Origin: Singulisphaera sp. GP187
GTDB taxonomy: Bacteria; Planctomycetota; Phycisphaerae; Phycisphaerales; SM1A02
NCBI GenBank assembly: GCA_945869475.1
Contig: CAMBOV010000001.1
Location: 62,001-126,000 of the forward strand
Length of the DNA: 64,000 bases
Direction: 5' to 3'
Below the pieces are notes generated by a model, which saw only the letters and a list, made by a program, of their open reading frames with translations, had not been told where the DNA came from and did no database searches. A program made the position numbers and the translations under genes. Positions 1-64,000 of this stretch are shown here, one piece after another; within the stretch, counting starts at the first letter, position 1; every line of letters starts with the position of its first letter.

Positions 1-1
1 A

Positions 2-901
2 CTCGGAGAGGCGCTTCTGTGCGCGCGCGCGGCTGGCATCTCAGAGCGCACGGCGCGCAGTATCGATGGATTTCTCATGCTGCTCGCGCGCTATCGCAGC
101 GAACTGCCAGTGAAGCCAGCAGAAAACCTCGGACCCTTCATCGCGCGATTGATCACCGAGTCTGGACTTGAACGCGCCGCCGCCGAGTCTGCCGATGATG
201 AACAGGATGCGCTCGATCGCAAAGCCAACGTGCAAGAGGTCGCGAACGCTGCAGCCTCATTCGCCGTGACTGCGCGTGAACCCGATGCGCCGCCAGCGAC
301 TCTGGGCGACGCGCTGCGCGAGTTCTTGCAATCGATCGCGCTGGCGTCCGATTCGGACGCGATCGATCCTGAGCGAGGTGTGGTGACTTTGATGTCGCTG
401 CATGCCGCGAAGGGTCTCGAGTTTCACACAGTCGCGATCATCGGCATCGAAGAGGGATTGCTTCCTCACGCGCGAAGCCTCGCCTCGAGTGAAGGTGTCG
501 AAGAAGAGCGACGACTGCTCTACGTCGGAATGACACGCGCCGAGCGCTCGCTCATCTTGACCTCGGTCGCCTCGCGCGCGAGTCGTGGGATGCGAATGAG
601 CACAGTTCCAAGCGGTTTTTTGCGCGAATTACCCGCTGAGCACATTGAGTTGGTCGACCGCACAGGAGGTCGATTCAGCGACGACGACACCGGATCGGTC
701 GGCGGCACGCGCCTGCAACACAGCCCCGCGGCGCGGGGAATGAATGTGGGAGCAACAGTTCGTCACGCGCAGTTTGGAATCGGACGAATCGAAGAGGTGC
801 TCCCCCGTGGAAGCATGACCAGCGTGACTGTGCGATTTCGCTCAGCTGGTGTGCGAACGCTTGTGCTCGAGTACGCGCGGCTCGAGATTGTTGCTGGGTG
901 A
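2..901 (+). CDS. UvrD/PcrA-type ATP-dependent DNA helicase, C-terminal part (gene starts upstream of window)
   Basis: The reading frame is open from base 2, so the gene begins outside the window and only its last 299 codons are seen. The part present covers the second helicase domain of superfamily 1A: motif V/VI region with VMSLHAAKGLEF-like sequence (VVTLMSLHAAKGLEF), then EEERRLLYVGMTRAE, both diagnostic of UvrD, Rep and PcrA. The end (GMNVGATVRHAQFGIGRIEEV) resembles the PcrA/UvrD C-terminal Tudor-like tail that contacts RNA polymerase in those families. Expected role: unwinding of 3'-tailed duplexes in nucleotide excision or mismatch repair. The next gene is convergent and ends 18 bases away with no visible terminator. 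Whether it is UvrD, PcrA or Rep cannot be settled without the N-terminus. Confidence 0.93.
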   Translation, partial: LGEALLCARAAGISERTARSIDGFLMLLARYRSELPVKPAENLGPFIARLITESGLERAAAESADDEQDALDRKANVQEVANAAASFAVTAREPDAPPATLGDALREFLQSIALASDSDAIDPERGVVTLMSLHAAKGLEFHTVAIIGIEEGLLPHARSLASSEGVEEERRLLYVGMTRAERSLILTSVASRASRGMRMSTVPSGFLRELPAEHIELVDRTGGRFSDDDTGSVGGTRLQHSPAARGMNVGATVRHAQFGIGRIEEVLPRGSMTSVTVRFRSAGVRTLVLEYARLEIVAG

Positions 902-918
902 GAGTCGCGTCGTCGTCG

Positions 919-3099
919 CTATTTTTCGCACAGACCAGTCTGCCACATCAAGAAAGACCACTGATCAGCCTGTTCGGCGATGCGATTCGCAAGAGGCTTG
1001 CCTTGGCCATGCCCCGCCTCGCGGTCAACCCAGAGCAAGATCGGATCGGTCGCATCATCGTTCGACGCGAGTGCCTGCATGCGCGCTGCCATCTTTCTTG
1101 CATGCAGTGGATGCACCCGCGAGTCATTCTCGCCCGCTGTGAAGAGCACCGCCGGATACTTCGTGCCTGTGCGCACATTGTGGTAGGGGCTGTAGGCGCG
1201 AATGAACGGATACTGCGTCGCGTTCTCGCTCGAGCCATACTCGGGAACCCAGAACTTCGCCATCAAGAAGTTCTGAAAGCGCACCATGTCGAGCAGGGGA
1301 ACGGCGCTGATCGCTGCGCAGAACAACTCAGGTCGCTGCGTCACTGCCACGCCGGTGAGCAGTCCACCATTCGAGCCACCCTTGATCGCGAGATGCGCCG
1401 CGTCGGTGTACTTCTGCGCGGTGAGCCACTGCGCGCACGCGTAGAAATCGTCGAAGACGTTCTGCTTCTTGTCGAGCATCCCATCGCGGTGCCATCCCTC
1501 GCCGTATTCGCCGCCTCCGCGCAGATTCGCAACCGCATAGATGCCGCCCGCATCGAGCCACGGAAAGAGCGTTGGATCAAAGTATGGATCGAGGTTCACG
1601 TTGAATCCGCCGTAGCCGTAGAGAAGTGTTGGGATCGATCCCGTCGGCTTCACACCCTTCTTGTGCACGATGAACATGGGAACCTTTGTTCCATCTTTGC
1701 TCACCACGAAGACCTGCTGCACGCTCACACTCGAGGGGTCGACCGGCACCTCGGGTCGCGCCCAGAGTGCGCTGACTCCTGTGCGAAAATCGATCGTGTA
1801 GATCGAGCGAGGTTCATTGAAACTTGTGTAGGTCAAGAAGCCGTCGGTGCGCGTTTCATCGCTTCCCGCCGAGGCGCTTCCAAGTCCAGGCAGGGCAATG
1901 TCGCCGAGGCTCTGTCCGCTGGGAAGAAATCGTTCCATGTGCGTCACCACATCGCGCACGTACGAGGCGACCAAGACGCCTCCTGCGTAACTCACCGATT
2001 CGAGCACTTCATTCTCGCGCATTGGAATGATGAGCTTCCACGTTGCGCGGGCGGGAGCCGTCAGGTCGACCGAGTAGAGCGCGCCCTTCGGCGCGTCGAG
2101 TGAGGTCTGCATGAAGAGCGTGTCGCCGACAATGGCTGAGGGTTGAAAATTCGCGTCGAGTCCATCCGCAATGGGTGTGAGGGGTGGTCCACCTTTGGAT
2201 CCAACCTGCGGCATTCCCGCAGCGACCCATTCACCAAGATCGCCCACGAACAAGTCGCTCGCTTGCCATCCACGGGATTGTTGAATCAGCAGCCACCGCC
2301 CATCGCGCGAAAGCGCCGCTCCTGGCACCTTGCTCGGTTCGCTCTGTCGAAAGAGCACGGCGTCTTGCCGCGCGTGTCGTCCAAGAACATGCCAGCAGAT
2401 TTCGCGCGAGTAGGGATCTGCTGGATTCGCAAGCCGCGTGTAAAGAAACGCCGTGGCGTCTGCATTCCATCCGGCGAAGCTGATCTTGCCGACGATTTCA
2501 TCGGCGAGCCACTGGCCTGTCGCGATATCAAGCACCTGCAAGACACTCATCTCGCTGCCCGATTTCGAAAGCCCAAAGGCGAGCAAACGGCCATCGTGCG
2601 AAGGCTCCCACCAATCGAGGCTCGTGAGTCCCTTGGCGTCGAGTGCGTTGACGTTGAGTAACTCCTTCTTCGTACTGCGCGCCGGACCCACCGGCGCCGC
2701 ACCGCCGTGCGCGCCGAGTGCTGTGTCGGCTCCGACAAAGAGCACCGGCTGATTCTGTCCGCCCGCGCGTTCGGTCCAGAATGCAAAGCCTGCTTCGCGA
2801 CGCGGCATGCCGATCGATCCAATGGACATCAGCGGCGTGAGTTGTTGCTCGAGACGTGAGTGACATGGCAGCGAATCGAGCACGTTCTGGGTGCGATCGT
2901 TCTGCGCGGTGGTCCACGCGCGCACTTCTGGAGAGTCAGCCTCGAGCGCTTCGAGCCAGCGGTAGTCGTCGATGATTGTCTCGCCCTGCACCACGTCGGT
3001 GACAGGTTTGATCACCGTCATAGGAGGGGTCGCGACGACCGCAACAGTTGCAATGAGCGGACACGATGCGACGAGCGAGAGCAAGGTGGATGTGCGCAT
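919..3099 (-). CDS. Prolyl oligopeptidase family serine peptidase (S9A), exported
   Basis: A 726-residue protein, the usual length for prolyl oligopeptidase plus a signal peptide (MRTSTLLSLVASCPLIATVA, cleavage probably near residue 24). Residues about 30-450 form the seven-bladed propeller and 460-726 the alpha/beta hydrolase. The catalytic triad can be placed at Ser576 (GGSNGG), Asp659 (AGENDSRVHP) and His697 (REAGHGQGK). It should cleave short peptides after proline in the periplasm. The ATG at 3099 lies 9 bases after the serA stop codon, so it may be read from the hutI-map-serA transcript or from the -10 hexamer at 3106-3111. No Shine-Dalgarno of normal spacing is seen. A 401-codon frame on the opposite strand is only its shadow. 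Confidence 0.95.
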   Translation of the reverse strand: MRTSTLLSLVASCPLIATVAVVATPPMTVIKPVTDVVQGETIIDDYRWLEALEADSPEVRAWTTAQNDRTQNVLDSLPCHSRLEQQLTPLMSIGSIGMPRREAGFAFWTERAGGQNQPVLFVGADTALGAHGGAAPVGPARSTKKELLNVNALDAKGLTSLDWWEPSHDGRLLAFGLSKSGSEMSVLQVLDIATGQWLADEIVGKISFAGWNADATAFLYTRLANPADPYSREICWHVLGRHARQDAVLFRQSEPSKVPGAALSRDGRWLLIQQSRGWQASDLFVGDLGEWVAAGMPQVGSKGGPPLTPIADGLDANFQPSAIVGDTLFMQTSLDAPKGALYSVDLTAPARATWKLIIPMRENEVLESVSYAGGVLVASYVRDVVTHMERFLPSGQSLGDIALPGLGSASAGSDETRTDGFLTYTSFNEPRSIYTIDFRTGVSALWARPEVPVDPSSVSVQQVFVVSKDGTKVPMFIVHKKGVKPTGSIPTLLYGYGGFNVNLDPYFDPTLFPWLDAGGIYAVANLRGGGEYGEGWHRDGMLDKKQNVFDDFYACAQWLTAQKYTDAAHLAIKGGSNGGLLTGVAVTQRPELFCAAISAVPLLDMVRFQNFLMAKFWVPEYGSSENATQYPFIRAYSPYHNVRTGTKYPAVLFTAGENDSRVHPLHARKMAARMQALASNDDATDPILLWVDREAGHGQGKPLANRIAEQADQWSFLMWQTGLCEK

Positions 3100-3105
3100 C
3101 GGCGC

Positions 3106-3111
3106 ATCCTA
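3106..3111 (-). promoter_or_regulatory. Putative -10 hexamer of the prolyl oligopeptidase gene
   Basis: TAGGAT, then six bases (GCGCCG), then the ATG at 3099. The first three bases are the serA stop codon. The spacing predicts transcription starting at or next to the A of ATG (leaderless). AGGA could alternatively act as a weak ribosome binding site. Confidence 0.45.
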
Positions 3112-4356
3112 TTGAGTGAGGGCGATCCCCGCGGTTGTTCGCATGCGTATGGTTTGTGGCATCGCCGCAAGTCCATCGAGCAGTGTGGGATCGGAGAACT
3201 GCTCGACATCGAGGATCACATAACTCGTTGCCGGATTCGACTGCAGGTACTCGGCATTGATGTTGATGCCGGCGCTCGCCAAGAGCGTGTGCATCGTTCC
3301 TAAGACGCCAGGAACGTTTCGGTGAACATGCAGAATTCGAAGCTGCCCTGCACGCAACACCGGAAGGTCGACTTGCGGCAAGTTCACGCACGTCTCGGTC
3401 GAACCATGCTGCCAGAACTGAACCAATTTCTCTGCGACCTCAAGCGCGATGAGTTCTTGCGCTTCTTGAGTCGAGCCTCCGATGTGCGGAGTCAGAATCG
3501 CAGTTGGGCATGCTTGCAGCGGCGATGTAAACGTCTCGCTCGACGAGTCTGGCTCGACTGGAAAGACGTCGAGTGCGGCACCTCCAAGTCGACCCTCGCG
3601 CAGGGCGGTTGCAAGTGCGTCGACGTCGACGATCGATCCTCGAGCATTGTTGATCAGGATCGCGCCAACCTTCATCATCGCGATCTCGCGTGCGCCGATC
3701 ATCGCGATCGTGCTGGGGGTTTCTGGAACGTGCAGTGTGAGGCAGTCACATTCGCGCAGCACGGCTTCGAGCGTCGGGCGCGACTGCGCATTTCCGAGTG
3801 GGAGCTTTCGCACAACATCATGAAAGATGACGCGCATTCCAAGCGATTCTGCGAGCACGCTCACTTGCGATCCGATGTGTCCGTAGCCGATGATTCCAAG
3901 GGTGCGGCCGCGAATCTCGTGGGAGTGCGTTGCGCTCTTGTCCCACCGACCCGCGTGCAACTGGGTCGATTTTTCAAAGAGGCGTCGGCAGAGGCAGATC
4001 GCTTCAGCGACGGTCATCTCGGCCACGCTGCGTGTGTTTGAAAAGGGTGAATTGAAGACCGCGCATCCGCCGGCCTCTGCCTGAGCGAGATCAACCTGAT
4101 TCGTCCCGATGCAAAAGCATCCCACGGCAATGAGCTGTGGATGACGTTCAAAGTGCACTGCGCGAAGTTCGCTCTTTGAGCGGATCCCCACCATCGTCGC
4201 TCGCGCGAGTGCATCGTCGAGCGCAGGGCCGCAGAGTGCGCCGCTCGCCCGTTCGATTGCGAAGCCAGCCTCGCTCAGCACGCCGTCCGCTGCGGGATGG
4301 ATCGACTCCAGAAGCAGAACGCGCGGGGGGGCGGGCGATTCTCGAAGTGCACTCAT
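3109..4356 (-). CDS. serA: D-3-phosphoglycerate dehydrogenase (serine biosynthesis)
   Basis: 415 residues, similar in layout to the short E. coli-type enzyme. It oxidises 3-phosphoglycerate to 3-phosphohydroxypyruvate, the first step of serine synthesis, in the cytoplasm. Visible are the Rossmann motif GYGHIG at 157-162, the catalytic Arg in NNARGSIVD, and the catalytic His in LTPHIGGST. The last ~80 residues (from about 335, ILHVHRNVPGVLGTMHTLL) form an ACT domain, where serine feedback binding is expected. The ATG is 9 bases downstream of the map stop codon and has no Shine-Dalgarno; a TAGCCT hexamer sits six bases upstream. Genes on either side are co-directional. Confidence 0.95.
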   Translation of the reverse strand: MSALRESPAPPRVLLLESIHPAADGVLSEAGFAIERASGALCGPALDDALARATMVGIRSKSELRAVHFERHPQLIAVGCFCIGTNQVDLAQAEAGGCAVFNSPFSNTRSVAEMTVAEAICLCRRLFEKSTQLHAGRWDKSATHSHEIRGRTLGIIGYGHIGSQVSVLAESLGMRVIFHDVVRKLPLGNAQSRPTLEAVLRECDCLTLHVPETPSTIAMIGAREIAMMKVGAILINNARGSIVDVDALATALREGRLGGAALDVFPVEPDSSSETFTSPLQACPTAILTPHIGGSTQEAQELIALEVAEKLVQFWQHGSTETCVNLPQVDLPVLRAGQLRILHVHRNVPGVLGTMHTLLASAGININAEYLQSNPATSYVILDVEQFSDPTLLDGLAAMPQTIRMRTTAGIALTQ

Positions 4357-4362
4357 CGCCCG

Positions 4363-4368
4363 AGGCTA
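4363..4368 (-). promoter_or_regulatory. Putative -10 hexamer of serA
   Basis: TAGCCT, six-base spacer CGGGCG, then ATG at 4356. The TAG is at the same time the stop codon of map. No purine-rich ribosome binding site is present, which favours leaderless initiation, but simple read-through from map is also possible. Confidence 0.45.
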
Positions 4369-5172
4369 TCCAACGATGTCGGGAAGGTCGAAGAGTGCAT
4401 GCGTCAGATTCACAGGACCCTCCGACGTGATCAGCACATCCGCCTCGTAGTGCACGCTTCGCGATCCATCGCCTGTGTAGATCGGCCACGCCGTGCCGTT
4501 GGAGACGATCTCAGTCGTGCTCACCGCGATCATCGGTTCGACGGCGATGAGCATGCCCGGTTGAAAGGTCTTCCACGCTTCGTTCCACTCTCCGGGATAG
4601 GACGGAACAACGTTTGAAACGAAGGGCGGAGCGTGCAAGGTGCGTCCATAGCCGTGGCCGCCAAGTCCGCGCACGAGAAAAAATCCGTAGTCACGCTCGA
4701 CGCAATTCTGCACGGCGCGCGCCCAATCGATGAGCGGTCGGCCAGGTTGCATCGCCGCGATTCCGACACGAAGACTCTCGCGACCGCAGCGCAACAGTGA
4801 GTGCGCGACGTCATCTCCCGACTTGATGAGATAGGTCCACGCGGCGTCGCCGATCCACCCGTGATGACGCACCCCGATGTCGATTGAAAAGAGGTCGCCT
4901 TCTGCGAGCGTTTCGGCGTGCATGTCATGGGTGCCGTGCACAACGCACTCGTTGAGCGAGAGGCAGGAGTGACTCGGAAAGGGGGGATGACCTCGCACCT
5001 TGTAGCCAAGAAAGCACGAGGTGCAATTGAGTTGGGTGAGCGTGCGCTCGACAAAAGCGTCGACCTGTGCGAGTGTCTGCCCCTCGTGCAGAAACGTACT
5101 CAACGCCTGATGCGTCTTGACAACGCACTCCGCGGCAGCGGTCGCGAGTTCGGTATCACGTTTTGAGAGCAT
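4366..5172 (-). CDS. map: Methionine aminopeptidase, type I
   Basis: 268 residues; removes the initiator methionine from nascent proteins. The metal ligands of the pita-bread fold are all visible: Asp in LFSIDIGV, Asp in WIGDAAWT, His in GGHGYGRTLH, Glu in AVEPMI and Glu in HYEADVLI. The frame is open further upstream, but that would run deep into hutI; the ATG at 5172, 10 bases after the hutI stop, gives the normal family length and is chosen. GAAGGA touches the ATG, too close for a standard Shine-Dalgarno. TAGCCT with a 7-base spacer precedes the ATG and begins with the hutI stop codon. Confidence 0.95.
   Translation of the reverse strand: MLSKRDTELATAAAECVVKTHQALSTFLHEGQTLAQVDAFVERTLTQLNCTSCFLGYKVRGHPPFPSHSCLSLNECVVHGTHDMHAETLAEGDLFSIDIGVRHHGWIGDAAWTYLIKSGDDVAHSLLRCGRESLRVGIAAMQPGRPLIDWARAVQNCVERDYGFFLVRGLGGHGYGRTLHAPPFVSNVVPSYPGEWNEAWKTFQPGMLIAVEPMIAVSTTEIVSNGTAWPIYTGDGSRSVHYEADVLITSEGPVNLTHALFDLPDIVG
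5080..5085 (-). other. No separate feature; coding interior of map
   Basis: Placed only to note that nothing besides map is seen here on either strand. Confidence 0.05.
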
Positions 5173-5179
5173 TCCTTCG

Positions 5180-5185
5180 AGGCTA
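5180..5185 (-). promoter_or_regulatory. Putative -10 hexamer of map, overlapping the hutI stop codon
   Basis: TAGCCT reads from 5185 to 5180, followed by seven bases (CGAAGGA) and the map ATG at 5172. The TAG is the hutI stop. This is the first of three consecutive junctions with the same layout. Confidence 0.4.
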
Positions 5186-6439
5186 GCGCACGTGTCGAGG
5201 ATCGCAAGCGATCTCGACGCCGCGCGACCAGACCTGGACAGGAAGCGCTCCAGAAAGTTCGTATCCGAGTGCCCGCTCATCGGTGCAGGGCCACAGCACG
5301 ACGTCAGCAGACTTGCCTTTCTCGATCGACCCGCACTCACCTGCGAGGCCGACCACGCATGCCGCATTGCTCGTGACGGTCGTCAGCGCTTCAGCTGGAG
5401 TGAGCTTCATTTCACGCACGGCGAACGAGATCACGATGGGCATCCCGCGCACTGGTGCGCTTCCAGGATTCGCGTTGGTTGCGAGTGCGAGTGCGCCTCC
5501 GCGGTCGATGAACTCGCGCGCGCGGATCGTTGCCGTGCCCAGGCAGAATGACGTCGCGGGAAGTCCAACGGCGATTGTTGAACTCTTCGCGACGGCTGTG
5601 AGATCCTCATCACTCGCCGCTTCAAGGTGGTCGACGCTCACCGCGCCAAGCGCAAGCGCCGCTTGAATCATCCCGAGCGAATTGAATTGATCGGTGTGGA
5701 CGCGCACCGCGCTGCCGAGTTGCGTGGCACGGGTGAAGTAGCGCACGCACTCGTCGACCGACCACGATCCCTTTTCGCAGTAGCCATCGACCGCAATTCC
5801 CGGGTACGCCGCGAGCACTGTCGCGAGCGTTTGGTTGATCGTCTGCTCGACAAACCCCTCGCACTCTGGATCGATCGCGTGCGCTCCGAGGAAGGTCGGA
5901 ACCATTCGTACTGGTGAACGCGATGCAGCCTGCGCGATCGCCTCAAGCATTCGAAGTTCTGTTGCGCAGTCGAGTCCATAGCCCGACTTCACCTCGATGG
6001 TGGTGGTGCCATACGCGGCCATTTGGAGCGCACGCTCTTCGAGAGCGAGGGCGAGAGCCTGCGTCGAGGTCGCGCGCACGCTGCGCACCGTCGAGAGAAT
6101 TCCTCCGCCTGCGGCGAGAATATCGAGGTACGGCACGCCGGCGAGTTTCTGCTCCCACTCGTCGAGGCGATCACCCGCCCAGCATGCGTGTGTGTGGCAG
6201 TCGACAAACCCTGGCAGCACTACTCGTCCGCGTGCGTCGATCACCTGCGCGTGGGCGTGAAGTGCGCGTGGTGCATCTCCAGCAGCGACTTCAATGATTC
6301 GTCCCTCGCGCACGAGCAGGTATCCACGCTCGATGATGCCGAGATCGCGCATCGATGCGCCGCGGCGGGGGGTGAGTGGATCGCCCGTGGCACTGCGCAT
6401 CGTCACGAGGCGCGCGTTGATAATCAGTGTGCCGCTCAC
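5183..6439 (-). CDS. hutI: Imidazolonepropionase (histidine degradation)
   Basis: 418 residues from the GTG at 6439, matching the usual 400-420. It hydrolyses imidazolone-5-propionate to N-formimino-glutamate. The amidohydrolase metal site shows HTH (GFVDCHTHACWAG), His in VRVHTDQFNS and His in SVDHLEAAS. The position usually held by an Asp in this family (T-D-x-NPG) reads ATNANPGS, i.e. Asn. The frame is open to 6583 but that would overlap sixA by over 100 bases; the GTG is preceded by TACCGT with a 7-base spacer, supporting it. No other hut gene lies in the window. Confidence 0.92.
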   Translation of the reverse strand: MSGTLIINARLVTMRSATGDPLTPRRGASMRDLGIIERGYLLVREGRIIEVAAGDAPRALHAHAQVIDARGRVVLPGFVDCHTHACWAGDRLDEWEQKLAGVPYLDILAAGGGILSTVRSVRATSTQALALALEERALQMAAYGTTTIEVKSGYGLDCATELRMLEAIAQAASRSPVRMVPTFLGAHAIDPECEGFVEQTINQTLATVLAAYPGIAVDGYCEKGSWSVDECVRYFTRATQLGSAVRVHTDQFNSLGMIQAALALGAVSVDHLEAASDEDLTAVAKSSTIAVGLPATSFCLGTATIRAREFIDRGGALALATNANPGSAPVRGMPIVISFAVREMKLTPAEALTTVTSNAACVVGLAGECGSIEKGKSADVVLWPCTDERALGYELSGALPVQVWSRGVEIACDPRHVR

Positions 6440-6446
6440 GATGCGG

Positions 6447-6456
6447 ACGGTACCGT
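6447..6456. promoter_or_regulatory. Palindromic two-way -10 element between hutI and sixA
   Basis: ACGGTACCGT is a perfect 10-base palindrome. It yields TACCGT on the minus strand, 7 bases before the hutI GTG, and TACCGT on the plus strand, 8 bases before the sixA ATG. The two start codons are only 25 bases apart and neither has a Shine-Dalgarno. Confidence 0.6.
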
Positions 6457-6464
6457 AGAGCGCT

Positions 6465-6965
6465 ATGAAACTCTTCGTCGTTCGGCATGCCAAAGCAGAG
6501 GAGCGCAACGCGCAGCGATGCCCTGATGATTCCCTTCGCGCGCTCACCAAGGGCGGCATCGAAAAATTCCGTCGACTCGCCAAGCGGGTCGGGCGAATCG
6601 TTCAGGCGCCTGAGGTGGTGCTCTCGAGTGGCTACGTGCGCGCGTGGGAGACTGCGCGAATTCTCGAAGAAGCTGCGGGATGGCCCGCCCCGACTCGCTT
6701 GGCCGCGCTCGAGTGCGATGCTCGCGACGCGCTCGATGCGGTTGCGAGCGCATTGGTCGAGCGATCCGAGTCGTCACTCGCCATCGTCGGTCACGAACCA
6801 TTCTTGAGTGAACTCATCGCCCACCTCATCGGGGGCGATCCTGCGTCGATTGTCATGGACAAGGGGGCCGTTGCGATTCTCGAACTCGACCACTCCCTCA
6901 CGGGCGGATCGCTCTGTGCGCTCGTCACTCCCTCGTGGACCGGCGCACGCCGATCGAAACGGTAG
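6465..6965 (+). CDS. sixA: SixA-like phosphohistidine phosphatase
   Basis: 166 residues of the histidine phosphatase (phosphoglycerate mutase-like) superfamily. The N-terminus MKLFVVRHAKAEE carries the catalytic RHA motif; SSGYVRAWETA supplies the second Arg and GHEPFL near residue 108 the second catalytic His. SixA of E. coli removes phosphate from histidine phosphotransfer domains or the nitrogen phosphotransferase system; the substrate here is unknown. It is divergent from hutI and shares the palindromic -10 element. The following STAS gene starts 73 bases downstream with its own -10. Confidence 0.85.
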   Translation: MKLFVVRHAKAEERNAQRCPDDSLRALTKGGIEKFRRLAKRVGRIVQAPEVVLSSGYVRAWETARILEEAAGWPAPTRLAALECDARDALDAVASALVERSESSLAIVGHEPFLSELIAHLIGGDPASIVMDKGAVAILELDHSLTGGSLCALVTPSWTGARRSKR

Positions 6966-7021
6966 GCGGCGCTCGACGCAGCGACCGATCCGCCGCCGTC
7001 CGAAAATCGTGAACCTCCTGC

Positions 7022-7027
7022 TAGACT
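7022..7027 (+). promoter_or_regulatory. Putative -10 hexamer of the STAS gene
   Basis: TAGACT 11 bases before the ATG at 7039. The same hexamer precedes dinG, the UDP-glucuronate decarboxylase, hflX, rpmH and tRNA-His in this window. Confidence 0.45.
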
Positions 7028-7038
7028 CGAAAGTCCAC

Positions 7039-7425
7039 ATGAGTACCCAGCAAGAACCAACGACGAAGAAGACATCGACGGTCGAGATGATTTGGGATGG
7101 ATCTATTCTCATCGTGCGCCCCGCAGGCCCCAACATCGGACAACGCGAAGCTCCAATCATGAGCGGCGACATCGATCCGCACATCAAGTCGCTCGGTAGC
7201 TCGCTCAAGTTCATGGTGCTCGATCTCTCTGCCGTGCAGTTCATGAGCAGTATGGGAATTGGCACCTGCATCAACTGCCGCAACGGCGCGGCAGCGCTCG
7301 GCGCCAAACCGATTCTCTATGGCGCGAGCAAAGATTTGCGTGCACTCTTGGCAATGATGAAGATTGAAAAACTCTTCGCTGTTGCAGATTCGCGCGAAGC
7401 GCTCAACAAACTCGTCGGCCGCTGA
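7039..7425 (+). CDS. STAS-domain protein (anti-sigma factor antagonist-like)
   Basis: 128 residues, a single STAS domain. LKFMVLDLSAVQFMSSMGIG corresponds to the strand and helix start that in SpoIIAA/RsbV proteins carries the phosphorylated serine (D-S-x-G); here the pair reads S-S-M-G, so a Ser is kept while the preceding Asp is replaced. The first ~15 residues (TQQEPTTKKTST) look disordered. Expected role: partner-switch protein controlled by a serine kinase and phosphatase, neither of which is encoded nearby. The frame is open upstream, but the ATG at 7039 is preceded by a TAGACT hexamer and avoids overlap with sixA. Confidence 0.8.
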   Translation: MSTQQEPTTKKTSTVEMIWDGSILIVRPAGPNIGQREAPIMSGDIDPHIKSLGSSLKFMVLDLSAVQFMSSMGIGTCINCRNGAAALGAKPILYGASKDLRALLAMMKIEKLFAVADSREALNKLVGR

Positions 7426-7458
7426 CGCGCCCGCGCGCTCACTTCATCGCCTGGCAGA

Positions 7459-8454
7459 TCATCTCGCAGCCGCTGGTCGCTGCGTGTGAATCACAATATC
7501 GGCACCCTTCACCTCATCAGCGTCGAGTTCGTTCGCACCCGATGGCTTCAAACTGATCACGAGCGTCTTGGCATCCGGACAGCGCTGCGCGAACTGCGCA
7601 ACCGTTCCGAGCCGTTGCTCGAGATGAAATCCACCTGCGATGTGAAGCACCGATCCATCTCGAAGGAATGCTGCTGCGGCACTCGCGCCCATTGTGCGAT
7701 CCCAGACCCGCTGCGAGCGGTGCACTCGATCGACCTCTTCGTCGGTTGGGAGCGTCGCGACTGCTCCAGTTTTCTTCGCATTCTCTGCGCGCATCTCGCG
7801 CATGAGAGTCTTGAGTCGCTCCCAGTCGCCGTCGCGTGTCAGGTTGGGATCGATCTCGAACAACGCACGCTCTTCGACGGGCAGCGCGAGCAGCGGTTCA
7901 TATCCCTCGCGCATCGCCTGCGAAACATACTTTCGCGGCGCGTTCGCGGCGACGACCGATGTTCCTGCACTGCGCGCTGAGTCGATCATCGGCTGATACC
8001 AGGGCAGCCACGAGGCGGTGCCTGCCCAGTGGCGCGATCCACTCTCATCAATGAATGCGTCGAGTGTGAGCGTGCCCTTCAAGTACCCGTCGACCTTTCC
8101 CTGCTCGTCGCGCTCGAGCATCTCGAAACTCACCGCGCCGCGAGGATGCGAGAGCAAGAATGCAATCACAAGCGCCTGTTCGACCCGGTGTCCGCTCGCG
8201 TCGTCGTGTGTCTCGCCGACAAAAATTGCATTGGACCGCGCCACAGCAAGCAGCACCTCAAACCACGTGATTGACCTCTGCGTTGCCCCGTCGAATGCGT
8301 TCAGTGACTCGCACGTGGGAGCCTGCGCGATCTGCTGGGCTGGGGAGAGTTTCGCGGTGGTGCAACCGCACGCCATCGCGCAGCCCGCCACCGCGCAACA
8401 CGCCACGGCCAGAATGATTCGAAAGTCGCAACGCACAGTGGAATCTGCTCGCAT
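7459..8454 (-). CDS. ChaN-like lipoprotein (haem-binding/Tiki superfamily)
   Basis: 331 residues. The N-terminus is a lipoprotein signal (FRIILAVACCAVAGC), several Cys being candidates for lipidation. The family hallmarks are GETHDD near residue 78 and AGGFHL near the end, as in ChaN and other putative iron or haem binding proteins of the EreA/ChaN/Tiki fold. It probably sits on a membrane facing the periplasm. The function of ChaN homologues is not well established. The ATG at 8454 is only 19 bases from the divergent carboxypeptidase ATG, and TAGCGT lies 7 bases upstream. Confidence 0.82.
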   Translation of the reverse strand: MRADSTVRCDFRIILAVACCAVAGCAMACGCTTAKLSPAQQIAQAPTCESLNAFDGATQRSITWFEVLLAVARSNAIFVGETHDDASGHRVEQALVIAFLLSHPRGAVSFEMLERDEQGKVDGYLKGTLTLDAFIDESGSRHWAGTASWLPWYQPMIDSARSAGTSVVAANAPRKYVSQAMREGYEPLLALPVEERALFEIDPNLTRDGDWERLKTLMREMRAENAKKTGAVATLPTDEEVDRVHRSQRVWDRTMGASAAAAFLRDGSVLHIAGGFHLEQRLGTVAQFAQRCPDAKTLVISLKPSGANELDADEVKGADIVIHTQRPAAAR

Positions 8455-8460
8455 TGGAGT

Positions 8461-8467
8461 TACGCTA
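8461..8467. promoter_or_regulatory. Symmetric two-way -10 element between ChaN-like gene and M14 carboxypeptidase
   Basis: TACGCTA reads TACGCT forward (8461-8466) and TAGCGT on the reverse strand (8467-8462). Each is followed by exactly seven bases and an ATG (8474 forward, 8454 reverse). The 19-base gap leaves no room for two separate leadered promoters. Confidence 0.65.
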
Positions 8468-8473
8468 ATTGAA

Positions 8474-10729
8474 ATGACCGTACTTCTGTTGACCCTCTCA
8501 CTGATCTGCCACGTCGCCGCAGCGAGCGCACCACCGATTGACCGCGTCTCGTATGCGGGCGAGAGTGTCATCCGGGTGAAACTGAAATCAGTGCGCGATG
8601 TGAGGCTCATCGAAGCACTCTCAACCGACATGTGGTCGCACGGAATCTATGGAGGTCAGGCTGAGTATCAGGTCTCGCGCGAGCAACGCATCGCGATCGA
8701 CACAACCTCCCTCGAGTATTGCGTGATGATCGACGACCTCGACGCGGCGATCGTGGCCGAGGGTCAGCGTCTCGAGACACCACCAGCGGATGGCGGCGTC
8801 GCTGATCTCGCATGGTTCGCGCAAGCAAAAGATCTCGCCGCAATCAACACACGGCTCGACGTACTCGCGGCGATACGCCCCGATCTCGCTCAGGTTGTGG
8901 TCGTTGGTACCTCCCTCGAAGGCCGACCCATCCGCGGGCTTCGCATCAGCGCACTGCCCGTTGGCACTCCAGCTCCAGCAATTCTCTTTGACGCGACGCA
9001 ACACGCGCGTGAGTGGGCCGCGGCGATGACTGGGATGTTCTGTGCCGATCAACTCATTGAACTCGCTGATCTCGATCCACGCATCCACACACTCTTGAGT
9101 CAGATTGAGTTCTTCGTGATTCCCGTTGTGAATCCCGACGGATACAACCATTCGTGGACGACCGCCCGTCTCTGGCGAAAGAATCGTCGCGACAATGGCA
9201 ATGGAACTTTCGGCGTCGATCTCAACCGCAACTGGGATTTTCAGTGGGGAGGGGCGGGCGCGAGCACCGATCCCGCGAGTGAGACCTACCGCGGTCCCTC
9301 TGCATTTTCAGAACCAGAGAGTGCGGCGATGCGCGACTTCTACGCTGCGCATCCCAACATTGTCGCGAACATCGACTTTCACGCGTACAGCCAACTCATT
9401 CTCGCCCCGTGGGGATACACCACCGCCCCCAACGCCGACGCGGCGCTTTTTCAGTCGATCGGCGACGCGATGAAGGGTGCCATTGCAAGCGAAACTGGTG
9501 CGAACTACACCGTCGGTCCAATCGGTACGACGCTCTATCTCGCGAGCGGCGGATCGGTCGACTGGTCGTATGGAGCGCGCGGCGCACTCTCCTGGACACT
9601 CGAGGTGCGCGACACGGGCGCCTACGGATTCCTCATCCCAGATGCCGAGATTTTGCCGTGCGTGCGCGAGAACTTCGCCGCGGCTCTCACGATGGCAGAA
9701 CTTGCAGGACGCCCCGTGGTGATCTCACTTCCAACCGCGTTTCCATCGTCGATTGCGAGCGGCGTGGCGACGACGCTGTCGGTTCGACTTCGCGAGGCCG
9801 TCCCCGGGTCGATTGCGACCCGCACACTGATGCGCCGCGTGAATGGACAATCGTGGCAGTCGACACCGCTCACTCTCGTCTCGGCAGATCTCTTTTCGGC
9901 GGTGATTCCAGCAGCAGCGTGCGGCGCAGTGATCGACTGCTACATCGACGTCGCACTCGTCGGCGGATCTTCGGTGCGCTATCCAGCGACTGCGCCCGCT
10001 GCATTGCTCACCGCGGCAGTGGTGAGCGAACAAGTGCTCGTCGACGAACCGTTCGAAGTCGCCGCCGCCGGATGGTCGTATGGAATCGCCGGCGATACTG
10101 CGACGTCGGGGGTCTGGACGCGAGGTGATCCCATCGCGACGATTGCGCAGAGCGAAGATGATCACTCCCTCGCGCCGGGTGTGCAGTGCGCCTTCACGGG
10201 ACAGGGCACCGTCGGTGGCGCCGCAGGCGGTGCCGATGTCGACGGGGGAATCACATCGCTGCGCTCGCCAGCTCTTGCCTCGATGCAGGCGGGGTCTCGA
10301 CTGCAGTATTGGTACTGGTACTCGAACAACCTCGGCGGAGCGCCGAACCTCGATGAATTCGTCGTGCAGCTTTCGGCCAACGGTACGACGTGGACGACTG
10401 CAGCGACGGTGCAGTCGAGCGCGACCGCATGGCGCCTTGCCGAGATCGCTCTCGACGGTCTCATCCCCGTTGGGTCCTCGATTTTCGTAAAGTTTGTCGC
10501 GCAAGATCTCAACAGTGGATCGCTCGTTGAAGCGGCGATCGACGATGTGCGCATCGTCACCACCGCGTGTGCGACGGTCGCGGGAGACGCCAATGGCGAT
10601 GGCATGGTTAACGGTCAAGATCTCTCAATCCTTCTCTCGCAGTGGGGATCGGCCGGATCTGCTGACTTCGACGGCGATGGCAGTGTGGCCGGTCCAGACC
10701 TCGCGGCGTTGCTCTCAAACTGGAGTTGA
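8474..10729 (+). CDS. Secreted zinc carboxypeptidase (M14) with C-terminal dockerin-like module
   Basis: 751 residues. A signal peptide (MTVLLLTLSLICHVAAASA) is followed by a propeptide-like region and the M14 domain: zinc ligands His177 and Glu180 (HARE), His303 (DFHAY) and catalytic Glu377 (SWTLEVRD). Residues about 410-690 are beta-rich, with a jelly-roll-like segment around the GLIPVGSSIFVKF stretch. The end holds two EF-hand-like loops, DANGDGMVNGQDLSILLSQW and DFDGDGSVAGPDLAALLSNW, a dockerin-like module shared with three other proteins here. It should remove C-terminal residues from peptides outside the cytoplasm. The ATG at 8474 is supported by the -10 seven bases upstream; a longer in-frame start at 8414 is considered unlikely. 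Confidence 0.92.
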   Translation: MTVLLLTLSLICHVAAASAPPIDRVSYAGESVIRVKLKSVRDVRLIEALSTDMWSHGIYGGQAEYQVSREQRIAIDTTSLEYCVMIDDLDAAIVAEGQRLETPPADGGVADLAWFAQAKDLAAINTRLDVLAAIRPDLAQVVVVGTSLEGRPIRGLRISALPVGTPAPAILFDATQHAREWAAAMTGMFCADQLIELADLDPRIHTLLSQIEFFVIPVVNPDGYNHSWTTARLWRKNRRDNGNGTFGVDLNRNWDFQWGGAGASTDPASETYRGPSAFSEPESAAMRDFYAAHPNIVANIDFHAYSQLILAPWGYTTAPNADAALFQSIGDAMKGAIASETGANYTVGPIGTTLYLASGGSVDWSYGARGALSWTLEVRDTGAYGFLIPDAEILPCVRENFAAALTMAELAGRPVVISLPTAFPSSIASGVATTLSVRLREAVPGSIATRTLMRRVNGQSWQSTPLTLVSADLFSAVIPAAACGAVIDCYIDVALVGGSSVRYPATAPAALLTAAVVSEQVLVDEPFEVAAAGWSYGIAGDTATSGVWTRGDPIATIAQSEDDHSLAPGVQCAFTGQGTVGGAAGGADVDGGITSLRSPALASMQAGSRLQYWYWYSNNLGGAPNLDEFVVQLSANGTTWTTAATVQSSATAWRLAEIALDGLIPVGSSIFVKFVAQDLNSGSLVEAAIDDVRIVTTACATVAGDANGDGMVNGQDLSILLSQWGSAGSADFDGDGSVAGPDLAALLSNWS

Positions 10730-10754
10730 CCCACGCGCGGCTCGCTGCGGTGAA

Positions 10755-10760
10755 TAGACT
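10755..10760 (+). promoter_or_regulatory. Putative -10 hexamer of dinG
   Basis: TAGACT, spacer GCGGGG (6), then ATG at 10767. GCGGGG is purine-rich but too close to the ATG for a usual Shine-Dalgarno. Confidence 0.55.
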
Positions 10761-10766
10761 GCGGGG

Positions 10767-12782
10767 ATGGCGCTCGACGCCTCGATTTTTCTCTCTGACA
10801 CCGGACCAGTTGCCAAGCGCCTCACTGGATTTGAAACGCGACCTCAACAGATTGAGATGGCGGCGGCGATCGATTCGTGTCTCGATCGCAAGGGTCGCCT
10901 GCTCGTCGAAGCGGGCACAGGTGTTGGAAAGAGTTTCGCCTATCTCTTGCCTGCGATCCGTCGCATCGTTGAACATCGAGAGCGCGTCATCATCTGTACA
11001 AACACGATCGCACTGCAAGAGCAGTTGGTTGACAAGGACATTCCGCTGCTCAACGCGGTGATTCCCGAAGAGTTCAGCACCGTGCTCGTGAAGGGACGCG
11101 GCAACTACGTGTCCCTGCGCCGACTCAAACTTGCCAGCGCACGCCAAGAACGACTCTTCGGTGACGAAGAAGAACGTCACACACTCACCTCGCTCGAAGA
11201 CTGGGCATACGAGACGCGCGACGGCACGAAGCACTCGCTCGACGTGATGCCATCCCAGGCAGTCTGGGAGCATGTGCAGTCTGATGCAGGAAATTGCATG
11301 GGACGAAAGTGCCCGACCTACGACAAGTGTTTTTATCAAGCGGCGCGTAGGCGAATGGAAAACGGCGACCTGCTCGTCTGCAACCATGCGCTCTTTTTCA
11401 GCGATCTCGCGATGCGCGCCTCGGGAGGTCGCGGATTTCTTCCGCCGTATCACCACGTGATTCTCGATGAGGCGCATGGTCTCGAAGAGGTTGCTGCTGA
11501 CCATTTCGGTGCGCGAATCAGCGAGGGAGCAGTGAACTTTCTGCTGCGATCACTCTGGAATCCAGCGACGCAGCGAGGGGCTCTCAACGACGCACCGATG
11601 CAGGAGGGTGGCGATGAAACACTCGCGTCAGCTGTGCGACTCGTCGAACGGTGTCGCACCGCAGCGGATGGTTTCTTCTCAGATCTGTGGCGCTGGCGCG
11701 AGTCGCGCGGTGCCGATGGCGATTGCCGACTGCGTGAGAGGAACGTCGTCGCTGACACGCTCAGCGAACCGATGCGCGCGCTCGCAACCGTCTTGCAACT
11801 CGTGCGTGAGCGGGCAGCCGATGAGGCGGATGGCTTCGAGATCAACAGCTACCAGCAGCGGGCGAGTTCGCTTGCAACAGCATGTTCGTCGCTCATTTCA
11901 CAGTCGATGCCAGGATGCGTCTACTGGATGAGCAGTTCGCAGCGAAGGCGCGGTCGGGGCGCGGCGCGTCCGGATGTCACACTCGCGAGCGCAGCCGTCG
12001 AGGTCGGTCCGTTGCTCGCGCAGCACCTCTTCAGCCAAGATGTTTCGGTCGTGCTCACCTCTGGAACGCTCGCGGCGAGTCGCGGCGACTGCGCGCATAC
12101 CGCCGCGACGCTCGGCATGACGGATGCGCAGGTGCTCGTGCTGGGTAGTCCCTTCGACTTCGCCCGCCAAGTGCGCGTCTACGTTGAGCCACAAGTTCCA
12201 GATCCGCGCGATCCAGATCACAACGCGTTTCTCGCGCAGCGCGTCCTGCATCACATCGTTGCGACCGATGGCGGAGCCTTCGTGCTTTGTACAAGTTTCA
12301 AGTCACTGCAGGCGCTCGTTGAGGCGACGATGCCTGAGCTCACGCAGCGCGAGTTTCCAGTGCATGCTCAAGGAGCTGGCACTCCAAATGCACTGCTTCT
12401 CAAGCGCTTTCGTGAGTCGGAGCGCAGCGTGCTCTTTGGCGTCGCGAGTTTCTGGCAGGGGATCGATGTGCGCGGCCGCACTCTGCGCAATGTCATCATC
12501 ACACGTTTGCCCTTCGAAGTACCTGATGCGCCGCTCGTGCAAGCGCGTCACGAAGCGATCGAAGCGCGCGGCGGCAAGCCCTTCTTTGAAGACTCACTCC
12601 CCCGTGCAATCATGCGATTTCGACAGGGGTTTGGTCGCCTCGTTCGAAGCGCCAACGACATGGGACGCGTTGTCGTGCTCGACTCGCGCATCGCAAACAA
12701 GGGCTATGGACGACTCTTTCTCGATGCACTGCCCGATGGGATTCCCATCGAAGTACTCGGCGAAGATGAGCACAGCGCCTGA
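10767..12782 (+). CDS. dinG: DinG/YoaA-type ATP-dependent DNA helicase (XPD-like superfamily 2)
   Basis: 671 residues. Walker A is EAGTGVGKS (48-56), Walker B DEAH (234-237), and the C-terminal motif VI region reads RFRQGFGRLVRS. It should unwind 5'-overhang substrates, R-loops or G-quadruplex DNA during repair. The iron-sulfur cluster loop is unusual: C177, C182 and C188 are present (CMGRKCPTYDKC), but the first cluster Cys, normally in the NYLC motif, is Ser116 (GRGNYVSLRRL). The cluster may be absent or held by another residue. The next gene is convergent, 33 bases away. Confidence 0.9.
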   Translation: MALDASIFLSDTGPVAKRLTGFETRPQQIEMAAAIDSCLDRKGRLLVEAGTGVGKSFAYLLPAIRRIVEHRERVIICTNTIALQEQLVDKDIPLLNAVIPEEFSTVLVKGRGNYVSLRRLKLASARQERLFGDEEERHTLTSLEDWAYETRDGTKHSLDVMPSQAVWEHVQSDAGNCMGRKCPTYDKCFYQAARRRMENGDLLVCNHALFFSDLAMRASGGRGFLPPYHHVILDEAHGLEEVAADHFGARISEGAVNFLLRSLWNPATQRGALNDAPMQEGGDETLASAVRLVERCRTAADGFFSDLWRWRESRGADGDCRLRERNVVADTLSEPMRALATVLQLVRERAADEADGFEINSYQQRASSLATACSSLISQSMPGCVYWMSSSQRRRGRGAARPDVTLASAAVEVGPLLAQHLFSQDVSVVLTSGTLAASRGDCAHTAATLGMTDAQVLVLGSPFDFARQVRVYVEPQVPDPRDPDHNAFLAQRVLHHIVATDGGAFVLCTSFKSLQALVEATMPELTQREFPVHAQGAGTPNALLLKRFRESERSVLFGVASFWQGIDVRGRTLRNVIITRLPFEVPDAPLVQARHEAIEARGGKPFFEDSLPRAIMRFRQGFGRLVRSANDMGRVVVLDSRIANKGYGRLFLDALPDGIPIEVLGEDEHSA

Positions 12783-12815
12783 ACGTCGCTCAGGTTCACG
12801 CGCTCAGCAACCCAC

Positions 12816-14096
12816 TCACCCGCGCAAGAGTTTCAGCGTCGGATAGGCCTCGCCGAGAATCTTCTTGGACGGGGCGCGCATCCACTGTTCGAGCACGGTC
12901 GCGTAGACCGAGCGAAAGTCACAGGTGAACTTGAGATCTCCTTGGTCGAGATCGGTCAGTGATGGATGCTTTCCATGCACCCCAGCGTGCACGCCACTAC
13001 CGATCAAGAACATCGGCGCGGCAGTTCCGTGGTCAGTTCCACCCGAGGCATTCTGCTTCACGCGCCGACCAAACTCGCTGAAAACCATCGTTACGACGCG
13101 GCTGTCATTGCCTTGCGCCTTGAGGTCGTTCTGGAAGGCGAGCAGCGAATCACCAACTTGTCGCATCAGATTTCCGTGCGCACCAGCTTGCCCACCGTGC
13201 GTGTCGAATCCGCTGATCGATGCGTAGTAGACGCGCGTCTTCATCTGGTCACGAATCATCGCACCGATCGATTTCAGTTGCGTCGCGAGCTGCGAGTTTG
13301 GGTACGAGACAAGCGGGGTCTTGTCCATCGCGGCGCGAATGCGATCGCTCGAGAGTTGTGCGTCGAGCGCGGTCCGCATGAGGAACGCCGCTTGCGATCC
13401 CGCGGCGACTCCGTCGAGTGCACCTGCGCGGTTCATCACTTCGTACGGAACGTCGAGTGACGCAGGCAGTTCTTTGCCAGTCCACTGAAAAAGTTTCGCA
13501 TTCTCGAACGAGACGGGCTTGTGCACATCACCAAACATCGCCAGCGGTGCGGTGCGACCGATCGCAATCTCGGCATCTGCCTGCGGTGATCCACTGCAGG
13601 CGTTGTCGACGTAGCGGCCGATCCATCCATTGCCGTGCCCTTGCGATTTGCCTGTGTGCCAAATGTCCATCGATGCGAAGTGCGAGCGATTTGGATTGGG
13701 ATAGCCCACGCCCTGCACGATCGCCATCTGCCCACTGTCGAGGAGCTCTTTCAAGCCCGTGAGATTTGGGTGAAGGCCGATGCCGAGGCTGCTGTCGAGT
13801 TGCAACGCGCCGTTGTTCGATCCAGGCGTGGCGATTCCAAGTTGTGGACGCTGTCGGTAATAATCATCCGAGCCGTAGGGGATCACGGTGTTGAGCCCGT
13901 CGTTTCCTCCACCGAGTTGTACGACGACGAGGATGCGATCTTCAGGTACTCCCGCGTGACTCGAGACGCGCGAGTCGGCGGGAAGCATCCCGAGCGCCGA
14001 CTTCTCAAGAAACCATGGGACGGTCGCAACCAACGAAGCGAGCGTGACGCCCTGTTGCAAGAAGATTCGACGGGTCAGTGGTGTGAGGTTGTTCAT
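12816..14096 (-). CDS. DUF1501 protein, Tat-exported
   Basis: 426 residues. The N-terminus has a twin-arginine signal (TRRIFLQQGVTLASLVATVP). The DUF1501 hallmark LGGGNDGLNTVIPYGSDDYY follows the mature start. The family is in the alkaline phosphatase/sulfatase-like fold and its role is not known; in planctomycetes and other phyla its genes sit beside DUF1800 or DUF1549/1553 genes and the products are exported. The frame could start 8 codons earlier, but the ATG at 14096 has GGAG seven bases upstream and is preferred. It is last in an operon with the DUF1800 gene, 27 bases apart. Confidence 0.92.
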   Translation of the reverse strand: MNNLTPLTRRIFLQQGVTLASLVATVPWFLEKSALGMLPADSRVSSHAGVPEDRILVVVQLGGGNDGLNTVIPYGSDDYYRQRPQLGIATPGSNNGALQLDSSLGIGLHPNLTGLKELLDSGQMAIVQGVGYPNPNRSHFASMDIWHTGKSQGHGNGWIGRYVDNACSGSPQADAEIAIGRTAPLAMFGDVHKPVSFENAKLFQWTGKELPASLDVPYEVMNRAGALDGVAAGSQAAFLMRTALDAQLSSDRIRAAMDKTPLVSYPNSQLATQLKSIGAMIRDQMKTRVYYASISGFDTHGGQAGAHGNLMRQVGDSLLAFQNDLKAQGNDSRVVTMVFSEFGRRVKQNASGGTDHGTAAPMFLIGSGVHAGVHGKHPSLTDLDQGDLKFTCDFRSVYATVLEQWMRAPSKKILGEAYPTLKLLRG

Positions 14097-14123
14097 GAGG
14101 GCTCCAGGGAAGGGAGACACGTG

Positions 14124-15617
14124 CTAGCAGAGTTGATACTCGGGCATCGCGGTGACAAGGCAGAGCGCAGCGACGAGTCGTGAGCTGGTGAGAGGTCCGT
14201 TGAGTGTCTTGACGTACGCACGAAACTGGGCGCGGCGCAGTTCGATCGCATCGACGGCGAGCACGAGGTCGAGCAGCGCGTCAGCTTCTTTGCTCGCATC
14301 ACCCGCGGTGCGGCTTGCAATCGCCCCCTCGAGCGCGGTCGTATCCCACTTGGCGAGATCGGAGTCCCAGTCGAAGGCATCGGGACGCAATCCCGTGATG
14401 AGATAGACCGCGACATTCTGCCGCACGAAGTAGGTGCTCGTGTTGATCCACGACCGACCGCCATCCCATCCCTTGACGTTTGGAGGCATGAAGAGGCTCT
14501 GTCCCATGAGATCGCCTGCCGCATTGAGCGACGAGAGTTCACGTGGCGGCGTGCCGAGTTCGCGAATCGTCTGCACAATGAGCTGCGTCGGACTCTTGAT
14601 CACCGCACCACGATTCGCCGCGTCATAGAAGTGCTGACTTCGAAAGAGCATCCACAAGACAGGCTTCAGTTCGTACTGCTGCTTGCGAAGTTCGGCAGCG
14701 AGCGCGTTCGAAAAGACCTTGCTCTTTGCATCAGGCATACCGGGCGAATCGTTGACGAAGAAGCGATAGAGCTTGGCACAGAGAAACTCGGAGGTTTCGC
14801 GTCGAGAGAGAATGATGCGGGCGAAGTCGTCGCCATCCCAATTGCCAGTCTGGCCCAGGATGGTCTTGCTCTCGCCGTCGTGGTTGTTGGCGGCGAATCG
14901 AAAGGTGTCATCGTCGAAGGTGAATCCGGTGAGCGCGCGGGCGCCTTCTTTGATGTCGCTTTCGGTGTAGCCATGTCCCTCGCCGAGCACGAAGAGTTCC
15001 ATGAGCTCGCGCGCGAGGTTCTCGTTTGGTCGACCCTTGCGACTCTCATCGTTGTCGAGATACTTCAACATCGCCGGATTTCGCACGATGCGCATCACGA
15101 GGTCGGCAAAGTTGCCCGCCGCGTAGGTGCGAAAGAGCTGATTCTGCTGAAACATGTGGTAGCTGTCTTCGATCGTGCGGTAGCCCGTCGCGAAGTGCCC
15201 ATGCCAGAAGAGTGTTAGTTTTTCTTCGAGGGGACGGCCCGTCTGAATCAATCGCGCCAACCACCACTTCTGAATCTCTTGCATCTGCGCGCGGTCGATG
15301 CCATCCTGTTGATTCTTCAACTTCTGAAACTGTTCGCGCGCGGACTCCAAATTCGCTTGTCGCGCCTGTTGGTTCATCGCACGCTCTTCCTCGGTTGGAG
15401 GTTTGCGCACATTGCGATCGAAAGTGTTCTCATTGGTCGAGTCGTCAGCCGTCGCGCCCGAGTTGAGCAAGTAGTCGACAGCGCCATCCATTCCCATCGC
15501 GCGCACCGCTTCGACCTGTGCGACCGTTCCCCCGAAGCCAGCGCGTGTCAGAAGAAAACGAGCCGTCTGCGAATTCCAATTCGCCTTTGCGAGTGGGGTG
15601 GTGGAGGAGTTACTCAT
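14124..15617 (-). CDS. DUF1800 family protein
   Basis: 497 residues. Recognised by RFLLTRAGFGGTVAQVEAV at the start, EKLTLFWHGHFATG in the middle, and PNENLARELMELFVLGEG and ALTGFTF further on. Function unknown; it is nearly always encoded next to a DUF1501 gene and the pair is presumed to act together outside the cytoplasm. No clear signal peptide is seen. The ATG at 15617 overlaps the stop codon of the upstream membrane protein gene in an ATGA, indicating translational coupling; a longer open frame upstream is inside that gene and is not used. Confidence 0.92.
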   Translation of the reverse strand: MSNSSTTPLAKANWNSQTARFLLTRAGFGGTVAQVEAVRAMGMDGAVDYLLNSGATADDSTNENTFDRNVRKPPTEEERAMNQQARQANLESAREQFQKLKNQQDGIDRAQMQEIQKWWLARLIQTGRPLEEKLTLFWHGHFATGYRTIEDSYHMFQQNQLFRTYAAGNFADLVMRIVRNPAMLKYLDNDESRKGRPNENLARELMELFVLGEGHGYTESDIKEGARALTGFTFDDDTFRFAANNHDGESKTILGQTGNWDGDDFARIILSRRETSEFLCAKLYRFFVNDSPGMPDAKSKVFSNALAAELRKQQYELKPVLWMLFRSQHFYDAANRGAVIKSPTQLIVQTIRELGTPPRELSSLNAAGDLMGQSLFMPPNVKGWDGGRSWINTSTYFVRQNVAVYLITGLRPDAFDWDSDLAKWDTTALEGAIASRTAGDASKEADALLDLVLAVDAIELRRAQFRAYVKTLNGPLTSSRLVAALCLVTAMPEYQLC

Positions 15618-16687
15618 GTCGGTCGACGATCTGTTCGAATCTTGTTGACCAATGATGACATCAGCAGGACGAAAAGCAATCCCATCGGAACAAATAGTGC
15701 AAGCGTTCGGTTGTGCATGAATCCCAGTTCGAAGAACGGGATGCTGGCAACAACCGCGATCGCAGCAAGCCACGTTCGAACACCGCAGAGTCGAAGCAGC
15801 AGAAAATACGGAAAAATAAGCCCATAAAGCACGAGAAGCCGCAGATACGTCTCGTCGCCCGACCCCCACCAGGCGTTCGGGTTCGCTCGCGTGAGCCATC
15901 CCAGTGCCACTCCGACCAGCAACACCAAGATGACGAGCACCTGCCTCGAGCGAGGGCGTGCCTCTGTGAAACCCTCGCGAGAGTGCGCTCCGACGGTGAA
16001 GAGCAATTGGATTGCCCACAGCACCAGGAGCGCCGGTCCGATGCGTGGTCCACCGATCGCCGCGTCATAAAACGATGCAACACAGAGCAGCGTCGCGCCG
16101 AAGACGAGGCCGAAGATCACAAAGGCATGTCGACTCGGCGATCGCTCGAGCGCGCGGTGAAAAGTCAGGTCGAGGTAGGGGCAAGCGAGAAAACCAAGTG
16201 CGATTGCTGGCACGAGCGCTGCGAGCGACTCGGATGGCCGGGTTCCCATCGAGGGGAGTTCAAAGATTCCAGGCACGCGCCACCATTCGACCGCCAGTGC
16301 GCTCGCGACTGTCACGAGCAGCGCCAGTACCAACCACCCGCGGTCGCCGAGCTGCCTCGCGACGACCAGACCGCCGACGATGACTGCGATCGCGCACAGA
16401 GGAGGGAGCATCCATCCTGCAAAGAACGCTTGATAGAGAAGTGTCGCCAGAGAAAACCAGAGGCAGAGTGCGGCGCACTTGGTGCGAACGAACTGCGCTC
16501 GTTCTTTCGTGAGCACGTAGCCAAAGAGTGCGCATCCCGCAACATTTGGGATGACAAACGCAAGAAAACCAGGCCATCCGAACTGCGCGAGCAAGATGAA
16601 AGGCAGAAACATTCCGATGCACCACGTCCAACTGGCGCTACAGAAGAGCCCCCATCCAATCGTCTTGCACCACGGCGGCATCGTCAT
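15614..16687 (-). CDS. Polytopic membrane protein of unknown function
   Basis: 357 residues, strongly hydrophobic, with roughly ten to eleven predicted membrane segments (for example LLFVLLMSSLV at the end and IAVIVGGLVVA near residue 100). I recognise no family motif. Short polar loops and a WWRVPGIFELPSMGTRPSE segment in the middle are the only notable stretches. It heads an operon with DUF1800 (ATGA overlap) and DUF1501, so it may supply a membrane partner for those proteins; this is inference from position only. Start taken at the ATG of MTMPPW; no clear Shine-Dalgarno or TANNNT box precedes it. Confidence 0.75.
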   Translation of the reverse strand: MTMPPWCKTIGWGLFCSASWTWCIGMFLPFILLAQFGWPGFLAFVIPNVAGCALFGYVLTKERAQFVRTKCAALCLWFSLATLLYQAFFAGWMLPPLCAIAVIVGGLVVARQLGDRGWLVLALLVTVASALAVEWWRVPGIFELPSMGTRPSESLAALVPAIALGFLACPYLDLTFHRALERSPSRHAFVIFGLVFGATLLCVASFYDAAIGGPRIGPALLVLWAIQLLFTVGAHSREGFTEARPRSRQVLVILVLLVGVALGWLTRANPNAWWGSGDETYLRLLVLYGLIFPYFLLLRLCGVRTWLAAIAVVASIPFFELGFMHNRTLALFVPMGLLFVLLMSSLVNKIRTDRRPT

Positions 16688-16699
16688 CGCACATTCATC

Positions 16700-16987
16700 T
16701 CATGCATCGTCGCGTTGAATTGTCGGCGGACCTTGTCCCGCCTTCTTCTCCCAGATGCCATCGCCAGCGCGCTCGTACTTTGTAAATCCAAGGCGATCGA
16801 GATTTGAATTCGAGAGCCGCTTGCCATCGCTGCCAAGCTGCACTTGCGCAACGACCGGCACGCGGCGCACAGGAACTCCACTCTGCGGATGGGTCACGAG
16901 TGCTGCCTCGGCCATCGGCTGAAAGACTTCGAACTGCTCTCCATCACTCCCATCGGCGTGAACCACGCAGTACAGATACGTCGGCAT
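16700..16987 (-). CDS. FmdB-like small protein lacking the zinc-ribbon cysteines
   Basis: 95 residues. MPTYLYCVVHADG and EQFEVFQPM follow the FmdB/CxxC_CXXC-SSSS pattern (MPxYxYxC...HxFE..Q.M), and LGFTKYERAGDGIWEKK matches the family's tail. The second CxxC, expected around HPQSGVPVRR, reads HPQSG, and only one Cys remains in the protein, so a zinc ribbon is not possible. It starts 2 bases after the stop of the isomerase-like gene and is clearly co-transcribed with it. The frame extends six codons upstream but the ATG of MPTY is the family start. Confidence 0.7.
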   Translation of the reverse strand: MPTYLYCVVHADGSDGEQFEVFQPMAEAALVTHPQSGVPVRRVPVVAQVQLGSDGKRLSNSNLDRLGFTKYERAGDGIWEKKAGQGPPTIQRDDA

Positions 16988-16989
16988 CG

Positions 16990-17823
16990 CTACACGATAG
17001 TGCACAGATGCCGCCGAACGAGGTCGCGCGCGGCGAGAATATCGCCGTCGCGACAGGCGCCCGACTCACGTTCGATCACCAGGTCGATGTGTTGCCCAGC
17101 ACTGCGCACTCGCTGCACGCGTTCGAGAAAGGGCTGCCACTGGACACTGCCAGAGCCGACGGGAACTTCTCGTCCCCACGTACCAGGCACCGCCGTGGCG
17201 ATCGCATCCTTGATGTGCACTTGGCGCAACCACGGTGCGAGTTGCTCGACGGCCTCGACCGGATCACCCATCCCATAGAGAATCATGTTCGCTGGATCAA
17301 AGTTGACCCCGACGGTTGGACGGTCAATCTCACGCAGTGCCGCCGCGAGTGTTTCAGCACTCTCTTGCCCCGTTTCAAGTGCGACTGCGACACCCCGCTG
17401 GGCGAAGATGTCCGCAACTGTGCGCAGTCGGTCGATCATCATCGTTCGCACTGGATCGCCGCTCTCGTGCGGAAGGAATCCACCGTGAAACGTGACGAGT
17501 TCAATCGCACTCTTCTGGGCAAGGTCGGCAACGCGCAGGGTGCGATCGAGGTTTTCTCCCCAGTGCGCATCACTGCGCACGCCACCCGTTCGGGCGATCG
17601 ACTCAAGTGTTGTGTAGTCCTCGCCGGCCATCGCGAGCATGCCACTCATGACCTCGATTCCCTCACCTCTGAGAAAGTCGATAGCGCTCGTCCATCCCTG
17701 TGTGTTCACGCAAGGCACAAGCGCAAGCTGTAATGCGTCGAGGCCGAGCGCGTGAACCCGCTTGGCTAATTCACCGACATCAGTCGATCGCACACTCCAT
17801 GAACAGACACCTATCTTTGTCAT
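16990..17823 (-). CDS. Sugar phosphate isomerase/epimerase-like TIM barrel protein
   Basis: 277 residues of the xylose isomerase-like superfamily. Visible are LVTFHGGFLPHE, VALETGQES with a metal-ligand Glu, VGVNFDPANMILYGMGDP with Asp/Asn ligands, RQVHIKDA with His, and VIERESG with the final Glu. Substrate is unknown; family members isomerise or epimerise sugars, inositols or hydroxypyruvate. The ATG at 17823 has AGAGG at good spacing, so this gene has a leader, unlike many here. Its promoter overlaps that of the divergent gene at 17873. An FmdB-like gene follows directly. Confidence 0.85.
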   Translation of the reverse strand: MTKIGVCSWSVRSTDVGELAKRVHALGLDALQLALVPCVNTQGWTSAIDFLRGEGIEVMSGMLAMAGEDYTTLESIARTGGVRSDAHWGENLDRTLRVADLAQKSAIELVTFHGGFLPHESGDPVRTMMIDRLRTVADIFAQRGVAVALETGQESAETLAAALREIDRPTVGVNFDPANMILYGMGDPVEAVEQLAPWLRQVHIKDAIATAVPGTWGREVPVGSGSVQWQPFLERVQRVRSAGQHIDLVIERESGACRDGDILAARDLVRRHLCTIV

Positions 17824-17843
17824 TGGAACCTCTTGAAAACTCG

Positions 17844-17853
17844 ATGCTATCAT
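17844..17853. promoter_or_regulatory. Overlapping divergent -10 hexamers between isomerase-like and hotdog genes
   Basis: ATGCTATCAT contains TATCAT on the plus strand (17848-17853) and TAGCAT on the minus strand (17849-17844). Both genes then have leaders of about a dozen bases, the minus-strand one with an AGAGG ribosome binding site. Confidence 0.5.
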
Positions 17854-17872
17854 CGCCAATTCAGGTAATTCC

Positions 17873-18430
17873 GTGACGACGATCAAGACCGATCATCAGA
17901 AGTTGACATTCGCTGAGCGCGCCGAGGCGTACATCTCACGCCTCTCGACTCGCAATAATTTTTGGCATCGCCTCTGCTCGCTCATCTGGCTGCCCTACGC
18001 ATTTCGCTCTGGAATCTCGATGAAATCACTCGGGACCGATCGTTTCGTGGCGATTCTTCCCTTTCGCCGAATCAATCGCAATTGGTACAACGCGATGGCG
18101 GGTGCCGCGCTGCTAGCCAACAGTGAAGTGGCTGGCGGGATGTACCTCTTCTCGCGCTGTGGCGGCGACTACATCGTCGTCTGCAAGAAACTGAGTTACA
18201 ACTTCTTGCGACCCTGTGTCGGACCTGCGATCTACAACGTCAAGTGTGGGCAAGACATTGACGTCATGATCGCAGCAGGCGGCGAGTTCAACATCGACAT
18301 CGCCCTGGAGATTGTGCAGCAAGTTCAGGTGCTTGGCGCCCCCAAGGAGAAACGGGTCGGCCGCTGCGATGCGACTTTTCACTGCGCTCCCAAGTCGATG
18401 CTAAAGGCTCGGCGGCTCGCGCGCCGCTGA
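17873..18430 (+). CDS. Hotdog-fold protein (DUF4442/PaaI-like thioesterase)
   Basis: 185 residues from a GTG start with AGG about 8 bases upstream. The core NWYNAMAGAALLANSEVAGG resembles the helix that begins DUF4442/PaaI-type hotdog domains (N-x-x-G-x-x-H-x-x-A region), although the usual His is not present at that position. A hydrophobic segment around LCSLIWLPYAF precedes it. Role unknown; relatives are acyl-CoA thioesterases or regulators. The ligA ATG follows 9 bases after its stop, so the two are probably one transcript. The assignment to the hotdog fold is by pattern only. Confidence 0.6.
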   Translation: MTTIKTDHQKLTFAERAEAYISRLSTRNNFWHRLCSLIWLPYAFRSGISMKSLGTDRFVAILPFRRINRNWYNAMAGAALLANSEVAGGMYLFSRCGGDYIVVCKKLSYNFLRPCVGPAIYNVKCGQDIDVMIAAGGEFNIDIALEIVQQVQVLGAPKEKRVGRCDATFHCAPKSMLKARRLARR

Positions 18431-20983
<2,553 letters not shown>

Positions 20984-20989
20984 GAAGCG

Positions 20990-20995
20990 ATAGTA
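20990..20995 (-). promoter_or_regulatory. Putative -10 hexamer of the 20528-20983 gene
   Basis: TACTAT, spacer CGCTTC, then GTG at 20983. It lies 5 bases beyond the uppP stop codon. Confidence 0.45.
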
Positions 20996-21000
20996 GGGGA

Positions 21001-21882
21001 TTACAGAGTCATCCACCCTTGCCAGAGACTAACGCCCAAGACGATTGCGAACCCGATGCGCCACCAACCGAAGATTGCGAATCCACCTCGTCCGAGATAG
21101 CCGATGAGCCACTGCACGCTCAGTGCTGCGCTGATCAGCGCGGCGAGCATCCCCAGTGAGAGCGGCAGCCATCCGCCGAGTTGTTCGATCATGCCGCCGC
21201 TCTTGTACAGCCCATACGACTTGTAGAGGCACGCCGAACCAAGCGTCGGAAGCGCCAAGAGAAACGAATACTTCGCCGCGTCGCGAGGAGCCATCCCAGT
21301 GGCAAGGCCTCCAAAGATTGTCATCATCGAGCGGCTTGTTCCAGGAAAGAGTGCGACGCACTGCATGAGTCCAATTCCAAGAGCAAGGGGAGGTGTCAGT
21401 GTCGCGCCGTCGCGACCGGATCCACTCGCGTCTTGCGCGCGTTTGCGAACCCACGGCGCGAGTGCGATCATCGCCGCGCCACCGAGGCTCAGCGCGACGA
21501 GCACTGGGATTGGTGCGAAGAACCGCGATTCAACCCAGTCGTCGAGCAGCAATCCAATGATGGCCGCGGGCAAGAATGACAGCAGGAGATTTCGGGCGAG
21601 TCGAAAGTGCCGTCGATGCAACGCAGCGCGCCGCATGATGCCCACCGACGCAAGAATCGCTCGGATCATTGCAGAAACGTCGCGCCGATAGAGGCCGGCG
21701 ACCGCGAGCACAGCAGCCCCTTGCACGACGATGTTGAACGTGTCGATTGCTTCGCGAGATTCTTCGTTCGTTACCAAGCCGAGCCATCGCGAAACCAAGA
21801 TGAGATGACCTGTCGAACTCACTGGCAAGTATTCAGTGACGCCTTCAACGATTCCCAGGATGATTGCATCGAGTGGCGTCAT
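21001..21882 (-). CDS. uppP: Undecaprenyl-diphosphate phosphatase
   Basis: 293 residues, integral membrane BacA/UppP family. Motif 1 is IVEGVTEYLPVSSTGHL at the N-terminus and motif 2 PGTSRSMMTIFGG near residue 182; the Glu and Arg of these motifs are catalytic in E. coli UppP. It regenerates undecaprenyl phosphate for cell wall and surface polysaccharide synthesis, which fits with anmK in this window as evidence for peptidoglycan metabolism. It begins 21 bases after ilvC with no clear Shine-Dalgarno and is probably on the ilvC transcript. Confidence 0.95.
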   Translation of the reverse strand: MTPLDAIILGIVEGVTEYLPVSSTGHLILVSRWLGLVTNEESREAIDTFNIVVQGAAVLAVAGLYRRDVSAMIRAILASVGIMRRAALHRRHFRLARNLLLSFLPAAIIGLLLDDWVESRFFAPIPVLVALSLGGAAMIALAPWVRKRAQDASGSGRDGATLTPPLALGIGLMQCVALFPGTSRSMMTIFGGLATGMAPRDAAKYSFLLALPTLGSACLYKSYGLYKSGGMIEQLGGWLPLSLGMLAALISAALSVQWLIGYLGRGGFAIFGWWRIGFAIVLGVSLWQGWMTL

Positions 21883-21903
21883 GAGTTGATCGGCGACGAA
21901 GTT

Positions 21904-22929
21904 CTACTTGAGCCAAGGCAAGAGTGCACGCACTTCGCGCCCGGCACCTTCCATGGGATGGGCCGCCGTTGCACTGCGAGCTGCTCGCAGTCGGGGCGAA
22001 CCTTTCGCGCTGTCGGCGATCATCTGTGCGGCGAACGATCCGTCCTGAATCTCGCGAAGCACTTCTCGCATGCGCGCGCGAACTGAACCATCGATCAACC
22101 GCTCGCCAGCAACCTCGGCTCCAAAGCGCGCCGTGTTTGAAATCGCCTCGCCCATGCCGGCCATGCCTCGGTCGCAGATGAGGTCGGCAATCTGCTTCAC
22201 CTCGTGGCAGCATTCGGTGTATGCCAAGAGTGGGGGATAGCCCGCTTCAACGAGGGTCTCGTAGGCCGCCTTGATGAGTTCGCAGAGTCCACCGCAAAGC
22301 ACCGCCTGCTCACCAAAGAGGTCGGTCTCAGCCTCATCCCGAAAGGTCGTGCGAATGATGCCAGCGCGTGCACTCCCGATGCCATGCGCCCAACCCATTG
22401 CGAGCCCCTCAGTTCGGATCGGGTCGTCGCCACCTTGGTGAACCGCGAGCAGACATGGAATGCCCATTCCCTCGAGAAAACGTGCGCGTAGAGCCGTCCC
22501 GGGTCCTTTGGGAGCCACGAGCACGACGCCGCGCCCTTTGCCCACGGTGACCTGTCCAAAGTGCAGTGAAAAGCCGTGGAGGAAGCCAATCACACCCGCT
22601 GATTTCATAGCGTCGAGCAGGGGCGGGCAGCACTCTGTGTGCACCTCGTCGGGCAGCGCGATGATGACAAGATCTGCCTCTGCAACGACTTCGACCGAAC
22701 TGTGTGCGGCAAAGCCTTCGTCGCGGGCGAGTTGCAAAGCGCGTGAACCAGAGCGCCCGCCAACGGCAACAGAAATTCCGCTCTCGCGAAGATTCAGCGC
22801 GTGCGATCGTCCCTGATTTCCGTAGCCAATGACGGCCACGCGGCATTGCGAAATCATTTTTGCACCTTGCGCGACCACATCTGCGCCCTCTGCGACTATT
22901 GAATTTTGGAAAACAACACTTTCTGACAC
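21904..22929 (-). CDS. ilvC: Ketol-acid reductoisomerase (class I)
   Basis: 341 residues from the GTG at 22929, the normal class I length. Catalyses the second step of valine, leucine and isoleucine synthesis. NADPH site: VAVIGYGNQGRSHALNL. Substrate and metal motifs: HGFSLHFGQ, VAPKGPG, DLFGEQAVLCGG (Asp/Glu ligands) and EVKQIADLI. The frame is open 18 codons further to an ATG at 22983, but no promoter or ribosome signal precedes that ATG, whereas TACGAT with a run of six T precedes the GTG. ilvA lies 30 kb away; no ilvB, ilvN or ilvD is present. uppP follows. Confidence 0.95.
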   Translation of the reverse strand: MSESVVFQNSIVAEGADVVAQGAKMISQCRVAVIGYGNQGRSHALNLRESGISVAVGGRSGSRALQLARDEGFAAHSSVEVVAEADLVIIALPDEVHTECCPPLLDAMKSAGVIGFLHGFSLHFGQVTVGKGRGVVLVAPKGPGTALRARFLEGMGIPCLLAVHQGGDDPIRTEGLAMGWAHGIGSARAGIIRTTFRDEAETDLFGEQAVLCGGLCELIKAAYETLVEAGYPPLLAYTECCHEVKQIADLICDRGMAGMGEAISNTARFGAEVAGERLIDGSVRARMREVLREIQDGSFAAQMIADSAKGSPRLRAARSATAAHPMEGAGREVRALLPWLK

Positions 22930-22935
22930 AAAAAA

Positions 22936-22941
22936 ATCGTA
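22936..22941 (-). promoter_or_regulatory. Putative -10 hexamer of ilvC
   Basis: TACGAT followed by TTTTTT and the GTG at 22929. The AT-rich stretch stands out from the GC-rich surroundings and fixes the start codon. Confidence 0.55.
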
Positions 22942-23050
22942 ACAGAGAACTCTCTGACTTGCCGAATCGTAAATCCATGCCATATTCAGGTTGGGTGTCC
23001 GTTGGATTCAGTCGAATTCAAGGAACGCCAGTGATTGGACGATAACAAGA

Positions 23051-23464
23051 ATGACCGTGCATACCGCAGACACAAAGACGATAAACCGACGAGCAGCAGA
23101 TCGATTTGCGCCTGCCGTTGGATATTCGCGGGTCGTGATCGTGCCTGATGGGACGACGGTTCCAGAGTGCAACGAGTGTGGCGATTCACCCTTCGAAGGA
23201 CACGCCTACGACGTCTCGCTCAATGGGCTGCGATTTGAGTTGGACGAACCCCTTGAAGAGGGGACAGTTGTTGGCGTCGAATTGCACCTTCCTGGGTTGC
23301 TGCGTTCGATCCGGTCGAAGGGTCGAGTCGTGCGCGTCTTCGACGAGGATGGCGACAGCGGTCCAAAGCGAATGGCGGTGACTTTTCAATCCTTCGACAC
23401 TCCAGTCGACGCGTCTCGCCTCACGGCACATCTCGGGAGCGGCTTTTTTGGTCACGAACGTTGA
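23051..23464 (+). CDS. PilZ domain protein (probable c-di-GMP receptor)
   Basis: 137 residues. The two c-di-GMP contact motifs are visible: an Arg-rich RxxxR-like NRRAADR near residue 10-17 and D-x-S-x-x-G as YDVSLNGLRFEL. The spacing between them is typical. Output of single-domain PilZ proteins varies (motility, polysaccharide export, pilus function). A short insert PECNECGDSPFEGH lies between the motifs and carries two Cys. Start at ATG 23051; upstream sequence has only a weak GATAAC. It precedes rnc by 30 bases and may share its transcript. Confidence 0.85.
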   Translation: MTVHTADTKTINRRAADRFAPAVGYSRVVIVPDGTTVPECNECGDSPFEGHAYDVSLNGLRFELDEPLEEGTVVGVELHLPGLLRSIRSKGRVVRVFDEDGDSGPKRMAVTFQSFDTPVDASRLTAHLGSGFFGHER

Positions 23465-23494
23465 TGCCGAAGTTGCGGCGCGGGGGACTCTTTC

Positions 23495-24331
23495 TTGAGC
23501 CTTGATGAAGCAGTACGAGCGAGCGTCGAAGCCGCGGTTGGGTACACCTTTCGCGACCCCGCATTGATCGCCCGCGCCCTCACGCATGCCTCCCTCGCCA
23601 ACCATCCCACCGAGAGCAACGAGCGTCTCGAACTTCTCGGCGACAGCGTTTTAGGATTTGTCGTCTGCGAACATTTGTTTGAGCGCTATCCAGAAGCAGA
23701 CGAGGGAGAGCTCACCAAGATCAAGTCGTTTCTGGTGAGTCGTCGAAAGTGCGCCGACTTTGCAGTCGAAGCTGGACTGGTGAAGTTCATGGCGCTCGGC
23801 AAGGGACTTTCCAGCGGAGCGATTCCAGGATCCATTGCGGCGGCGGCATTCGAGGCGATCATCGCCGCGATCTATCTCGACGGTGGGATGGAACACGCGC
23901 GAACGTTTGTGATGCGCTACGTCGAACCTCACGTCGATTCAACCGAGCGCATGGGGCACCAGATGAATTTCAAGAGCGTGCTGCAGCAGGTGACGCAGTC
24001 GACGGAACTGGGAGCGCCGACCTATCTCGTGGTCGATCAGCGTGGGCCAGATCACGAGAAATCGTTCGAAATCTGCGTGGTTGTTGGCAAGAAGCGCTTC
24101 GCGAGCAGTTGGGCTGGAAACAAGAAAAACGCTGAGCAAGCTGCGGCGCTTCTGGCCCTTCGAGAACTCGGTCATGCCATTGGCGACGAACCCAACGTGC
24201 AGATCACCTGGGGACGAACGGCTCCGGCGGCGAGTTCGACGAGTCAGCCGCTGACAACCGACACGATCGCGCGGGCGACGCACTGCGGAGTCGCGGATCC
24301 ATCGACGACTGCATCTGCGAGCGATGTGTAA
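23495..24331 (+). CDS. rnc: Ribonuclease III
   Basis: 278 residues from a TTG start with GGGGG about 9 bases upstream. The signature NERLELLGDSVL (46-57) carries catalytic Glu/Asp, and FEAIIAAIYLDGG holds the second acidic cluster; a double-stranded RNA binding domain follows (about 155-225). It processes rRNA precursors and double-stranded RNA. The last ~45 residues (after DEPNVQITWG) are a low-complexity Ala/Ser/Thr tail not typical of the family, and this tail is encoded opposite the end of aroK, the two genes overlapping tail to tail by 88 bases. Confidence 0.95.
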   Translation: MSLDEAVRASVEAAVGYTFRDPALIARALTHASLANHPTESNERLELLGDSVLGFVVCEHLFERYPEADEGELTKIKSFLVSRRKCADFAVEAGLVKFMALGKGLSSGAIPGSIAAAAFEAIIAAIYLDGGMEHARTFVMRYVEPHVDSTERMGHQMNFKSVLQQVTQSTELGAPTYLVVDQRGPDHEKSFEICVVVGKKRFASSWAGNKKNAEQAAALLALRELGHAIGDEPNVQITWGRTAPAASSTSQPLTTDTIARATHCGVADPSTTASASDV

Positions 24332-24804
24332 CTGCCCGCCCGCCGCGCTGCAAGCGAGCGCATTTCTTCATCGTGGGGCAGCGAAGTCAACGTGGGACGA
24401 CCGCCGAGATTGTTGGCGAGCCTCGCGATGAGTGCTTCAACAGGAACACGCAACTCGATCACACGCCAACCATTGGTGCGAGCAGTCTGCAGGAGTTGGT
24501 GACAGCGCGCGTCGCTCGGTGCGCCCGCGCCGACAGCGATGATTCGCAACGGTTCTGCAGAGGGTTGTTCTGCGAGCAGGGTGCGCAGCGCCTGCGCCTC
24601 GCCACTTCGCCATGCTTCTTCACCTTGCGTTGTGAAGACCGATTGCACATCGACTGCGCCAAGCGCACGCACAACCACATCGTCGAGATCGACGAACAGT
24701 GCGAGTAATTCTTGAGCGAGAAGGGGACCGACGGTCGTCTTACCGGCGCCCCGCATTCCAATGAGGATGACTCCTCGCAGGGGCGGCGCGAAAGCGGATG
24801 TCAC
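24244..24804 (-). CDS. aroK: Shikimate kinase
   Basis: 186 residues. Walker A GMRGAGKTTVG near residue 16, the shikimate-binding Asp in FVDLDD, and the lid Arg in ARLANNLGGRPTL. Phosphorylates shikimate at the 3-hydroxyl in aromatic amino acid synthesis. The usual GGG of the shikimate site (GGG-x2) reads AVGAGAP, a mild deviation. The GTG start at 24804 overlaps the rpmH stop codon in GTGA, so the two genes are translationally coupled. Its 3' end overlaps rnc by 88 bases. Confidence 0.88.
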   Translation of the reverse strand: MTSAFAPPLRGVILIGMRGAGKTTVGPLLAQELLALFVDLDDVVVRALGAVDVQSVFTTQGEEAWRSGEAQALRTLLAEQPSAEPLRIIAVGAGAPSDARCHQLLQTARTNGWRVIELRVPVEALIARLANNLGGRPTLTSLPHDEEMRSLAARRAGSYTSLADAVVDGSATPQCVARAIVSVVSG

Positions 24805-24935
24805 CGCGGATTGATGCGGCGTCCAAGACGACGCTTACGGTTGATGATCTTGCGTCCTGCGCTCGACTTCATGCGGGCCCGAAAACCCACGGCACGGACT
24901 TTCTTTCTTCGACTGACTTTGTGTGGGTAATGCAT
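24801..24935 (-). CDS. rpmH: 50S ribosomal protein L34
   Basis: A 44-residue basic protein, too short for common length cut-offs. MHYPHKVSRRKKVRAVGFRA, then RMKSSAGRKIINRKRRLGRR, ending INPR. The GFRARM core and the R/K-rich C-terminal half with G-R-x-x-I-x-x-R-R-x-x-G-R are those of L34. Component of the large ribosomal subunit. Normally rpmH is followed by rnpA and lies near dnaA; here it is followed by aroK with a 4-base GTGA overlap and preceded by the phosphate operon. TAGACT lies 12 bases upstream of the ATG. Confidence 0.93.
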   Translation of the reverse strand: MHYPHKVSRRKKVRAVGFRARMKSSAGRKIINRKRRLGRRINPR

Positions 24936-24947
24936 GGCGAGCCGAAA

Positions 24948-24953
24948 AGTCTA
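24948..24953 (-). promoter_or_regulatory. Putative -10 hexamer of rpmH-aroK
   Basis: TAGACT, 12 bases before the rpmH ATG, in the 51-base gap after phoU. A leader of about five bases would result. Confidence 0.45.
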
Positions 24954-24986
24954 GCCGAAGTTCTTCAAAATGGGAAGGGGTCGAAC

Positions 24987-25643
24987 TCAGTCGTGCACAT
25001 GCCGAACGACGCGACCCTCAATCAGAAAGATCACGTCATCAGCGATGTGGGCCGAGACGTCGGCGATCCGCTCAAATCGTTGGGCGATCCCGAGAATCTC
25101 GATCGCATTGGTCGCCGCAGCGGGGTTGCGAGGCATCTCCTCACGCCCCCAGAGCAGGACGGTCTTGTGGATGTCGTCGATGCGCTGATCCGAGCGGCGC
25201 ACCTGCCGGCAGAGATGGGCATCTTCATTGATCATGGCAGAAAGAACATCACTGAGCATCGTGCGGGCGCCAAAGGCCAGATCGATGAGTGGCGGAGGCA
25301 TGTCGGAGGGTTGGGTGAGCCCGAGCCTCAAGATTCGCTTGGAGATTCCGCGCGCGAGGTCGCCGATGCGCTCAAGCTCACCGCTGATGCGAATGACCGC
25401 GAGCACGAATCGAAGATCGGTGGCCACGGGATGGGCGAGCGCGAGCAGTCGCATGCACTGCGCTTCGATGTCGACTTCCATCTGGTCAATCTCGTCGTCG
25501 CCCTGACGAACGCTCTTTGCGATCTCGAGATTCGTCTCGATGAGTGCTTCGACAATCGCATTGACCCGTTGTTCGACGAGCGCCCCCATGCTGAGCAGGC
25601 TGCGGCGAAGTTCGAGAATTTCTGTTTGAAGATTGACAGCCAT
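24987..25643 (-). CDS. phoU: Phosphate signalling regulator PhoU
   Basis: 218 residues made of two PhoU helical repeats. Acidic metal-binding motifs of the family appear as E-x-D/E-x-x-D patterns: DDEIDQMEVDIEAQCMRL in the first repeat and DQRIDDIHKTVL in the second, with RISGELERIGDLA and AQRFERIADVSAHIADDV. It links the PstSCAB transporter to PhoR and dampens the phosphate starvation response. Last gene of the phosphate operon, 21 bases after pstB. Confidence 0.95.
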   Translation of the reverse strand: MAVNLQTEILELRRSLLSMGALVEQRVNAIVEALIETNLEIAKSVRQGDDEIDQMEVDIEAQCMRLLALAHPVATDLRFVLAVIRISGELERIGDLARGISKRILRLGLTQPSDMPPPLIDLAFGARTMLSDVLSAMINEDAHLCRQVRRSDQRIDDIHKTVLLWGREEMPRNPAAATNAIEILGIAQRFERIADVSAHIADDVIFLIEGRVVRHVHD

Positions 25644-25664
25644 CGTGCGCTCCGGGGGTGCAGA

Positions 25665-26519
25665 TCAGCCAAAGCGACCCGAGACATAGTCCTCAGTCTG
25701 CCGGTTCTTTGGGTTTGTAAAGAGAATGTCGGTCGGTCCAGATTCAATGAGTCGCCCTTCATAGAAGAACGCCGTTGCATCCGAGACGCGCGAAGCTTGC
25801 TGCATGTTGTGCGTCACGATCACGATCGTGTAGCTCGCGCGAAGTTCACGGATGAGTTCTTCGATCGACGCGGTCGAGCGAGGATCAAGCGCAGAACAGG
25901 GCTCGTCCATCAAGAGCATCTCTGGACCGATCGCCACGGCGCGTGCGATGCAGAGTCGCTGTTGCTGACCACCCGAAAGCCCAAGAGCCGAACTGTCGAG
26001 GCGATCCTTGACTTCATTCCAGAGCGCCGAGGCGCGCAGGCTTTGCTCCACCAATTCTTCGAGGTCGGTGCGCGAATAGACCCGGTGCAATCGGGGACCG
26101 AACGCCACGTTGTCGAAGATCGACTTTGGAAATGGATTTGGCTTCTGAAAGACCATCCCGACGCGACGGCGCAAGTCGACGACATCGAGAGTCTTGTCGA
26201 GCAGGTCGATCCCGTGCAGTGAGAGTGTGCCCTCTGCGCGCGCGCCGGGAATCGTGTCGTTCATTCGGTTGATCCAGCGCAGCAGCGTGCTCTTGCCGCA
26301 CCCGGATGGACCGATGAACCCGCAGACTTGACGAGGTGCGATCTCAAGATCGAGAGCGTGCAAGACTTGATTCGTTCCATACCAGCTGTTGAAGCCCCGC
26401 ATCGAGATCGCAGAGGGAGGCGCGACCGAAGCCGGGCGAGTCTCCTCGGCGCGCTGTGGTGGGGGAGTTGTTGTGGTGAGTGGATCCATCGAGGGCACCA
26501 ATGCAGAGGGTTGACTCAT
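25665..26519 (-). CDS. pstB: Phosphate ABC transporter ATP-binding protein
   Basis: 284 residues. Walker [13 protein letters not shown]-loop, signature [14 protein letters not shown], Walker B with [12 protein letters not shown], and switch VTHNMQQ. A Pro/Thr-rich stretch of about 35 residues precedes the domain, longer than in E. coli PstB. Powers high-affinity phosphate import. The ATG overlaps the pstA stop in ATGA. Confidence 0.97.
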
Positions 26520-27454
26520 GACTGCAGCGGTTTCTGAAGTTTGTGACGAAGAATGATCGCGGCCGAGTTGAAGACGAGCAAGACGACGAGCTGAACGAGA
26601 ATCGCAGCCGCGGCGAGTTTATGAAACTCTCCCTGTGGGCGCCCGGCCCAATTGAAAATCTGCAAGGGAAGCACTGTGAAATCACTCATGAGGTTTGTTG
26701 GCGTATGGAAGACCAAGAGGAATCCGCCGATGACCAACAGTGGCGCCGCTTCGCCGATCGCACGACTCATCGCAAGAATCGCCCCTGTCATAATTGTGGG
26801 CAGCGCCGCCGGTAGCGAGACCCGCCAGATGACCTGCCACTGGGTCGATCCAAGCGCGAGTGCCCCTTGCCGCAGCGATTGTGGAACAGAACGAAAGGCC
26901 TCTTGACTCGCGATGATCATGATCGGCAGGATCACAAGTGCGAGGGTGAGTCCGCCTGCGAGCACGCTGGGACCGAACGGAAAGTGCAGATAGAAGAAAC
27001 TCTCAGAATCACCAATCGACCAGTGATCATCTGACGAGCTGATGCCGAAGAAACGCACGAATGCCGCGAGTGCCAGGATGCCGTAGACGATGCTCGGGAC
27101 TCCTGAGAGATTCGAGATGTTCAGTTGGATGAGTCGCTTGATTCGAGAATGTTTTGCGAATTCTTCGAGATAGATCGCCGTTCCGATGCCCATTGGAATC
27201 GCCACCAGGGCGCAGATCACGCAGACCCAGACCGATCCCATGAGTGGAGCTTTGATGCCCGCTTGCGCTGGCTTGCGGGAGGCGAACGAGTCAAGAAAGT
27301 GCCAGCTGACTGAACTCCATCCTTCGATGGCAATCGAAATCATCAGCACGCAGAGCACGAGGATCGCGATCGACGTTCCAGCGAGGCATCCATAGAGGAA
27401 GAGTCGATTCTTCAGGAGGCGACGAGATGTGGCGATCGCTCGTCCGCTCATCAT
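26516..27454 (-). CDS. pstA: Phosphate ABC transporter permease PstA
   Basis: 312 residues with six predicted membrane helices. The BPD-type permease loop is [20 protein letters not shown] followed by [18 protein letters not shown] periplasmic insert ([18 protein letters not shown]) lies between the third and fourth helices. Forms the membrane channel with PstC. ATGA overlaps at both ends (pstC upstream, pstB downstream) indicate tight translational coupling. Confidence 0.96.
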
Positions 27455-28416
27455 TCATACTCCTCGCGGTATCGGCGCAGGACGAGGGCGCCGATCCACG
27501 TGAGAAAAAAGGTGATCAGAAAGAGTGTGAATGCGACGGCATAACTCGACTTGTATTCGATGCCTGCGGCGGGGGCATCCCCCAAAAAGATTTGCACCAT
27601 GTAGGCGGTCATTGTCTGCACCTGCGCCGTTGGATTGGCAGTCAACTGCGCGAGACCGCCCGCGGCGAGCGCGACGATCATTGTCTCGCCGATCGCTCGA
27701 GTGAGGGCAAGCAGAAAAGCCGCGATGACTCCAGAGAGTCCCGCGGGAACGACAACCTTTGCGCTGACGTCAAATTTCGTCGAGCCCAGTGCGTAGGCGC
27801 CATCTCGAAGCGATTGCGGAACCGCCCGAAGTGCATCTTCGCAGAGCGAACACACGATTGGCAGAATCATGATTCCAACTGCGATTCCAGCGGACATCGC
27901 GTTGTACGCGCCGAATGAATTCGAGAGTGGTTGAAGCAGATAGGGCGTGATAAATGTGAGCGCGAAGAATCCGTAGACAACGGTGGGGACGCCCGCGAGG
28001 ATTTCGAGGACTGCTTTGAGAACGGTTCGTCGCCGCGCTGGTGCGTATTCGCTGAGGTAGACCGCCGTCATCAAGCCAATTGGGAGCGCCACGATTCCTG
28101 CGATCGTCGTGACGAGCAGCGTTCCGGCGACGAGAGGCAAGACGCCGAACATCGGCTGAGCGCCCAGTAGCGGACTCCACTCTGTTCCAACGAAGAACGA
28201 CCAGACAGAAACTTCCGGATGATTTTGAATCGTGAAGAACCCGTACGTTTCATAGGCCAAGACTGAGATGATCGCGGCCGTTGTGACGACGGTGAAACAT
28301 GTGAGCGACCAGAGCAGAGCCTTGATCGATCCTTCGAACCAGGCGCGCATGCGCAGCGAGCAGGGGGTGCCACGCTCGGCAATATCGGCTGCGTTTCTGG
28401 CAGCAACGGCGATCAT
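27451..28416 (-). CDS. pstC: Phosphate ABC transporter permease PstC
   Basis: 321 residues from the ATG at 28416, which overlaps the pstS stop as ATGA; the frame is open a further 26 codons upstream but that lies inside pstS. Six or seven hydrophobic helices, permease motif EDALRAVPQSLRDGAYALGS. A large periplasmic loop (NHPEVSVWSFFVGTEWSPL) follows the first helix as in other PstC proteins. Confidence 0.96.
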   Translation of the reverse strand: MIAVAARNAADIAERGTPCSLRMRAWFEGSIKALLWSLTCFTVVTTAAIISVLAYETYGFFTIQNHPEVSVWSFFVGTEWSPLLGAQPMFGVLPLVAGTLLVTTIAGIVALPIGLMTAVYLSEYAPARRRTVLKAVLEILAGVPTVVYGFFALTFITPYLLQPLSNSFGAYNAMSAGIAVGIMILPIVCSLCEDALRAVPQSLRDGAYALGSTKFDVSAKVVVPAGLSGVIAAFLLALTRAIGETMIVALAAGGLAQLTANPTAQVQTMTAYMVQIFLGDAPAAGIEYKSSYAVAFTLFLITFFLTWIGALVLRRYREEYE

Positions 28417-29411
28417 TGGTACAGCGTCGAGAACGAACCGTCGACCTTCTTGCCATCCTTCACAAACTGCGTGCCGAGCCGACGAGCCTTCCAATTGCCA
28501 GCAGACTTTGCAAACAGTTCAGATGGAAGAGCGACGTATCCGACTTCGCTGACGAGTGCGTTGCAGTTGGCGAGATAGAAGTCAACGAACGCGGCAACTT
28601 CAGGCTGCGCCGCGTTCTTCGCGTTGACGTAGATGAAGAGCGGTCGCGAGAGTGGATAGCTGCCGTCGTTCACTGTGCCCGCACTGGCGGGGATCGCACT
28701 GCCCTTCGCGTCGACCACTGGAACAGCGCGCAACTTATCTTTGTTCTCTTCGAAGTAGGCGAGTCCGAAGAACCCGATCGCGTCTCGGTCACCACTCACT
28801 CCGAGCACAAGGGTGTTGTCATCCTCAGAGACACTGATGTCTGAGCGCATCTTGCCATCCTTGCCGAGCACTGCTTCTTTGAAGTAATCAAACGTCCCGG
28901 AGTCGGTGCCTGGCGAAAAGAGTTTCATCGGACGGTCGGGCCATGTTGGATCGATCTCCTTCCAGGTCTTTGCGCCACCTGCGTTGAAGATCGCCTTCAA
29001 TTGAGCGAGCGTGATCGTCTTCACCCAGTCATTCTTTGGATGGACGACGATCGAGAGCGCGTCGTAGGCGACTGGAACTTCGATGAATTCGATCTTGTTC
29101 TTGGCAGCGAGCTCGACTTCGCTCGAACTAATGGGGCGCGATGCAGCTGAGATCGCCGTCTCGCCGGCGCAGAAGCGCTTGAATCCGCCGCCTGTTCCAG
29201 AAATGCCGACGGTGACGCTGACCTTCGTCGCGACTTTCGAGAACTCTTCGGCCACCGCTTCAGTGATCGGATAGACCGTCGATGAACCATCGACCCGAAT
29301 CGCTCCCGTGAGCTTCGATGCATCTTGCGTGGAGGTCGTTGCCGCGAACGAGAGTGCGGCGATCGCAAGGGCGAGCGTTGCCGTGAGGGCGTGGGAGTGG
29401 TGTGGTGTCAT
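28413..29411 (-). CDS. pstS: Phosphate-binding periplasmic protein
   Basis: 332 residues. Signal peptide [20 protein letters not shown], mature start near residue 27. Phosphate site residues: [31 protein letters not shown], and [16 protein letters not shown], all characteristic of the PstS-like (SphX-type) family. Captures phosphate and delivers it to PstCA. It starts 35 bases after phoR; a weak TATGAC lies nine bases upstream, and otherwise it relies on the phoB promoter. Confidence 0.96.
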
Positions 29412-29446
29412 GGCGCAAGTGTCATAGAGCAATGTGTGGATTGTGT

Positions 29447-30841
29447 TCAGATTTCGTCAACCGTGCGCAAAGCCTGAGGAATTCGAAGGGTAAAAACTGT
29501 CCCGCCGGTGGGTGGGCAATGCACATCGACGCTGCCTCCATGCACCATCGCGATGTGTTTGACGATCGAAAGACCAAGCCCAGTGCCGCCGAGTTCGCGA
29601 CTTCGTGCCTTCTCCGCGCGATAAAACCGTTCAAAGAGCCGTGCAAGATGCACTGGATCGATTCCCGGTCCGGAATCTGCGACGGCGAGGTGAATCATGC
29701 CGTCGGCGAGCTCACCTGAGACACTCACCTGACTTCCAGCGGGGGAGAACTTCAGCGCATTTGAGACGAGGTTGAGGATGGCCTGTGAGAGCAATGTCGC
29801 ATTCACATAGAAACGAAGCGACCTATCGATTCGCACCTCAATGCGCATCTCCTTGGCAGTCGCAACGCCCGCAAGTTGCTCAACAGCATCGTTGGCGATG
29901 GCAACGACATCCGTCTGCGCGAATTCAAGTTGCGATCCTGCGGTGGGTTGGTCGAGAAACGCGAGCAGAAGAATGTCCTCAACGAGCGTCGACAGGCGAT
30001 TGGTGTTTCGCTGCATGACCGCCAAGAAGTGCGCCACCTGCTGCGGGTCGTCGGTGCCGATCTCGATGAGCGTCTCGAGGTATCCCTTGATGTTGGTGAT
30101 TGGGGTTCGCAGTTCATGCGAGACGTTCGCCGCGAAGTCCACGCGAACGTTTTCGAGTCGGCGGATCTTTGTAATGTCGTCGAACGCGAGCAGGAGTCCG
30201 TCGATGCTGCCATCTGAGTTTCGCCGTGGATCAGCGACCGCACTCAAGAGTTCTACTGCCGCGCCCGAGAGGTTGATTTCTCGCACGATTGGGTTCTCGC
30301 CGTGCAACGCGTCTTCAACAAACTGCAGAAGTTCGGGTTGGCGGATCACCTCTGCGAGAAAGCGACCGCGATACTCGGTCGCCGCGAGTCCGAACATCGC
30401 TTGCGCGACATCGTTGGCACTGCGAATTCGCAGGTGTCCGTCGAGGGCGATCAATCCAGTGCGAATGGCGCTCAGCAACGTGCGCAAGTCATCGCGCTCA
30501 ATTTCAGCACGACCAAGCGCTTCGGAGTAGCCCCGCTGCGCGCGCGCGACTCCGCGTTGAAGCCGCAGGGTGAGTTCATCGCTCGAGTCGGGGTGCGTTG
30601 CGCCCAGTTCGCCCTCACCGATTCGAGAGAGCAATCCATAGATCTCGAACACTCGTCGTTGGTTGATGGTCTGGCTCGCGTGCGCCCAGAGTGCGACCCC
30701 CGCGATGAGCAGCAACACGCTCACAAGGGTCGCGACATCTGCGAGAACCAATCCGATGCCCAGCAGCACGAGAACTGCGGCGACGATTCGCACGCTCGTT
30801 GGAGAACTCTTCATGGACTCGCGCAAGGATCTCGGCTGCAT
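29447..30841 (-). CDS. phoR: Phosphate regulon sensor histidine kinase
   Basis: 464 residues. Two N-terminal membrane helices (about 18-60), a HAMP-like linker, a PAS domain (about 130-235, LLSAIRTGLIALDGHLRI), then the HisKA H-box NVSHELRTPITNIKGYLE with the phosphorylated His, and the ATPase domain with N box ILNLVSNALKFS, G1 DSGPGID, and G2 GGTGLGLSIV. Responds to PstSCAB-PhoU and phosphorylates PhoB. The ATG at 30841 is preceded by TACCGT with a 9-base spacer; an ATG at 30814 is an alternative start nine codons in. Phosphorylated in trans by no visible partner other than PhoB. Confidence 0.95.
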   Translation of the reverse strand: MQPRSLRESMKSSPTSVRIVAAVLVLLGIGLVLADVATLVSVLLLIAGVALWAHASQTINQRRVFEIYGLLSRIGEGELGATHPDSSDELTLRLQRGVARAQRGYSEALGRAEIERDDLRTLLSAIRTGLIALDGHLRIRSANDVAQAMFGLAATEYRGRFLAEVIRQPELLQFVEDALHGENPIVREINLSGAAVELLSAVADPRRNSDGSIDGLLLAFDDITKIRRLENVRVDFAANVSHELRTPITNIKGYLETLIEIGTDDPQQVAHFLAVMQRNTNRLSTLVEDILLLAFLDQPTAGSQLEFAQTDVVAIANDAVEQLAGVATAKEMRIEVRIDRSLRFYVNATLLSQAILNLVSNALKFSPAGSQVSVSGELADGMIHLAVADSGPGIDPVHLARLFERFYRAEKARSRELGGTGLGLSIVKHIAMVHGGSVDVHCPPTGGTVFTLRIPQALRTVDEI

Positions 30842-30902
30842 GGAGCGCCCACGGTATCCGCTGCGATGAGAGATCGGTTCGGACGGGAAGCTTCGCGGCG
30901 CG

Positions 30903-31613
30903 TCAGACCAGCACGCTATCGGCGAATCGGTATCCAACACCGCGGACAGTCTCGACGGATACCCCAAGTTCACCGAGTTTTCGGCGGACCGCAGTGATGT
31001 GCACATCGATCGTTCGTTGTGAGAGCACCGTGAGGGGTCCATGCACCGCCGAAATGATTTGGTCGCGTGTTCGCACGAAACCGGGACGCTTCGCGAGCAT
31101 GAAAAGCATCTCAAATTCAGTGATCGTCAGATTGATCGGTGAGTCTGAGCAGGTCACCACGTGCCGTTCTCGGTCCATGACCAGTTTTCCTGCGAGGCGG
31201 ATGAGCACCTGATCGCTCTGATCCGTTGTGACGACCGAACGTTTTCGCATCGCGTTGAGAAGTCGAGCCATGAGCACACGAGGGCTGAAAGGCTTGGTGA
31301 CGTAATCGTCGGCTCCGATCTCGATGCCCGTCACGATGTCCGCTTCGCTACCACGCGCCGTCAGCATCACCACCGGAATCGACTTGGTCTCATCATATTC
31401 TTTGAGACGTCGGCAGACTTCGAGTCCGTCGAGGTCGGGCAACATGAGATCGAGCACGACAAGGTGTGGAACGTCTTGCCGGGCGAGTTCGAGTGCCCGC
31501 CGTCCAGAGCGCGTGGTCGTGACTTCGATCCCTTCACGCTGAAGGTGGAACTTGATGAGGTCGGCGATTTCTGGCTCGTCTTCGACAACAAGAGCAGTGC
31601 GGGCGGTAGCCAT
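30903..31613 (-). CDS. phoB: Phosphate regulon response regulator
   Basis: 236 residues. Receiver domain with acidic pocket EDE near residue 12, phosphorylated Asp in LVVLDLMLPDLDG, Thr in VVMLTARG and Lys in YVTKPFSPRVL; OmpR-type winged helix at the C-terminus (EFEMLFMLAKRPGFVRTRDQ, VDVHITAVRRKLG). Activates pst and other phosphate starvation genes. First gene of the phoBR-pstSCAB-phoU unit. CATAAT lies six bases before the ATG, and TGTGAA direct repeats spaced 11 bases apart, resembling a Pho box, lie just upstream, so it may regulate itself. Confidence 0.95.
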   Translation of the reverse strand: MATARTALVVEDEPEIADLIKFHLQREGIEVTTTRSGRRALELARQDVPHLVVLDLMLPDLDGLEVCRRLKEYDETKSIPVVMLTARGSEADIVTGIEIGADDYVTKPFSPRVLMARLLNAMRKRSVVTTDQSDQVLIRLAGKLVMDRERHVVTCSDSPINLTITEFEMLFMLAKRPGFVRTRDQIISAVHGPLTVLSQRTIDVHITAVRRKLGELGVSVETVRGVGYRFADSVLV

Positions 31614-31619
31614 GGAGGG

Positions 31620-31625
31620 ATTATG
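31620..31625 (-). promoter_or_regulatory. Putative -10 hexamer of phoB
   Basis: CATAAT, then CCCTCC, then ATG at 31613: five of six bases match the sigma-70 consensus and the spacing suits a leaderless start. Confidence 0.5.
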
Positions 31626-31656
31626 TATCGGAGTGTGATGTGATCGTCACCATTTA

Positions 31657-31673
31657 TGTGAAGATTCTGTGAA
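31657..31673 (-). promoter_or_regulatory. Candidate Pho box upstream of phoB
   Basis: On the minus strand TTCACA, five bases, TTCACA (plus-strand TGTGAA at 31657-31662 and 31668-31673), an exact 11-base period like that of known PhoB/PhoP direct-repeat operators. It lies about 32-48 bases upstream of the -10, where an activator would contact RNA polymerase. More degenerate copies of TGTGAT occur at 31634-31644. Confidence 0.55.
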
Positions 31674-31675
31674 TC

Positions 31676-32848
31676 TCACAGTACTGCGTGCACAAATTCG
31701 CCGTCGATGAGGCGCGGAGTGGTTCGCCCAGTCACGGCCGCGAGAGTGATCGAACCACCATCGAGTGCAAGGCATCCCAGAAGCGCCATCTCAACGCTTT
31801 CACGCACGTCGCAGGGCACGCCATAGAGATCAGTGGTGTGCACCGGCAGGGCAGTGTGGCGGCGCAGGGAGGCGAGCAGTGCGTGGTTCTTCGCTCCGCC
31901 TCCCGCGACGAGCACCTTGACACGGGCTGTGGGTTCCTTGTCGGCGAGGTGTTCGCAGATCGCGTAGGAGATTGTCTTTGCGATGGCGTCGGTGGCGGTG
32001 GCGAGCGCGTCCGCGGGCGACAAGTCTGCGACGGTTGCGGCGGCGCACGAGAGAATCTCATCAGCGGTGCCGAGCGATCGACCGGAGCGGCGTTGCGAGT
32101 CGAGGAGTGTGTGCAGCGCGTCGAGCGGTGCGCGGTGAATTCGACCAGAAATTGCACGTGCCCCGTCCAGATCAAATGGGATGGACGCGCGCGATCGCGC
32201 AAGATGATCGAGCAGTTGATTGCACAGGCAGAGGTCGCATCCACGCACGAGTGCAATCCAGGCGGTGCGCACGTCGCTGGGTGATGTCGTTCGTGCGGGC
32301 GAGGGGAGTGGTTGCGGTGGAACGACCGTTGCGTTGGAGAATCCACCGAGATTGACGACGATTCTCCACGCGCGCATCGATCGAAAGAGCATCCAATCGG
32401 CCAGCGGAGTGATGGGTGCTCCTTGACCGCCAGCGGCGAGATCGGCTGCGCGCAGATTGCTGACAACCGCGCATCCAAGATCCTGTGCGACGACGGACGC
32501 ATTGATGAGTTGCAGCGAGAGCGGTGGTTGATGAAAAAGTGTTTGCCCATGCAACGCGATGAGGTCAGGAGTTCCATGCAGTCGAGCGAGCTCTCGGAGT
32601 GGCGGGAGATGTGCAAGCGCGAGATCGCGCGCGAGGGCCGCAAATGCACCAGCGGTGAGCGGATCTTGACGGTGCGCACTTCGCAGTCGTGCTGAGAGTT
32701 CATCGAACGAGGCACTCGCATGCCCCACGAGGGTCGCGCGCGCCGCGAGTCCGCGACCAACGACATGCACTGCGGCGACGTCGATCGCGTCGATGCTTGT
32801 GCCGGTCATCGCGCCGAAAATCAACCGAGTCTTTGAGCGTTTCGTCAC
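31676..32848 (-). CDS. anmK: Anhydro-N-acetylmuramic acid kinase
   Basis: 390 residues from the GTG at 32848. Family marks: FGAMTGTSIDAIDV (usual form MSGTSxDGxD, so the Gly before Asp is Ala here), ALHGQTLFHQP, RAADLAAGGQGAPITPLADW, NLGGFSNAT and VLVAGGGAKNHALL. It cleaves and phosphorylates anhydro-MurNAc released from peptidoglycan, implying wall recycling in this organism. The frame can be extended to a TTG at 32884, which would collide with the divergent gene; GATACT lies six bases before the GTG. Ends 62 bases before phoB, same direction. Confidence 0.9.
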   Translation of the reverse strand: MTKRSKTRLIFGAMTGTSIDAIDVAAVHVVGRGLAARATLVGHASASFDELSARLRSAHRQDPLTAGAFAALARDLALAHLPPLRELARLHGTPDLIALHGQTLFHQPPLSLQLINASVVAQDLGCAVVSNLRAADLAAGGQGAPITPLADWMLFRSMRAWRIVVNLGGFSNATVVPPQPLPSPARTTSPSDVRTAWIALVRGCDLCLCNQLLDHLARSRASIPFDLDGARAISGRIHRAPLDALHTLLDSQRRSGRSLGTADEILSCAAATVADLSPADALATATDAIAKTISYAICEHLADKEPTARVKVLVAGGGAKNHALLASLRRHTALPVHTTDLYGVPCDVRESVEMALLGCLALDGGSITLAAVTGRTTPRLIDGEFVHAVL

Positions 32849-32854
32849 TGCGGG

Positions 32855-32860
32855 AGTATC
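32855..32860 (-). promoter_or_regulatory. Putative -10 hexamer of anmK
   Basis: GATACT, spacer CCCGCA, then GTG at 32848. It departs from TANNNT in the first base but keeps the six-base spacing. Confidence 0.35.
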
Positions 32861-32868
32861 GCAGTTGC

Positions 32869-32874
32869 TAGACT
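32869..32874 (+). promoter_or_regulatory. Putative -10 hexamer of the UDP-glucuronate decarboxylase gene
   Basis: TAGACT, nine bases before the ATG at 32884, within the 35-base divergent gap. Confidence 0.5.
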
Positions 32875-32883
32875 CGCGCGCCA

Positions 32884-33858
<975 letters not shown>

Positions 33859-34148
33859 TCGGAGCATGGATTGTGATTCGCCGGAGCGTAAATTCAGGGG
33901 TTATCGGTCTACACAAAGAAAAAGGGGAGTGTTTGGCGCGAACCGCTCGGCGGAGCGTTAGCTTCTTTGTTGAGCGGTAACGAAGATTCATACCTAAAAA
34001 AATCCGAACAAGCCTTGACATCCGCCGATAGTTCGATACCGTACAAAGACCAAACGAATCTCAAAGCAAAACCCACAACAAGAACAGTGCCTCAACTCCC
34101 CACATCCCAGCGTCGGGATCGAAGAGTGAGGCCGAAAGGACTCCAGAA
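33859..34148. other. Intergenic region between the decarboxylase gene and recA
   Basis: 290 bases without a convincing gene. It holds a small hairpin (CGCTC, loop GGCG, GAGCG at 33944-33957, with a weak T-rich tail) that may terminate the upstream gene, and the recA promoter region. It is less GC-rich than its neighbours. No LexA-type dyad could be recognised with confidence. Confidence 0.4.
34015..34042 (+). promoter_or_regulatory. Putative recA promoter
   Basis: TTGACA at 34015-34020, 16 bases, then TACCGT at 34037-34042. The -35 is a perfect consensus match, unlike most promoters here. A leader of about 100 bases precedes the ATG, which has AAGGA eight bases upstream. Confidence 0.55.
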
Positions 34149-35456
34149 ATGATTTCAGCCAACACAACGAGCACAGTCAAATCACCCGTCACCACCAGCG
34201 CGCCCCTCGCGCCATCAAGAACAATTTCGGCAACTCCGCCGAGTGACGGGGCTGCTCCAGCCGCTACAACAGTCACGATGAACCCACCATCCACTGGCGC
34301 TTCGAAGGGCAACGCTCCGGCTGGTCAGTCGACTGGTCAGTCGAATGGGGGATCGAAACCAGCAACAGTCGAGACAAAGTCGAGTGCAGTCGAGATCAAG
34401 CCTCCGTCAGCGAAGGCAACAGCGGCAGAGAATGCAGGTCGAACGCGTGCGCTCGAAGCAGCGGTCGGCCAGATCGAAAAGGCATTCGGCAAGGGATCGA
34501 TCATGCGCTTTGTGGGAAAGATTCCCGACATCGCGGGTATCAGCACCGGCACCCTCAGTCTTGATCTCGCCTTGGGTGGTCGTGGGCTTCCCAAGGGACG
34601 CATTGTCGAGATCTTTGGTCCAGAGTCTTCGGGAAAGACAACGCTTGCACTGACGGTGATCGCCAATGCACAGAAGAATGGTGGCAACGCCGCGTTCATC
34701 GACGCAGAGCATGCGCTCGATCCATCCTGGGCAAAGCGATTGGGTGTGAACCTCGAAGAGTTGCTGATCTCGCAACCAGACACGGGTGAGCAAGCGCTCG
34801 AGATTTGCGAGCTGTTGGTGCGATCCAACGCCGTCGATGTCATCGTGATTGATTCGGTGGCAGCACTCATTCCACGCGCTGAAATCGAAGGAGAAATGGG
34901 CGACAGTCACGTTGGACTTCAGGCTCGATTGATGAGTCAAGCGATGCGCAAGTTGACCGGAGCGATTTCCAAGAGCGAAGTCATCGTGATTTTCATCAAC
35001 CAGTTGCGTGAGAAGATTGGAGTGATGTTTGGCAGCCCAGAGACGACCACCGGTGGGCGCGCATTGAAGTTCTACTCATCAGTGCGGATCGATATTCGTC
35101 GCATCGGCGCGATCAAGGATGGCGACGTGAATGTCGGGAACCGCGTGCGAGCGAAGGTCGTCAAGAACAAGGTTGCTCCTCCATTCCGCGAGGCGGAGTT
35201 TGACATCATGTTCAACGAGGGAATCAGCGTTTCGGGCGATCTCATCGATCTCGCGGTGAATCATGGTGTCGTCGACAAGGCCGGATCGTGGTTCAGCTAC
35301 GGGCAGGTGCGCCTCGGTCAAGGACGCGAAGCATCCAAGCAGTTCATTCGTGACAACGCTGATCTTGCGAGTGAGATTCGCGCTGGAATTCTCGCCAAGC
35401 GCGCGCTGAATCCAGACGCAGCAATCACTCCGCGGACGCCACGTGGCGACGAGTGA
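34149..35456 (+). CDS. recA: RecA recombinase with long N-terminal extension
   Basis: 435 residues against a usual 340-360. The RecA core starts near residue 98 ([20 protein letters not shown]); Walker A GPESSGKT is at 157-164, Walker [11 protein letters not shown], loop L2 around [15 protein letters not shown]. It coats single-stranded DNA, exchanges strands and promotes the SOS response. The first ~97 residues are low-complexity Ser/Thr/Pro/Ala and probably disordered; the ATG has a good Shine-Dalgarno (AAGGA) and the composition keeps reading-frame bias, so the extension looks real. The acidic tail typical of RecA is short (ends RTPRGDE). A strong terminator follows. Confidence 0.96.
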
Positions 35457-35530
35457 TTTCGCCGCGCGATGCCCGTCGAGGTGGGGCATCGCACGTTCCG
35501 TTCGGTTTCGGTCGGTTCAGTCAGCTTGAC

Positions 35531-35592
35531 GCCAGTCGGCGCGGTGAATGCAGAACATGCATGGGCCAGCGCGCCGACTGGCATTTTCTTTC
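35531..35592 (+). terminator. Intrinsic terminator after recA
   Basis: A perfect 13-base inverted repeat, GCCAGTCGGCGCG at 35531-35543 and CGCGCCGACTGGC at 35570-35582, with a 26-base loop that contains an inner ATGCA/TGCAT hairpin, followed by ATTTTCTTT. It is 75 bases after the recA stop and is the clearest terminator in the window. Confidence 0.8.
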
Positions 35593-35690
35593 GCCTGATC
35601 TCGAGCCGCCTGCACGATCTTGATCCGTCTGCACGTTAGTCGCGAGGATTTTTCGCACGAGGCCATTTGATCGCCTCACTCGAGGTCGCG

Positions 35691-35699
35691 TGCTACACT
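35691..35699 (+). promoter_or_regulatory. Putative extended -10 promoter of tRNA-Leu
   Basis: TGC followed by TACACT (35694-35699), 11 bases before the tRNA. No -35 with standard spacing is evident, in keeping with an extended -10 element. Confidence 0.5.
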
Positions 35700-35710
35700 T
35701 TCGACCCGTC

Positions 35711-35794
35711 GCGGGCGTGGCGGAATTGGCAGACGCGCAAGATTCAGGTTCTTGTGGGGTAAAACCCGTGGAGGTTCGATTCCTCTCGCCCGCA
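35711..35794 (+). tRNA. tRNA-Leu (anticodon CAG)
   Basis: 84 bases with a long variable arm (class II). Acceptor GCGGGCG pairs with CGCCCGC, discriminator A. Anticodon arm CAAGA, loop TTCAGGT, TCTTG gives CAG, reading CTG. T arm with GGTTCGATTCC. The CCA end is not encoded. The cysteine desulfurase gene begins within five bases of its 3' end. Confidence 0.95.
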
Positions 35795-35798
35795 TTTG

Positions 35799-37004
35799 GT
35801 GGTTCAGGTTCGCATCGAGAGTTCTCAGTTGATCTATCTCGACAACAACGCAACGACGCAGCCTGCTGAGGAAGTCATTGAGGCAGTCGAGAAGGCTCTG
35901 AGAGAGAATTGGGGGAATCCATCGAGCGTGCATGACTTCGGGCGCTCCGCCCGTCACACGGTCGAAGAGGCGCGAGAAGAAGTTGCGCTGTTGGTCGGCT
36001 GCTCAGCGCGCGAGATTGTTTTTACTTCTGGCGGGACCGAGTCCTGCAACCTTGCACTGCGAGGCAGTCTTGGGGGTCGAGACAACCGCACGGTGATCGC
36101 AACTGCACGCACCGAACACAGTGCCGTTCGCGAGTGCGCACAAGCCTGCGCCGACGCCACACACTCTGAGCTCGTCTGGCTGCCGAGTGCGGGGGGAAGT
36201 GTTGACGTGGGCGCCTGCGAGCAACTCCTCAAGTCACGCGCGGATGAGATCGCACTTGTTTCGGTCATGTGGGCGAACAATGAGACGGGGGTGATCGCTC
36301 CCATCGCGCAACTCGCATCGCTCTGCCGGCAGTACGGCGTTCGCTTTCACACCGATGCAACACAGTGGGTCGGTCGAATGCCTACTGATCTCGCGACTGT
36401 TGAAGTCGACCTCTTGACGCTCTCGGCGCATAAATTTCATGGTGTCAAGGGCGCCGGTGCGCTCTATTGCCGGCGGGGCACGGCGACGCGACCGGTTCTT
36501 GTGGGCGGCGGCCAAGAGCGGGGAATGCGCGGTGGCACTGAAGACGTGCCCGGAATCGCTGCGCTTGGAGTGGCGGCGCGGTTGGCTCGAGAGTGGCTGA
36601 CGCACACTTCGCACGAGCAAAGCACCCTGACACAACTTCGCGATCACTTCGAAAAGTTAATCACTGCTGCATTTCCCGCTGCGCATGTTGTCGGATGCGA
36701 GATGCCACGTCTCTGGAGTACCAGCAACATCGCGTTTGCGCAGCTGCAGGCCGAAGCGGTCGTAGTTGCGCTCTCGAGCGCAGGAGTCTGCGCATCGGCC
36801 GGGGCGGCGTGCTCCACTGGATCGCTCGAGCCATCACCTGTGCTCGTGGCAATGGGAGTCTCGCGGGAACTCGCGCATGGTGCAGTGCGATTCTCGCTCT
36901 CACGCAACACGACCCGTCACGAAATCGAAAGTGCCGCGCGCATTGTGCTCGATGTCGTTGGACGACTCTCGCAGTCGATGCCAAAGACGACGGTTCGCTT
37001 CTAG
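35799..37004 (+). CDS. Cysteine desulfurase, NifS/IscS family
   Basis: About 401 residues. PLP lysine in LSAHKFHGVKG, cofactor contacts in SGGTESCNLAL and HTDATQWVG, and the mobile loop with catalytic Cys in SAGAACSTGSLEPS. Supplies sulfur from cysteine for iron-sulfur clusters and thio-modified tRNA. The start is uncertain: TTG 35796, GTG 35799 and TTG 35829 are all in frame, and the family usually starts near IYLDNNATT. The gene lies directly behind tRNA-Leu, so a joint transcript is likely. The stop codon is inside the first unit of a 19-base tandem repeat. Confidence 0.93.
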   Translation: MVQVRIESSQLIYLDNNATTQPAEEVIEAVEKALRENWGNPSSVHDFGRSARHTVEEAREEVALLVGCSAREIVFTSGGTESCNLALRGSLGGRDNRTVIATARTEHSAVRECAQACADATHSELVWLPSAGGSVDVGACEQLLKSRADEIALVSVMWANNETGVIAPIAQLASLCRQYGVRFHTDATQWVGRMPTDLATVEVDLLTLSAHKFHGVKGAGALYCRRGTATRPVLVGGGQERGMRGGTEDVPGIAALGVAARLAREWLTHTSHEQSTLTQLRDHFEKLITAAFPAAHVVGCEMPRLWSTSNIAFAQLQAEAVVVALSSAGVCASAGAACSTGSLEPSPVLVAMGVSRELAHGAVRFSLSRNTTRHEIESAARIVLDVVGRLSQSMPKTTVRF

Positions 37005-37055
37005 CGTCCGCGCTCTGTTCTAGCGTCCGCGCTCTGTTCTAGCGTCCGCGCGTCG
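36999..37055. repeat. 19-base tandem repeat, three units, between two convergent genes
   Basis: Unit TTCTAGCGTCCGCGCTCTG at 36999-37017 and 37018-37036 (identical), and 37037-37055 with the last bases changed. Each unit contains CTAG, which is a TAG stop on either strand: unit one ends the desulfurase gene, unit three ends pgi. Confidence 0.95.
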
Positions 37056-38694
37056 TTCGGTAACGCGCGATCAACTGCTGAGTACTCGCATCGTGCGCTG
37101 GGGTGGGGGCCGTGCCTGAGAGTTCAGGAATAATGCGCTGTGCGAGCACCTTTCCAAGTTCGACACCCCATTGATCAAAGGAATTGATCCCCCAGATCGT
37201 GCCTTGCACGAAGACCTTGTGTTCATACAGCGCGATGAGTCGACCGAGCGCCGCGGGCGTGAGCCGTGGCGCCATGATCATTGTGGATGGGCGATTGCCG
37301 TCGAATTGTCGGTGAGGAGCGAGCCACGCAGGTGATCCCTCTGCCTCGACTTCTTGAAGGGTCTTGCCGAACGCGAGCGCCTCCGCCTGCGCGAGCACGT
37401 TTGCCATGAGCAAATCTTGATGAATTCCAATTGGATTGAGCGGCTCACAGAACGCGATGAAGTCACACGGCACGAGCCGCGTCCCTTGGTGAATCATTTG
37501 ATAAAAGGCGTGCTGTCCATTGGTCCCAGGCTGTCCCCAGACACTCGGACAAGTCTCCCACGTGACGCGTGAGCCGTCGAGCGCGACGTGCTTTCCATTC
37601 GATTCCATCTCGAGCTGCTGCAAGTATGAACTGAAACGATCGAGGTACTGGTCGTATGGCAAGACGGCAAGGGTTTGCGATCCAAAGAAATTCGAGTTCC
37701 AGATTCCAACGAGCGCCATGATGACGGGCAGGTTCTTCGCGAAAGGGGTGATGCGAAAGTGCTCGTCCATTTCGTGAAAGCCGCTGAGCATCTCTTGGAA
37801 TCCGGTCGGTCCAACCGCGATCATCGTCGAGAGACCGATCGCAGAATCCATTGAGTAGCGACCTCCGACCCAGTCCCAGAATCCAAACATGTTCGCGGTG
37901 TCGATGCCAAACGCAGAGACCTTCTTCGCATTGGTTGAGACGGCGACGAAATGTTTCGCAACGGCTGCGCTGTCGGCACCAAGGCCTTTCAGCAGCCACT
38001 CGCGAGCCGTGTTCGCATTGGTCATCGTCTCGAGCGTCGTGAAGGTCTTCGAGCAGACGATGAAGAGCGTCTGGGCAGGATCACAGTCGCGCGTCTTTTC
38101 AGCGAAATCCGTCGCGTCAACATTCGAGACGAAACGAAACGAAATCTCGCGCGTGGTGTAGGCGCAGAGCGCGTCGTACGCCATTGCGGGTCCGAGGTCG
38201 CTGCCGCCGATTCCAATATTGATGACCGTTCGGATTCGCTTGCCGGTGTGTCCCTTCCAGGCTCCGGAGCGGATCGCGTCGGCGAACGCGCCCATGCGGT
38301 CGAGTACTTCGTGCACACCTGGCACAACGTCGACGCCATCCACCAGGATGTGCGCATCGCGCGGGGCGCGCAACGCAACGTGCAAGACGGCGCGCTCTTC
38401 AGTGACGTTGATTTTCTCGCCACGAAACATCGCGTCGATTCGCGCACGAAGCCCACGGGCTTCGGCAAGCGCCAGCAAGAGTTGCATGGTCTGCGCGGTG
38501 ACGCGTTGCTTGGAGTAATCCAAGAACATTCCACTGGGTCCTTCAACGCTCAAAGTCTGCGCACGTTTCGCGTCGCTCTTGAACATCTCGCGCAGGTGAA
38601 CCGAGCGGCTCTGTTCGAAGTGTGATTCAAGCGCCTTCCACTGTGGCAGTGCGGTGAGTGACTGCGGAGCGACGGCGGTGGTGTCAGTTGGCAT
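37039..38694 (-). CDS. pgi: Glucose-6-phosphate isomerase
   Basis: 551 residues, E. coli-type Pgi. Signatures: [33 protein letters not shown], and [12 protein letters not shown] near the C-terminus; catalytic Glu in [13 protein letters not shown] and Lys in [10 protein letters not shown] are in place. Interconverts glucose-6-phosphate and fructose-6-phosphate. With the divergent transaldolase gene it forms a small sugar phosphate locus. TACTCT lies six bases before the ATG. Terminates inside the tandem repeat. Confidence 0.97.
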
Positions 38695-38700
38695 TTCTCA

Positions 38701-38706
38701 AGAGTA
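38701..38706 (-). promoter_or_regulatory. Putative -10 hexamer of pgi
   Basis: TACTCT, spacer TGAGAA, then ATG at 38694; no Shine-Dalgarno. Confidence 0.55.
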
Positions 38707-38756
38707 GCCGCGCACGGGGTTGAGAGGTCGTTATCCTCTGGCGTAAGGAGATTCAC

Positions 38757-39839
38757 ATGCGCGCAACTGCACTTTTGGCAATGACGGGGCAATCGATTTG
38801 GCTCGACAACATCACTCGAAAACTGCTCGATTCTGGGCAACTTCAAACGTGGATCAACTCGCTCTCGGTTGTGGGCTTGACGTCCAACCCTTCGATCTTT
38901 GAGAAGGCGATCACCGGTAGCAACGATTACGACGCGCAGATCCGTCCACTCATCGCCAAGGGAATGAAGCCAGAAGAGATCTTCTTTGAATGCGCAATTT
39001 CAGATCTCCGGCGCGCCGCAGACCTGTTCAAGCCGATTTTCGAACGCACTGGATCGGTTGACGGATGGGTCTCGCTCGAAGTCTCGCCACTCCTGGCCAA
39101 TGACACGGCGGCCACAATTGCACAAGCGAAAGAATTACACGCACGTGCCGCGCGTACGAATTTGTTCATCAAGGTTCCTGGAACCCCAGAGGGAATTCCT
39201 GCAATCGAAGAACTGATCGCCGCTGGCATTTCGATCAACGTGACGTTGCTCTTCTCTGAGTCGCACTTTCAAGCCGCATCGGAGGCCTATCTGCGCGGGC
39301 TCGAGCGGCGCGCCGCCGCGGGGTTGCCACTTGGTTCAGTCTCGAGCGTCGCGAGCCTCTTTGTCTCGCGCTGGGATCGCAAGACCGCGCCAAAGTTGCC
39401 GGCGGCACTGAAGAACACTGTGGGAATCGCTGTGAGTCGCGCCTGTTACAGCGCTTACTGCACCGTGTACTGCTCAGATCGTTGGCTCGCGCTCGAAGCG
39501 AAGGGCGCTCGGCCGCAACGCCTCTTGTACGCCAGCACAAGCACGAAGGATCCTGCACTCTCGCAGACGCTCTACGTCGAAGGACTCGCCTCGCCCCGCA
39601 CCGTGAACACCATGCCCGAAGAGACGCTCATCGCGCTGAGCAAAGCGACTGCGATCAATGCAGTGCTCGCGCCGAGTGACAGTTCGTGGCGCGCGCAACT
39701 CGATGCAATCTCGAGTGCTGGCGTGAACTTGAAAACCTGTGCAGATGAGTTGCAGATCGAGGGACGTGATTCATTCAACAAGAGTTGGATCGAACTCATC
39801 GCCAAGATCGAGACGAAGAGTTCTGTTCTTGCGAGTTGA
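38757..39839 (+). CDS. tal: Transaldolase
   Basis: 360 residues, the longer transaldolase type found in actinobacteria and planctomycetes. GLTSNPSIFEKAI near residue 41 is the first signature; the Schiff-base Lys is in NLFIKVPGTPEG near residue 141. Transfers dihydroxyacetone units in the pentose phosphate pathway. The ATG at 38757 has AAGGAG eight bases upstream, one of the best ribosome binding sites in the window. Divergent from pgi with 62 bases between. Confidence 0.95.
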   Translation: MRATALLAMTGQSIWLDNITRKLLDSGQLQTWINSLSVVGLTSNPSIFEKAITGSNDYDAQIRPLIAKGMKPEEIFFECAISDLRRAADLFKPIFERTGSVDGWVSLEVSPLLANDTAATIAQAKELHARAARTNLFIKVPGTPEGIPAIEELIAAGISINVTLLFSESHFQAASEAYLRGLERRAAAGLPLGSVSSVASLFVSRWDRKTAPKLPAALKNTVGIAVSRACYSAYCTVYCSDRWLALEAKGARPQRLLYASTSTKDPALSQTLYVEGLASPRTVNTMPEETLIALSKATAINAVLAPSDSSWRAQLDAISSAGVNLKTCADELQIEGRDSFNKSWIELIAKIETKSSVLAS

Positions 39840-39845
39840 CTCTTC

Positions 39846-42119
39846 TCACGGAGTCCACCCACTTAGCAGCGACGCAAGATCTGCTCCGTCAATGATTCCA
39901 TCTTGATTGATGTCGCCGGCTGGTAGTGACGTGCCCCACATCGTGAGGAGCGACGCGAGGTCGGCGCCGTTGACGATGCCATCCCGATTGATATCGGCTC
40001 GATTGACGACCCCGCCCGTCGACCAGGCACTCGCGGGGATGATCGCCTTGGCAACTCCAGGTCCCGCCCACGAGACGATGAACCCAGCGCCGCCGCCCCG
40101 TTCGAAGAACTCACTGCGAATCGCGTGCTTTCCGCTCTCGAGTGCGATCGTTCCGCTCTTCTCGACCATCGGGTGCAGTCCATCATTGAGCACGACAACT
40201 GTGTTGCCAATCAAGAGGCGCGATCCATCATCCGAGTGTGTGTAGAAGGTCCACGTGCCCGTCGTTGGAACGGAGATCCATCCTGTGTAGACCGCGCCAA
40301 CGTCATCGGCCCGCCCACTCGATGCGAAGTTTCCGCCGGTGCTCTCGTAATTCAGCTGTGTCACCGTCGTGGAGGTGTAGGGAGTGAGCAGCGTGAAGTC
40401 GGGCAGCACGACTTGCGTCGCGGTCACGTAGTACGCCGTGGCGATTCCAGGAGTGTCACCCGTCGGGTTTTCTGGAGCGCGAAAAGTTGCGAAGTCGACA
40501 TCGACTTGCGCTGTCGCGAAGTCGCCGCTGGTGTCACTCACGAGGTAGGTGAACGAGAGCGTTGGCAGCGATCCTGCGGGTGGTGTCAACCGCACAATCG
40601 CGCGGCCACCAGGTCCCGCCCCTTGAACGACCAGAACCGATCCACCCTGAGGAGGTTGCGTCGCACTCGCAAGTGTCATCGCCTCGCAGTTGAAAGGCAG
40701 ATCATTCGCGAGCACATCGATATCAAGGGATGCGCCGTTCATCGCAGTGAGTCGGTCTGGGACACACACGGGAGGCTGCGCGGCAGCCGAAAATCCGCAG
40801 GTCGCAGCAGCCAGATAATTGCTGATGCTCGTCACGGTGAACGCGTGAAAACGCAAGTTGATGTTTGCCATCCCACCAGAGCAGGTGTGGCAGTAACTCA
40901 TGATCGTTGCGAGATCGGCCGTTGCAGCACTGCAGTCTTGCGGGCTCAAGCCACAACCATCCGCAGGAGGGGTGTAGTTATGAGTGTGCGGCGCCCCATA
41001 GTTGTGACCAAGTTCGTGGGCAACGACCATGATGTCCCAGTTCGCGCCGCTGTTGTCGATGATTGGGTAGGGGAACGATCCGCTCAAATTCGCGCTGACC
41101 GAGTAGCCGTACATTCCGCAACCAGAGTTGAGCCACGCGATTCCGCCGCCGAGGCCGCGACCCGAGAGCATCGTCGCAGAGTTGCGATTCAGGAATGGGG
41201 GTGTCGATTCCCAGTGACCTTGGAACTCTGGAAGTTGCGCAGAGGTGCTCGTGGCGGTCCACGGGTCGATGCCATCTGTCCACAGGCGGATGTAGCACGC
41301 CGACGGACGAAAGTTCGTGTCGCGCGAGTAGATGTCAGCGAGTGCGGCGAAGAGTGTTCCGACGTAGCCGAGCGCGGCATTCTGATTGTTGCCAAAGAGT
41401 GCGAGGTATTCGACGTCTGTATCGACTGCGATGCGCGATTGTCGGCAGGGTTGGTTCCCAGCGATTCCACCCTCGTCATCACCGCCAGCGTTGTGGGGGG
41501 GAAGCAGCGCCTCGCAACTCCACGCAACTGGTGCGAATGTTCCCGGCGGCAATTCATCCATTACATACGAGACGATTGGACCGTCGGCTCCGAACCGTCC
41601 ACTTGAAATCACGGAGGTCTCTGCATCGGCCTGCACGTATCCAGCGAGGAATCCCTCGCCGCGTGAGATCAGCACCCGCGAGTCGGGTTGATCGACAATC
41701 GATCCAACGTAGCAGTCGAGTGCCGGAGCGGCGATTGGAACTTCTGTGATCGACCCATCGTCGTTGAGATGAGCAGCAACGCAACGCGGTTGATTCGCGA
41801 AAGGATCGACTCTATGAAGAATGAGAGTCGCCATCCGGTGAGGACCGATGGGAACGTCGCGCACAAGAACATCCTCATGCGCAGCAAGCGCACTCCACAG
41901 CGGTTCGTCGATGACGACCGCACTCACTGAGTCGCGCAAGTGTCGAGCGATGTCTTGCTGACTTTCTGCGCGCACGAGTGGAGAGGCGACCGTCACCACG
42001 TGGCGAATCGAGCGTTCAGGCGCGGTCGCAGGTGATGTCACGCGCGCTGTGTCTGCGGCATACACCGACGACGTACCGACAACGGCGAGCATCAATGCAC
42101 TGCGGTGGATGGCGATCAT
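39846..42119 (-). CDS. Secreted reprolysin-like metalloprotease with PA14 and dockerin-like modules
   Basis: 757 residues. Signal peptide SALMLAVVGTSSVYA; a propeptide to about residue 220; metzincin catalytic domain with HELGHNYGAPH (zinc ligands His368, His372, His378) and probable Met-turn IMSYC; then a beta-sandwich (about 455-545, with DVLANDLPFNC typical of cadherin-like repeats), a PA14-like domain (about 590-690, TGTWTFYTHSDDGSRLLIG), and two dockerin-like EF-hand loops at the end (DINRDGIVNGADLASLLTMW and a second copy). It probably degrades extracellular protein and may bind sugars through PA14. TAGCCT lies six bases before the ATG. Confidence 0.93.
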   Translation of the reverse strand: MIAIHRSALMLAVVGTSSVYAADTARVTSPATAPERSIRHVVTVASPLVRAESQQDIARHLRDSVSAVVIDEPLWSALAAHEDVLVRDVPIGPHRMATLILHRVDPFANQPRCVAAHLNDDGSITEVPIAAPALDCYVGSIVDQPDSRVLISRGEGFLAGYVQADAETSVISSGRFGADGPIVSYVMDELPPGTFAPVAWSCEALLPPHNAGGDDEGGIAGNQPCRQSRIAVDTDVEYLALFGNNQNAALGYVGTLFAALADIYSRDTNFRPSACYIRLWTDGIDPWTATSTSAQLPEFQGHWESTPPFLNRNSATMLSGRGLGGGIAWLNSGCGMYGYSVSANLSGSFPYPIIDNSGANWDIMVVAHELGHNYGAPHTHNYTPPADGCGLSPQDCSAATADLATIMSYCHTCSGGMANINLRFHAFTVTSISNYLAAATCGFSAAAQPPVCVPDRLTAMNGASLDIDVLANDLPFNCEAMTLASATQPPQGGSVLVVQGAGPGGRAIVRLTPPAGSLPTLSFTYLVSDTSGDFATAQVDVDFATFRAPENPTGDTPGIATAYYVTATQVVLPDFTLLTPYTSTTVTQLNYESTGGNFASSGRADDVGAVYTGWISVPTTGTWTFYTHSDDGSRLLIGNTVVVLNDGLHPMVEKSGTIALESGKHAIRSEFFERGGGAGFIVSWAGPGVAKAIIPASAWSTGGVVNRADINRDGIVNGADLASLLTMWGTSLPAGDINQDGIIDGADLASLLSGWTP

Positions 42120-42125
42120 TCACCA

Positions 42126-42131
42126 AGGCTA
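42126..42131 (-). promoter_or_regulatory. Putative -10 hexamer of the metalloprotease gene
   Basis: TAGCCT, spacer TGGTGA, then ATG at 42119. Confidence 0.5.
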
Positions 42132-42179
42132 TCGGTCGAATATGCAACGAACAACAGGAAAATCAAATGTTGCGGTCGC

Positions 42180-43436
42180 TCAGCGAAGTGCGATCCGACA
42201 CATCGCCTCGATGCCGACGCCGATCGCGTCGTCGTTGAAGTCGAAAGATGGATGATGGAGCGGCTGCACCGGTGGGGCGCCATCGGCGTGCATGCCGAGC
42301 AAGAAAAAACTTGCAGGCACGACCTCGCCGTAGGAAGCAAAGTCTTCTCCGCCCATGAATGGCACGGGGAGTTCCACTAGCGCTGCCCCCTCGACTGCGC
42401 GCACGGCCGCGCGAACATGATCGGTCGCCACGGCATCATTCACGGTTGCCGGACAGCCGGTCCTGAAGTCGACCGTTGCCTCGCACTGATGCATCTGTGC
42501 CGCGTGGGTCGCGATCTGGTGAAGGCGAGCGATCGCATCGGTGCGATCGGATCGATCAAGCGTGCGCAGAGTGCCTTGCAAGAGTGCATCTTGTGCGATC
42601 ACGTTGAAGGCAGTTCCAGCGTTCACAATGCAGATCGAGACAACGACCGCGTGGGTTGGATCGACGGTACGACTCACGATCGTCTGCGCCGCAGTCACGA
42701 TCGAGGCGAGCGCCACGACGGGGTCATGCGAGAGGTGAGGCCACGCTGCGTGTGATCCCCGGCCGCGCACGTGAATCGAAAACGAATCGGTTGAGGCGAG
42801 AATCGGTCCAGTGCGAACTCCAACACTATGCAGCGGAAGCCATGGCCAGGCGTGAAGCCCGTAGATTTCGCTGACCGCAGGTCCGATGCGACCAGTCAGA
42901 CATCCGTCGGCGATCATCCGCGACGCTCCGCCAAGATTTTCTTCTGCAGGTTGAAAGACGAGCGTCACCGGCCGCGGGAGCGTGCTCTGTGCCGCCAACT
43001 TCGCGAGCACCCGAGCCGTACCGATGAGGATGGTCGTGTGCCCATCGTGCCCACACGCATGCATCACTCCAGGAGTCGTCGACGCGTACACAAGCCCAGT
43101 TTCTTCGGTGATCGGCAGCGCATCAATGTCTGCGCGCAAGGCGAGTGCGTGCGTCGCAGTGCCAGGGATGTGACCCAGCACACCCGTTCCGCCTGCAACC
43201 TGCGCACAGAACGAAACGTTGGCTTGCGTCAGTTCGCGCGCAATGACTTTCGATGTGCGGTGTTCTTCGAGTCCGAGTTCAGGGTGGGCATGCAGGTCGC
43301 GACGAAGCGCAACGAGCGATGGAAGTTCTTGTGCGATGAGCGACTTCAGCAACGGGGAATCGATCATCACGCGAGCGTAGCGCAGAGGTGATGCTGAGGT
43401 CGTGCGGAGGTCCTGCCGAGGTCCTGCCGAGGTCAT
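42180..43436 (-). CDS. M20-family amidohydrolase (hippurate/N-acyl amino acid hydrolase type)
   Basis: 418 residues. Metal-site motifs of M20D: HACGHDGHTTILIG, with PAEENLGGA giving the catalytic Glu, and FMGGEDFASYGEV near the end. LVALRRDLHAHPELGLEEH is the characteristic N-terminus. Hydrolyses N-acylated or amidated amino acids; exact substrate unknown. The ATG at 43436 overlaps the upstream stop in ATGA; an ATG at 43367 is an alternative and would remove a 23-residue tail encoded partly by an 11-base repeat. Confidence 0.9.
   Translation of the reverse strand: MTSAGPRQDLRTTSASPLRYARVMIDSPLLKSLIAQELPSLVALRRDLHAHPELGLEEHRTSKVIARELTQANVSFCAQVAGGTGVLGHIPGTATHALALRADIDALPITEETGLVYASTTPGVMHACGHDGHTTILIGTARVLAKLAAQSTLPRPVTLVFQPAEENLGGASRMIADGCLTGRIGPAVSEIYGLHAWPWLPLHSVGVRTGPILASTDSFSIHVRGRGSHAAWPHLSHDPVVALASIVTAAQTIVSRTVDPTHAVVVSICIVNAGTAFNVIAQDALLQGTLRTLDRSDRTDAIARLHQIATHAAQMHQCEATVDFRTGCPATVNDAVATDHVRAAVRAVEGAALVELPVPFMGGEDFASYGEVVPASFFLLGMHADGAPPVQPLHHPSFDFNDDAIGVGIEAMCRIALR
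43407..43433. repeat. 11-base direct repeat at the release factor-like/M20 junction
   Basis: GAGGTCCTGCC at 43407-43417 and 43418-43428, then a partial third copy GAGGTC leading into the overlapping ATGA. A degenerate copy lies just before. It falls in the first codons of the M20 frame. Confidence 0.85.
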
Positions 43437-43942
43437 GGGCTCAACGGGCGTAATCCCGCTGTCTTGCGTCCCGCATTGAACATTACTCCCGCGGCGGGAT
43501 CCAACCGAATCACGCGAACGAGTTGACTCGCAGAGACCCCCAGGTGCACCGCCGCCGCCGCGACATCGAAACGCAACGCCGTCACGAGGTCGAGTGCCTC
43601 GGCAAGGAGCGTCGGATAGTCACGATGGTCGACTGAGATCACCATCCGTCGATCCCTTCGCCGAGTGCACCACAGCGCGCTCGCGACGATCGGCATTGTT
43701 GGAAGCGTGCGCACCTGCACTGCAAGAGCGAGTCGAAGTCGACCGATCGCCACGCGCTTGTTTTCGATCTGGCTTCTTCGCTCGGTTCCCTGTGTCGAAA
43801 CCCCCGTTGGTGTGTGTGTGACGAAAACCGCCGTCTCAACTCGGTTGCGATGTTGACCACCCGGACCCGAGACGCGACCAGTCGAAAAAACGCAGGCGCG
43901 CACGAGTGTCGGCTCATCCACACTCGCCGGATGCGCGCTCAC
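43433..43942 (-). CDS. Release factor-like protein (GGQ domain only)
   Basis: 169 residues from the GTG at 43942, which overlaps the tsaD stop in GTGA. GPGGQHRNRVETAVFVTHTP holds the GGQ motif that triggers peptidyl-tRNA hydrolysis in class I release factors, with the usual basic stretch after it. The domains for stop codon recognition are missing, as in ArfB/YaeJ and the short RF-like proteins. The C-terminal 70 residues (LDLVTALRFDVAAAAVHLGV) are helical and unlike ArfB's basic tail. It may rescue stalled ribosomes or act on released peptides. Middle gene of a tsaD-RF-like-M20 operon. Confidence 0.85.
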   Translation of the reverse strand: MSAHPASVDEPTLVRACVFSTGRVSGPGGQHRNRVETAVFVTHTPTGVSTQGTERRSQIENKRVAIGRLRLALAVQVRTLPTMPIVASALWCTRRRDRRMVISVDHRDYPTLLAEALDLVTALRFDVAAAAVHLGVSASQLVRVIRLDPAAGVMFNAGRKTAGLRPLSP

Positions 43943-44979
43943 GTGGTGCGTTTCTGCGGACCTCGTCGGCCGCGAGCGACTGCCGAGAGTGGCTGCGCCG
44001 TGAGATCCCAACCATCGCGCTCGCCTCGAGCGATTCGAAGTGCACCGGCACCCGCGATCATCGCAGCATTGTCAGTACACCAACGCGGTTCAGCGATGCG
44101 AAGGGCGACTCCGCGCGTCGTGGTGAGTGCAGCGGCCTCAGTTCGAAGCAGGCGATTCGCGGCGACACCCCCTCCGACGAGAACTGTTGCACTGGGATGT
44201 GCATCGAGTGCGCGCCCAAGATTTCGAATGATCTGTGCAACGATGACCCGGCGAAACGAGGCAGCGAGATCGCTCGTTCGACCTGCGCAGTCTGGATGCT
44301 TCGCTGCAAGTGCCAGAGCGGTCTTGACGCCACTGAACGAAAAATCAAGGCTCTGCAAGCGAGTGATGGGCAGGGGGAGTGCCATCCCATCACCGGTCTG
44401 CGCAATTGCATCGAGTCGAGCGCCGCCGGGATAACCGATGCCGAGCAGGGCGGCTCCCTTGTCGAACGCTTCGCCGGCGGCATCGTCGATTGTGGCGCCG
44501 ATGAGCGTGACATCGAGTGGAGTGTTCATTCGAAAGAGGCTCGTGTGTCCACCAGATGCGACGAGACCGATCGCTGGCCAGACGACTGGTGGTTGGTCAA
44601 GCAGACATGCGACGAGATGTGCGAGCACATGATCGACTCCGACGAACGGCACATCGAGTCCCCAGGCGAGCGACTTCGCGCTGCTGACTCCAACCAGAAG
44701 CGATCCAATGAGTCCTGGTCGATGCCCCGCCGCGACTCCATGAATGCCGCTGAGCGACACGTGAGCTTCGGCGCAGGCGCTTCGGATGACCGGGATGATG
44801 CTCGCGAGATGCGCGCGACTCGCAATCTCTGGCACGACCCCGCGATACTCGGCGTGCAGTTCATCTTGTGATGCGGTGTTGCACGAGAGCACGTGCAGAG
44901 TTTCGCCGTCGACGCGCACAACTGCCGCCGACGTTTCGTCGCAACTGCTTTCGATTCCCAAGATCAACCGCGCTGCCAT
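43939..44979 (-). CDS. tsaD: tRNA threonylcarbamoyladenosine transferase TsaD
   Basis: 346 residues, Kae1/Qri7/TsaD family. LGIESSCDETSAAVV at the N-terminus, metal-site VDHVLAHLVA, GGHTSLF, GIGYPGGARLDA, and VLVGGGVAANRLLR. Transfers threonylcarbamoyl to A37 of ANN-reading tRNAs with TsaB, TsaE and TsaC (not in window). The ATG at 44979 is preceded by TACTCT with a six-base spacer. The frame is open upstream, but into hflX on the other strand. Confidence 0.95.
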   Translation of the reverse strand: MAARLILGIESSCDETSAAVVRVDGETLHVLSCNTASQDELHAEYRGVVPEIASRAHLASIIPVIRSACAEAHVSLSGIHGVAAGHRPGLIGSLLVGVSSAKSLAWGLDVPFVGVDHVLAHLVACLLDQPPVVWPAIGLVASGGHTSLFRMNTPLDVTLIGATIDDAAGEAFDKGAALLGIGYPGGARLDAIAQTGDGMALPLPITRLQSLDFSFSGVKTALALAAKHPDCAGRTSDLAASFRRVIVAQIIRNLGRALDAHPSATVLVGGGVAANRLLRTEAAALTTTRGVALRIAEPRWCTDNAAMIAGAGALRIARGERDGWDLTAQPLSAVARGRRGPQKRTT

Positions 44980-44985
44980 CGGCTG

Positions 44986-44991
44986 AGAGTA
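44986..44991 (-). promoter_or_regulatory. Putative -10 hexamer of tsaD
   Basis: TACTCT, spacer CAGCCG, then ATG at 44979. Confidence 0.55.
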
Positions 44992-45005
44992 TCGCCCGTG
45001 GTGCG

Positions 45006-45011
45006 TAGACT
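45006..45011 (+). promoter_or_regulatory. Putative -10 hexamer of hflX
   Basis: TAGACT, nine bases before the ATG at 45021, the same hexamer and spacing as the UDP-glucuronate decarboxylase gene. Confidence 0.5.
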
Positions 45012-45020
45012 CGGCAGACG

Positions 45021-46448
45021 ATGGAGACAGGTCTACGAGATGGATCAATTCAGTCGGAGCGAGCATTTCTTGCCGCGGTGATCTTGAATTCAGATGAGGT
45101 GACGGCCGCGAGCAGTGATCCGCTGAGTGAATTGCGCGCACTCGCGCAGACCGCGGGCGTCGAACCCGTTGGACAGATGGTTCAGTTTCGGCACGGAATG
45201 GATGGTCGAACCTGTTTCGGAAAGGGCAAACTTCTCGAGCTCGAAGCCGCGGTGAAAGAGTTGCGAGTTGGCGTCGTGATCTTCGATCACGAATTGAGTC
45301 CGAGCCAGTTGCGCAATATCGAAAAGCAACTCTCGTGCAAGGTGCTCGACCGCAGCGAACTCATCCTGGACATCTTTGCGAATCGCGCGACGACTCGCGC
45401 GGCGCAACTTCAAGTCGAGATCGCCCAATTGGAATACACCGCCCCTCGTTTGAGAGCGATGTGGTCGCACTTGGGGCAAGTCACAGGTGGATCACCGATG
45501 GGCGTTGGCACACGCGGCCCGGGTGAGCAGCAACTCGAAATCGATCGACGGTTGGTCTCGAAGCGAATTGTTGCGCTCAAGCGAGAGCTCTCTGAAGTGC
45601 AAGCGCGCAAGAGTCGCGAAGTGCAAGCGCGCTGTGCTGAGCACTTCACCGTCGGCATCGTTGGATACACCAACGCGGGAAAGAGCACGCTCTTCAACGC
45701 GCTCACGCGCGGTGGCGCCTTCGCCAACGATCAACTCTTTGCGACCCTGCAGACACGCACCGAGTCGTGGTCGGTCGGTGGCGCCAACACGGTGTTGCTC
45801 TCAGACACAGTTGGATTCATCCAGCGCCTTCCCCATCATCTCGTCGCGAGTTTTCGCGCGACGCTTGAAGAGACTGTGCATTCGCATCTGCTGTTGCTCC
45901 TCGTCGATAGCGCCGACCCACGCTCGGTCGCGCAACTCGCAACCGTGCGCGAAGTGCTCGACGGGATCGGCGCCACGACGCAGCCTCGTATCGTCATCCT
46001 CAACAAAGTCGACAAGTTGGCCGGGATGCCCAAGGCTGGAAGCGATGCGCCGACCTCACTCGCTCAGTGGCTCGAGCGCGAGCCCACGGCGATTGCGATC
46101 TCAGCGCTCACTGGCAGCGGCTTCGACAATCTTCGCGCGCGTGCGCTCGAATCGATGCTTGGAGAGGTACGCGAGGTGGTGCTGCGAATCCCACTGCGCG
46201 ACGGTCGCGCCGTTGACTACCTCGAATCACGCGCGACAGTTTCGGCACGCGACTATGACGAACACTCCTCGATACTCACAGCACAGGTTGCCCGTCGTCA
46301 TCTCGACCAATTGATCGCGATGGGAACTCGGTTCACCGTCAACGACCTGCCCGTGCACGAGGCATTGAAGGCGCTCTGGCCACTCCCCGAAAAACCGATC
46401 GAACAGCGGATTCCGCTGCACGAACGGCTCGTCGGCGACGGCGCCTGA
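45021..46448 (+). CDS. hflX: GTPase HflX
   Basis: 475 residues. The glycine-rich N-terminal HflX domain (FGKGKLLELEAA, VVIFDHELSPSQLRNIEK, GERNIEIDRR-like GPGEQQLEIDRR) is followed by the G domain: G1 GYTNAGKSTLFNALT, G3 DTVGFIQRLPHHLVASF, G4 NKVD. A C-terminal domain of ~80 residues follows. HflX binds the 50S subunit and splits stalled ribosomes under stress. Divergent from tsaD, with 41 bases between the start codons. Confidence 0.96.
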   Translation: METGLRDGSIQSERAFLAAVILNSDEVTAASSDPLSELRALAQTAGVEPVGQMVQFRHGMDGRTCFGKGKLLELEAAVKELRVGVVIFDHELSPSQLRNIEKQLSCKVLDRSELILDIFANRATTRAAQLQVEIAQLEYTAPRLRAMWSHLGQVTGGSPMGVGTRGPGEQQLEIDRRLVSKRIVALKRELSEVQARKSREVQARCAEHFTVGIVGYTNAGKSTLFNALTRGGAFANDQLFATLQTRTESWSVGGANTVLLSDTVGFIQRLPHHLVASFRATLEETVHSHLLLLLVDSADPRSVAQLATVREVLDGIGATTQPRIVILNKVDKLAGMPKAGSDAPTSLAQWLEREPTAIAISALTGSGFDNLRARALESMLGEVREVVLRIPLRDGRAVDYLESRATVSARDYDEHSSILTAQVARRHLDQLIAMGTRFTVNDLPVHEALKALWPLPEKPIEQRIPLHERLVGDGA

Positions 46449-46462
46449 CTTCGCGCCGGTCA

Positions 46463-47392
46463 TCACTTCGCGATCATGCGCACGCTGGTGAAGAGTTCGT
46501 GGCAGGCGGCGCGCGTGGACGCCGAAACTCCAGAGCGAATCCACGCGATTGAATCATCACGAAAAGACTCGAGCGAACGGTAGACGGCGATGCGCGTGAG
46601 ATCACTCGAACCCGCCCGCCAAAATCCATCGTCTGCTGTTCCCATCGCGACACGTTCGCCCCGCCTGGGATAGGCGTCCCATCGTTCGACAGGAGTGCCC
46701 AGAAGTGCCTCTTCAAAAGACCACTGCGCTGCCTGCGGACCGAAGAGAACGATGATGTTCTCGCCACCCACGAGAAACTGCGCGCGCGCCTTTCGAAGCA
46801 ATCGCTCAATTCGATCGACCGCGATCGCATGACCGTCGGCAATGCCACCCGCGAGCGAGACTCCACTTCGCTCGCGCGGGGAGCGCACGCGACAGCGGCC
46901 TCGAAGTGTGCCGCGACGACTTCGCACGACGCACTCATCTCCCACAGAAGCACGCAACAGAAATGCACGCATCGTCTGTGCGGTCGCCTCGAGCGCCGCA
47001 CCACTCAATCCTGGAGTCCACTGAAGTTCGACGAGAAGCCGTCGGCCGATTTGATCGAGCGACTGCAGCGCGCGCGGAACCCTTGGGGATCGCGCCGTAA
47101 CGAGCGCGTCGTCTGCTTCAACACTCTTCACGTGCACGTGCAGGCGAAGCGTGCCGCGTGTTGCCACGAGGTCGCACGATTTTCCTGATGGAGTCTTCAC
47201 TTCGCTGCGCACCGCGAAACCAGCCGCTGCGAGCCGCTTGGCGAGCAAGATCTCACGCAACAACGAGGTCTGCAAGCGCGCATCGTTGCACGCTCGACGC
47301 AGGCGCCTCGCCGCGCTGCCCATGCCCACTGCGGCGGGGGTCTCGAGCCAACGAAAAGCCTCGCGCAATCGTGTCGCAGTGGAGTGTTTCAC
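46463..47392 (-). CDS. Hypothetical protein with nuclease-like motif
   Basis: 309 residues from the GTG at 47392 (GGAGG about 11 bases upstream); a TTG at 47419 is also possible. Not recognised. Residues about 45-95 (LREILLAKRLAAAGFAVRSE, then KSCDLVA and LRLHVHVKSVEA) have the helix-E, D, h-x-K layout of PD-(D/E)XK nucleases, with His in place of the final acidic residue (HVK). The rest is Arg-rich with RGTLRGRCRVRSPRE in the middle. It ends 14 bases from hflX, convergent. Function cannot be assigned. Confidence 0.6.
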   Translation of the reverse strand: MKHSTATRLREAFRWLETPAAVGMGSAARRLRRACNDARLQTSLLREILLAKRLAAAGFAVRSEVKTPSGKSCDLVATRGTLRLHVHVKSVEADDALVTARSPRVPRALQSLDQIGRRLLVELQWTPGLSGAALEATAQTMRAFLLRASVGDECVVRSRRGTLRGRCRVRSPRERSGVSLAGGIADGHAIAVDRIERLLRKARAQFLVGGENIIVLFGPQAAQWSFEEALLGTPVERWDAYPRRGERVAMGTADDGFWRAGSSDLTRIAVYRSLESFRDDSIAWIRSGVSASTRAACHELFTSVRMIAK

Positions 47393-47515
47393 GGCCGTGG
47401 GATCCTCCAAAGAGCACAATTCGCTTCTGCGGGAGCGTTTCTGCGCAAAGATTCCAACTGCACAAAAGTGCCGACCTCATTCGACCGATGAGGGGGCGTG
47501 AACGAAGCATTAACC

Positions 47516-48031
47516 ATGAGCGCACCGACGATTCATCCACGCATCCCGAGACTCGGCGAACTCTTGGTTGCACAAGGGCTCTTGACCCAGCCCGAGGTCG
47601 ACCACGTCTTGGAACGGCAGCGTGAAGTCGGTCGTCCCTTTGGGGTCTTGTGCGAAGAAATGTTCGGGATCGATCCCGAATTTGTTGAGGGTGCGTGGGT
47701 TGACCAATATCGCGCTCTTTCCGCGACGTTTGACGCGGATTTCGTGCGCTCGCATCCGGCAGCGCTCGCGTTGATCACCGCGCGACAAGCCTGGCAGTTT
47801 CGAATCATGCCCATGCGGTTGGAGCACGGAACTCTCGTCGCCGCGACCACGCCGAGTCATCTCGCGCGCGCCTCGCGTTTCGCAACGATGGTGGTGGGAG
47901 TGGCCGCGCTGTTCGTCGTTGTGGATTCGAATGAACTCGCCACTGCGCTTGAAGCGCACTATCCGATCGATGGCATGGATGTTCAGACCGTACAGAAAGT
48001 TCACGCGAAGAATGGCAACTCCCGGACTTGA
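47516..48031 (+). CDS. Stand-alone GspE/PilB N-terminal (MshEN-like) domain protein
   Basis: 171 residues. PRLGELLVAQGLLTQPEVDHVLERQREVGRPFG is the helical start of the MshEN fold, followed by FVEGAWVDQYRALSATFD. In full-length secretion and pilus ATPases this domain binds c-di-GMP or the inner membrane platform; no ATPase domain follows here. ATG 47516 is chosen; a GTG 18 bases earlier is possible. The last six codons and stop are read from the complement of the 3' end of the tRNA-Phe gene. Confidence 0.75.
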   Translation: MSAPTIHPRIPRLGELLVAQGLLTQPEVDHVLERQREVGRPFGVLCEEMFGIDPEFVEGAWVDQYRALSATFDADFVRSHPAALALITARQAWQFRIMPMRLEHGTLVAATTPSHLARASRFATMVVGVAALFVVVDSNELATALEAHYPIDGMDVQTVQKVHAKNGNSRT

Positions 48032-48085
48032 ACCGGGGACACCCGCATTTTCAATGCGGTGCTCTACCAACTGAGCTAAGTTGCC
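48013..48085 (-). tRNA. tRNA-Phe (anticodon GAA)
   Basis: 73 bases. Acceptor GGCAACT pairs with AGTTGCC, discriminator A, D arm GCTC...GAGC, anticodon arm CCGCA, loop TTGAAAA, TGCGG, T arm CCCGGTTCAAGTCCGGG. No CCA encoded. The upstream sigma-like reading frame ends inside its first ten bases, and the MshEN frame on the other strand ends inside its last 19 bases. Confidence 0.95.
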
Positions 48086-48714
48086 TGCGGCATTCGAGCG
48101 GACTCGGATGCGTCGAAGCCGAGGGTACGCAATTGGGGCATCGTGTCAAGAATGGCGTCGACACTCGTGTCGAGCGACTCGACACGTGCGAGCACTTGCG
48201 AAAGAAGCCAACGACTCAAGGTTTCTCCGCCGCGATAATCGCACAATCCACGATGAGCCTTTCGATCGCTGTGACGCGCATTCTGCTGGCCGACCGATCG
48301 CACGCGAAGTTCCCGCCAGAATCGTTCGACCAGGAGGCTCGCGTGCGACGGGCTCATTCGCAACTCGGCAACTTCACGGAGTCGCCAGGTGTTTGCGAGT
48401 TGGAGTGTGTGCCACGCCTGCTGATCTCCACCGACGCACGCGCATGCGATGACGACATCTTCGATCCACTCTTTGGGTTGGACGCGCCAACTCGTGGCAT
48501 CCCCCTGCGAAGACTCAACGTGCGCAATCACGCATTCAACATCGACTCGCCAACGCGCGTGCGCAAGCGCGCTCGCGAAATACGCGCGTCGCAAGAGATT
48601 GACTCGTTCGTGCGGGGCAAGTTGCGGTAGACGCAATTGCTTCGACAGAGGGACGCGCGAAAGCGTTGAGTTCATTCGTTCCAGAATCCGTTGTGTTCTT
48701 TCTCGACCGACCAC
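48076..48714 (-). CDS. Putative sigma-70 region 2-like protein
   Basis: 212 residues from a GTG (an ATG at 48672 is also possible). The stretch WIEDVVIACACVGGDQQAWH, a helical segment SPSHASLLVERFWRELRVR, and LCDYRGGETLSRWLLSQVLA follow the pattern of sigma region 2 in divergent sigma-70 proteins (A-C-A-x-G-D-x-x-A and L-x-x-Y-x-G-x-x-x-L-x-x-W-L). A region 4 helix-turn-helix does not follow; the frame instead runs into tRNA-Phe, whose bases supply the stop codon. It could be a truncated sigma factor or an unrelated helical protein. Assignment is tentative. Confidence 0.5.
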   Translation of the reverse strand: MVGRERTQRILERMNSTLSRVPLSKQLRLPQLAPHERVNLLRRAYFASALAHARWRVDVECVIAHVESSQGDATSWRVQPKEWIEDVVIACACVGGDQQAWHTLQLANTWRLREVAELRMSPSHASLLVERFWRELRVRSVGQQNARHSDRKAHRGLCDYRGGETLSRWLLSQVLARVESLDTSVDAILDTMPQLRTLGFDASESARMPQAT

Positions 48715-48729
48715 GCACGATGCGCGCGA

Positions 48730-48735
48730 AGTCTA
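48730..48735 (-). promoter_or_regulatory. Putative -10 hexamer of the sigma-like gene
   Basis: TAGACT, 15 bases before the GTG at 48714. The transcript would continue into tRNA-Phe. Confidence 0.4.
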
Positions 48736-48773
48736 TGAACTCTCACTCGTGCGTCAACCGGACGACGCGAGAT

Positions 48774-49544
48774 TCACCGCCCAAGCAGACGCGGTTGAAT
48801 GTCCGATAGTGCGCTCGACGATGTGCGAAACGAACGAAGTGCCGCGAGGTCGAGCTCGTGTGTGAGCGCGCCAACCTCGGCACCACAGATCTTCTGTGTG
48901 ACCCCGAGAAAATCGACAATCGTTGATCCACCCGCGTACGACGTCGTCGGTTCTTCACCGGTGCGATTTGCTGCGACGATCCACGCCTGATTTTCAATCG
49001 CGCGCGCAGCGATCATTGCATGCTTTTGTTGCAATCGTGCCGCTGGCCAACATGCGCCGAGCGTAAAAACTTCGGCGCCGCTGACCACGGCGTGTCGCCA
49101 TAACTCTGGGAAGCGCAAGTCATAACAGATCATCGGTGCGATGCGAACTCCCGCGCAGTCGAAAACCTGCGCTCCAGTTCCTGCGCGATAGTTACGGTGC
49201 TCGCCCGAGGGGGTGAAGAGAAAAGTCTTGCGGTAACAGCCGACTTCAACGCCGGATGGATCGAAGATCGTCGCGGTGTTTGCGATCCCGCCGCTCGGCT
49301 GCCGGCGAGCGATCCCACATTGCAGCCAGACACCCGTGGATTTTGCAAAGTTCGACCACCACTCGACCGAATCGTCCTGAGCGGCGAGGGCGCTCTCCAT
49401 TGTGAAGCCGGTTTCGCAGAGTTCTGGAAGAACAACGAAATCTCCCTTTGCCGGGGCGAGAGCGTTGATCGCCCGCGCGGTGGCAGTGCGATTGGCGAGG
49501 GGTTGTTCCCAGGCTGGATCTGTCTGGACCGCATGAAAGCGCAT
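48774..49544 (-). CDS. Carbon-nitrogen hydrolase (omega-amidase/nitrilase family)
   Basis: 256 residues. The catalytic triad of the nitrilase superfamily is visible: Glu in VVLPELCETGF, Lys in YRKTFLF and Cys in PMICYDLRFPE, with the Trp-Pro-rich GACWPAARL afterwards. Closest in pattern to YafV/NIT2-type omega-amidases, which hydrolyse alpha-ketoglutaramate. Located 60 bases downstream of tRNA-His on the same strand. No clear ribosome binding site. Confidence 0.9.
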   Translation of the reverse strand: MRFHAVQTDPAWEQPLANRTATARAINALAPAKGDFVVLPELCETGFTMESALAAQDDSVEWWSNFAKSTGVWLQCGIARRQPSGGIANTATIFDPSGVEVGCYRKTFLFTPSGEHRNYRAGTGAQVFDCAGVRIAPMICYDLRFPELWRHAVVSGAEVFTLGACWPAARLQQKHAMIAARAIENQAWIVAANRTGEEPTTSYAGGSTIVDFLGVTQKICGAEVGALTHELDLAALRSFRTSSSALSDIQPRLLGR

Positions 49545-49604
49545 GGCAGATTTCTTACGAGTTACAGGCGAGTTCCAAATGAGGGGGAGGAGAACGAAAA
49601 AAAG

Positions 49605-49678
49605 GGCGACCGACGGGGCTCGAACCCGCGACTTCCAGGATCACAACCCGGCGCTCTACCAACTGAGCTACGGCCGCC
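49605..49678 (-). tRNA. tRNA-His (anticodon GTG)
   Basis: The acceptor stem is eight pairs long: the extra G(-1) at 49678 pairs with discriminator C73 at 49605, the identity mark of tRNA-His. Acceptor GCGGCCG/CGGTCGC, anticodon loop TTGTGAT, T arm GCGGGTTCGAGCCCCGT. CCA not encoded; a run of seven T follows at 49597-49603 on the transcript. Confidence 0.95.
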
Positions 49679-49692
49679 AACTGAAGAGCGGA

Positions 49693-49698
49693 AGTCTA
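49693..49698 (-). promoter_or_regulatory. Putative promoter of tRNA-His
   Basis: TAGACT, 14 bases before the tRNA; TTGCGC lies 17 bases further upstream as a possible -35. Confidence 0.5.
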
Positions 49699-49760
49699 GG
49701 AAGGAACGGTCAACCGCGCAAAGCAGCAGAGGGTCATGGCTGCGAAACTGTGGCAGTGCG

Positions 49761-49769
49761 TGCTACTAT
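49761..49769 (+). promoter_or_regulatory. Putative extended -10 promoter of pckA
   Basis: TGC-TACTAT at 49761-49769, about 25 bases before the ATG. The gene has a leader with AAGGA, in contrast to the leaderless group. Confidence 0.5.
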
Positions 49770-49794
49770 CGGGTGCTCACACCAAAGGAACCCC

Positions 49795-51390
49795 ATGACC
49801 ACAGTGACCGCGATCCCCAGCGCATCCCGACATTCATTTGCGAGTGACAAAATTCTGCGCAACCTCTCAACGGCGATTCTCGTTGAGCACGCCTTGCAGC
49901 GCGGTGAAGGCCGACTCGCGTCCAACGGCGCGCTCGCCTGTGACACGGGTGATCGAACAGGGCGCAGTCCAAACGATAAATTTCTCGAGGATTCCGCCGC
50001 GATTCATGACAATATCGATTGGGGCAAGGTCAACCAACCGATGTCGCCCGCCCATTTCGATGCGCTCGAGAAGTTGGTGCTGGCTTCGCTCGGTCGCCGC
50101 GAACAGCTCTACCGATTCGACGGCTACGCGGGCGCCGATCCGGCCTACCGCCTGAAGGTCTCGGTCATCACCGAAGAGGCGTGGCATAGCTTGTTCGCCA
50201 AGACACTTTTTATCAACGCCGAGCCCGGCGATCTGGCGCACTGGTCTCAAGATTGGACGGTCATCGACGCAGGCAGCCTGCGTCTCGACGACCCAGCGAA
50301 GTATGGGGCGAAGGGTCCCGTCTGTATCGCGCAGAGTCTCGAGAAGCGCACGGTGCTGATCGTGGGAACCAGGTACGCGGGCGAGATCAAGAAGTCGATT
50401 TTCTACGCGATGAATTATGACCTCCCGGACGCAAACGTTTTTCCGATGCATTGCTCGTGCAATGTTGATCGCAAAGATCCCTCAAACGTCGCGCTCTTCT
50501 TCGGACTCTCGGGCACGGGCAAGACGACGCTCTCGGCCGACCCACATCGTGACCTCGTGGGAGATGACGAACATGGATGGAGCAGCAAGGGCATCTTCAA
50601 CATTGAAGGGGGCTGCTACGCCAAGTGCATCAAGCTTTCGCGCGAAGGCGAACCAGAAATCTGGGATGCCATCCGCTTCGGAAGCGTGCTCGAAAACACC
50701 GTGATCGATCCCGCGACGCGCGTGCCCGATTACGACAGCAGCGCCAAGACTGAGAACACGCGCGTCACCTATCCAGTCTCGTACATCAAGAATGCGCGCA
50801 TGCCGAGTGTGGCGACGCACCCTCGCAATGTGGTCTTTCTGACGGCAGACGCCTTCGGAGTGCTGCCGCCAGTCTCGCGCCTCTCGCCCGAGCAAGCGAT
50901 GTATTACTTCTTGAACGGCTACACCTCGAAACTCGCAGGCACCGAAGCCGGTGTGACTGAACCGCAACCGAATTTCTCTGCGTGCTTTGGCGGTCCATTC
51001 ATGCCGCGACCTCCGATGCGCTACGCCGAAATGTTGCGCGACCGAATCGCCGCGCACAAATCAGATGTCTGGTTGCTGAACACTGGATGGACTGGTGGTC
51101 CCTACGGCACTGGATCGCGATTCAAGCTCTCGTACACGCGCGCGTTCGTCACTGCGATTCTCGATGGATCGCTCAGCAAGGCGACGTGTGTGAAGCATCC
51201 AATCTTTGGACTGCAGATGCCCACAGCAGTCGAAGGAGTTCCTTCGGAGGTGCTCGACCCACGAAACACGTGGAGTGACAAGGCGGCCTACGACCTCAAG
51301 GCCCGCGATCTCGCGGCGCGCTTTCGAGCGAACGATGCGAAGTTTGCGATCACCGCAGAAGTTCGCGCCGCTGGACCGGCGACCGAGTAA
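49795..51390 (+). CDS. pckA: Phosphoenolpyruvate carboxykinase (ATP)
   Basis: 531 residues. P-loop GLSGTGKTTLS near residue 238, metal and substrate motifs RSPNDKF (Arg binding oxaloacetate), MHCSCN, FNIEGGCYAK and the NTGWTGGPYGTG adenine loop. Converts oxaloacetate to phosphoenolpyruvate in gluconeogenesis. ATG 49795 has AAGGA seven bases upstream; the longer open frame runs back through tRNA-His and is not used. Followed by ilvA 15 bases later and nadE, probably one transcript. Confidence 0.97.
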   Translation: MTTVTAIPSASRHSFASDKILRNLSTAILVEHALQRGEGRLASNGALACDTGDRTGRSPNDKFLEDSAAIHDNIDWGKVNQPMSPAHFDALEKLVLASLGRREQLYRFDGYAGADPAYRLKVSVITEEAWHSLFAKTLFINAEPGDLAHWSQDWTVIDAGSLRLDDPAKYGAKGPVCIAQSLEKRTVLIVGTRYAGEIKKSIFYAMNYDLPDANVFPMHCSCNVDRKDPSNVALFFGLSGTGKTTLSADPHRDLVGDDEHGWSSKGIFNIEGGCYAKCIKLSREGEPEIWDAIRFGSVLENTVIDPATRVPDYDSSAKTENTRVTYPVSYIKNARMPSVATHPRNVVFLTADAFGVLPPVSRLSPEQAMYYFLNGYTSKLAGTEAGVTEPQPNFSACFGGPFMPRPPMRYAEMLRDRIAAHKSDVWLLNTGWTGGPYGTGSRFKLSYTRAFVTAILDGSLSKATCVKHPIFGLQMPTAVEGVPSEVLDPRNTWSDKAAYDLKARDLAARFRANDAKFAITAEVRAAGPATE

Positions 51391-51405
51391 GGAAGCGCGA
51401 TCCAG

Positions 51406-52689
51406 GTGACGACGCTCTTGCTTCCCACGTTCGATGACGTCGTTGCCGCGGCGCGGCGGATTGACGGGGGGATCACTCGCACGCCGTGCGTGCCGAGCGT
51501 CGCGCTTTCTGAACTCTGTGGTTGTGAAATCTGGTGCAAACTTGACTACCAGCAAGCGACGGGTTCTTTCAAGGAACGCGGCGCGCGCAATGCGCTCATG
51601 CAACTCGACAGCCGGGCGCGCACGAGCGGTGTCATCGCAGCGAGCGCCGGCAATCATGCTCTCGCGCTGGCCTATCACGGTCGCGCGCTTGGAGTTCCCG
51701 TCACGGTCGTCATGCCACGTTCGTCGCCGCTCGTGAAACAAGTTCGCTGTCGCGAGTTCGGCGCACGCGTGATTCTTCACGGCGAGAACATTGCCGATGC
51801 GCGGATTCGTGCGGACGAACTCGTTTCGACTGAGGGATTGCACTACGTCAATGGGTTCAACGATGCTCCGATCATCACGGGAGCGGGCACGTGTGCCCTG
51901 GAGATCTTTGCGCAGTGCCCACAGCCGGACGCAATCGTCGTGCCGGTGGGCGGAGGTGGGTTGATCGCCGGAGTGAGTCTCGTTTCGTCGACTCTGCGCC
52001 CCGCAACAGATGTGATTGGCGTCGAGTCGATTCGCTGCGCGAGCATGAGCGCGGCGCTTGCGGCGGGTCATCCTGTGCGCGTCACCGCGCAACCTTCACT
52101 TGCCGATGGACTGGGGGTACCTGAGATTGGATCGACCTCGTTCGCAGTCGCTCGTCAGCGCGTGAAAGAAGTCGTCACGGTCAGTGAGGCGTCGATCACC
52201 CGCGCGATCTTGCGCCTTGCGGAGTCTGAAAAGGGCGTTGTCGAAGGCGCTGGTGCGACACCACTCGCGGCGTTCATCGAAGGAAAACTTGCACATCTTG
52301 CGGGAAAGAAAGTGGTGCTTCTGCTCTGCGGAGGGAACATCGATCCAACGACACTCTCGCGCGTCATTGAACATGGACTCGCACTTGAAGGACGACTCAT
52401 CCAATTTCTTGCGGTGATTCGCGATCGTCCAGGGGGTCTTGCCGATCTCGCCACAGCGATCGCATCGACGGGCGCGAGCATCAAGCAAGTCTCGCATGAG
52501 CGAGCCTTCGGCGAAGCAGATGTCTCGAAGGTTCAAGTGCTTTGTCAGATCGAAGTTCGTGGTCCGGCACACAGCGACGAGGTCTTTGAAGCGTTGCGCG
52601 CCCGAGAGATCGAGGTTGTCGCACGCGGTGGACTGCGAGAAATCGCGGCGCACGAGGGAACGAATGCGCATTGCACTCCTTCAGTGTGA
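51406..52689 (+). CDS. ilvA: Threonine ammonia-lyase
   Basis: 427 residues from a GTG with GGAAG about 11 bases upstream. PLP Lys in TGSFKERGARNAL near residue 56, glycine loop VPVGGGGLIAG, and a C-terminal ACT-like domain (IQFLAVIRDRPGGLADLATA). Deaminates threonine to 2-oxobutanoate, the start of isoleucine synthesis; the single ACT domain is the short (catabolic/TdcB-like or CTN-type) form, so isoleucine control is uncertain. Its last 26 bases overlap the nadE start. Confidence 0.93.
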   Translation: MTTLLLPTFDDVVAAARRIDGGITRTPCVPSVALSELCGCEIWCKLDYQQATGSFKERGARNALMQLDSRARTSGVIAASAGNHALALAYHGRALGVPVTVVMPRSSPLVKQVRCREFGARVILHGENIADARIRADELVSTEGLHYVNGFNDAPIITGAGTCALEIFAQCPQPDAIVVPVGGGGLIAGVSLVSSTLRPATDVIGVESIRCASMSAALAAGHPVRVTAQPSLADGLGVPEIGSTSFAVARQRVKEVVTVSEASITRAILRLAESEKGVVEGAGATPLAAFIEGKLAHLAGKKVVLLLCGGNIDPTTLSRVIEHGLALEGRLIQFLAVIRDRPGGLADLATAIASTGASIKQVSHERAFGEADVSKVQVLCQIEVRGPAHSDEVFEALRAREIEVVARGGLREIAAHEGTNAHCTPSV

Positions 52690-54352
52690 CTCCATCGTTG
52701 GCGACCTTGTGCACAACGCGCAGTTGATTGGCGATGGCGCGATCGACGCGGCAGCCCGTGGCGCCGATCTCATCGTGACCCCCGAACTCTCACTCGTGGG
52801 CTATCCACCCCGAGACCTCTTGCTGCGAAGCGGATTCGAAGCAGCGTGTGCGAACGCAGCACTCGCGCTCGCTCAGAGAATTGCGCGCGCGGGCTACGAG
52901 AAGGTCGCACTTCTCGTTGGCGCACCGCACGAGGTTCACAACCGATCGAGGCCGCTCGTCAACGCGATGCATCTCTTGCGCGGCGGAGTCATCGAGCAGA
53001 CCTACGCGAAGCAACTTCTTCCGCACTACGACGTCTTCGACGAAGCGCGCTACTTCGCGCGGGGTGAGACGCCGCTTGTGATTGACGTTGGCTCGACGCG
53101 AGTGGGCATTCTGATCTGCGAAGACTTCTGGAAGGGAGCGGATGTTCAGTCGAGCGAAAGTTACGGCGACGACCCACTGTCGCAGGCGGTCGCAGCAGGT
53201 GCTTCGCTCGTCGTCGTCTCGAGTGCCTCTCCTTTTTTCCTCGCAAAGCAATCGCGCAGGATGGCGCTGCTTCGAGCGGCGGCTGCGCGTGGGGGCATTT
53301 CGATTGCGAGCGTGAACGCGGTTGGGTCGAACGATGATTTCGTCTTCGATGGCGGCAGTGCACTCGTGCACGCCGATGGATCAGCTGTCGTGGCAGAGCG
53401 TTTCACAGCGCAGACGCTGGTCGTCGATCGGGCGGAGCGCGCCGCTGAGTCACCGCCGATGTGCGCCGACGAGGAGTGCGCGCGCGCGGTCGTGAGCGCA
53501 ATCGGCGGATACGTGCGCAAATCAGGTCATCAGCGAGTGCTGCTGGGTCTCTCGGGTGGCATCGACAGCGCGCTTGTGGCAACACTCGCCGTTGTCGCAC
53601 TCGGAGCCGACGCGGTGCGCGGCGTCTCGATGCCGGGTCCATTTTCATCTCGAGGATCGATTGACGACGCTGTTGAACTCGCGCGCCGACTCGGCCTGGC
53701 GTCACCTGATTCGCTGCCGATTGTCGAGAGTTATGAGCAGATGTCGCGCCACCTTCGCACCGCCGCCACGATTGATGGACTCACTCAAGAGAACTTGCAG
53801 AGTCGATTGCGCGGATTGACGCTCATGACGCTCTCAAATGCGACAGGGGCGCTCGTCCTCTCGACGGGCAACAAGAGCGAACTCGCGGTGGGCTACGCGA
53901 CGCTCTACGGCGACATGTGCGGAGGGCTCGCGCCCATCGGCGACCTTCTCAAGACACACGTCTTCTCGATGGCACGGTGGTTGAATGAGCATCACGGCGC
54001 GCTGGGATTTGGGCATCCGCCGATTCCCACAGCGAGCATCGAGAAGCCGCCTTCAGCAGAATTGCGCGCCGATCAAACCGATCAAGATTCGCTGCCGCCG
54101 TACGAGGTGCTCGACCAGATCATTTGCGCATGGATTGACGACGAGCACTCGGTTGCTGAGATCGTCGCGCGATGTGGATTCGAACGCGCATTCGTCGAAC
54201 GCTGGACGGGTGCAATCGACCGCGCGCACTACAAACGCTTTCAAGCGCCGATCATCCCAAAACTCAGCGCACGAGCTTTCGGACCGGGGAGGCGGATGCC
54301 GCTCGCCATGCGCTATCGACTGGGCGACGACTCGTGCGCCGCCGAAAACTGA
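52664..54352 (+). CDS. nadE: Glutamine-dependent NAD+ synthetase
   Basis: 562 residues. N-terminal nitrilase-type glutaminase: Glu in VTPELSLVGYPPRDLL, Lys in YAKQLLPHYDVFDE, Cys in VGILICEDFWKG. C-terminal synthetase: P-loop GLSGGIDSALVATLAV, STGNKSELAVGYATLYGD. Amidates deamido-NAD using glutamine. ATG 52664 has GAGGGAA just upstream and overlaps ilvA by 26 bases. The last 30 codons overlap the convergent phosphoesterase gene by 89 bases. Confidence 0.96.
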   Translation: MRIALLQCDSIVGDLVHNAQLIGDGAIDAAARGADLIVTPELSLVGYPPRDLLLRSGFEAACANAALALAQRIARAGYEKVALLVGAPHEVHNRSRPLVNAMHLLRGGVIEQTYAKQLLPHYDVFDEARYFARGETPLVIDVGSTRVGILICEDFWKGADVQSSESYGDDPLSQAVAAGASLVVVSSASPFFLAKQSRRMALLRAAAARGGISIASVNAVGSNDDFVFDGGSALVHADGSAVVAERFTAQTLVVDRAERAAESPPMCADEECARAVVSAIGGYVRKSGHQRVLLGLSGGIDSALVATLAVVALGADAVRGVSMPGPFSSRGSIDDAVELARRLGLASPDSLPIVESYEQMSRHLRTAATIDGLTQENLQSRLRGLTLMTLSNATGALVLSTGNKSELAVGYATLYGDMCGGLAPIGDLLKTHVFSMARWLNEHHGALGFGHPPIPTASIEKPPSAELRADQTDQDSLPPYEVLDQIICAWIDDEHSVAEIVARCGFERAFVERWTGAIDRAHYKRFQAPIIPKLSARAFGPGRRMPLAMRYRLGDDSCAAEN

Positions 54353-55040
54353 AGAGCCGCCGCTGCGCGCTCTTGATCATCAGCAGTCGATCGCTCCCGA
54401 TTCGGTAGGCGGTCAGAAAACCACCATAGACGCACCCTGTGTCGATCGCTGCGACGACGGCGCGTCCGTCAGGTCGTCGCAAGATCAGCGGTCGCGAGAG
54501 TGGCTTGTGTCCCACGACCATCAGTCCATCTTTGCCGTTGTACCGCCACCACCAATCCTCTTCATGGGTCGCAGACTTGATCGTCATCCGCGTGCGCTGA
54601 GGTGTTCGCTCGAATCCAAGTAGTGGATCGACTCCACCATGCACGACCGTCCACTGTGGATTGCGTCCGCGCAGATATGGAGTTTGCATTGCTCGCACCA
54701 TCAGTTCGGTCGCTTCGGCCAAGAGGTCTGCATCCGCGAGAATGTCGACCATCTCTGCGAGGCGCGGAGGAAGGCCTTTCGCTTCTCCGTGTGCTCCCGC
54801 GCGACGCAGTGCCATGAGCGCGCGCTCTTCGTGGTTTCCGCAGATCAACTCGATGCGCCGACCCGCGCGTTCTTGCGCGAGAATTTCTTCGACGACGAGA
54901 TCAGGGCGCGGTCCCTTGGTGAGAAGGTCACCGATGAGAATGATGCGGCAGTCGCGACCGAATCGCTTCAGCCGCTCGAACATCTTTGAGAGTTCTTCCC
55001 CGCAGCCGTGCACATCTCCAATCACGACTGTGTCACGCAT
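54264..55040 (-). CDS. Metallophosphoesterase (PrpE/ApaH/PP2A-like protein phosphatase family)
   Basis: 258 residues from the ATG at 55040; a longer frame upstream is the shadow of mutL. Motifs of the calcineurin-like fold: GDVHGCGEE, GDLLTKGPRPD, GNHEERALM, VVHGGVDP and VVGHKPLSRP. Substrates could be phosphoproteins or Ap4A. A basic C-terminal tail (about 30 residues, Arg-rich) is encoded opposite the end of nadE and may be unstructured. TATCCT lies six bases before the ATG and overlaps the mutL -10. Confidence 0.88.
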   Translation of the reverse strand: MRDTVVIGDVHGCGEELSKMFERLKRFGRDCRIILIGDLLTKGPRPDLVVEEILAQERAGRRIELICGNHEERALMALRRAGAHGEAKGLPPRLAEMVDILADADLLAEATELMVRAMQTPYLRGRNPQWTVVHGGVDPLLGFERTPQRTRMTIKSATHEEDWWWRYNGKDGLMVVGHKPLSRPLILRRPDGRAVVAAIDTGCVYGGFLTAYRIGSDRLLMIKSAQRRLFSFRRRTSRRPVDSAWRAASASPVRKLVR

Positions 55041-55045
55041 CGCCG

Positions 55046-55052
55046 TAGGATA
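55046..55052. promoter_or_regulatory. Overlapping two-way -10 element between phosphoesterase and mutL
   Basis: TAGGATA gives TAGGAT forward (55046-55051, ten bases before the mutL ATG) and TATCCT in reverse (55052-55047, six bases before the phosphoesterase ATG). The two ATG codons are separated by only 21 bases. Confidence 0.6.
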
Positions 55053-55061
55053 CTTCGCAGC

Positions 55062-56846
55062 ATGCCGATTCGACTCCTTCCACCAGCGCTCGTGAACCAG
55101 ATTGCTGCGGGTGAGGTCGTCGAGCGACCGGCGAGCGTCGCGAAGGAACTCATCGAGAATGCGCTCGACGCTGGTGCGCGGCGAATCGTGATCCGAATCG
55201 AAGGCGGCGGTCGTGAAGTGCTCGAAGTGAGTGACGATGGCGGGGGAATCGCGCGCGGCGAGTTGGCGCTCGCCCTTGCAGCCCATGCGACGAGCAAGAT
55301 CGCCGTCAGCGACGATCTGAACCGAATCCATACCTTTGGATTCCGCGGCGAAGCGCTGAGCGCAATCGCTGCCGTCGCGCATGTGACGGTGACCTCGTGC
55401 CTGTCAGGGACGACCCAAGCGTGGTCGATCGAGTCGCGCTTTGGCGAGGTCAGCGATCCAATGCCGGCTGCGGGCGGTGGTGGAACGCGAATTGAAGTGC
55501 GCGGACTCTTTGCAAATGTTCCAGCGCGCCGTCACTTTCTGCGCTCGGATTCAGCCGAGGCGGCCCGCGTCACCGAAGTTGTGAGCAACGCCGCGCTTGC
55601 GAATCCGAGTGTCGCCTTTCGACTCGAGAGTGGCGCGCGAAAAGTGCTCGATCTCGCCGCGGCGGGCGATCCAATCGGTCGCGTTGATGACGTGTTGGGC
55701 GAGTCGCTCGGAGCTGAGCCTCTCACCGTGATTGGTGAGGCGAGTAACGACGATGGAACCTGCGCGATGATCACAGGATCGATCTGCCGTCCAGTCTCGA
55801 TGCGATCGGTGAGTCGCACGCAACGCATTTTCGTGAATGGGCGCCCGATCACCGATCGTTCGCTCATGCACGCAGTGCGCGAGGCCTACCGAGGTCTCGC
55901 CGAACCTTCGCTGCAGCCAGTCTTCGTGATCTTCTTGCAGGTCGATCCATCCCTGGTGGATGTCAATGTGCATCCTCAGAAGAGTGAAGTGCGCTGGAGG
56001 AATGCACAGTGGATGCACCGGTTGGTCTTTCGCTCGGTGCAAGATGCGCTGCGTCTTGCCGATCTCACGGCCGACGGCGCTGGTTTGCTCGCGACGCCAT
56101 CAACGCACGCACGTGAACAACGGACGCACACGCGCGAGGTTGTCGCAACCACACCATCGGCGATCACGGGGCGATCTGTGTCGCCAGTTTCGTCCTGGGC
56201 GCCATCGTCACTCGACGAACCAGATCGGCTGCTCATCGCCCCACCTGTGCGCGCGCACGAGGTCTTGCAGATCGATTCAACATGGATCGTCTTCGCTGAA
56301 GATGGAGCGCTCGTGATTGTCGATCAACATGCGCTGCACGAGCGGGTGATGTTCGAGGAGATTCGCGCTCGCATCGCCGTGGACGATCTCATGTCGCAGC
56401 AACTGCTCGTGCCAGCGACCGCCGATGTGCCGCCTGAAGCGCTCGCTCGACTCGAAGATCTCGCGCCTCTCTTCGCTCGACTCGGCATCGACGTTGTCGC
56501 CGCGGGTCCGCGATCGATCGCCGTGCATGCCTTTCCAGGATTTCTCACAGGACGCGGTGTCGACGCAGCGGAGTTTGTCGCGCGCGCACTCACCAACGAA
56601 CAACTTGCCAGTGCGTGCGAGAGCAGCGAACCTGCGGCGCTTCGCGAGAGCGCGCTGGCTGACGTGCTCGACATGATGGCGTGTAAGGCGGCGATCAAAG
56701 GAGGCGACAAAATCTCGCCCGACGAAATCGCGCGACTGCTCGCAGCGCGCAGCGAAACGGAACGCTCGACGAATTGTCCGCATGGTCGACCAACGTCTGT
56801 GCGTATCCCCATCGCCGAGATCGAAAAACGATTTGGACGGCGTTAA
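55062..56846 (+). CDS. mutL: DNA mismatch repair protein MutL
   Basis: 594 residues. GHKL ATPase motifs: IAAGEVVERPASVAKELIEN with catalytic Glu, SDDGGGI, TFGFRGEAL, then the transducer domain. After a linker (about 350-400, Thr/Ser-rich) the C-terminal dimerisation domain carries VDQHALHERVMFE, the DQHA-x2-E-x4-E endonuclease motif, and NCPHGRPTSVRIP, so it should be a nicking-type MutL, consistent with no MutH. It coordinates strand removal after MutS recognition. Divergent from the phosphoesterase gene. Confidence 0.96.
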   Translation: MPIRLLPPALVNQIAAGEVVERPASVAKELIENALDAGARRIVIRIEGGGREVLEVSDDGGGIARGELALALAAHATSKIAVSDDLNRIHTFGFRGEALSAIAAVAHVTVTSCLSGTTQAWSIESRFGEVSDPMPAAGGGGTRIEVRGLFANVPARRHFLRSDSAEAARVTEVVSNAALANPSVAFRLESGARKVLDLAAAGDPIGRVDDVLGESLGAEPLTVIGEASNDDGTCAMITGSICRPVSMRSVSRTQRIFVNGRPITDRSLMHAVREAYRGLAEPSLQPVFVIFLQVDPSLVDVNVHPQKSEVRWRNAQWMHRLVFRSVQDALRLADLTADGAGLLATPSTHAREQRTHTREVVATTPSAITGRSVSPVSSWAPSSLDEPDRLLIAPPVRAHEVLQIDSTWIVFAEDGALVIVDQHALHERVMFEEIRARIAVDDLMSQQLLVPATADVPPEALARLEDLAPLFARLGIDVVAAGPRSIAVHAFPGFLTGRGVDAAEFVARALTNEQLASACESSEPAALRESALADVLDMMACKAAIKGGDKISPDEIARLLAARSETERSTNCPHGRPTSVRIPIAEIEKRFGRR

Positions 56847-57016
56847 CGAGCAGTCCACATGCGAATGAATCTCAAGCGACCCACAGGAGCCTCTGACGCG
56901 AGTTCTGCGAATGGTCGTCCATGCGTAGACGACCTTGAGCGCTTTCTCCTCCCTGCGAGGCCTCGAACAGTTGACGCCAATAAGAACGAACACTGAACAG
57001 GACCGGCCTGAAAGCA

Positions 57017-57711
57017 TTGACATATCTCTTTTTGGTCGACTTTGCGACTCCTCTAATCGCGTCCGCCCAAACCTACCGAGCCATCGTCCTTGATGTGCTG
57101 TTACCGCCAACCCAGCAGGATTCCACATTGGCCATCCATTGGGAACCGTCACCGTTCTTCGAGACGGCATTGCAAGGAACGTCGCCGTTTGCTGGGTTCG
57201 AACCGGCAGCAGCTGGAATCAACGTGAGTTGCTTCTCGCTGGTTCGGCCGTCGGTTCGATTGCCACGGATGCCAATTCGAATGGGGAGATTGTTGGCGCA
57301 ATGCTCCTCCCAACCCCTGACGGGCAGGCACAATGCAGTGCCGCTCTCTGGGATGGGGAACTCGCTGTGGACCCCAGTACAACGACGCCACAACTAATAT
57401 TTTGTCCCAGTGGCTGGTTTTGCTCGGATGGATTTCACAGTTCCATAGCCAGCGCAATCGGTCAGCCTGCGTCCATCACAGGAGCAACCGACGTCGCGCT
57501 TGAGTTTTACCACACGGTCGTCGTCGCCGATGCCGTCTGCGCAGCGGAGCTCAACGGTGGCCGTGTTGTTGACGGACTCGACCTCATCGCGGTGCTCGTT
57601 GTGTGGGGAACAACCGGCGATGGATTGCCGGCAGATTTCAATCGCAGTGGCATCGTCGATGGAGGAGACCTTTCCTTCGTCACAAGCGGATGGGGCGCGT
57701 GCGCGGATTGA
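57017..57711 (+). pseudogene. Degraded secreted protein gene with dockerin-like end
   Basis: No single frame covers this region. A frame from about 57017 begins with a signal-like LFLVDFATPLIASAQTYRAI, but continuity with the downstream protein requires a shift near 57100 into the frame that reads ANPAGFHIGHPLGTVTVLRD, then GSIATDANSNGEIVGA and finally ELNGGRVVDGLDLIAVLVVW and DFNRSGIVDGGDLSFVTSGW, a dockerin-like pair. The DNA is lower in GC than its neighbours. The first EF-hand loop has lost most acidic positions. Reading: a secreted family member that has been truncated and frameshifted; sequencing error is the alternative. The 170 bases before it, after mutL, hold nothing recognisable. 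Confidence 0.55.
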
Positions 57712-57779
57712 ATTCACGCCTGGTTGTCTGAGTCGCATGCCTTCTGCGACCGACAGCCTCGCGCGAGACCACACCCAAC

Positions 57780-58577
57780 TCACCGTGGGTCGTACGCCCG
57801 ATCGTCGTTGGTGAGAAAGCCGTTGTCAGGCCAGCCCATCGGTGAGGTGAGCAGTGCATCGCTGGCGTGAACTCCCTTGCACTGTGTGCAGACTCCGCGC
57901 ACATGTCCATCGAGCCACGCGACGTTCGTGCACCCCTGATGGCGGTACGCCTGCGCGCCACCGTAGACAATTCCAAGGTTCATTTCGACGGTTGCACTCG
58001 GCGCACGCATGAATTTGTTCGCGCCGCTTTGCCATCCACCATCTCCAAAGAGCGCGGTCTCGCTCGGACGACGCTGCTGATTCATCGAGAGTCCCTTGCG
58101 CGCGCTCTCCCATCCACTGCGAACGCGTCCATCGGGATCGGTAATCGGCCACGACCCTTCGGCGCCGATGAAAGTCGTGTTGTAGTTAAATCCAGTCACT
58201 GGATCGCCGCCGAATGTGCTCGCACCAAGAAACGATGGACACTGTTGCACGTCGTATGGATGGTCGGTGAATGACCAGAGTGGTCCGGGCTCGATCTCTC
58301 CCGCGGCGCCTTGCACGAAATCCCACGCGACTGTTCGCACGCCGCCCGAGCGAAGCTCAAAGAGAATCGCTGCAGGAAAAACCTCGCGAGACGCCGTCGC
58401 GTACGACTGCGCCGCAACCGCAAGTTGTCGAAGCCGTCCCGCGCATTCACCACTGCGACTTCCTTCGCGCACCGCAGTGACTCCAGGCAGCATCAGCGAC
58501 GTGAGAAGTGCGATGATTCCAACCACAACCAGAATCTCAACGAGTGTGAGCGCGCGACGTGTGCGAGGCATGGTCAT
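57780..58577 (-). CDS. Prepilin-type N-terminal methylation protein with H-x9-DG tail
   Basis: 265 residues. RRALTLVEILVVVGIIALL is a type IV prepilin/pseudopilin leader (cleavage usually follows a Gly; here Ala precedes TLVE). The C-terminal YRHQGCTNVAWLDGHVRG is the H-x9-DG motif found with such leaders in planctomycetes and verrucomicrobia (DUF1559-like). It is expected in the inner membrane as a pseudopilin-like subunit; function unknown. The ATG at 58577 overlaps the stop of the upstream secreted protein gene in ATGA, so it lies under the same cobalamin riboswitch. Confidence 0.85.
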   Translation of the reverse strand: MTMPRTRRALTLVEILVVVGIIALLTSLMLPGVTAVREGSRSGECAGRLRQLAVAAQSYATASREVFPAAILFELRSGGVRTVAWDFVQGAAGEIEPGPLWSFTDHPYDVQQCPSFLGASTFGGDPVTGFNYNTTFIGAEGSWPITDPDGRVRSGWESARKGLSMNQQRRPSETALFGDGGWQSGANKFMRAPSATVEMNLGIVYGGAQAYRHQGCTNVAWLDGHVRGVCTQCKGVHASDALLTSPMGWPDNGFLTNDDRAYDPR

Positions 58578-59494
58578 CCGCTCCATCCAGCAAGAATGGC
58601 TGCGAGGTCAGGTCCATCGACAACACCGTTTCCATTGATGTCCGCAGTGGCGTCGGCACTGCCGAATGCCGAGAGGACAGCGGCGAGATCGATGCCGTCG
58701 ACCGATCCATTGCCATCAAGATCTGCGGGATGCGTCGCGGCACGCACGCGCGCGATCGCGTCGATCTCGACGTTTGGGTTGAATCCAGCTGCCACTGAAA
58801 TTCGAACGGCGATCGCACTGCTCAATCCCACGCGCGCGAGATCAACTCCGCTTCCACCTGCAGAGCCGCCGTAGAGCGTGACAAGCTCTGCGTACGACAC
58901 TCCCCACACGTCGCTCACTGTCAGCGCTGGATTCACGGGCAGTCGCGGGTCGGTCGCAATCGTTCCCGCCACGAGGCTGTACGGTTGCGCGTCGATCCAT
59001 CCCATCGTTGGAAAGAGACCGTCAGCGAGTGTCGAAGGAATCGTGAACCAGTGTGTTCCATCGGCGGTGACTTCGATCGCGCCTCCGTCGGCAGCGAGTG
59101 CGCTGGCCGATCCATTGGGATACGCGCCGTCGGTAAAGAAAGAATTTCCAAAGACGATGAAGTCGATGCCAAAGGGATTTCCTGGATGGTCAAGGAGCGG
59201 GGGATTGAATGCGAGGGTGAGTGATCCGCCGCTGCCGATCGAGACAATCTCACTGTTGAGAAAGCAGGGTTGAAATGGAGTGACCGCGCCCGGATCGATT
59301 CCTTCGCCCGTGAATCGCTCGGGCGGACCGAGGGCGACCAGCGGATTCGTGTAACCGTTCGCCGCGTTCGACCCAGCGACGTACGAGAGCACCGAAGTCG
59401 CGAAGTCGCTCGCCGATGCCGGCGCACTCGCCGCGAGCACGAGCGTCAACGAAAGCAATGGAAATGCGCAGTGCGTGCTGTTCAAGTTGTTCAT
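58574..59494 (-). CDS. Secreted dockerin-like module protein under cobalamin riboswitch control
   Basis: 306 residues, family not recognised. Signal peptide CAFPLLSLTLVLAASAPASA; then a beta-rich domain (about 30-235: GGSLTLAFNPPLLDHPGNPF, DFIVFGNSFFTDGAYPNG, VTADGTHWFTIPSTLADGLF) suggestive of a carbohydrate- or ligand-binding sandwich; the end has two EF-hand-like loops, DLDGNGSVDGIDLAAVLSAF and DINGNGVVDGPDLAAILAGW. Regulation by a cobalamin riboswitch suggests a role in corrinoid capture or in a process that replaces a B12-dependent one; this is inference. ATG 59494 follows directly on the U-tract of the riboswitch terminator and lacks a Shine-Dalgarno. Coupled to the pseudopilin gene. 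Confidence 0.82.
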   Translation of the reverse strand: MNNLNSTHCAFPLLSLTLVLAASAPASASDFATSVLSYVAGSNAANGYTNPLVALGPPERFTGEGIDPGAVTPFQPCFLNSEIVSIGSGGSLTLAFNPPLLDHPGNPFGIDFIVFGNSFFTDGAYPNGSASALAADGGAIEVTADGTHWFTIPSTLADGLFPTMGWIDAQPYSLVAGTIATDPRLPVNPALTVSDVWGVSYAELVTLYGGSAGGSGVDLARVGLSSAIAVRISVAAGFNPNVEIDAIARVRAATHPADLDGNGSVDGIDLAAVLSAFGSADATADINGNGVVDGPDLAAILAGWSG

Positions 59495-59539
59495 AAAAAA
59501 AGATTGGACCGGTGGCGTCTCGCTCCGGGAGCCCCAATC
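59495..59539 (-). terminator. Riboswitch expression platform: intrinsic terminator abutting the ATG
   Basis: On the minus strand GATTGG (59539-59534) pairs with CCAATC (59507-59502), with inner GGC/GCC pairing, followed by seven T (59501-59495) and then the ATG at 59494. It would stop transcription when formed. Confidence 0.65.
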
Positions 59540-59549
59540 GCAAGGGCGC

Positions 59550-59733
59550 GGCGCATGGTGAAAGCAGGTCTTCCGGCTTCGGGCACCCCAGCCTGCCTTC
59601 CCAGATGTGCGCGAGCAACATCCAGTGGCGTCGTGGCTGAGGCATGGAGGCATGCAAGCATGCACTTCCACCCGTTACGGCAGTGCGTCTACGGCGGATT
59701 TTCACCGCCTTCCCTCGCACAAATCATGGCGCC
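59550..59733 (-). promoter_or_regulatory. Cobalamin riboswitch
   Basis: The aptamer reads on the minus strand. Conserved parts in order: P1 strand GGCGCCATG (59733-59725), GAGGGAA with GGCGGTGAAAATCCGCC (59709-59693), GCACTGCCGTAACGG, GCCACTGG, GGGAAGGCAGGC, the B12 box AAGCCGGAAGACCTGC (59579-59564), and the closing P1 strand CATGCGCC (59557-59550). The order and spacing match class I cobalamin riboswitches. It should reduce expression of the two downstream genes when adenosylcobalamin is available. Confidence 0.93.
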
Positions 59734-59749
59734 AGCCACAATTTCTGCG

Positions 59750-59771
59750 CTTGGGAGCACGAACTCCCAAG
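59750..59771. other. Perfect 8-base-pair hairpin upstream of the riboswitch
   Basis: CTTGGGAG, loop CACGAA, CTCCCAAG. It lies in the divergent gap between the riboswitch and the plus-strand gene at 59911, without a T-run on either side. It could be an upstream leader hairpin or a regulator site. Confidence 0.4.
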
Positions 59772-59910
59772 GACAATCACACCCTCACGTTACCAATTCA
59801 CTCTCGCATCGTCATTGCAAAGCGAGCGCGAGTGCGATACTTTTCCCGTCCGATCGATCTGTCCGTCTACTTCGGTCGGATGACCCCACCCACGCAGGAG
59901 CGCAATCTCA

Positions 59911-62274
59911 GTGTTCGACCATTTTCTTCGTCCCTCCGCGGTCTTCGCCGCAACGGTCCTGATCTCATGCATTGGATCGCCATCCGCCCTCGCCGCGATG
60001 GCGAGATTTGACGATCCAACCGATCCGCCAGCCCAACCAACGGACGAGCCAACCGCAGAGCCGCAGGCCGACGATGCCGCACCCGCCGACGGCGAAGCGA
60101 CGAGCGAGGGTGATGCCGCGACTCCAGCAGCCGAATCTGCCGCACCCGTTGCACCATCGGATGGCGCCACCGCGCAACAGTCCCGCGACTTGGACATGGT
60201 GTTGCACTACATCCTCATTGGAAAGCCTGAGATGGTGAAGAGCTCGCTCGAGACACTCTTTGATTCTGGGATCACCGATGAACAGCTCGCACAACTTGTC
60301 GACCAACGTGGACTGCGCGAGAAGATCGAACGAGCCGTCTCGCGAGGACGCGGCATGGACGGCGTCGGTGTGCTCGTCGTCGATTTCGAAACCCGATTTC
60401 TTGCGGGCACGCGTGCGAGCAGTCGCAACGCGCTTCGCATCGAAGAGGCGGTTGCAGATCTTGGCGGCACGATGCGTCAACAGATGATCGCGCGCGGACG
60501 ATTGTTGACCGCTGGCGAATACGCCGTACCCGCCTTGCTCAAGACGCTCAGCGACGGGTCGAATCCAAAGCTTGCGGCCGCCGCACGCGCCGCGCTCGTC
60601 GACATCAAGCGACTCAGCGTTGCACCACTCTGTGCAGCGCTGCCACATCTTGAGGCCGATACTCAGCGAAAAGTCTGCGAAATTCTTGGCGAGATTGGAT
60701 ATCCCAGCGCGCAGCCCTATCTCTTGCATCTCGCGACAAGCGCTTCGACTGCGGCCGATGTGCGCAGTGCAGCCTCGCGTGGCTACGACCGACTCGGAGG
60801 CACCTCACAGAGCGCGTCAAGTCAATTCACCGCACTCGCGCGGCGCTATTTCGATCAGACTCCTGCGCTGATTCCCTACGCTAGCGACGCAAACAATGCC
60901 GTCTGGCAGTATGACTCGAGCAGTGGACTCATCGGCATCGAGATTCCCACGCCGATCTACTGCGAGACAATGGCAATTCAGAGTGCCACAACGGCGCTGA
61001 CCATTGATGCATCTTCCGACCTTGCGCTGGCACTGTACGTCGCCGCCGATCTTCGTCGATCAGTGCTCATGAAGTTGCTCAAGGTTGATGCTGCCGCGAC
61101 CCCCGAAACCGCCGCACTCCTCACGAGCCGCTACAGCGCTGAGTTCTTCGCGACGGCAAGTGGAGCGCAGATCGCCCAGCTCGCACTTGGATTCGCAATC
61201 GATGCGAGCGATGTGCTTCTCGCGCGCGCTTGCATCGCAGTGCTCGCCACCAATGGAGGAGCGTCGACGCTTGTGACGCCATCCAATGGACGCTCGCCGA
61301 TCATCGAGTGTCTGCTCTTTGCCGATCGCCGAGTGCGATTTGATGCGGCGCTTGTGCTCGCACGAGCTCTCCCACAAGCGAGTTTCTCGCAAGACTCGTT
61401 GGTGGTTCCGATCTTGGGATCGATGGTGCAGTCGGGTGGAACGATGGGCGCCGTGATCGCATCGACCGAAGAAGATCGTCAGGCGATCGCCTCGCGAGTC
61501 AACGCGCTTGGTGTCAGCGCAGTCACCACAGGTGGATCACTCAGCGAAGTCGAGGGCAAGCTTGCCAATGGGCAAACGCTCGATCTGGTCGTGATCCAAG
61601 GTGCGCGTGCGAATGTGAATGACACGATTCGATCGGTTCGCGTCTCGCGCGCTGGCGCAACGGCGCCGGTGGTGGTGATCGCTCCAAGCACCGACGCGGG
61701 AACGTTGGCGATCGACTTCGAAAACGACGCGCGGGTCTCGGTCTTTCTTGCGAGTGCCACCGACCAACAGTTCGCCGCGGCGATTGAAGCGGCCGTGGGT
61801 GCTGCGGGGGGCATCGCCATCACCGAAGAGGATGGTGCTCTGTACGCGAGGTCATCCCTCGCCGCACTTCAATTGATCGCAGAATCTGCAAGCCCTGTCT
61901 TTGACATTCGCGACTGTGAGTCGGGACTGATCGCTGCCCTGAGCGCCTCCGCTGAGCCGACTGCATCGACTGGATCGACCCACAGCGCGGTTGCCGGCGT
62001 GCTCGCACTGATGCCCAGCGACAAGTCGCAGCGTGCGCTGATGGATGCCGCGCTCGCTGCAGGTCCAGAGACCCAAGAGATGCTGCTTGCACAGGTCGCC
62101 ACGAGTGCGCGAAAGTTTGGAAACCTCTTGCAGCCGCGACAACTCGACGCTCTCCGCTCGCTCATTGCGTCGAGCGAAGGATCAGTCGCCGATGCCGCGG
62201 GACAAGCGTTCGGTGCACTTGGACTCCCAAGCGCAGAGGTCGTGAAACTCATCGTTCTGCCAGCGGCGAAGTGA
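59911..62274 (+). CDS. Exported repeat protein with degenerate receiver-like domain
   Basis: 787 residues from a GTG with AGGAG ten bases upstream. Signal peptide VFAATVLISCIGSPSALA; an acidic/Pro/Ala low-complexity linker (35-90); helical HEAT-like repeats (about 195-300, e.g. YAVPALLKTLSDGSNPKLAA and GEIGYPSAQPYLLHLAT) and further helices to 500; residues about 512-632 look like a CheY-type receiver (AVIASTEEDRQAIASRVNAL, DLVVIQ, APVVVIAPSTD) but the phosphorylatable Asp is absent; then a helical end. Function unknown. Probably periplasmic. tRNA-Thr starts 8 bases after the stop. The 240 bases before it contain the riboswitch and hairpin. Confidence 0.75.
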   Translation: MFDHFLRPSAVFAATVLISCIGSPSALAAMARFDDPTDPPAQPTDEPTAEPQADDAAPADGEATSEGDAATPAAESAAPVAPSDGATAQQSRDLDMVLHYILIGKPEMVKSSLETLFDSGITDEQLAQLVDQRGLREKIERAVSRGRGMDGVGVLVVDFETRFLAGTRASSRNALRIEEAVADLGGTMRQQMIARGRLLTAGEYAVPALLKTLSDGSNPKLAAAARAALVDIKRLSVAPLCAALPHLEADTQRKVCEILGEIGYPSAQPYLLHLATSASTAADVRSAASRGYDRLGGTSQSASSQFTALARRYFDQTPALIPYASDANNAVWQYDSSSGLIGIEIPTPIYCETMAIQSATTALTIDASSDLALALYVAADLRRSVLMKLLKVDAAATPETAALLTSRYSAEFFATASGAQIAQLALGFAIDASDVLLARACIAVLATNGGASTLVTPSNGRSPIIECLLFADRRVRFDAALVLARALPQASFSQDSLVVPILGSMVQSGGTMGAVIASTEEDRQAIASRVNALGVSAVTTGGSLSEVEGKLANGQTLDLVVIQGARANVNDTIRSVRVSRAGATAPVVVIAPSTDAGTLAIDFENDARVSVFLASATDQQFAAAIEAAVGAAGGIAITEEDGALYARSSLAALQLIAESASPVFDIRDCESGLIAALSASAEPTASTGSTHSAVAGVLALMPSDKSQRALMDAALAAGPETQEMLLAQVATSARKFGNLLQPRQLDALRSLIASSEGSVADAAGQAFGALGLPSAEVVKLIVLPAAK

Positions 62275-62282
62275 TCGGTGAC

Positions 62283-62354
62283 GCCACCCTAGCTCAGTGG
62301 TAGAGCAATGCTTTCGTAAAGCATAGGTCGTGGGTTCGAGTCCCATGGGTGGCT
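62283..62354 (+). tRNA. tRNA-Thr (anticodon CGT)
   Basis: 72 bases. Acceptor GCCACCC/GGGTGGC, discriminator T, D arm GCTC...GAGC, anticodon arm ATGCT, loop TTCGTAA, AGCAT, T arm GTGGGTTCGAGTCCCAT. No CCA encoded; a run of six T follows, which may terminate transcription. Reads ACG. Confidence 0.95.
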
Positions 62355-62361
62355 TTTTTCT

Positions 62362-63531
62362 TCACGCGCGTTCGAGACCGATGCGCGAGAGAACGACTTC
62401 GAGTGCTTGGCAGACAAGCGCAACTTCTGAAATCTTCATCGAGGTAAACATCGGCAGCGTGATCATGCGGTCGCCGATGGATTCAGCTGCGGGGCAATCG
62501 CCGACCTTCGTTCCATACTTTTCGCGAACATGCGGCAGCAAATGGGCAGGGGGATAGTGATTCGCAGCGCCAACGTCGTGGCGGTGCAATCCAGAGATCA
62601 CCGCATCGCGATCTTCGAGACCGAAGCGATCCGAGAGTCGCACCCAGAAGAGTGGCCAGCAGATCTGGGAGTTCTCAAGAACGTTTGGCAGGATGAGGTC
62701 GCGGTGGCCCGCGAGGTGGCGCGTGTACGCCGCGGCAATTTCGATTCGATGTGCGCGAATCTCGTCGAGTCTGCGCAGTTGGCTCGACGCGAGCGCTGCG
62801 AGCGGCTCGGCCAGTCGAGCGTCGTAACCCATTCCCGCGAACGCCATCAGCATTCCAAGATCAGGCGATTGATCTGGAAAACTCTGCCGATCGATCCGCC
62901 CCTGATTGCGCATCGCTCGGCACGCCGCGGCAAGTCGATCATCATGCGTCACAATCGCGCCGCCTTCGCCCGCTGCGATCGGGCGATTGGGACCAAATCC
63001 AAACACGCTGAGCCGTCCAAATTTTCCGACGTTGTCATTGCCAATGGTCGATCCAAGCCCCTCTGAGGCATGCTCGACCATCGGAATCTCGGAGCGAGAA
63101 CAAAAGGCGATGAGCTCAGGAAGTCCCGCAGGGTTTCCAAGCACAGGCACGCCGATGACGGCGCGCGTCTTGGGGGTGACGCGGCACTCGGCGTCGATCA
63201 CCCGCATGTTGAGCGTGCGCGGATCGCAATCGACAAAGATGGGCGTCGCACCCACCGCAATCACCGCGTTCACGTTCGATGCGAACGAGAGCGATGGCAC
63301 AAGGACCTCATCTCCCGGTCCGATTCGAAGCGCGCGCAGGCAGATCTCGAGCCCCGTGCCAGCGCTTGAGACGCCGATGGCGAATGGACGGCGTACCACC
63401 GACGCGAGGTGTGCTTCGAACTCGAGCAGTGCGCTGCCCATCGTCAATCGTGTGCCGCGAAGGGTCGCAACCACCGCGTCGCGGTCCTCATCGGTGATGT
63501 CGGGCTTACTCAGCGGGATGTCGTACTTCAT
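62362..63531 (-). CDS. DegT/DnrJ/EryC1-family protein lacking the PLP lysine
   Basis: 389 residues with the fold type I layout of sugar aminotransferases: GVSSAGTGLEICLRAL, EVLVPSLSFASNVNAV, DCDPRTLNM and the GEGGAIVT loop. Two key positions differ: the Schiff-base Lys of NK-x4-GEGG is Arg183 (GPNRPIAAGEGG), and the Asp that contacts the PLP ring nitrogen in VEDA is His (MVEHASEGLG). Ordinary transamination is therefore unlikely; related proteins with a replaced Lys act as dehydratases or may be non-catalytic. The ATG at 63531 overlaps the stop of the upstream gene in ATGA. A surface sugar role is possible but unproven. Confidence 0.85.
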   Translation of the reverse strand: MKYDIPLSKPDITDEDRDAVVATLRGTRLTMGSALLEFEAHLASVVRRPFAIGVSSAGTGLEICLRALRIGPGDEVLVPSLSFASNVNAVIAVGATPIFVDCDPRTLNMRVIDAECRVTPKTRAVIGVPVLGNPAGLPELIAFCSRSEIPMVEHASEGLGSTIGNDNVGKFGRLSVFGFGPNRPIAAGEGGAIVTHDDRLAAACRAMRNQGRIDRQSFPDQSPDLGMLMAFAGMGYDARLAEPLAALASSQLRRLDEIRAHRIEIAAAYTRHLAGHRDLILPNVLENSQICWPLFWVRLSDRFGLEDRDAVISGLHRHDVGAANHYPPAHLLPHVREKYGTKVGDCPAAESIGDRMITLPMFTSMKISEVALVCQALEVVLSRIGLERA

Positions 63532-64000
63532 TGGGGTTGGATCTGCGCGAGCGCTTGGTCGGCGCGGCCGCTGTGGCGCGCGAAAAGCCACGCCGCTTGC
63601 ACAAGCATTGTGGGATCGAGATCGCCGCCGCCTGCAGCGACAACTCCGAGCGCTTTGAGTGAATCTGAGTCAAGCGTCTCGAGCCCACGCGCGATGGCGA
63701 GAATCGCCAGCGCATCCCCTCGCCTCGTGAGCGAGCCGCGAACCGCTTGTGCAACCTGCGCCGACTGCGGGGTCGCCGCGTTACAGAGCGAGAGAATCAG
63801 AATCTCCTGAAGTTGAATCTCCTGCGACGCTGCGGCGATCAGCGCTCCGATCGCTGCGGGATCAACCAGCGCAAGCCGGGTTGCACAATCGAGCACCGAC
63901 GCTGAGAGTGCTGGCGCATTCGCCGGAGCGGCGAGAAAACGCACGAGCAAGTGGCGCCACACTTCAGCACTGAGCGCGGGCGGCAATGCACTCGCCCTTC
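63528..64000 (-). CDS. Hypothetical helical protein, C-terminal part (start beyond window)
   Basis: The frame is open to the window end, so the N-terminus is missing; about 157 codons are seen. The sequence is Ala/Leu-rich and helical (SVLDCATRLALVDPAAIGAL, ILILSLCNAATPQSAQVAQA, TMLVQAAWLFARHSGRADQA) and resembles HEAT or TPR-like repeats in texture, but no family is recognised. It overlaps the DegT-family gene by ATGA and is therefore in its operon. Confidence 0.65.
   Translation of the reverse strand, partial: RASALPPALSAEVWRHLLVRFLAAPANAPALSASVLDCATRLALVDPAAIGALIAAASQEIQLQEILILSLCNAATPQSAQVAQAVRGSLTRRGDALAILAIARGLETLDSDSLKALGVVAAGGGDLDPTMLVQAAWLFARHSGRADQALAQIQPQ

What the first reader, a model, noticed from the sequence alone, without database searches (positions are those of the whole stretch)
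57780..59733. Cobalamin riboswitch controlling an unrecognised secreted protein and a pseudopilin
A well-formed class I cobalamin aptamer precedes a signal-peptide protein with dockerin-like loops, coupled by ATGA to a prepilin-type protein with H-x9-DG tail. Cobalamin riboswitches normally control B12 synthesis, TonB receptors or B12-independent isoenzymes. A secreted binding-type protein plus pseudopilin suggests a surface apparatus for corrinoid capture, assembled by a type II-like machinery. This role is inference.
Basis: partly seen in the sequence, partly recalled or inferred. Interest (0 to 1): 0.78.

Follow-up and report, generated by a model that had tools for sequence, protein, structure and literature searches.

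The report
Riboswitch-controlled B12 capture protein and pseudopilin
A vitamin-B12-sensing RNA switch sits before two genes, a secreted distant relative of known B12-capture proteins and a pilus-like protein; the pair recurs across related bacteria that use B12 but in which a marker gene for making its ring was not found, and it hints at a pilus-linked way of collecting the vitamin.

Summary
A cobalamin riboswitch (RF00174, 54.3 bits) lies at 59758-59546 (-). 51 nt downstream starts a 306-aa secreted protein with a dockerin-like tail, coupled by ATGA to a 268-aa prepilin-type, H-X9-DG protein. The arrangement recurs: in this order of planctomycetes 60 of 69 counted homologues of the secreted domain lie directly behind a cobalamin riboswitch, and one pseudopilin subfamily follows 85 of 100 such riboswitches; control directions give 0, 1 and 0 of 72. 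The secreted domain is a remote relative of BtuH, the Bacteroides B12-binding protein (two-step link); direct profile search fails and most B12 contacts are not kept. In other planctomycetes the pseudopilin stands with BtuF-BtuC-BtuD-like genes, DUF4465 (BtuJ-type), a BtuB-type receptor, or BluB-CobQ. Of 101 genomes, all have B12-binding domains, CbiC was found in none, and a TonB-receptor plug in 44. Best reading: a B12-repressed corrinoid-capture cassette; the pseudopilin's physical role is inferred. New in our searches: a B12-regulon link for DUF1559-like pseudopilins, a family of unknown function.

The parts
59546..59758 (-). Cobalamin riboswitch aptamer (RF00174)
   Evidence: cmscan 54.3 bits, gathering 31.5, full length
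59495..59545 (-). 51-nt leader between aptamer and start codon; a hairpin followed by U7 is present here, but none of 17 genus relatives has a T-run longer than 5 in the 100 nt after the aptamer, so the expression platform is unresolved
   Evidence: the terminator scan did not report it
58574..59494 (-). ORF1, secreted protein, 306 aa
   Evidence: hydrophobic N-terminus; homologues behind cobalamin riboswitches
58727..59413 (-). BtuH-like domain of ORF1, aa 28-256
   Evidence: hhalign to the F16 family prob. 99.6, E 1.6e-24; F16 to BtuG1 H-domain and BtuH2 E 3.1e-28 and 2.7e-20; no direct BtuH hit in the PDB
58580..58729 (-). C-terminal GC-type dockerin-like tail of ORF1, aa 256-305
   Evidence: NF041540 E 2.3e-6, 27.9 bits, cut-off 29
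58574..58577 (-). ATGA overlap: stop of ORF1 and possible start (M4) of ORF2
57780..58586 (-). ORF2, DUF1559-like pseudopilin, 268 aa from the upstream start
   Evidence: PF07596 25.6 bits (cut-off 23.3, aa 38-79 only), prepilin-type N-terminus; top hit of the linked-pilin profile in this genome, 326.8 bits, but ORF2 is itself one of the 13 rows of that profile
58482..58565 (-). Prepilin N-terminal segment of ORF2, aa 8-35
   Evidence: N_methyl match aa 8-32, below cut-off; most hydrophobic 17-aa window aa 12-28
57906..57941 (-). H-X9-DG motif of ORF2, aa 216-227

Best explanation
This is a corrinoid-acquisition cassette of a planctomycete that uses B12 but shows no marker of corrin-ring synthesis. 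Low intracellular cobalamin leaves the riboswitch open and both genes are expressed (shown: riboswitch and gene order; inferred: direction and mode of control). ORF1 is exported and held at the cell surface by its dockerin-like tail (inferred); its BtuH-related domain binds cobamides (inferred from homology and linkage). ORF2 is a dedicated prepilin-type partner, probably assembled into a short T2SS/T4P-type fibre that displays or moves the capture protein, or is itself part of the binding surface, so that corrinoids reach the periplasm and a BtuFCD-like ABC importer (inferred).
For: Riboswitch above cut-off, the only above-cut-off RF00174 in the genome. 60 of 69 counted rows of the secreted domain (67 genomes) directly behind a riboswitch, median 156 bp. 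Pseudopilin behind 85 of 100 riboswitches (83 of 92 with at least 2.8 kb of room) and in 82 of 89 genomes; controls 0, 1 and 0 of 72. The best-scoring pilin of its genome is behind a riboswitch in 82 of 95 listed genomes, 13 of which supplied the profile, and beside the secreted protein in 9 more. Homology to BtuH through F16. Elsewhere: riboswitch - DUF4465 - BtuH-like - pilin - periplasmic binding protein of BtuF/IsdE type (L228); riboswitch - BtuF-, BtuC-, BtuD-like - pilin (L247); riboswitch - pilin - riboswitch - BtuB-type receptor with ExbB-, ExbD-, TonB-like genes (L134, L135); riboswitch - pilin - BluB - CobQ (L215). B12-binding domains 101 of 101, CbiC 0 of 101, TonB plug 44 of 101.
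Against: A profile of the ORF1 family alone finds no BtuH among solved structures. Of BtuH2's B12 contacts only Asn399 is kept throughout (N117); Gln333 and Tyr510 are kept in F16 but not in the ORF1 family, Trp511 and Trp577 in neither (read by hand). 9 of 69 counted homologues have no riboswitch listed; three of them were rescanned and stayed negative. 44 of 101 genomes, this one included, have a Plug protein that could be a B12 receptor. ORF2 meets PF07596 only over 42 residues. In the wider phylum sample the pilin follows only 11 of 60 riboswitches. CbiC is one marker, not a pathway. Nothing shows that the pilin is assembled or touches B12.
Confidence: 0.75

Rival explanations
1. The capture protein acts alone: ORF1 binds corrinoids at the surface as BtuH or BtuJ do, they cross the outer membrane through an unrecognised receptor or porin, and the pseudopilin only exports or anchors ORF1.
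For: BtuH2 is a surface binder beside TonB-dependent BtuB-BtuG transporters in Bacteroides (PMC8941943, PMC10404256, passages). This genome holds one Plug protein of about 1024 aa. In G085 and G094 the pilin stands beside a BtuB-type receptor with ExbB-, ExbD- and TonB-like genes.
Against: 57 of 101 genomes have no Plug match at E 0.001. In L119, L134, L135, L216, L218, L221 and L260 no recognised capture protein was seen between riboswitch and pilin, so the pilin is not merely ORF1's exporter.
Confidence: 0.4
2. The riboswitch-controlled proteins are adhesins: low B12 makes the cell stick to B12-producing algae or particles through surface proteins and a pilus.
For: Dockerin and PEP-CTERM tails and prepilins are generic surface features.
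Against: Two-step homology to a B12-binding domain; repeated co-occurrence with DUF4465, BtuFCD-like, BtuB-type and BluB-CobQ genes.
Confidence: 0.1
3. ORF1 binds something other than cobamides, for example cobalt, a cobinamide-like precursor or a carrier.
For: Most BtuH2 contact residues are not kept in the ORF1 family.
Against: The phosphate-contact Asn is invariant in 30 of 30 aligned rows; neighbours elsewhere are corrinoid-type transport genes.
Confidence: 0.15

Closest known systems
BtuH / BtuG1 H-domain of Bacteroides thetaiotaomicron (PDB 7BIZ, 8BLW)
   Same: Secreted B12-capture domain in cobalamin-riboswitch loci; related through the F16 family; phosphate-contact Asn kept
   Different: The Bacteroides forms carry PKD or propeller domains (or none) and share loci with BtuB; here a dockerin-like tail, a pseudopilin partner, no TonB receptor in the cassette, most contact residues absent
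BtuJ / DUF4465 B12-binding proteins (PMC12751083, PMC13398666)
   Same: Secreted B12 binders in riboswitch loci; a DUF4465 gene sits in the same cassette in L227, L228 and L261
   Different: Another family; ORF1 has no DUF4465 match
DUF1559 (PF07596) H-X9-DG pseudopilins of planctomycetes
   Same: Prepilin-type N-terminus, H-X9-DG, partial PF07596 match; strong match (4.9e-54) in the linked pilin of L261
   Different: Function unknown for the family (68 paralogues in Planctopirus limnophila, PMC10632474 passage); this subfamily is tied to the cobalamin regulon and stands out as the top-scoring one per genome
BtuB-ExbBD-TonB / BtuFCD uptake
   Same: Same regulon; adjacent in some planctomycetes
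   Different: No TonB receptor in this cassette; 57 of 101 genomes show no plug at E 0.001
LIC_13355 family lipoprotein (NF033170)
   Same: 15 of 30 aligned family members match at E <= 0.1, best 5e-6
   Different: ORF1 scores 14.7 bits against a cut-off of 120; its function was not looked up

Membership tests
Cobalamin riboswitch (RF00174) | Covariance-model score above gathering | tested here: met
   54.3 vs 31.5 bits
Cobalamin riboswitch (RF00174) | Binds cobalamin and controls the genes | not testable with these tools
   Leader hairpin plus U7 not shared by 17 genus relatives
BtuH family | Direct sequence similarity to BtuH | tested here: not met
   Profile A4 of the ORF1 family: no BtuH among PDB hits up to E 10
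BtuH family | Homology through an intermediate family | tested here: met
   A4 vs A5 prob. 99.6, E 1.6e-24; A5 vs 8blw_B 3.1e-28, 7biz_A 2.7e-20
BtuH family | B12-contact residues of BtuH2 (Gln333, Asn399, Tyr510, Trp511, Trp577) | tested here: not met
   Only Asn399 (window N117) kept in the ORF1 family; by hand; His476 not placed
BtuH family | Encoded behind a cobalamin riboswitch | tested here: met
   60 of 69 counted rows; 62 of 71 with two F16-type rows added
BtuH family | Binds cobamides | not testable with these tools
   needs purified protein
DUF1559 pseudopilin (PF07596) | Gathering score | tested here: inconclusive
   25.6 vs 23.3 bits but aa 38-79 only; the whole-genome PF07596 search did not list it
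DUF1559 pseudopilin (PF07596) | Prepilin N-terminus and H-X9-DG | tested here: inconclusive
   H-X9-DG motif exact at aa 216-227; the models N_methyl (19.6 vs 21.2 bits) and pre_pil_HX9DG (14.3 vs 19) match but stay below cut-off
GC-type dockerin (NF041540) | Curated cut-off | tested here: not met
   27.9 vs 29 bits; 25 of 30 family members match at E <= 0.1
T2SS/T4P pseudopilus | Assembled into a filament by T2SS/T4P machinery | not testable with these tools
   Genome has four strong full-length T2SSE-type ATPases

The most novel reading that the evidence does not exclude
Planctomycetes take up vitamin B12 with a type-IV-filament device: a riboswitch-controlled, DUF1559-like pseudopilin fibre carrying BtuH-, BtuJ- or propeller-type capture proteins that moves corrinoids to the periplasm and replaces the TonB receptor BtuB, a first vitamin uptake system built on a pilus and a first function for a DUF1559 subfamily.
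Probability: 0.3. Interest if true: 0.92.

Novelty: new variant of a known kind. Interest (0 to 1): 0.74.

Why it matters
DUF1559 proteins are the largest paralogue group of a model planctomycete (68 copies, two of them essential) and have no known function (PMC10632474 passage). Here one DUF1559-like subfamily is placed in the cobalamin regulon with clear controls, which gives a direct, testable function. It also suggests that BtuH/BtuJ-type B12 capture extends to an order of bacteria that uses B12, in which CbiC was not found and often no TonB receptor either, raising the question of how a 1.3-kDa vitamin (size recalled) crosses their outer membrane; pili-like fibres that bind dextran are already described in planctomycetes (PMC5394234 passages).

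Tried and rejected
Structure prediction of ORF1 (A2: window, L033 and L034) gave pLDDT 30.9 and was not used. The genome-contig scan gave only three loci and a viral-contig scan none, too few for a deeper alignment of admitted sequences. Propeller and f22 profiles found no significant solved relative, so a BtuG homology of the propellers is not claimed. A terminator as expression platform: hairpin plus U7 occurs in the window, while the longest T-run in the same 100 nt of 17 genus relatives is 5. Chance neighbourhood rejected by the direction controls. A pure B12-synthesis role in this order is unlikely: CbiC 0 of 101. That the own ABC operon (L236) is B12-specific is not claimed: its permease matches F420-0, hydroxamate and BtuC models alike and reaches none of their cut-offs.

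Full report
What is there. The window lies in a 2.55-Mb, 96.7% complete genome in 32 contigs. Its near relative L033 is recorded as a Phycisphaerales bacterium, so it is taken to be a planctomycete. On the minus strand a full-length cobalamin riboswitch (59758-59546, 54.3 bits, gathering 31.5) is followed after 51 nt by ORF1 (59494-58574, 306 aa), then by ORF2 (start 58586, or 58577 in an ATGA overlap with ORF1's stop). ORF1 has a hydrophobic N-terminus and a dockerin-like C-terminus just below the curated cut-offs. ORF2 has a prepilin-type N-terminus, an exact H-X9-DG motif and a partial DUF1559 match over aa 38-79.

Is the linkage real? I searched the same 101 genomes for ORF1 (whose list of matches is cut) and for RF00174. 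I counted 69 listed rows that cover the N-terminal domain, in 67 genomes; dockerin-only rows were dropped. 60 lie directly behind a riboswitch, median distance 156 bp, largest 943 bp. Two partial rows of the F16 type (G062, G097) were left out of that count; they lie 1344 and 1357 bp behind a riboswitch, which makes 62 of 71. The nine unlinked rows include contig-edge cases; three rescanned loci (L030, L173, L087) stayed without a cobalamin riboswitch at E 0.5, so some members are not riboswitch-linked.

I then read 100 of the 111 riboswitch rows, in 89 genomes. Left out were one above-cut-off row at a contig edge (G004:C34) and ten below-cut-off rows; one below-cut-off row (G044:C27) was kept. 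Within 4.5 kb downstream on the same strand, 85 have the pseudopilin, 77 the BtuH-like domain, 73 both, 15 an f22-type protein, 18 a propeller protein and 29 a small BFD-like protein; 90 have at least one secreted protein. With at least 2.8 kb of room the pilin count is 83 of 92. At E 1e-30 instead of 1e-20 it is still 85, at 1e-40 it is 83. The pilin model was built from these same loci, so the count says that one family recurs; the control is direction. In 72 loci with 4.5 kb on both sides the pilin is downstream same-strand in 67, downstream opposite in 0, upstream same-strand in 1, upstream opposite in 0; for the ORF1 domain the figures are 56, 0, 3 and 0. The nine pilin-less loci with room carry an f22 protein alone (six) or a TonB receptor (three).

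Is the pilin a specific one? A profile of 13 linked pilins (A6) was run on all 101 genomes. Of the 95 genomes whose best pilin is in the listing, 82 have it behind a riboswitch and 9 more beside the ORF1-type protein; G084, G069, G088 and G072 do not. Thirteen of the 95 supplied the profile and match it by construction. Six genomes fell below the listing. In this genome the linked pilin scores 326.8 bits. So this looks like a distinct subfamily, mostly one strong copy per genome.

What ORF1 is. Behind the riboswitches of other families of the order stands a second version of the domain, called F16 here, often preceded by a propeller protein. F16 member L106 matches PDB 8blw_B (E 1.4e-23) and 7biz_A (E 4.7e-20), besides dockerin and calmodulin chains that match its tail; a four-sequence F16 profile without most of the tail gives 3.1e-28 and 2.7e-20 and nothing else up to E 1. 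These are the H-domain of BtuG1 in the BtuB1G1 complex and BtuH2 with B12 (PMC10404256, passages; PMC8941943, passages). The ORF1 family (A4) aligns with F16 at probability 99.6, E 1.6e-24, yet alone finds no BtuH in the PDB; the mixed profile A1 finds 8blw_B at 4e-7. Homology is therefore two-step. With the chain index plus 100, six contact residues named in the paper fall on the right letters; by that numbering Asn399 (phosphate) is the Asn of the VFGN motif, invariant in 30 of 30 aligned rows (N117 of ORF1), Gln333 and Tyr510 are kept in F16 only, and Trp511 and Trp577 in neither. This was read by hand. B12 binding by ORF1 is thus inferred, not shown.

Context elsewhere in the phylum. RF00174 occurs in 337 of 392 sampled genomes. 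I read 60 riboswitch loci picked by hand from the listed, best-scoring rows for spread over families and for room, so the sample leans to strong riboswitches. The pilin follows in 6 of 20 and 5 of 40; a BtuB-type receptor in 7 of the 40. Telling cases: L228 riboswitch - DUF4465 (PF14717 2.3e-56) - BtuH-like (1.8e-9) - pilin - periplasmic binding protein whose best models are IsdE and BtuF, below cut-off; L261 riboswitch - DUF1559 (PF07596 4.9e-54) - BtuH-like - DUF4465; L247 riboswitch - BtuF-, BtuC- and BtuD-like genes, all below equivalog cut-offs - pilin; L215 riboswitch - pilin - small gene - BluB (247.6 vs 150 bits) - CobQ (614 vs 273 bits); L134 and L135 riboswitch - pilin, then a second riboswitch - receptor, then ExbB-, ExbD- and TonB-like genes by inspection; the L134 receptor's best family is the TonB-dependent B12 receptor, below cut-off. 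Eight tested DUF4465 proteins bind B12 (PMC13398666, abstract, first of five parts and passages; PMC12751083, abstract and first part of the Results).

Why an uptake system is needed. All 101 genomes have B12-binding domains (this one has three, one in a 1242-aa frame of MetH size). CbiC, a corrin-ring enzyme, was found in none of 101, while 7 of 14 controls have it; one marker gene is not the whole pathway. FecCD permeases occur in 96 of 101; in this genome one sits in a BtuFCD-like operon without an assigned substrate (L236). A TonB plug was found in 44 of 101 genomes, 23 of 61 in this family; here there is one, of about 1024 aa, on another contig than the riboswitch. Divergent receptors could be missed.

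Mechanism. Shown: riboswitch, gene order, two-step homology, specific recurrence. Inferred: B12 represses the pair; ORF1 is anchored outside and captures cobamides; the pseudopilin is assembled with T2SS/T4P machinery (four strong full-length T2SSE-type ATPases) and displays or moves the capture protein, or is part of the binding surface; a BtuFCD-like importer finishes uptake. Loci with the pilin as the only gene of these families seen behind the riboswitch (L216, L218, L221, L260; L218 ends soon after) argue that the pilin has a B12 role of its own.

Novelty. Full-text searches pairing cobalamin riboswitch with Planctomycetes, DUF1559 with cobalamin, Planctomycet- with vitamin B12 and pilin, cobalamin riboswitch with PEP-CTERM and B12 with riboswitch and pseudopilin gave 0, 0, 4, 1 and 1 papers; by their titles and abstract starts none describes this link. 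The library is open-access only. DUF1559 appears in four papers; one calls it the largest paralogue group of P. limnophila, of unknown function (PMC10632474, passage), another counts 74 such genes in Rhodopirellula baltica and cites the family as solute-binding (PMC2754498, passages). The parts are of known kinds; the combination is new as far as these searches reach.

Noticed in passing
L002:1512-1619 (G000:C21), ORF 1632-2249: A second, small AdoCbl-type riboswitch (RF01482, 41.6 bits, below the gathering score of 50) in the same genome precedes a 205-aa frame that by eye resembles the f22 proteins.
   Followed up: partly
L094:8256-9026, L113:7426-8124, L099:10422-11009: f22: a secreted family, by eye mostly with PEP-CTERM-like tails, without a PDB match and without a significant Pfam match in the members scanned, behind 15 of 100 cobalamin riboswitches, sometimes alone; a candidate new corrinoid-binding family.
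   Followed up: partly
L111:5175-5486 and others: A small Cys-rich BFD-like [2Fe-2S] protein follows in 29 of 100 loci (PF04324 E 0.0018, below cut-off, in the one scanned); role unknown.
   Followed up: partly
L106:7141-8349, L111:6354-7781, L107:6386-7417: Propeller-type secreted proteins stand beside the BtuH-like gene or the pilin in the cassette of other families of the order (18 of 100 loci), reminiscent of BtuG, but without a sequence match to it.
   Followed up: partly
57139-57711 (+): A convergent frame next to ORF2 also ends in a weak dockerin-like repeat (E 0.16).
   Followed up: no
59911-62274 (+): A divergent HEAT-repeat protein is the upstream neighbour of the riboswitch in most of this family's loci read; the shared intergenic region may be conserved.
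   Followed up: no
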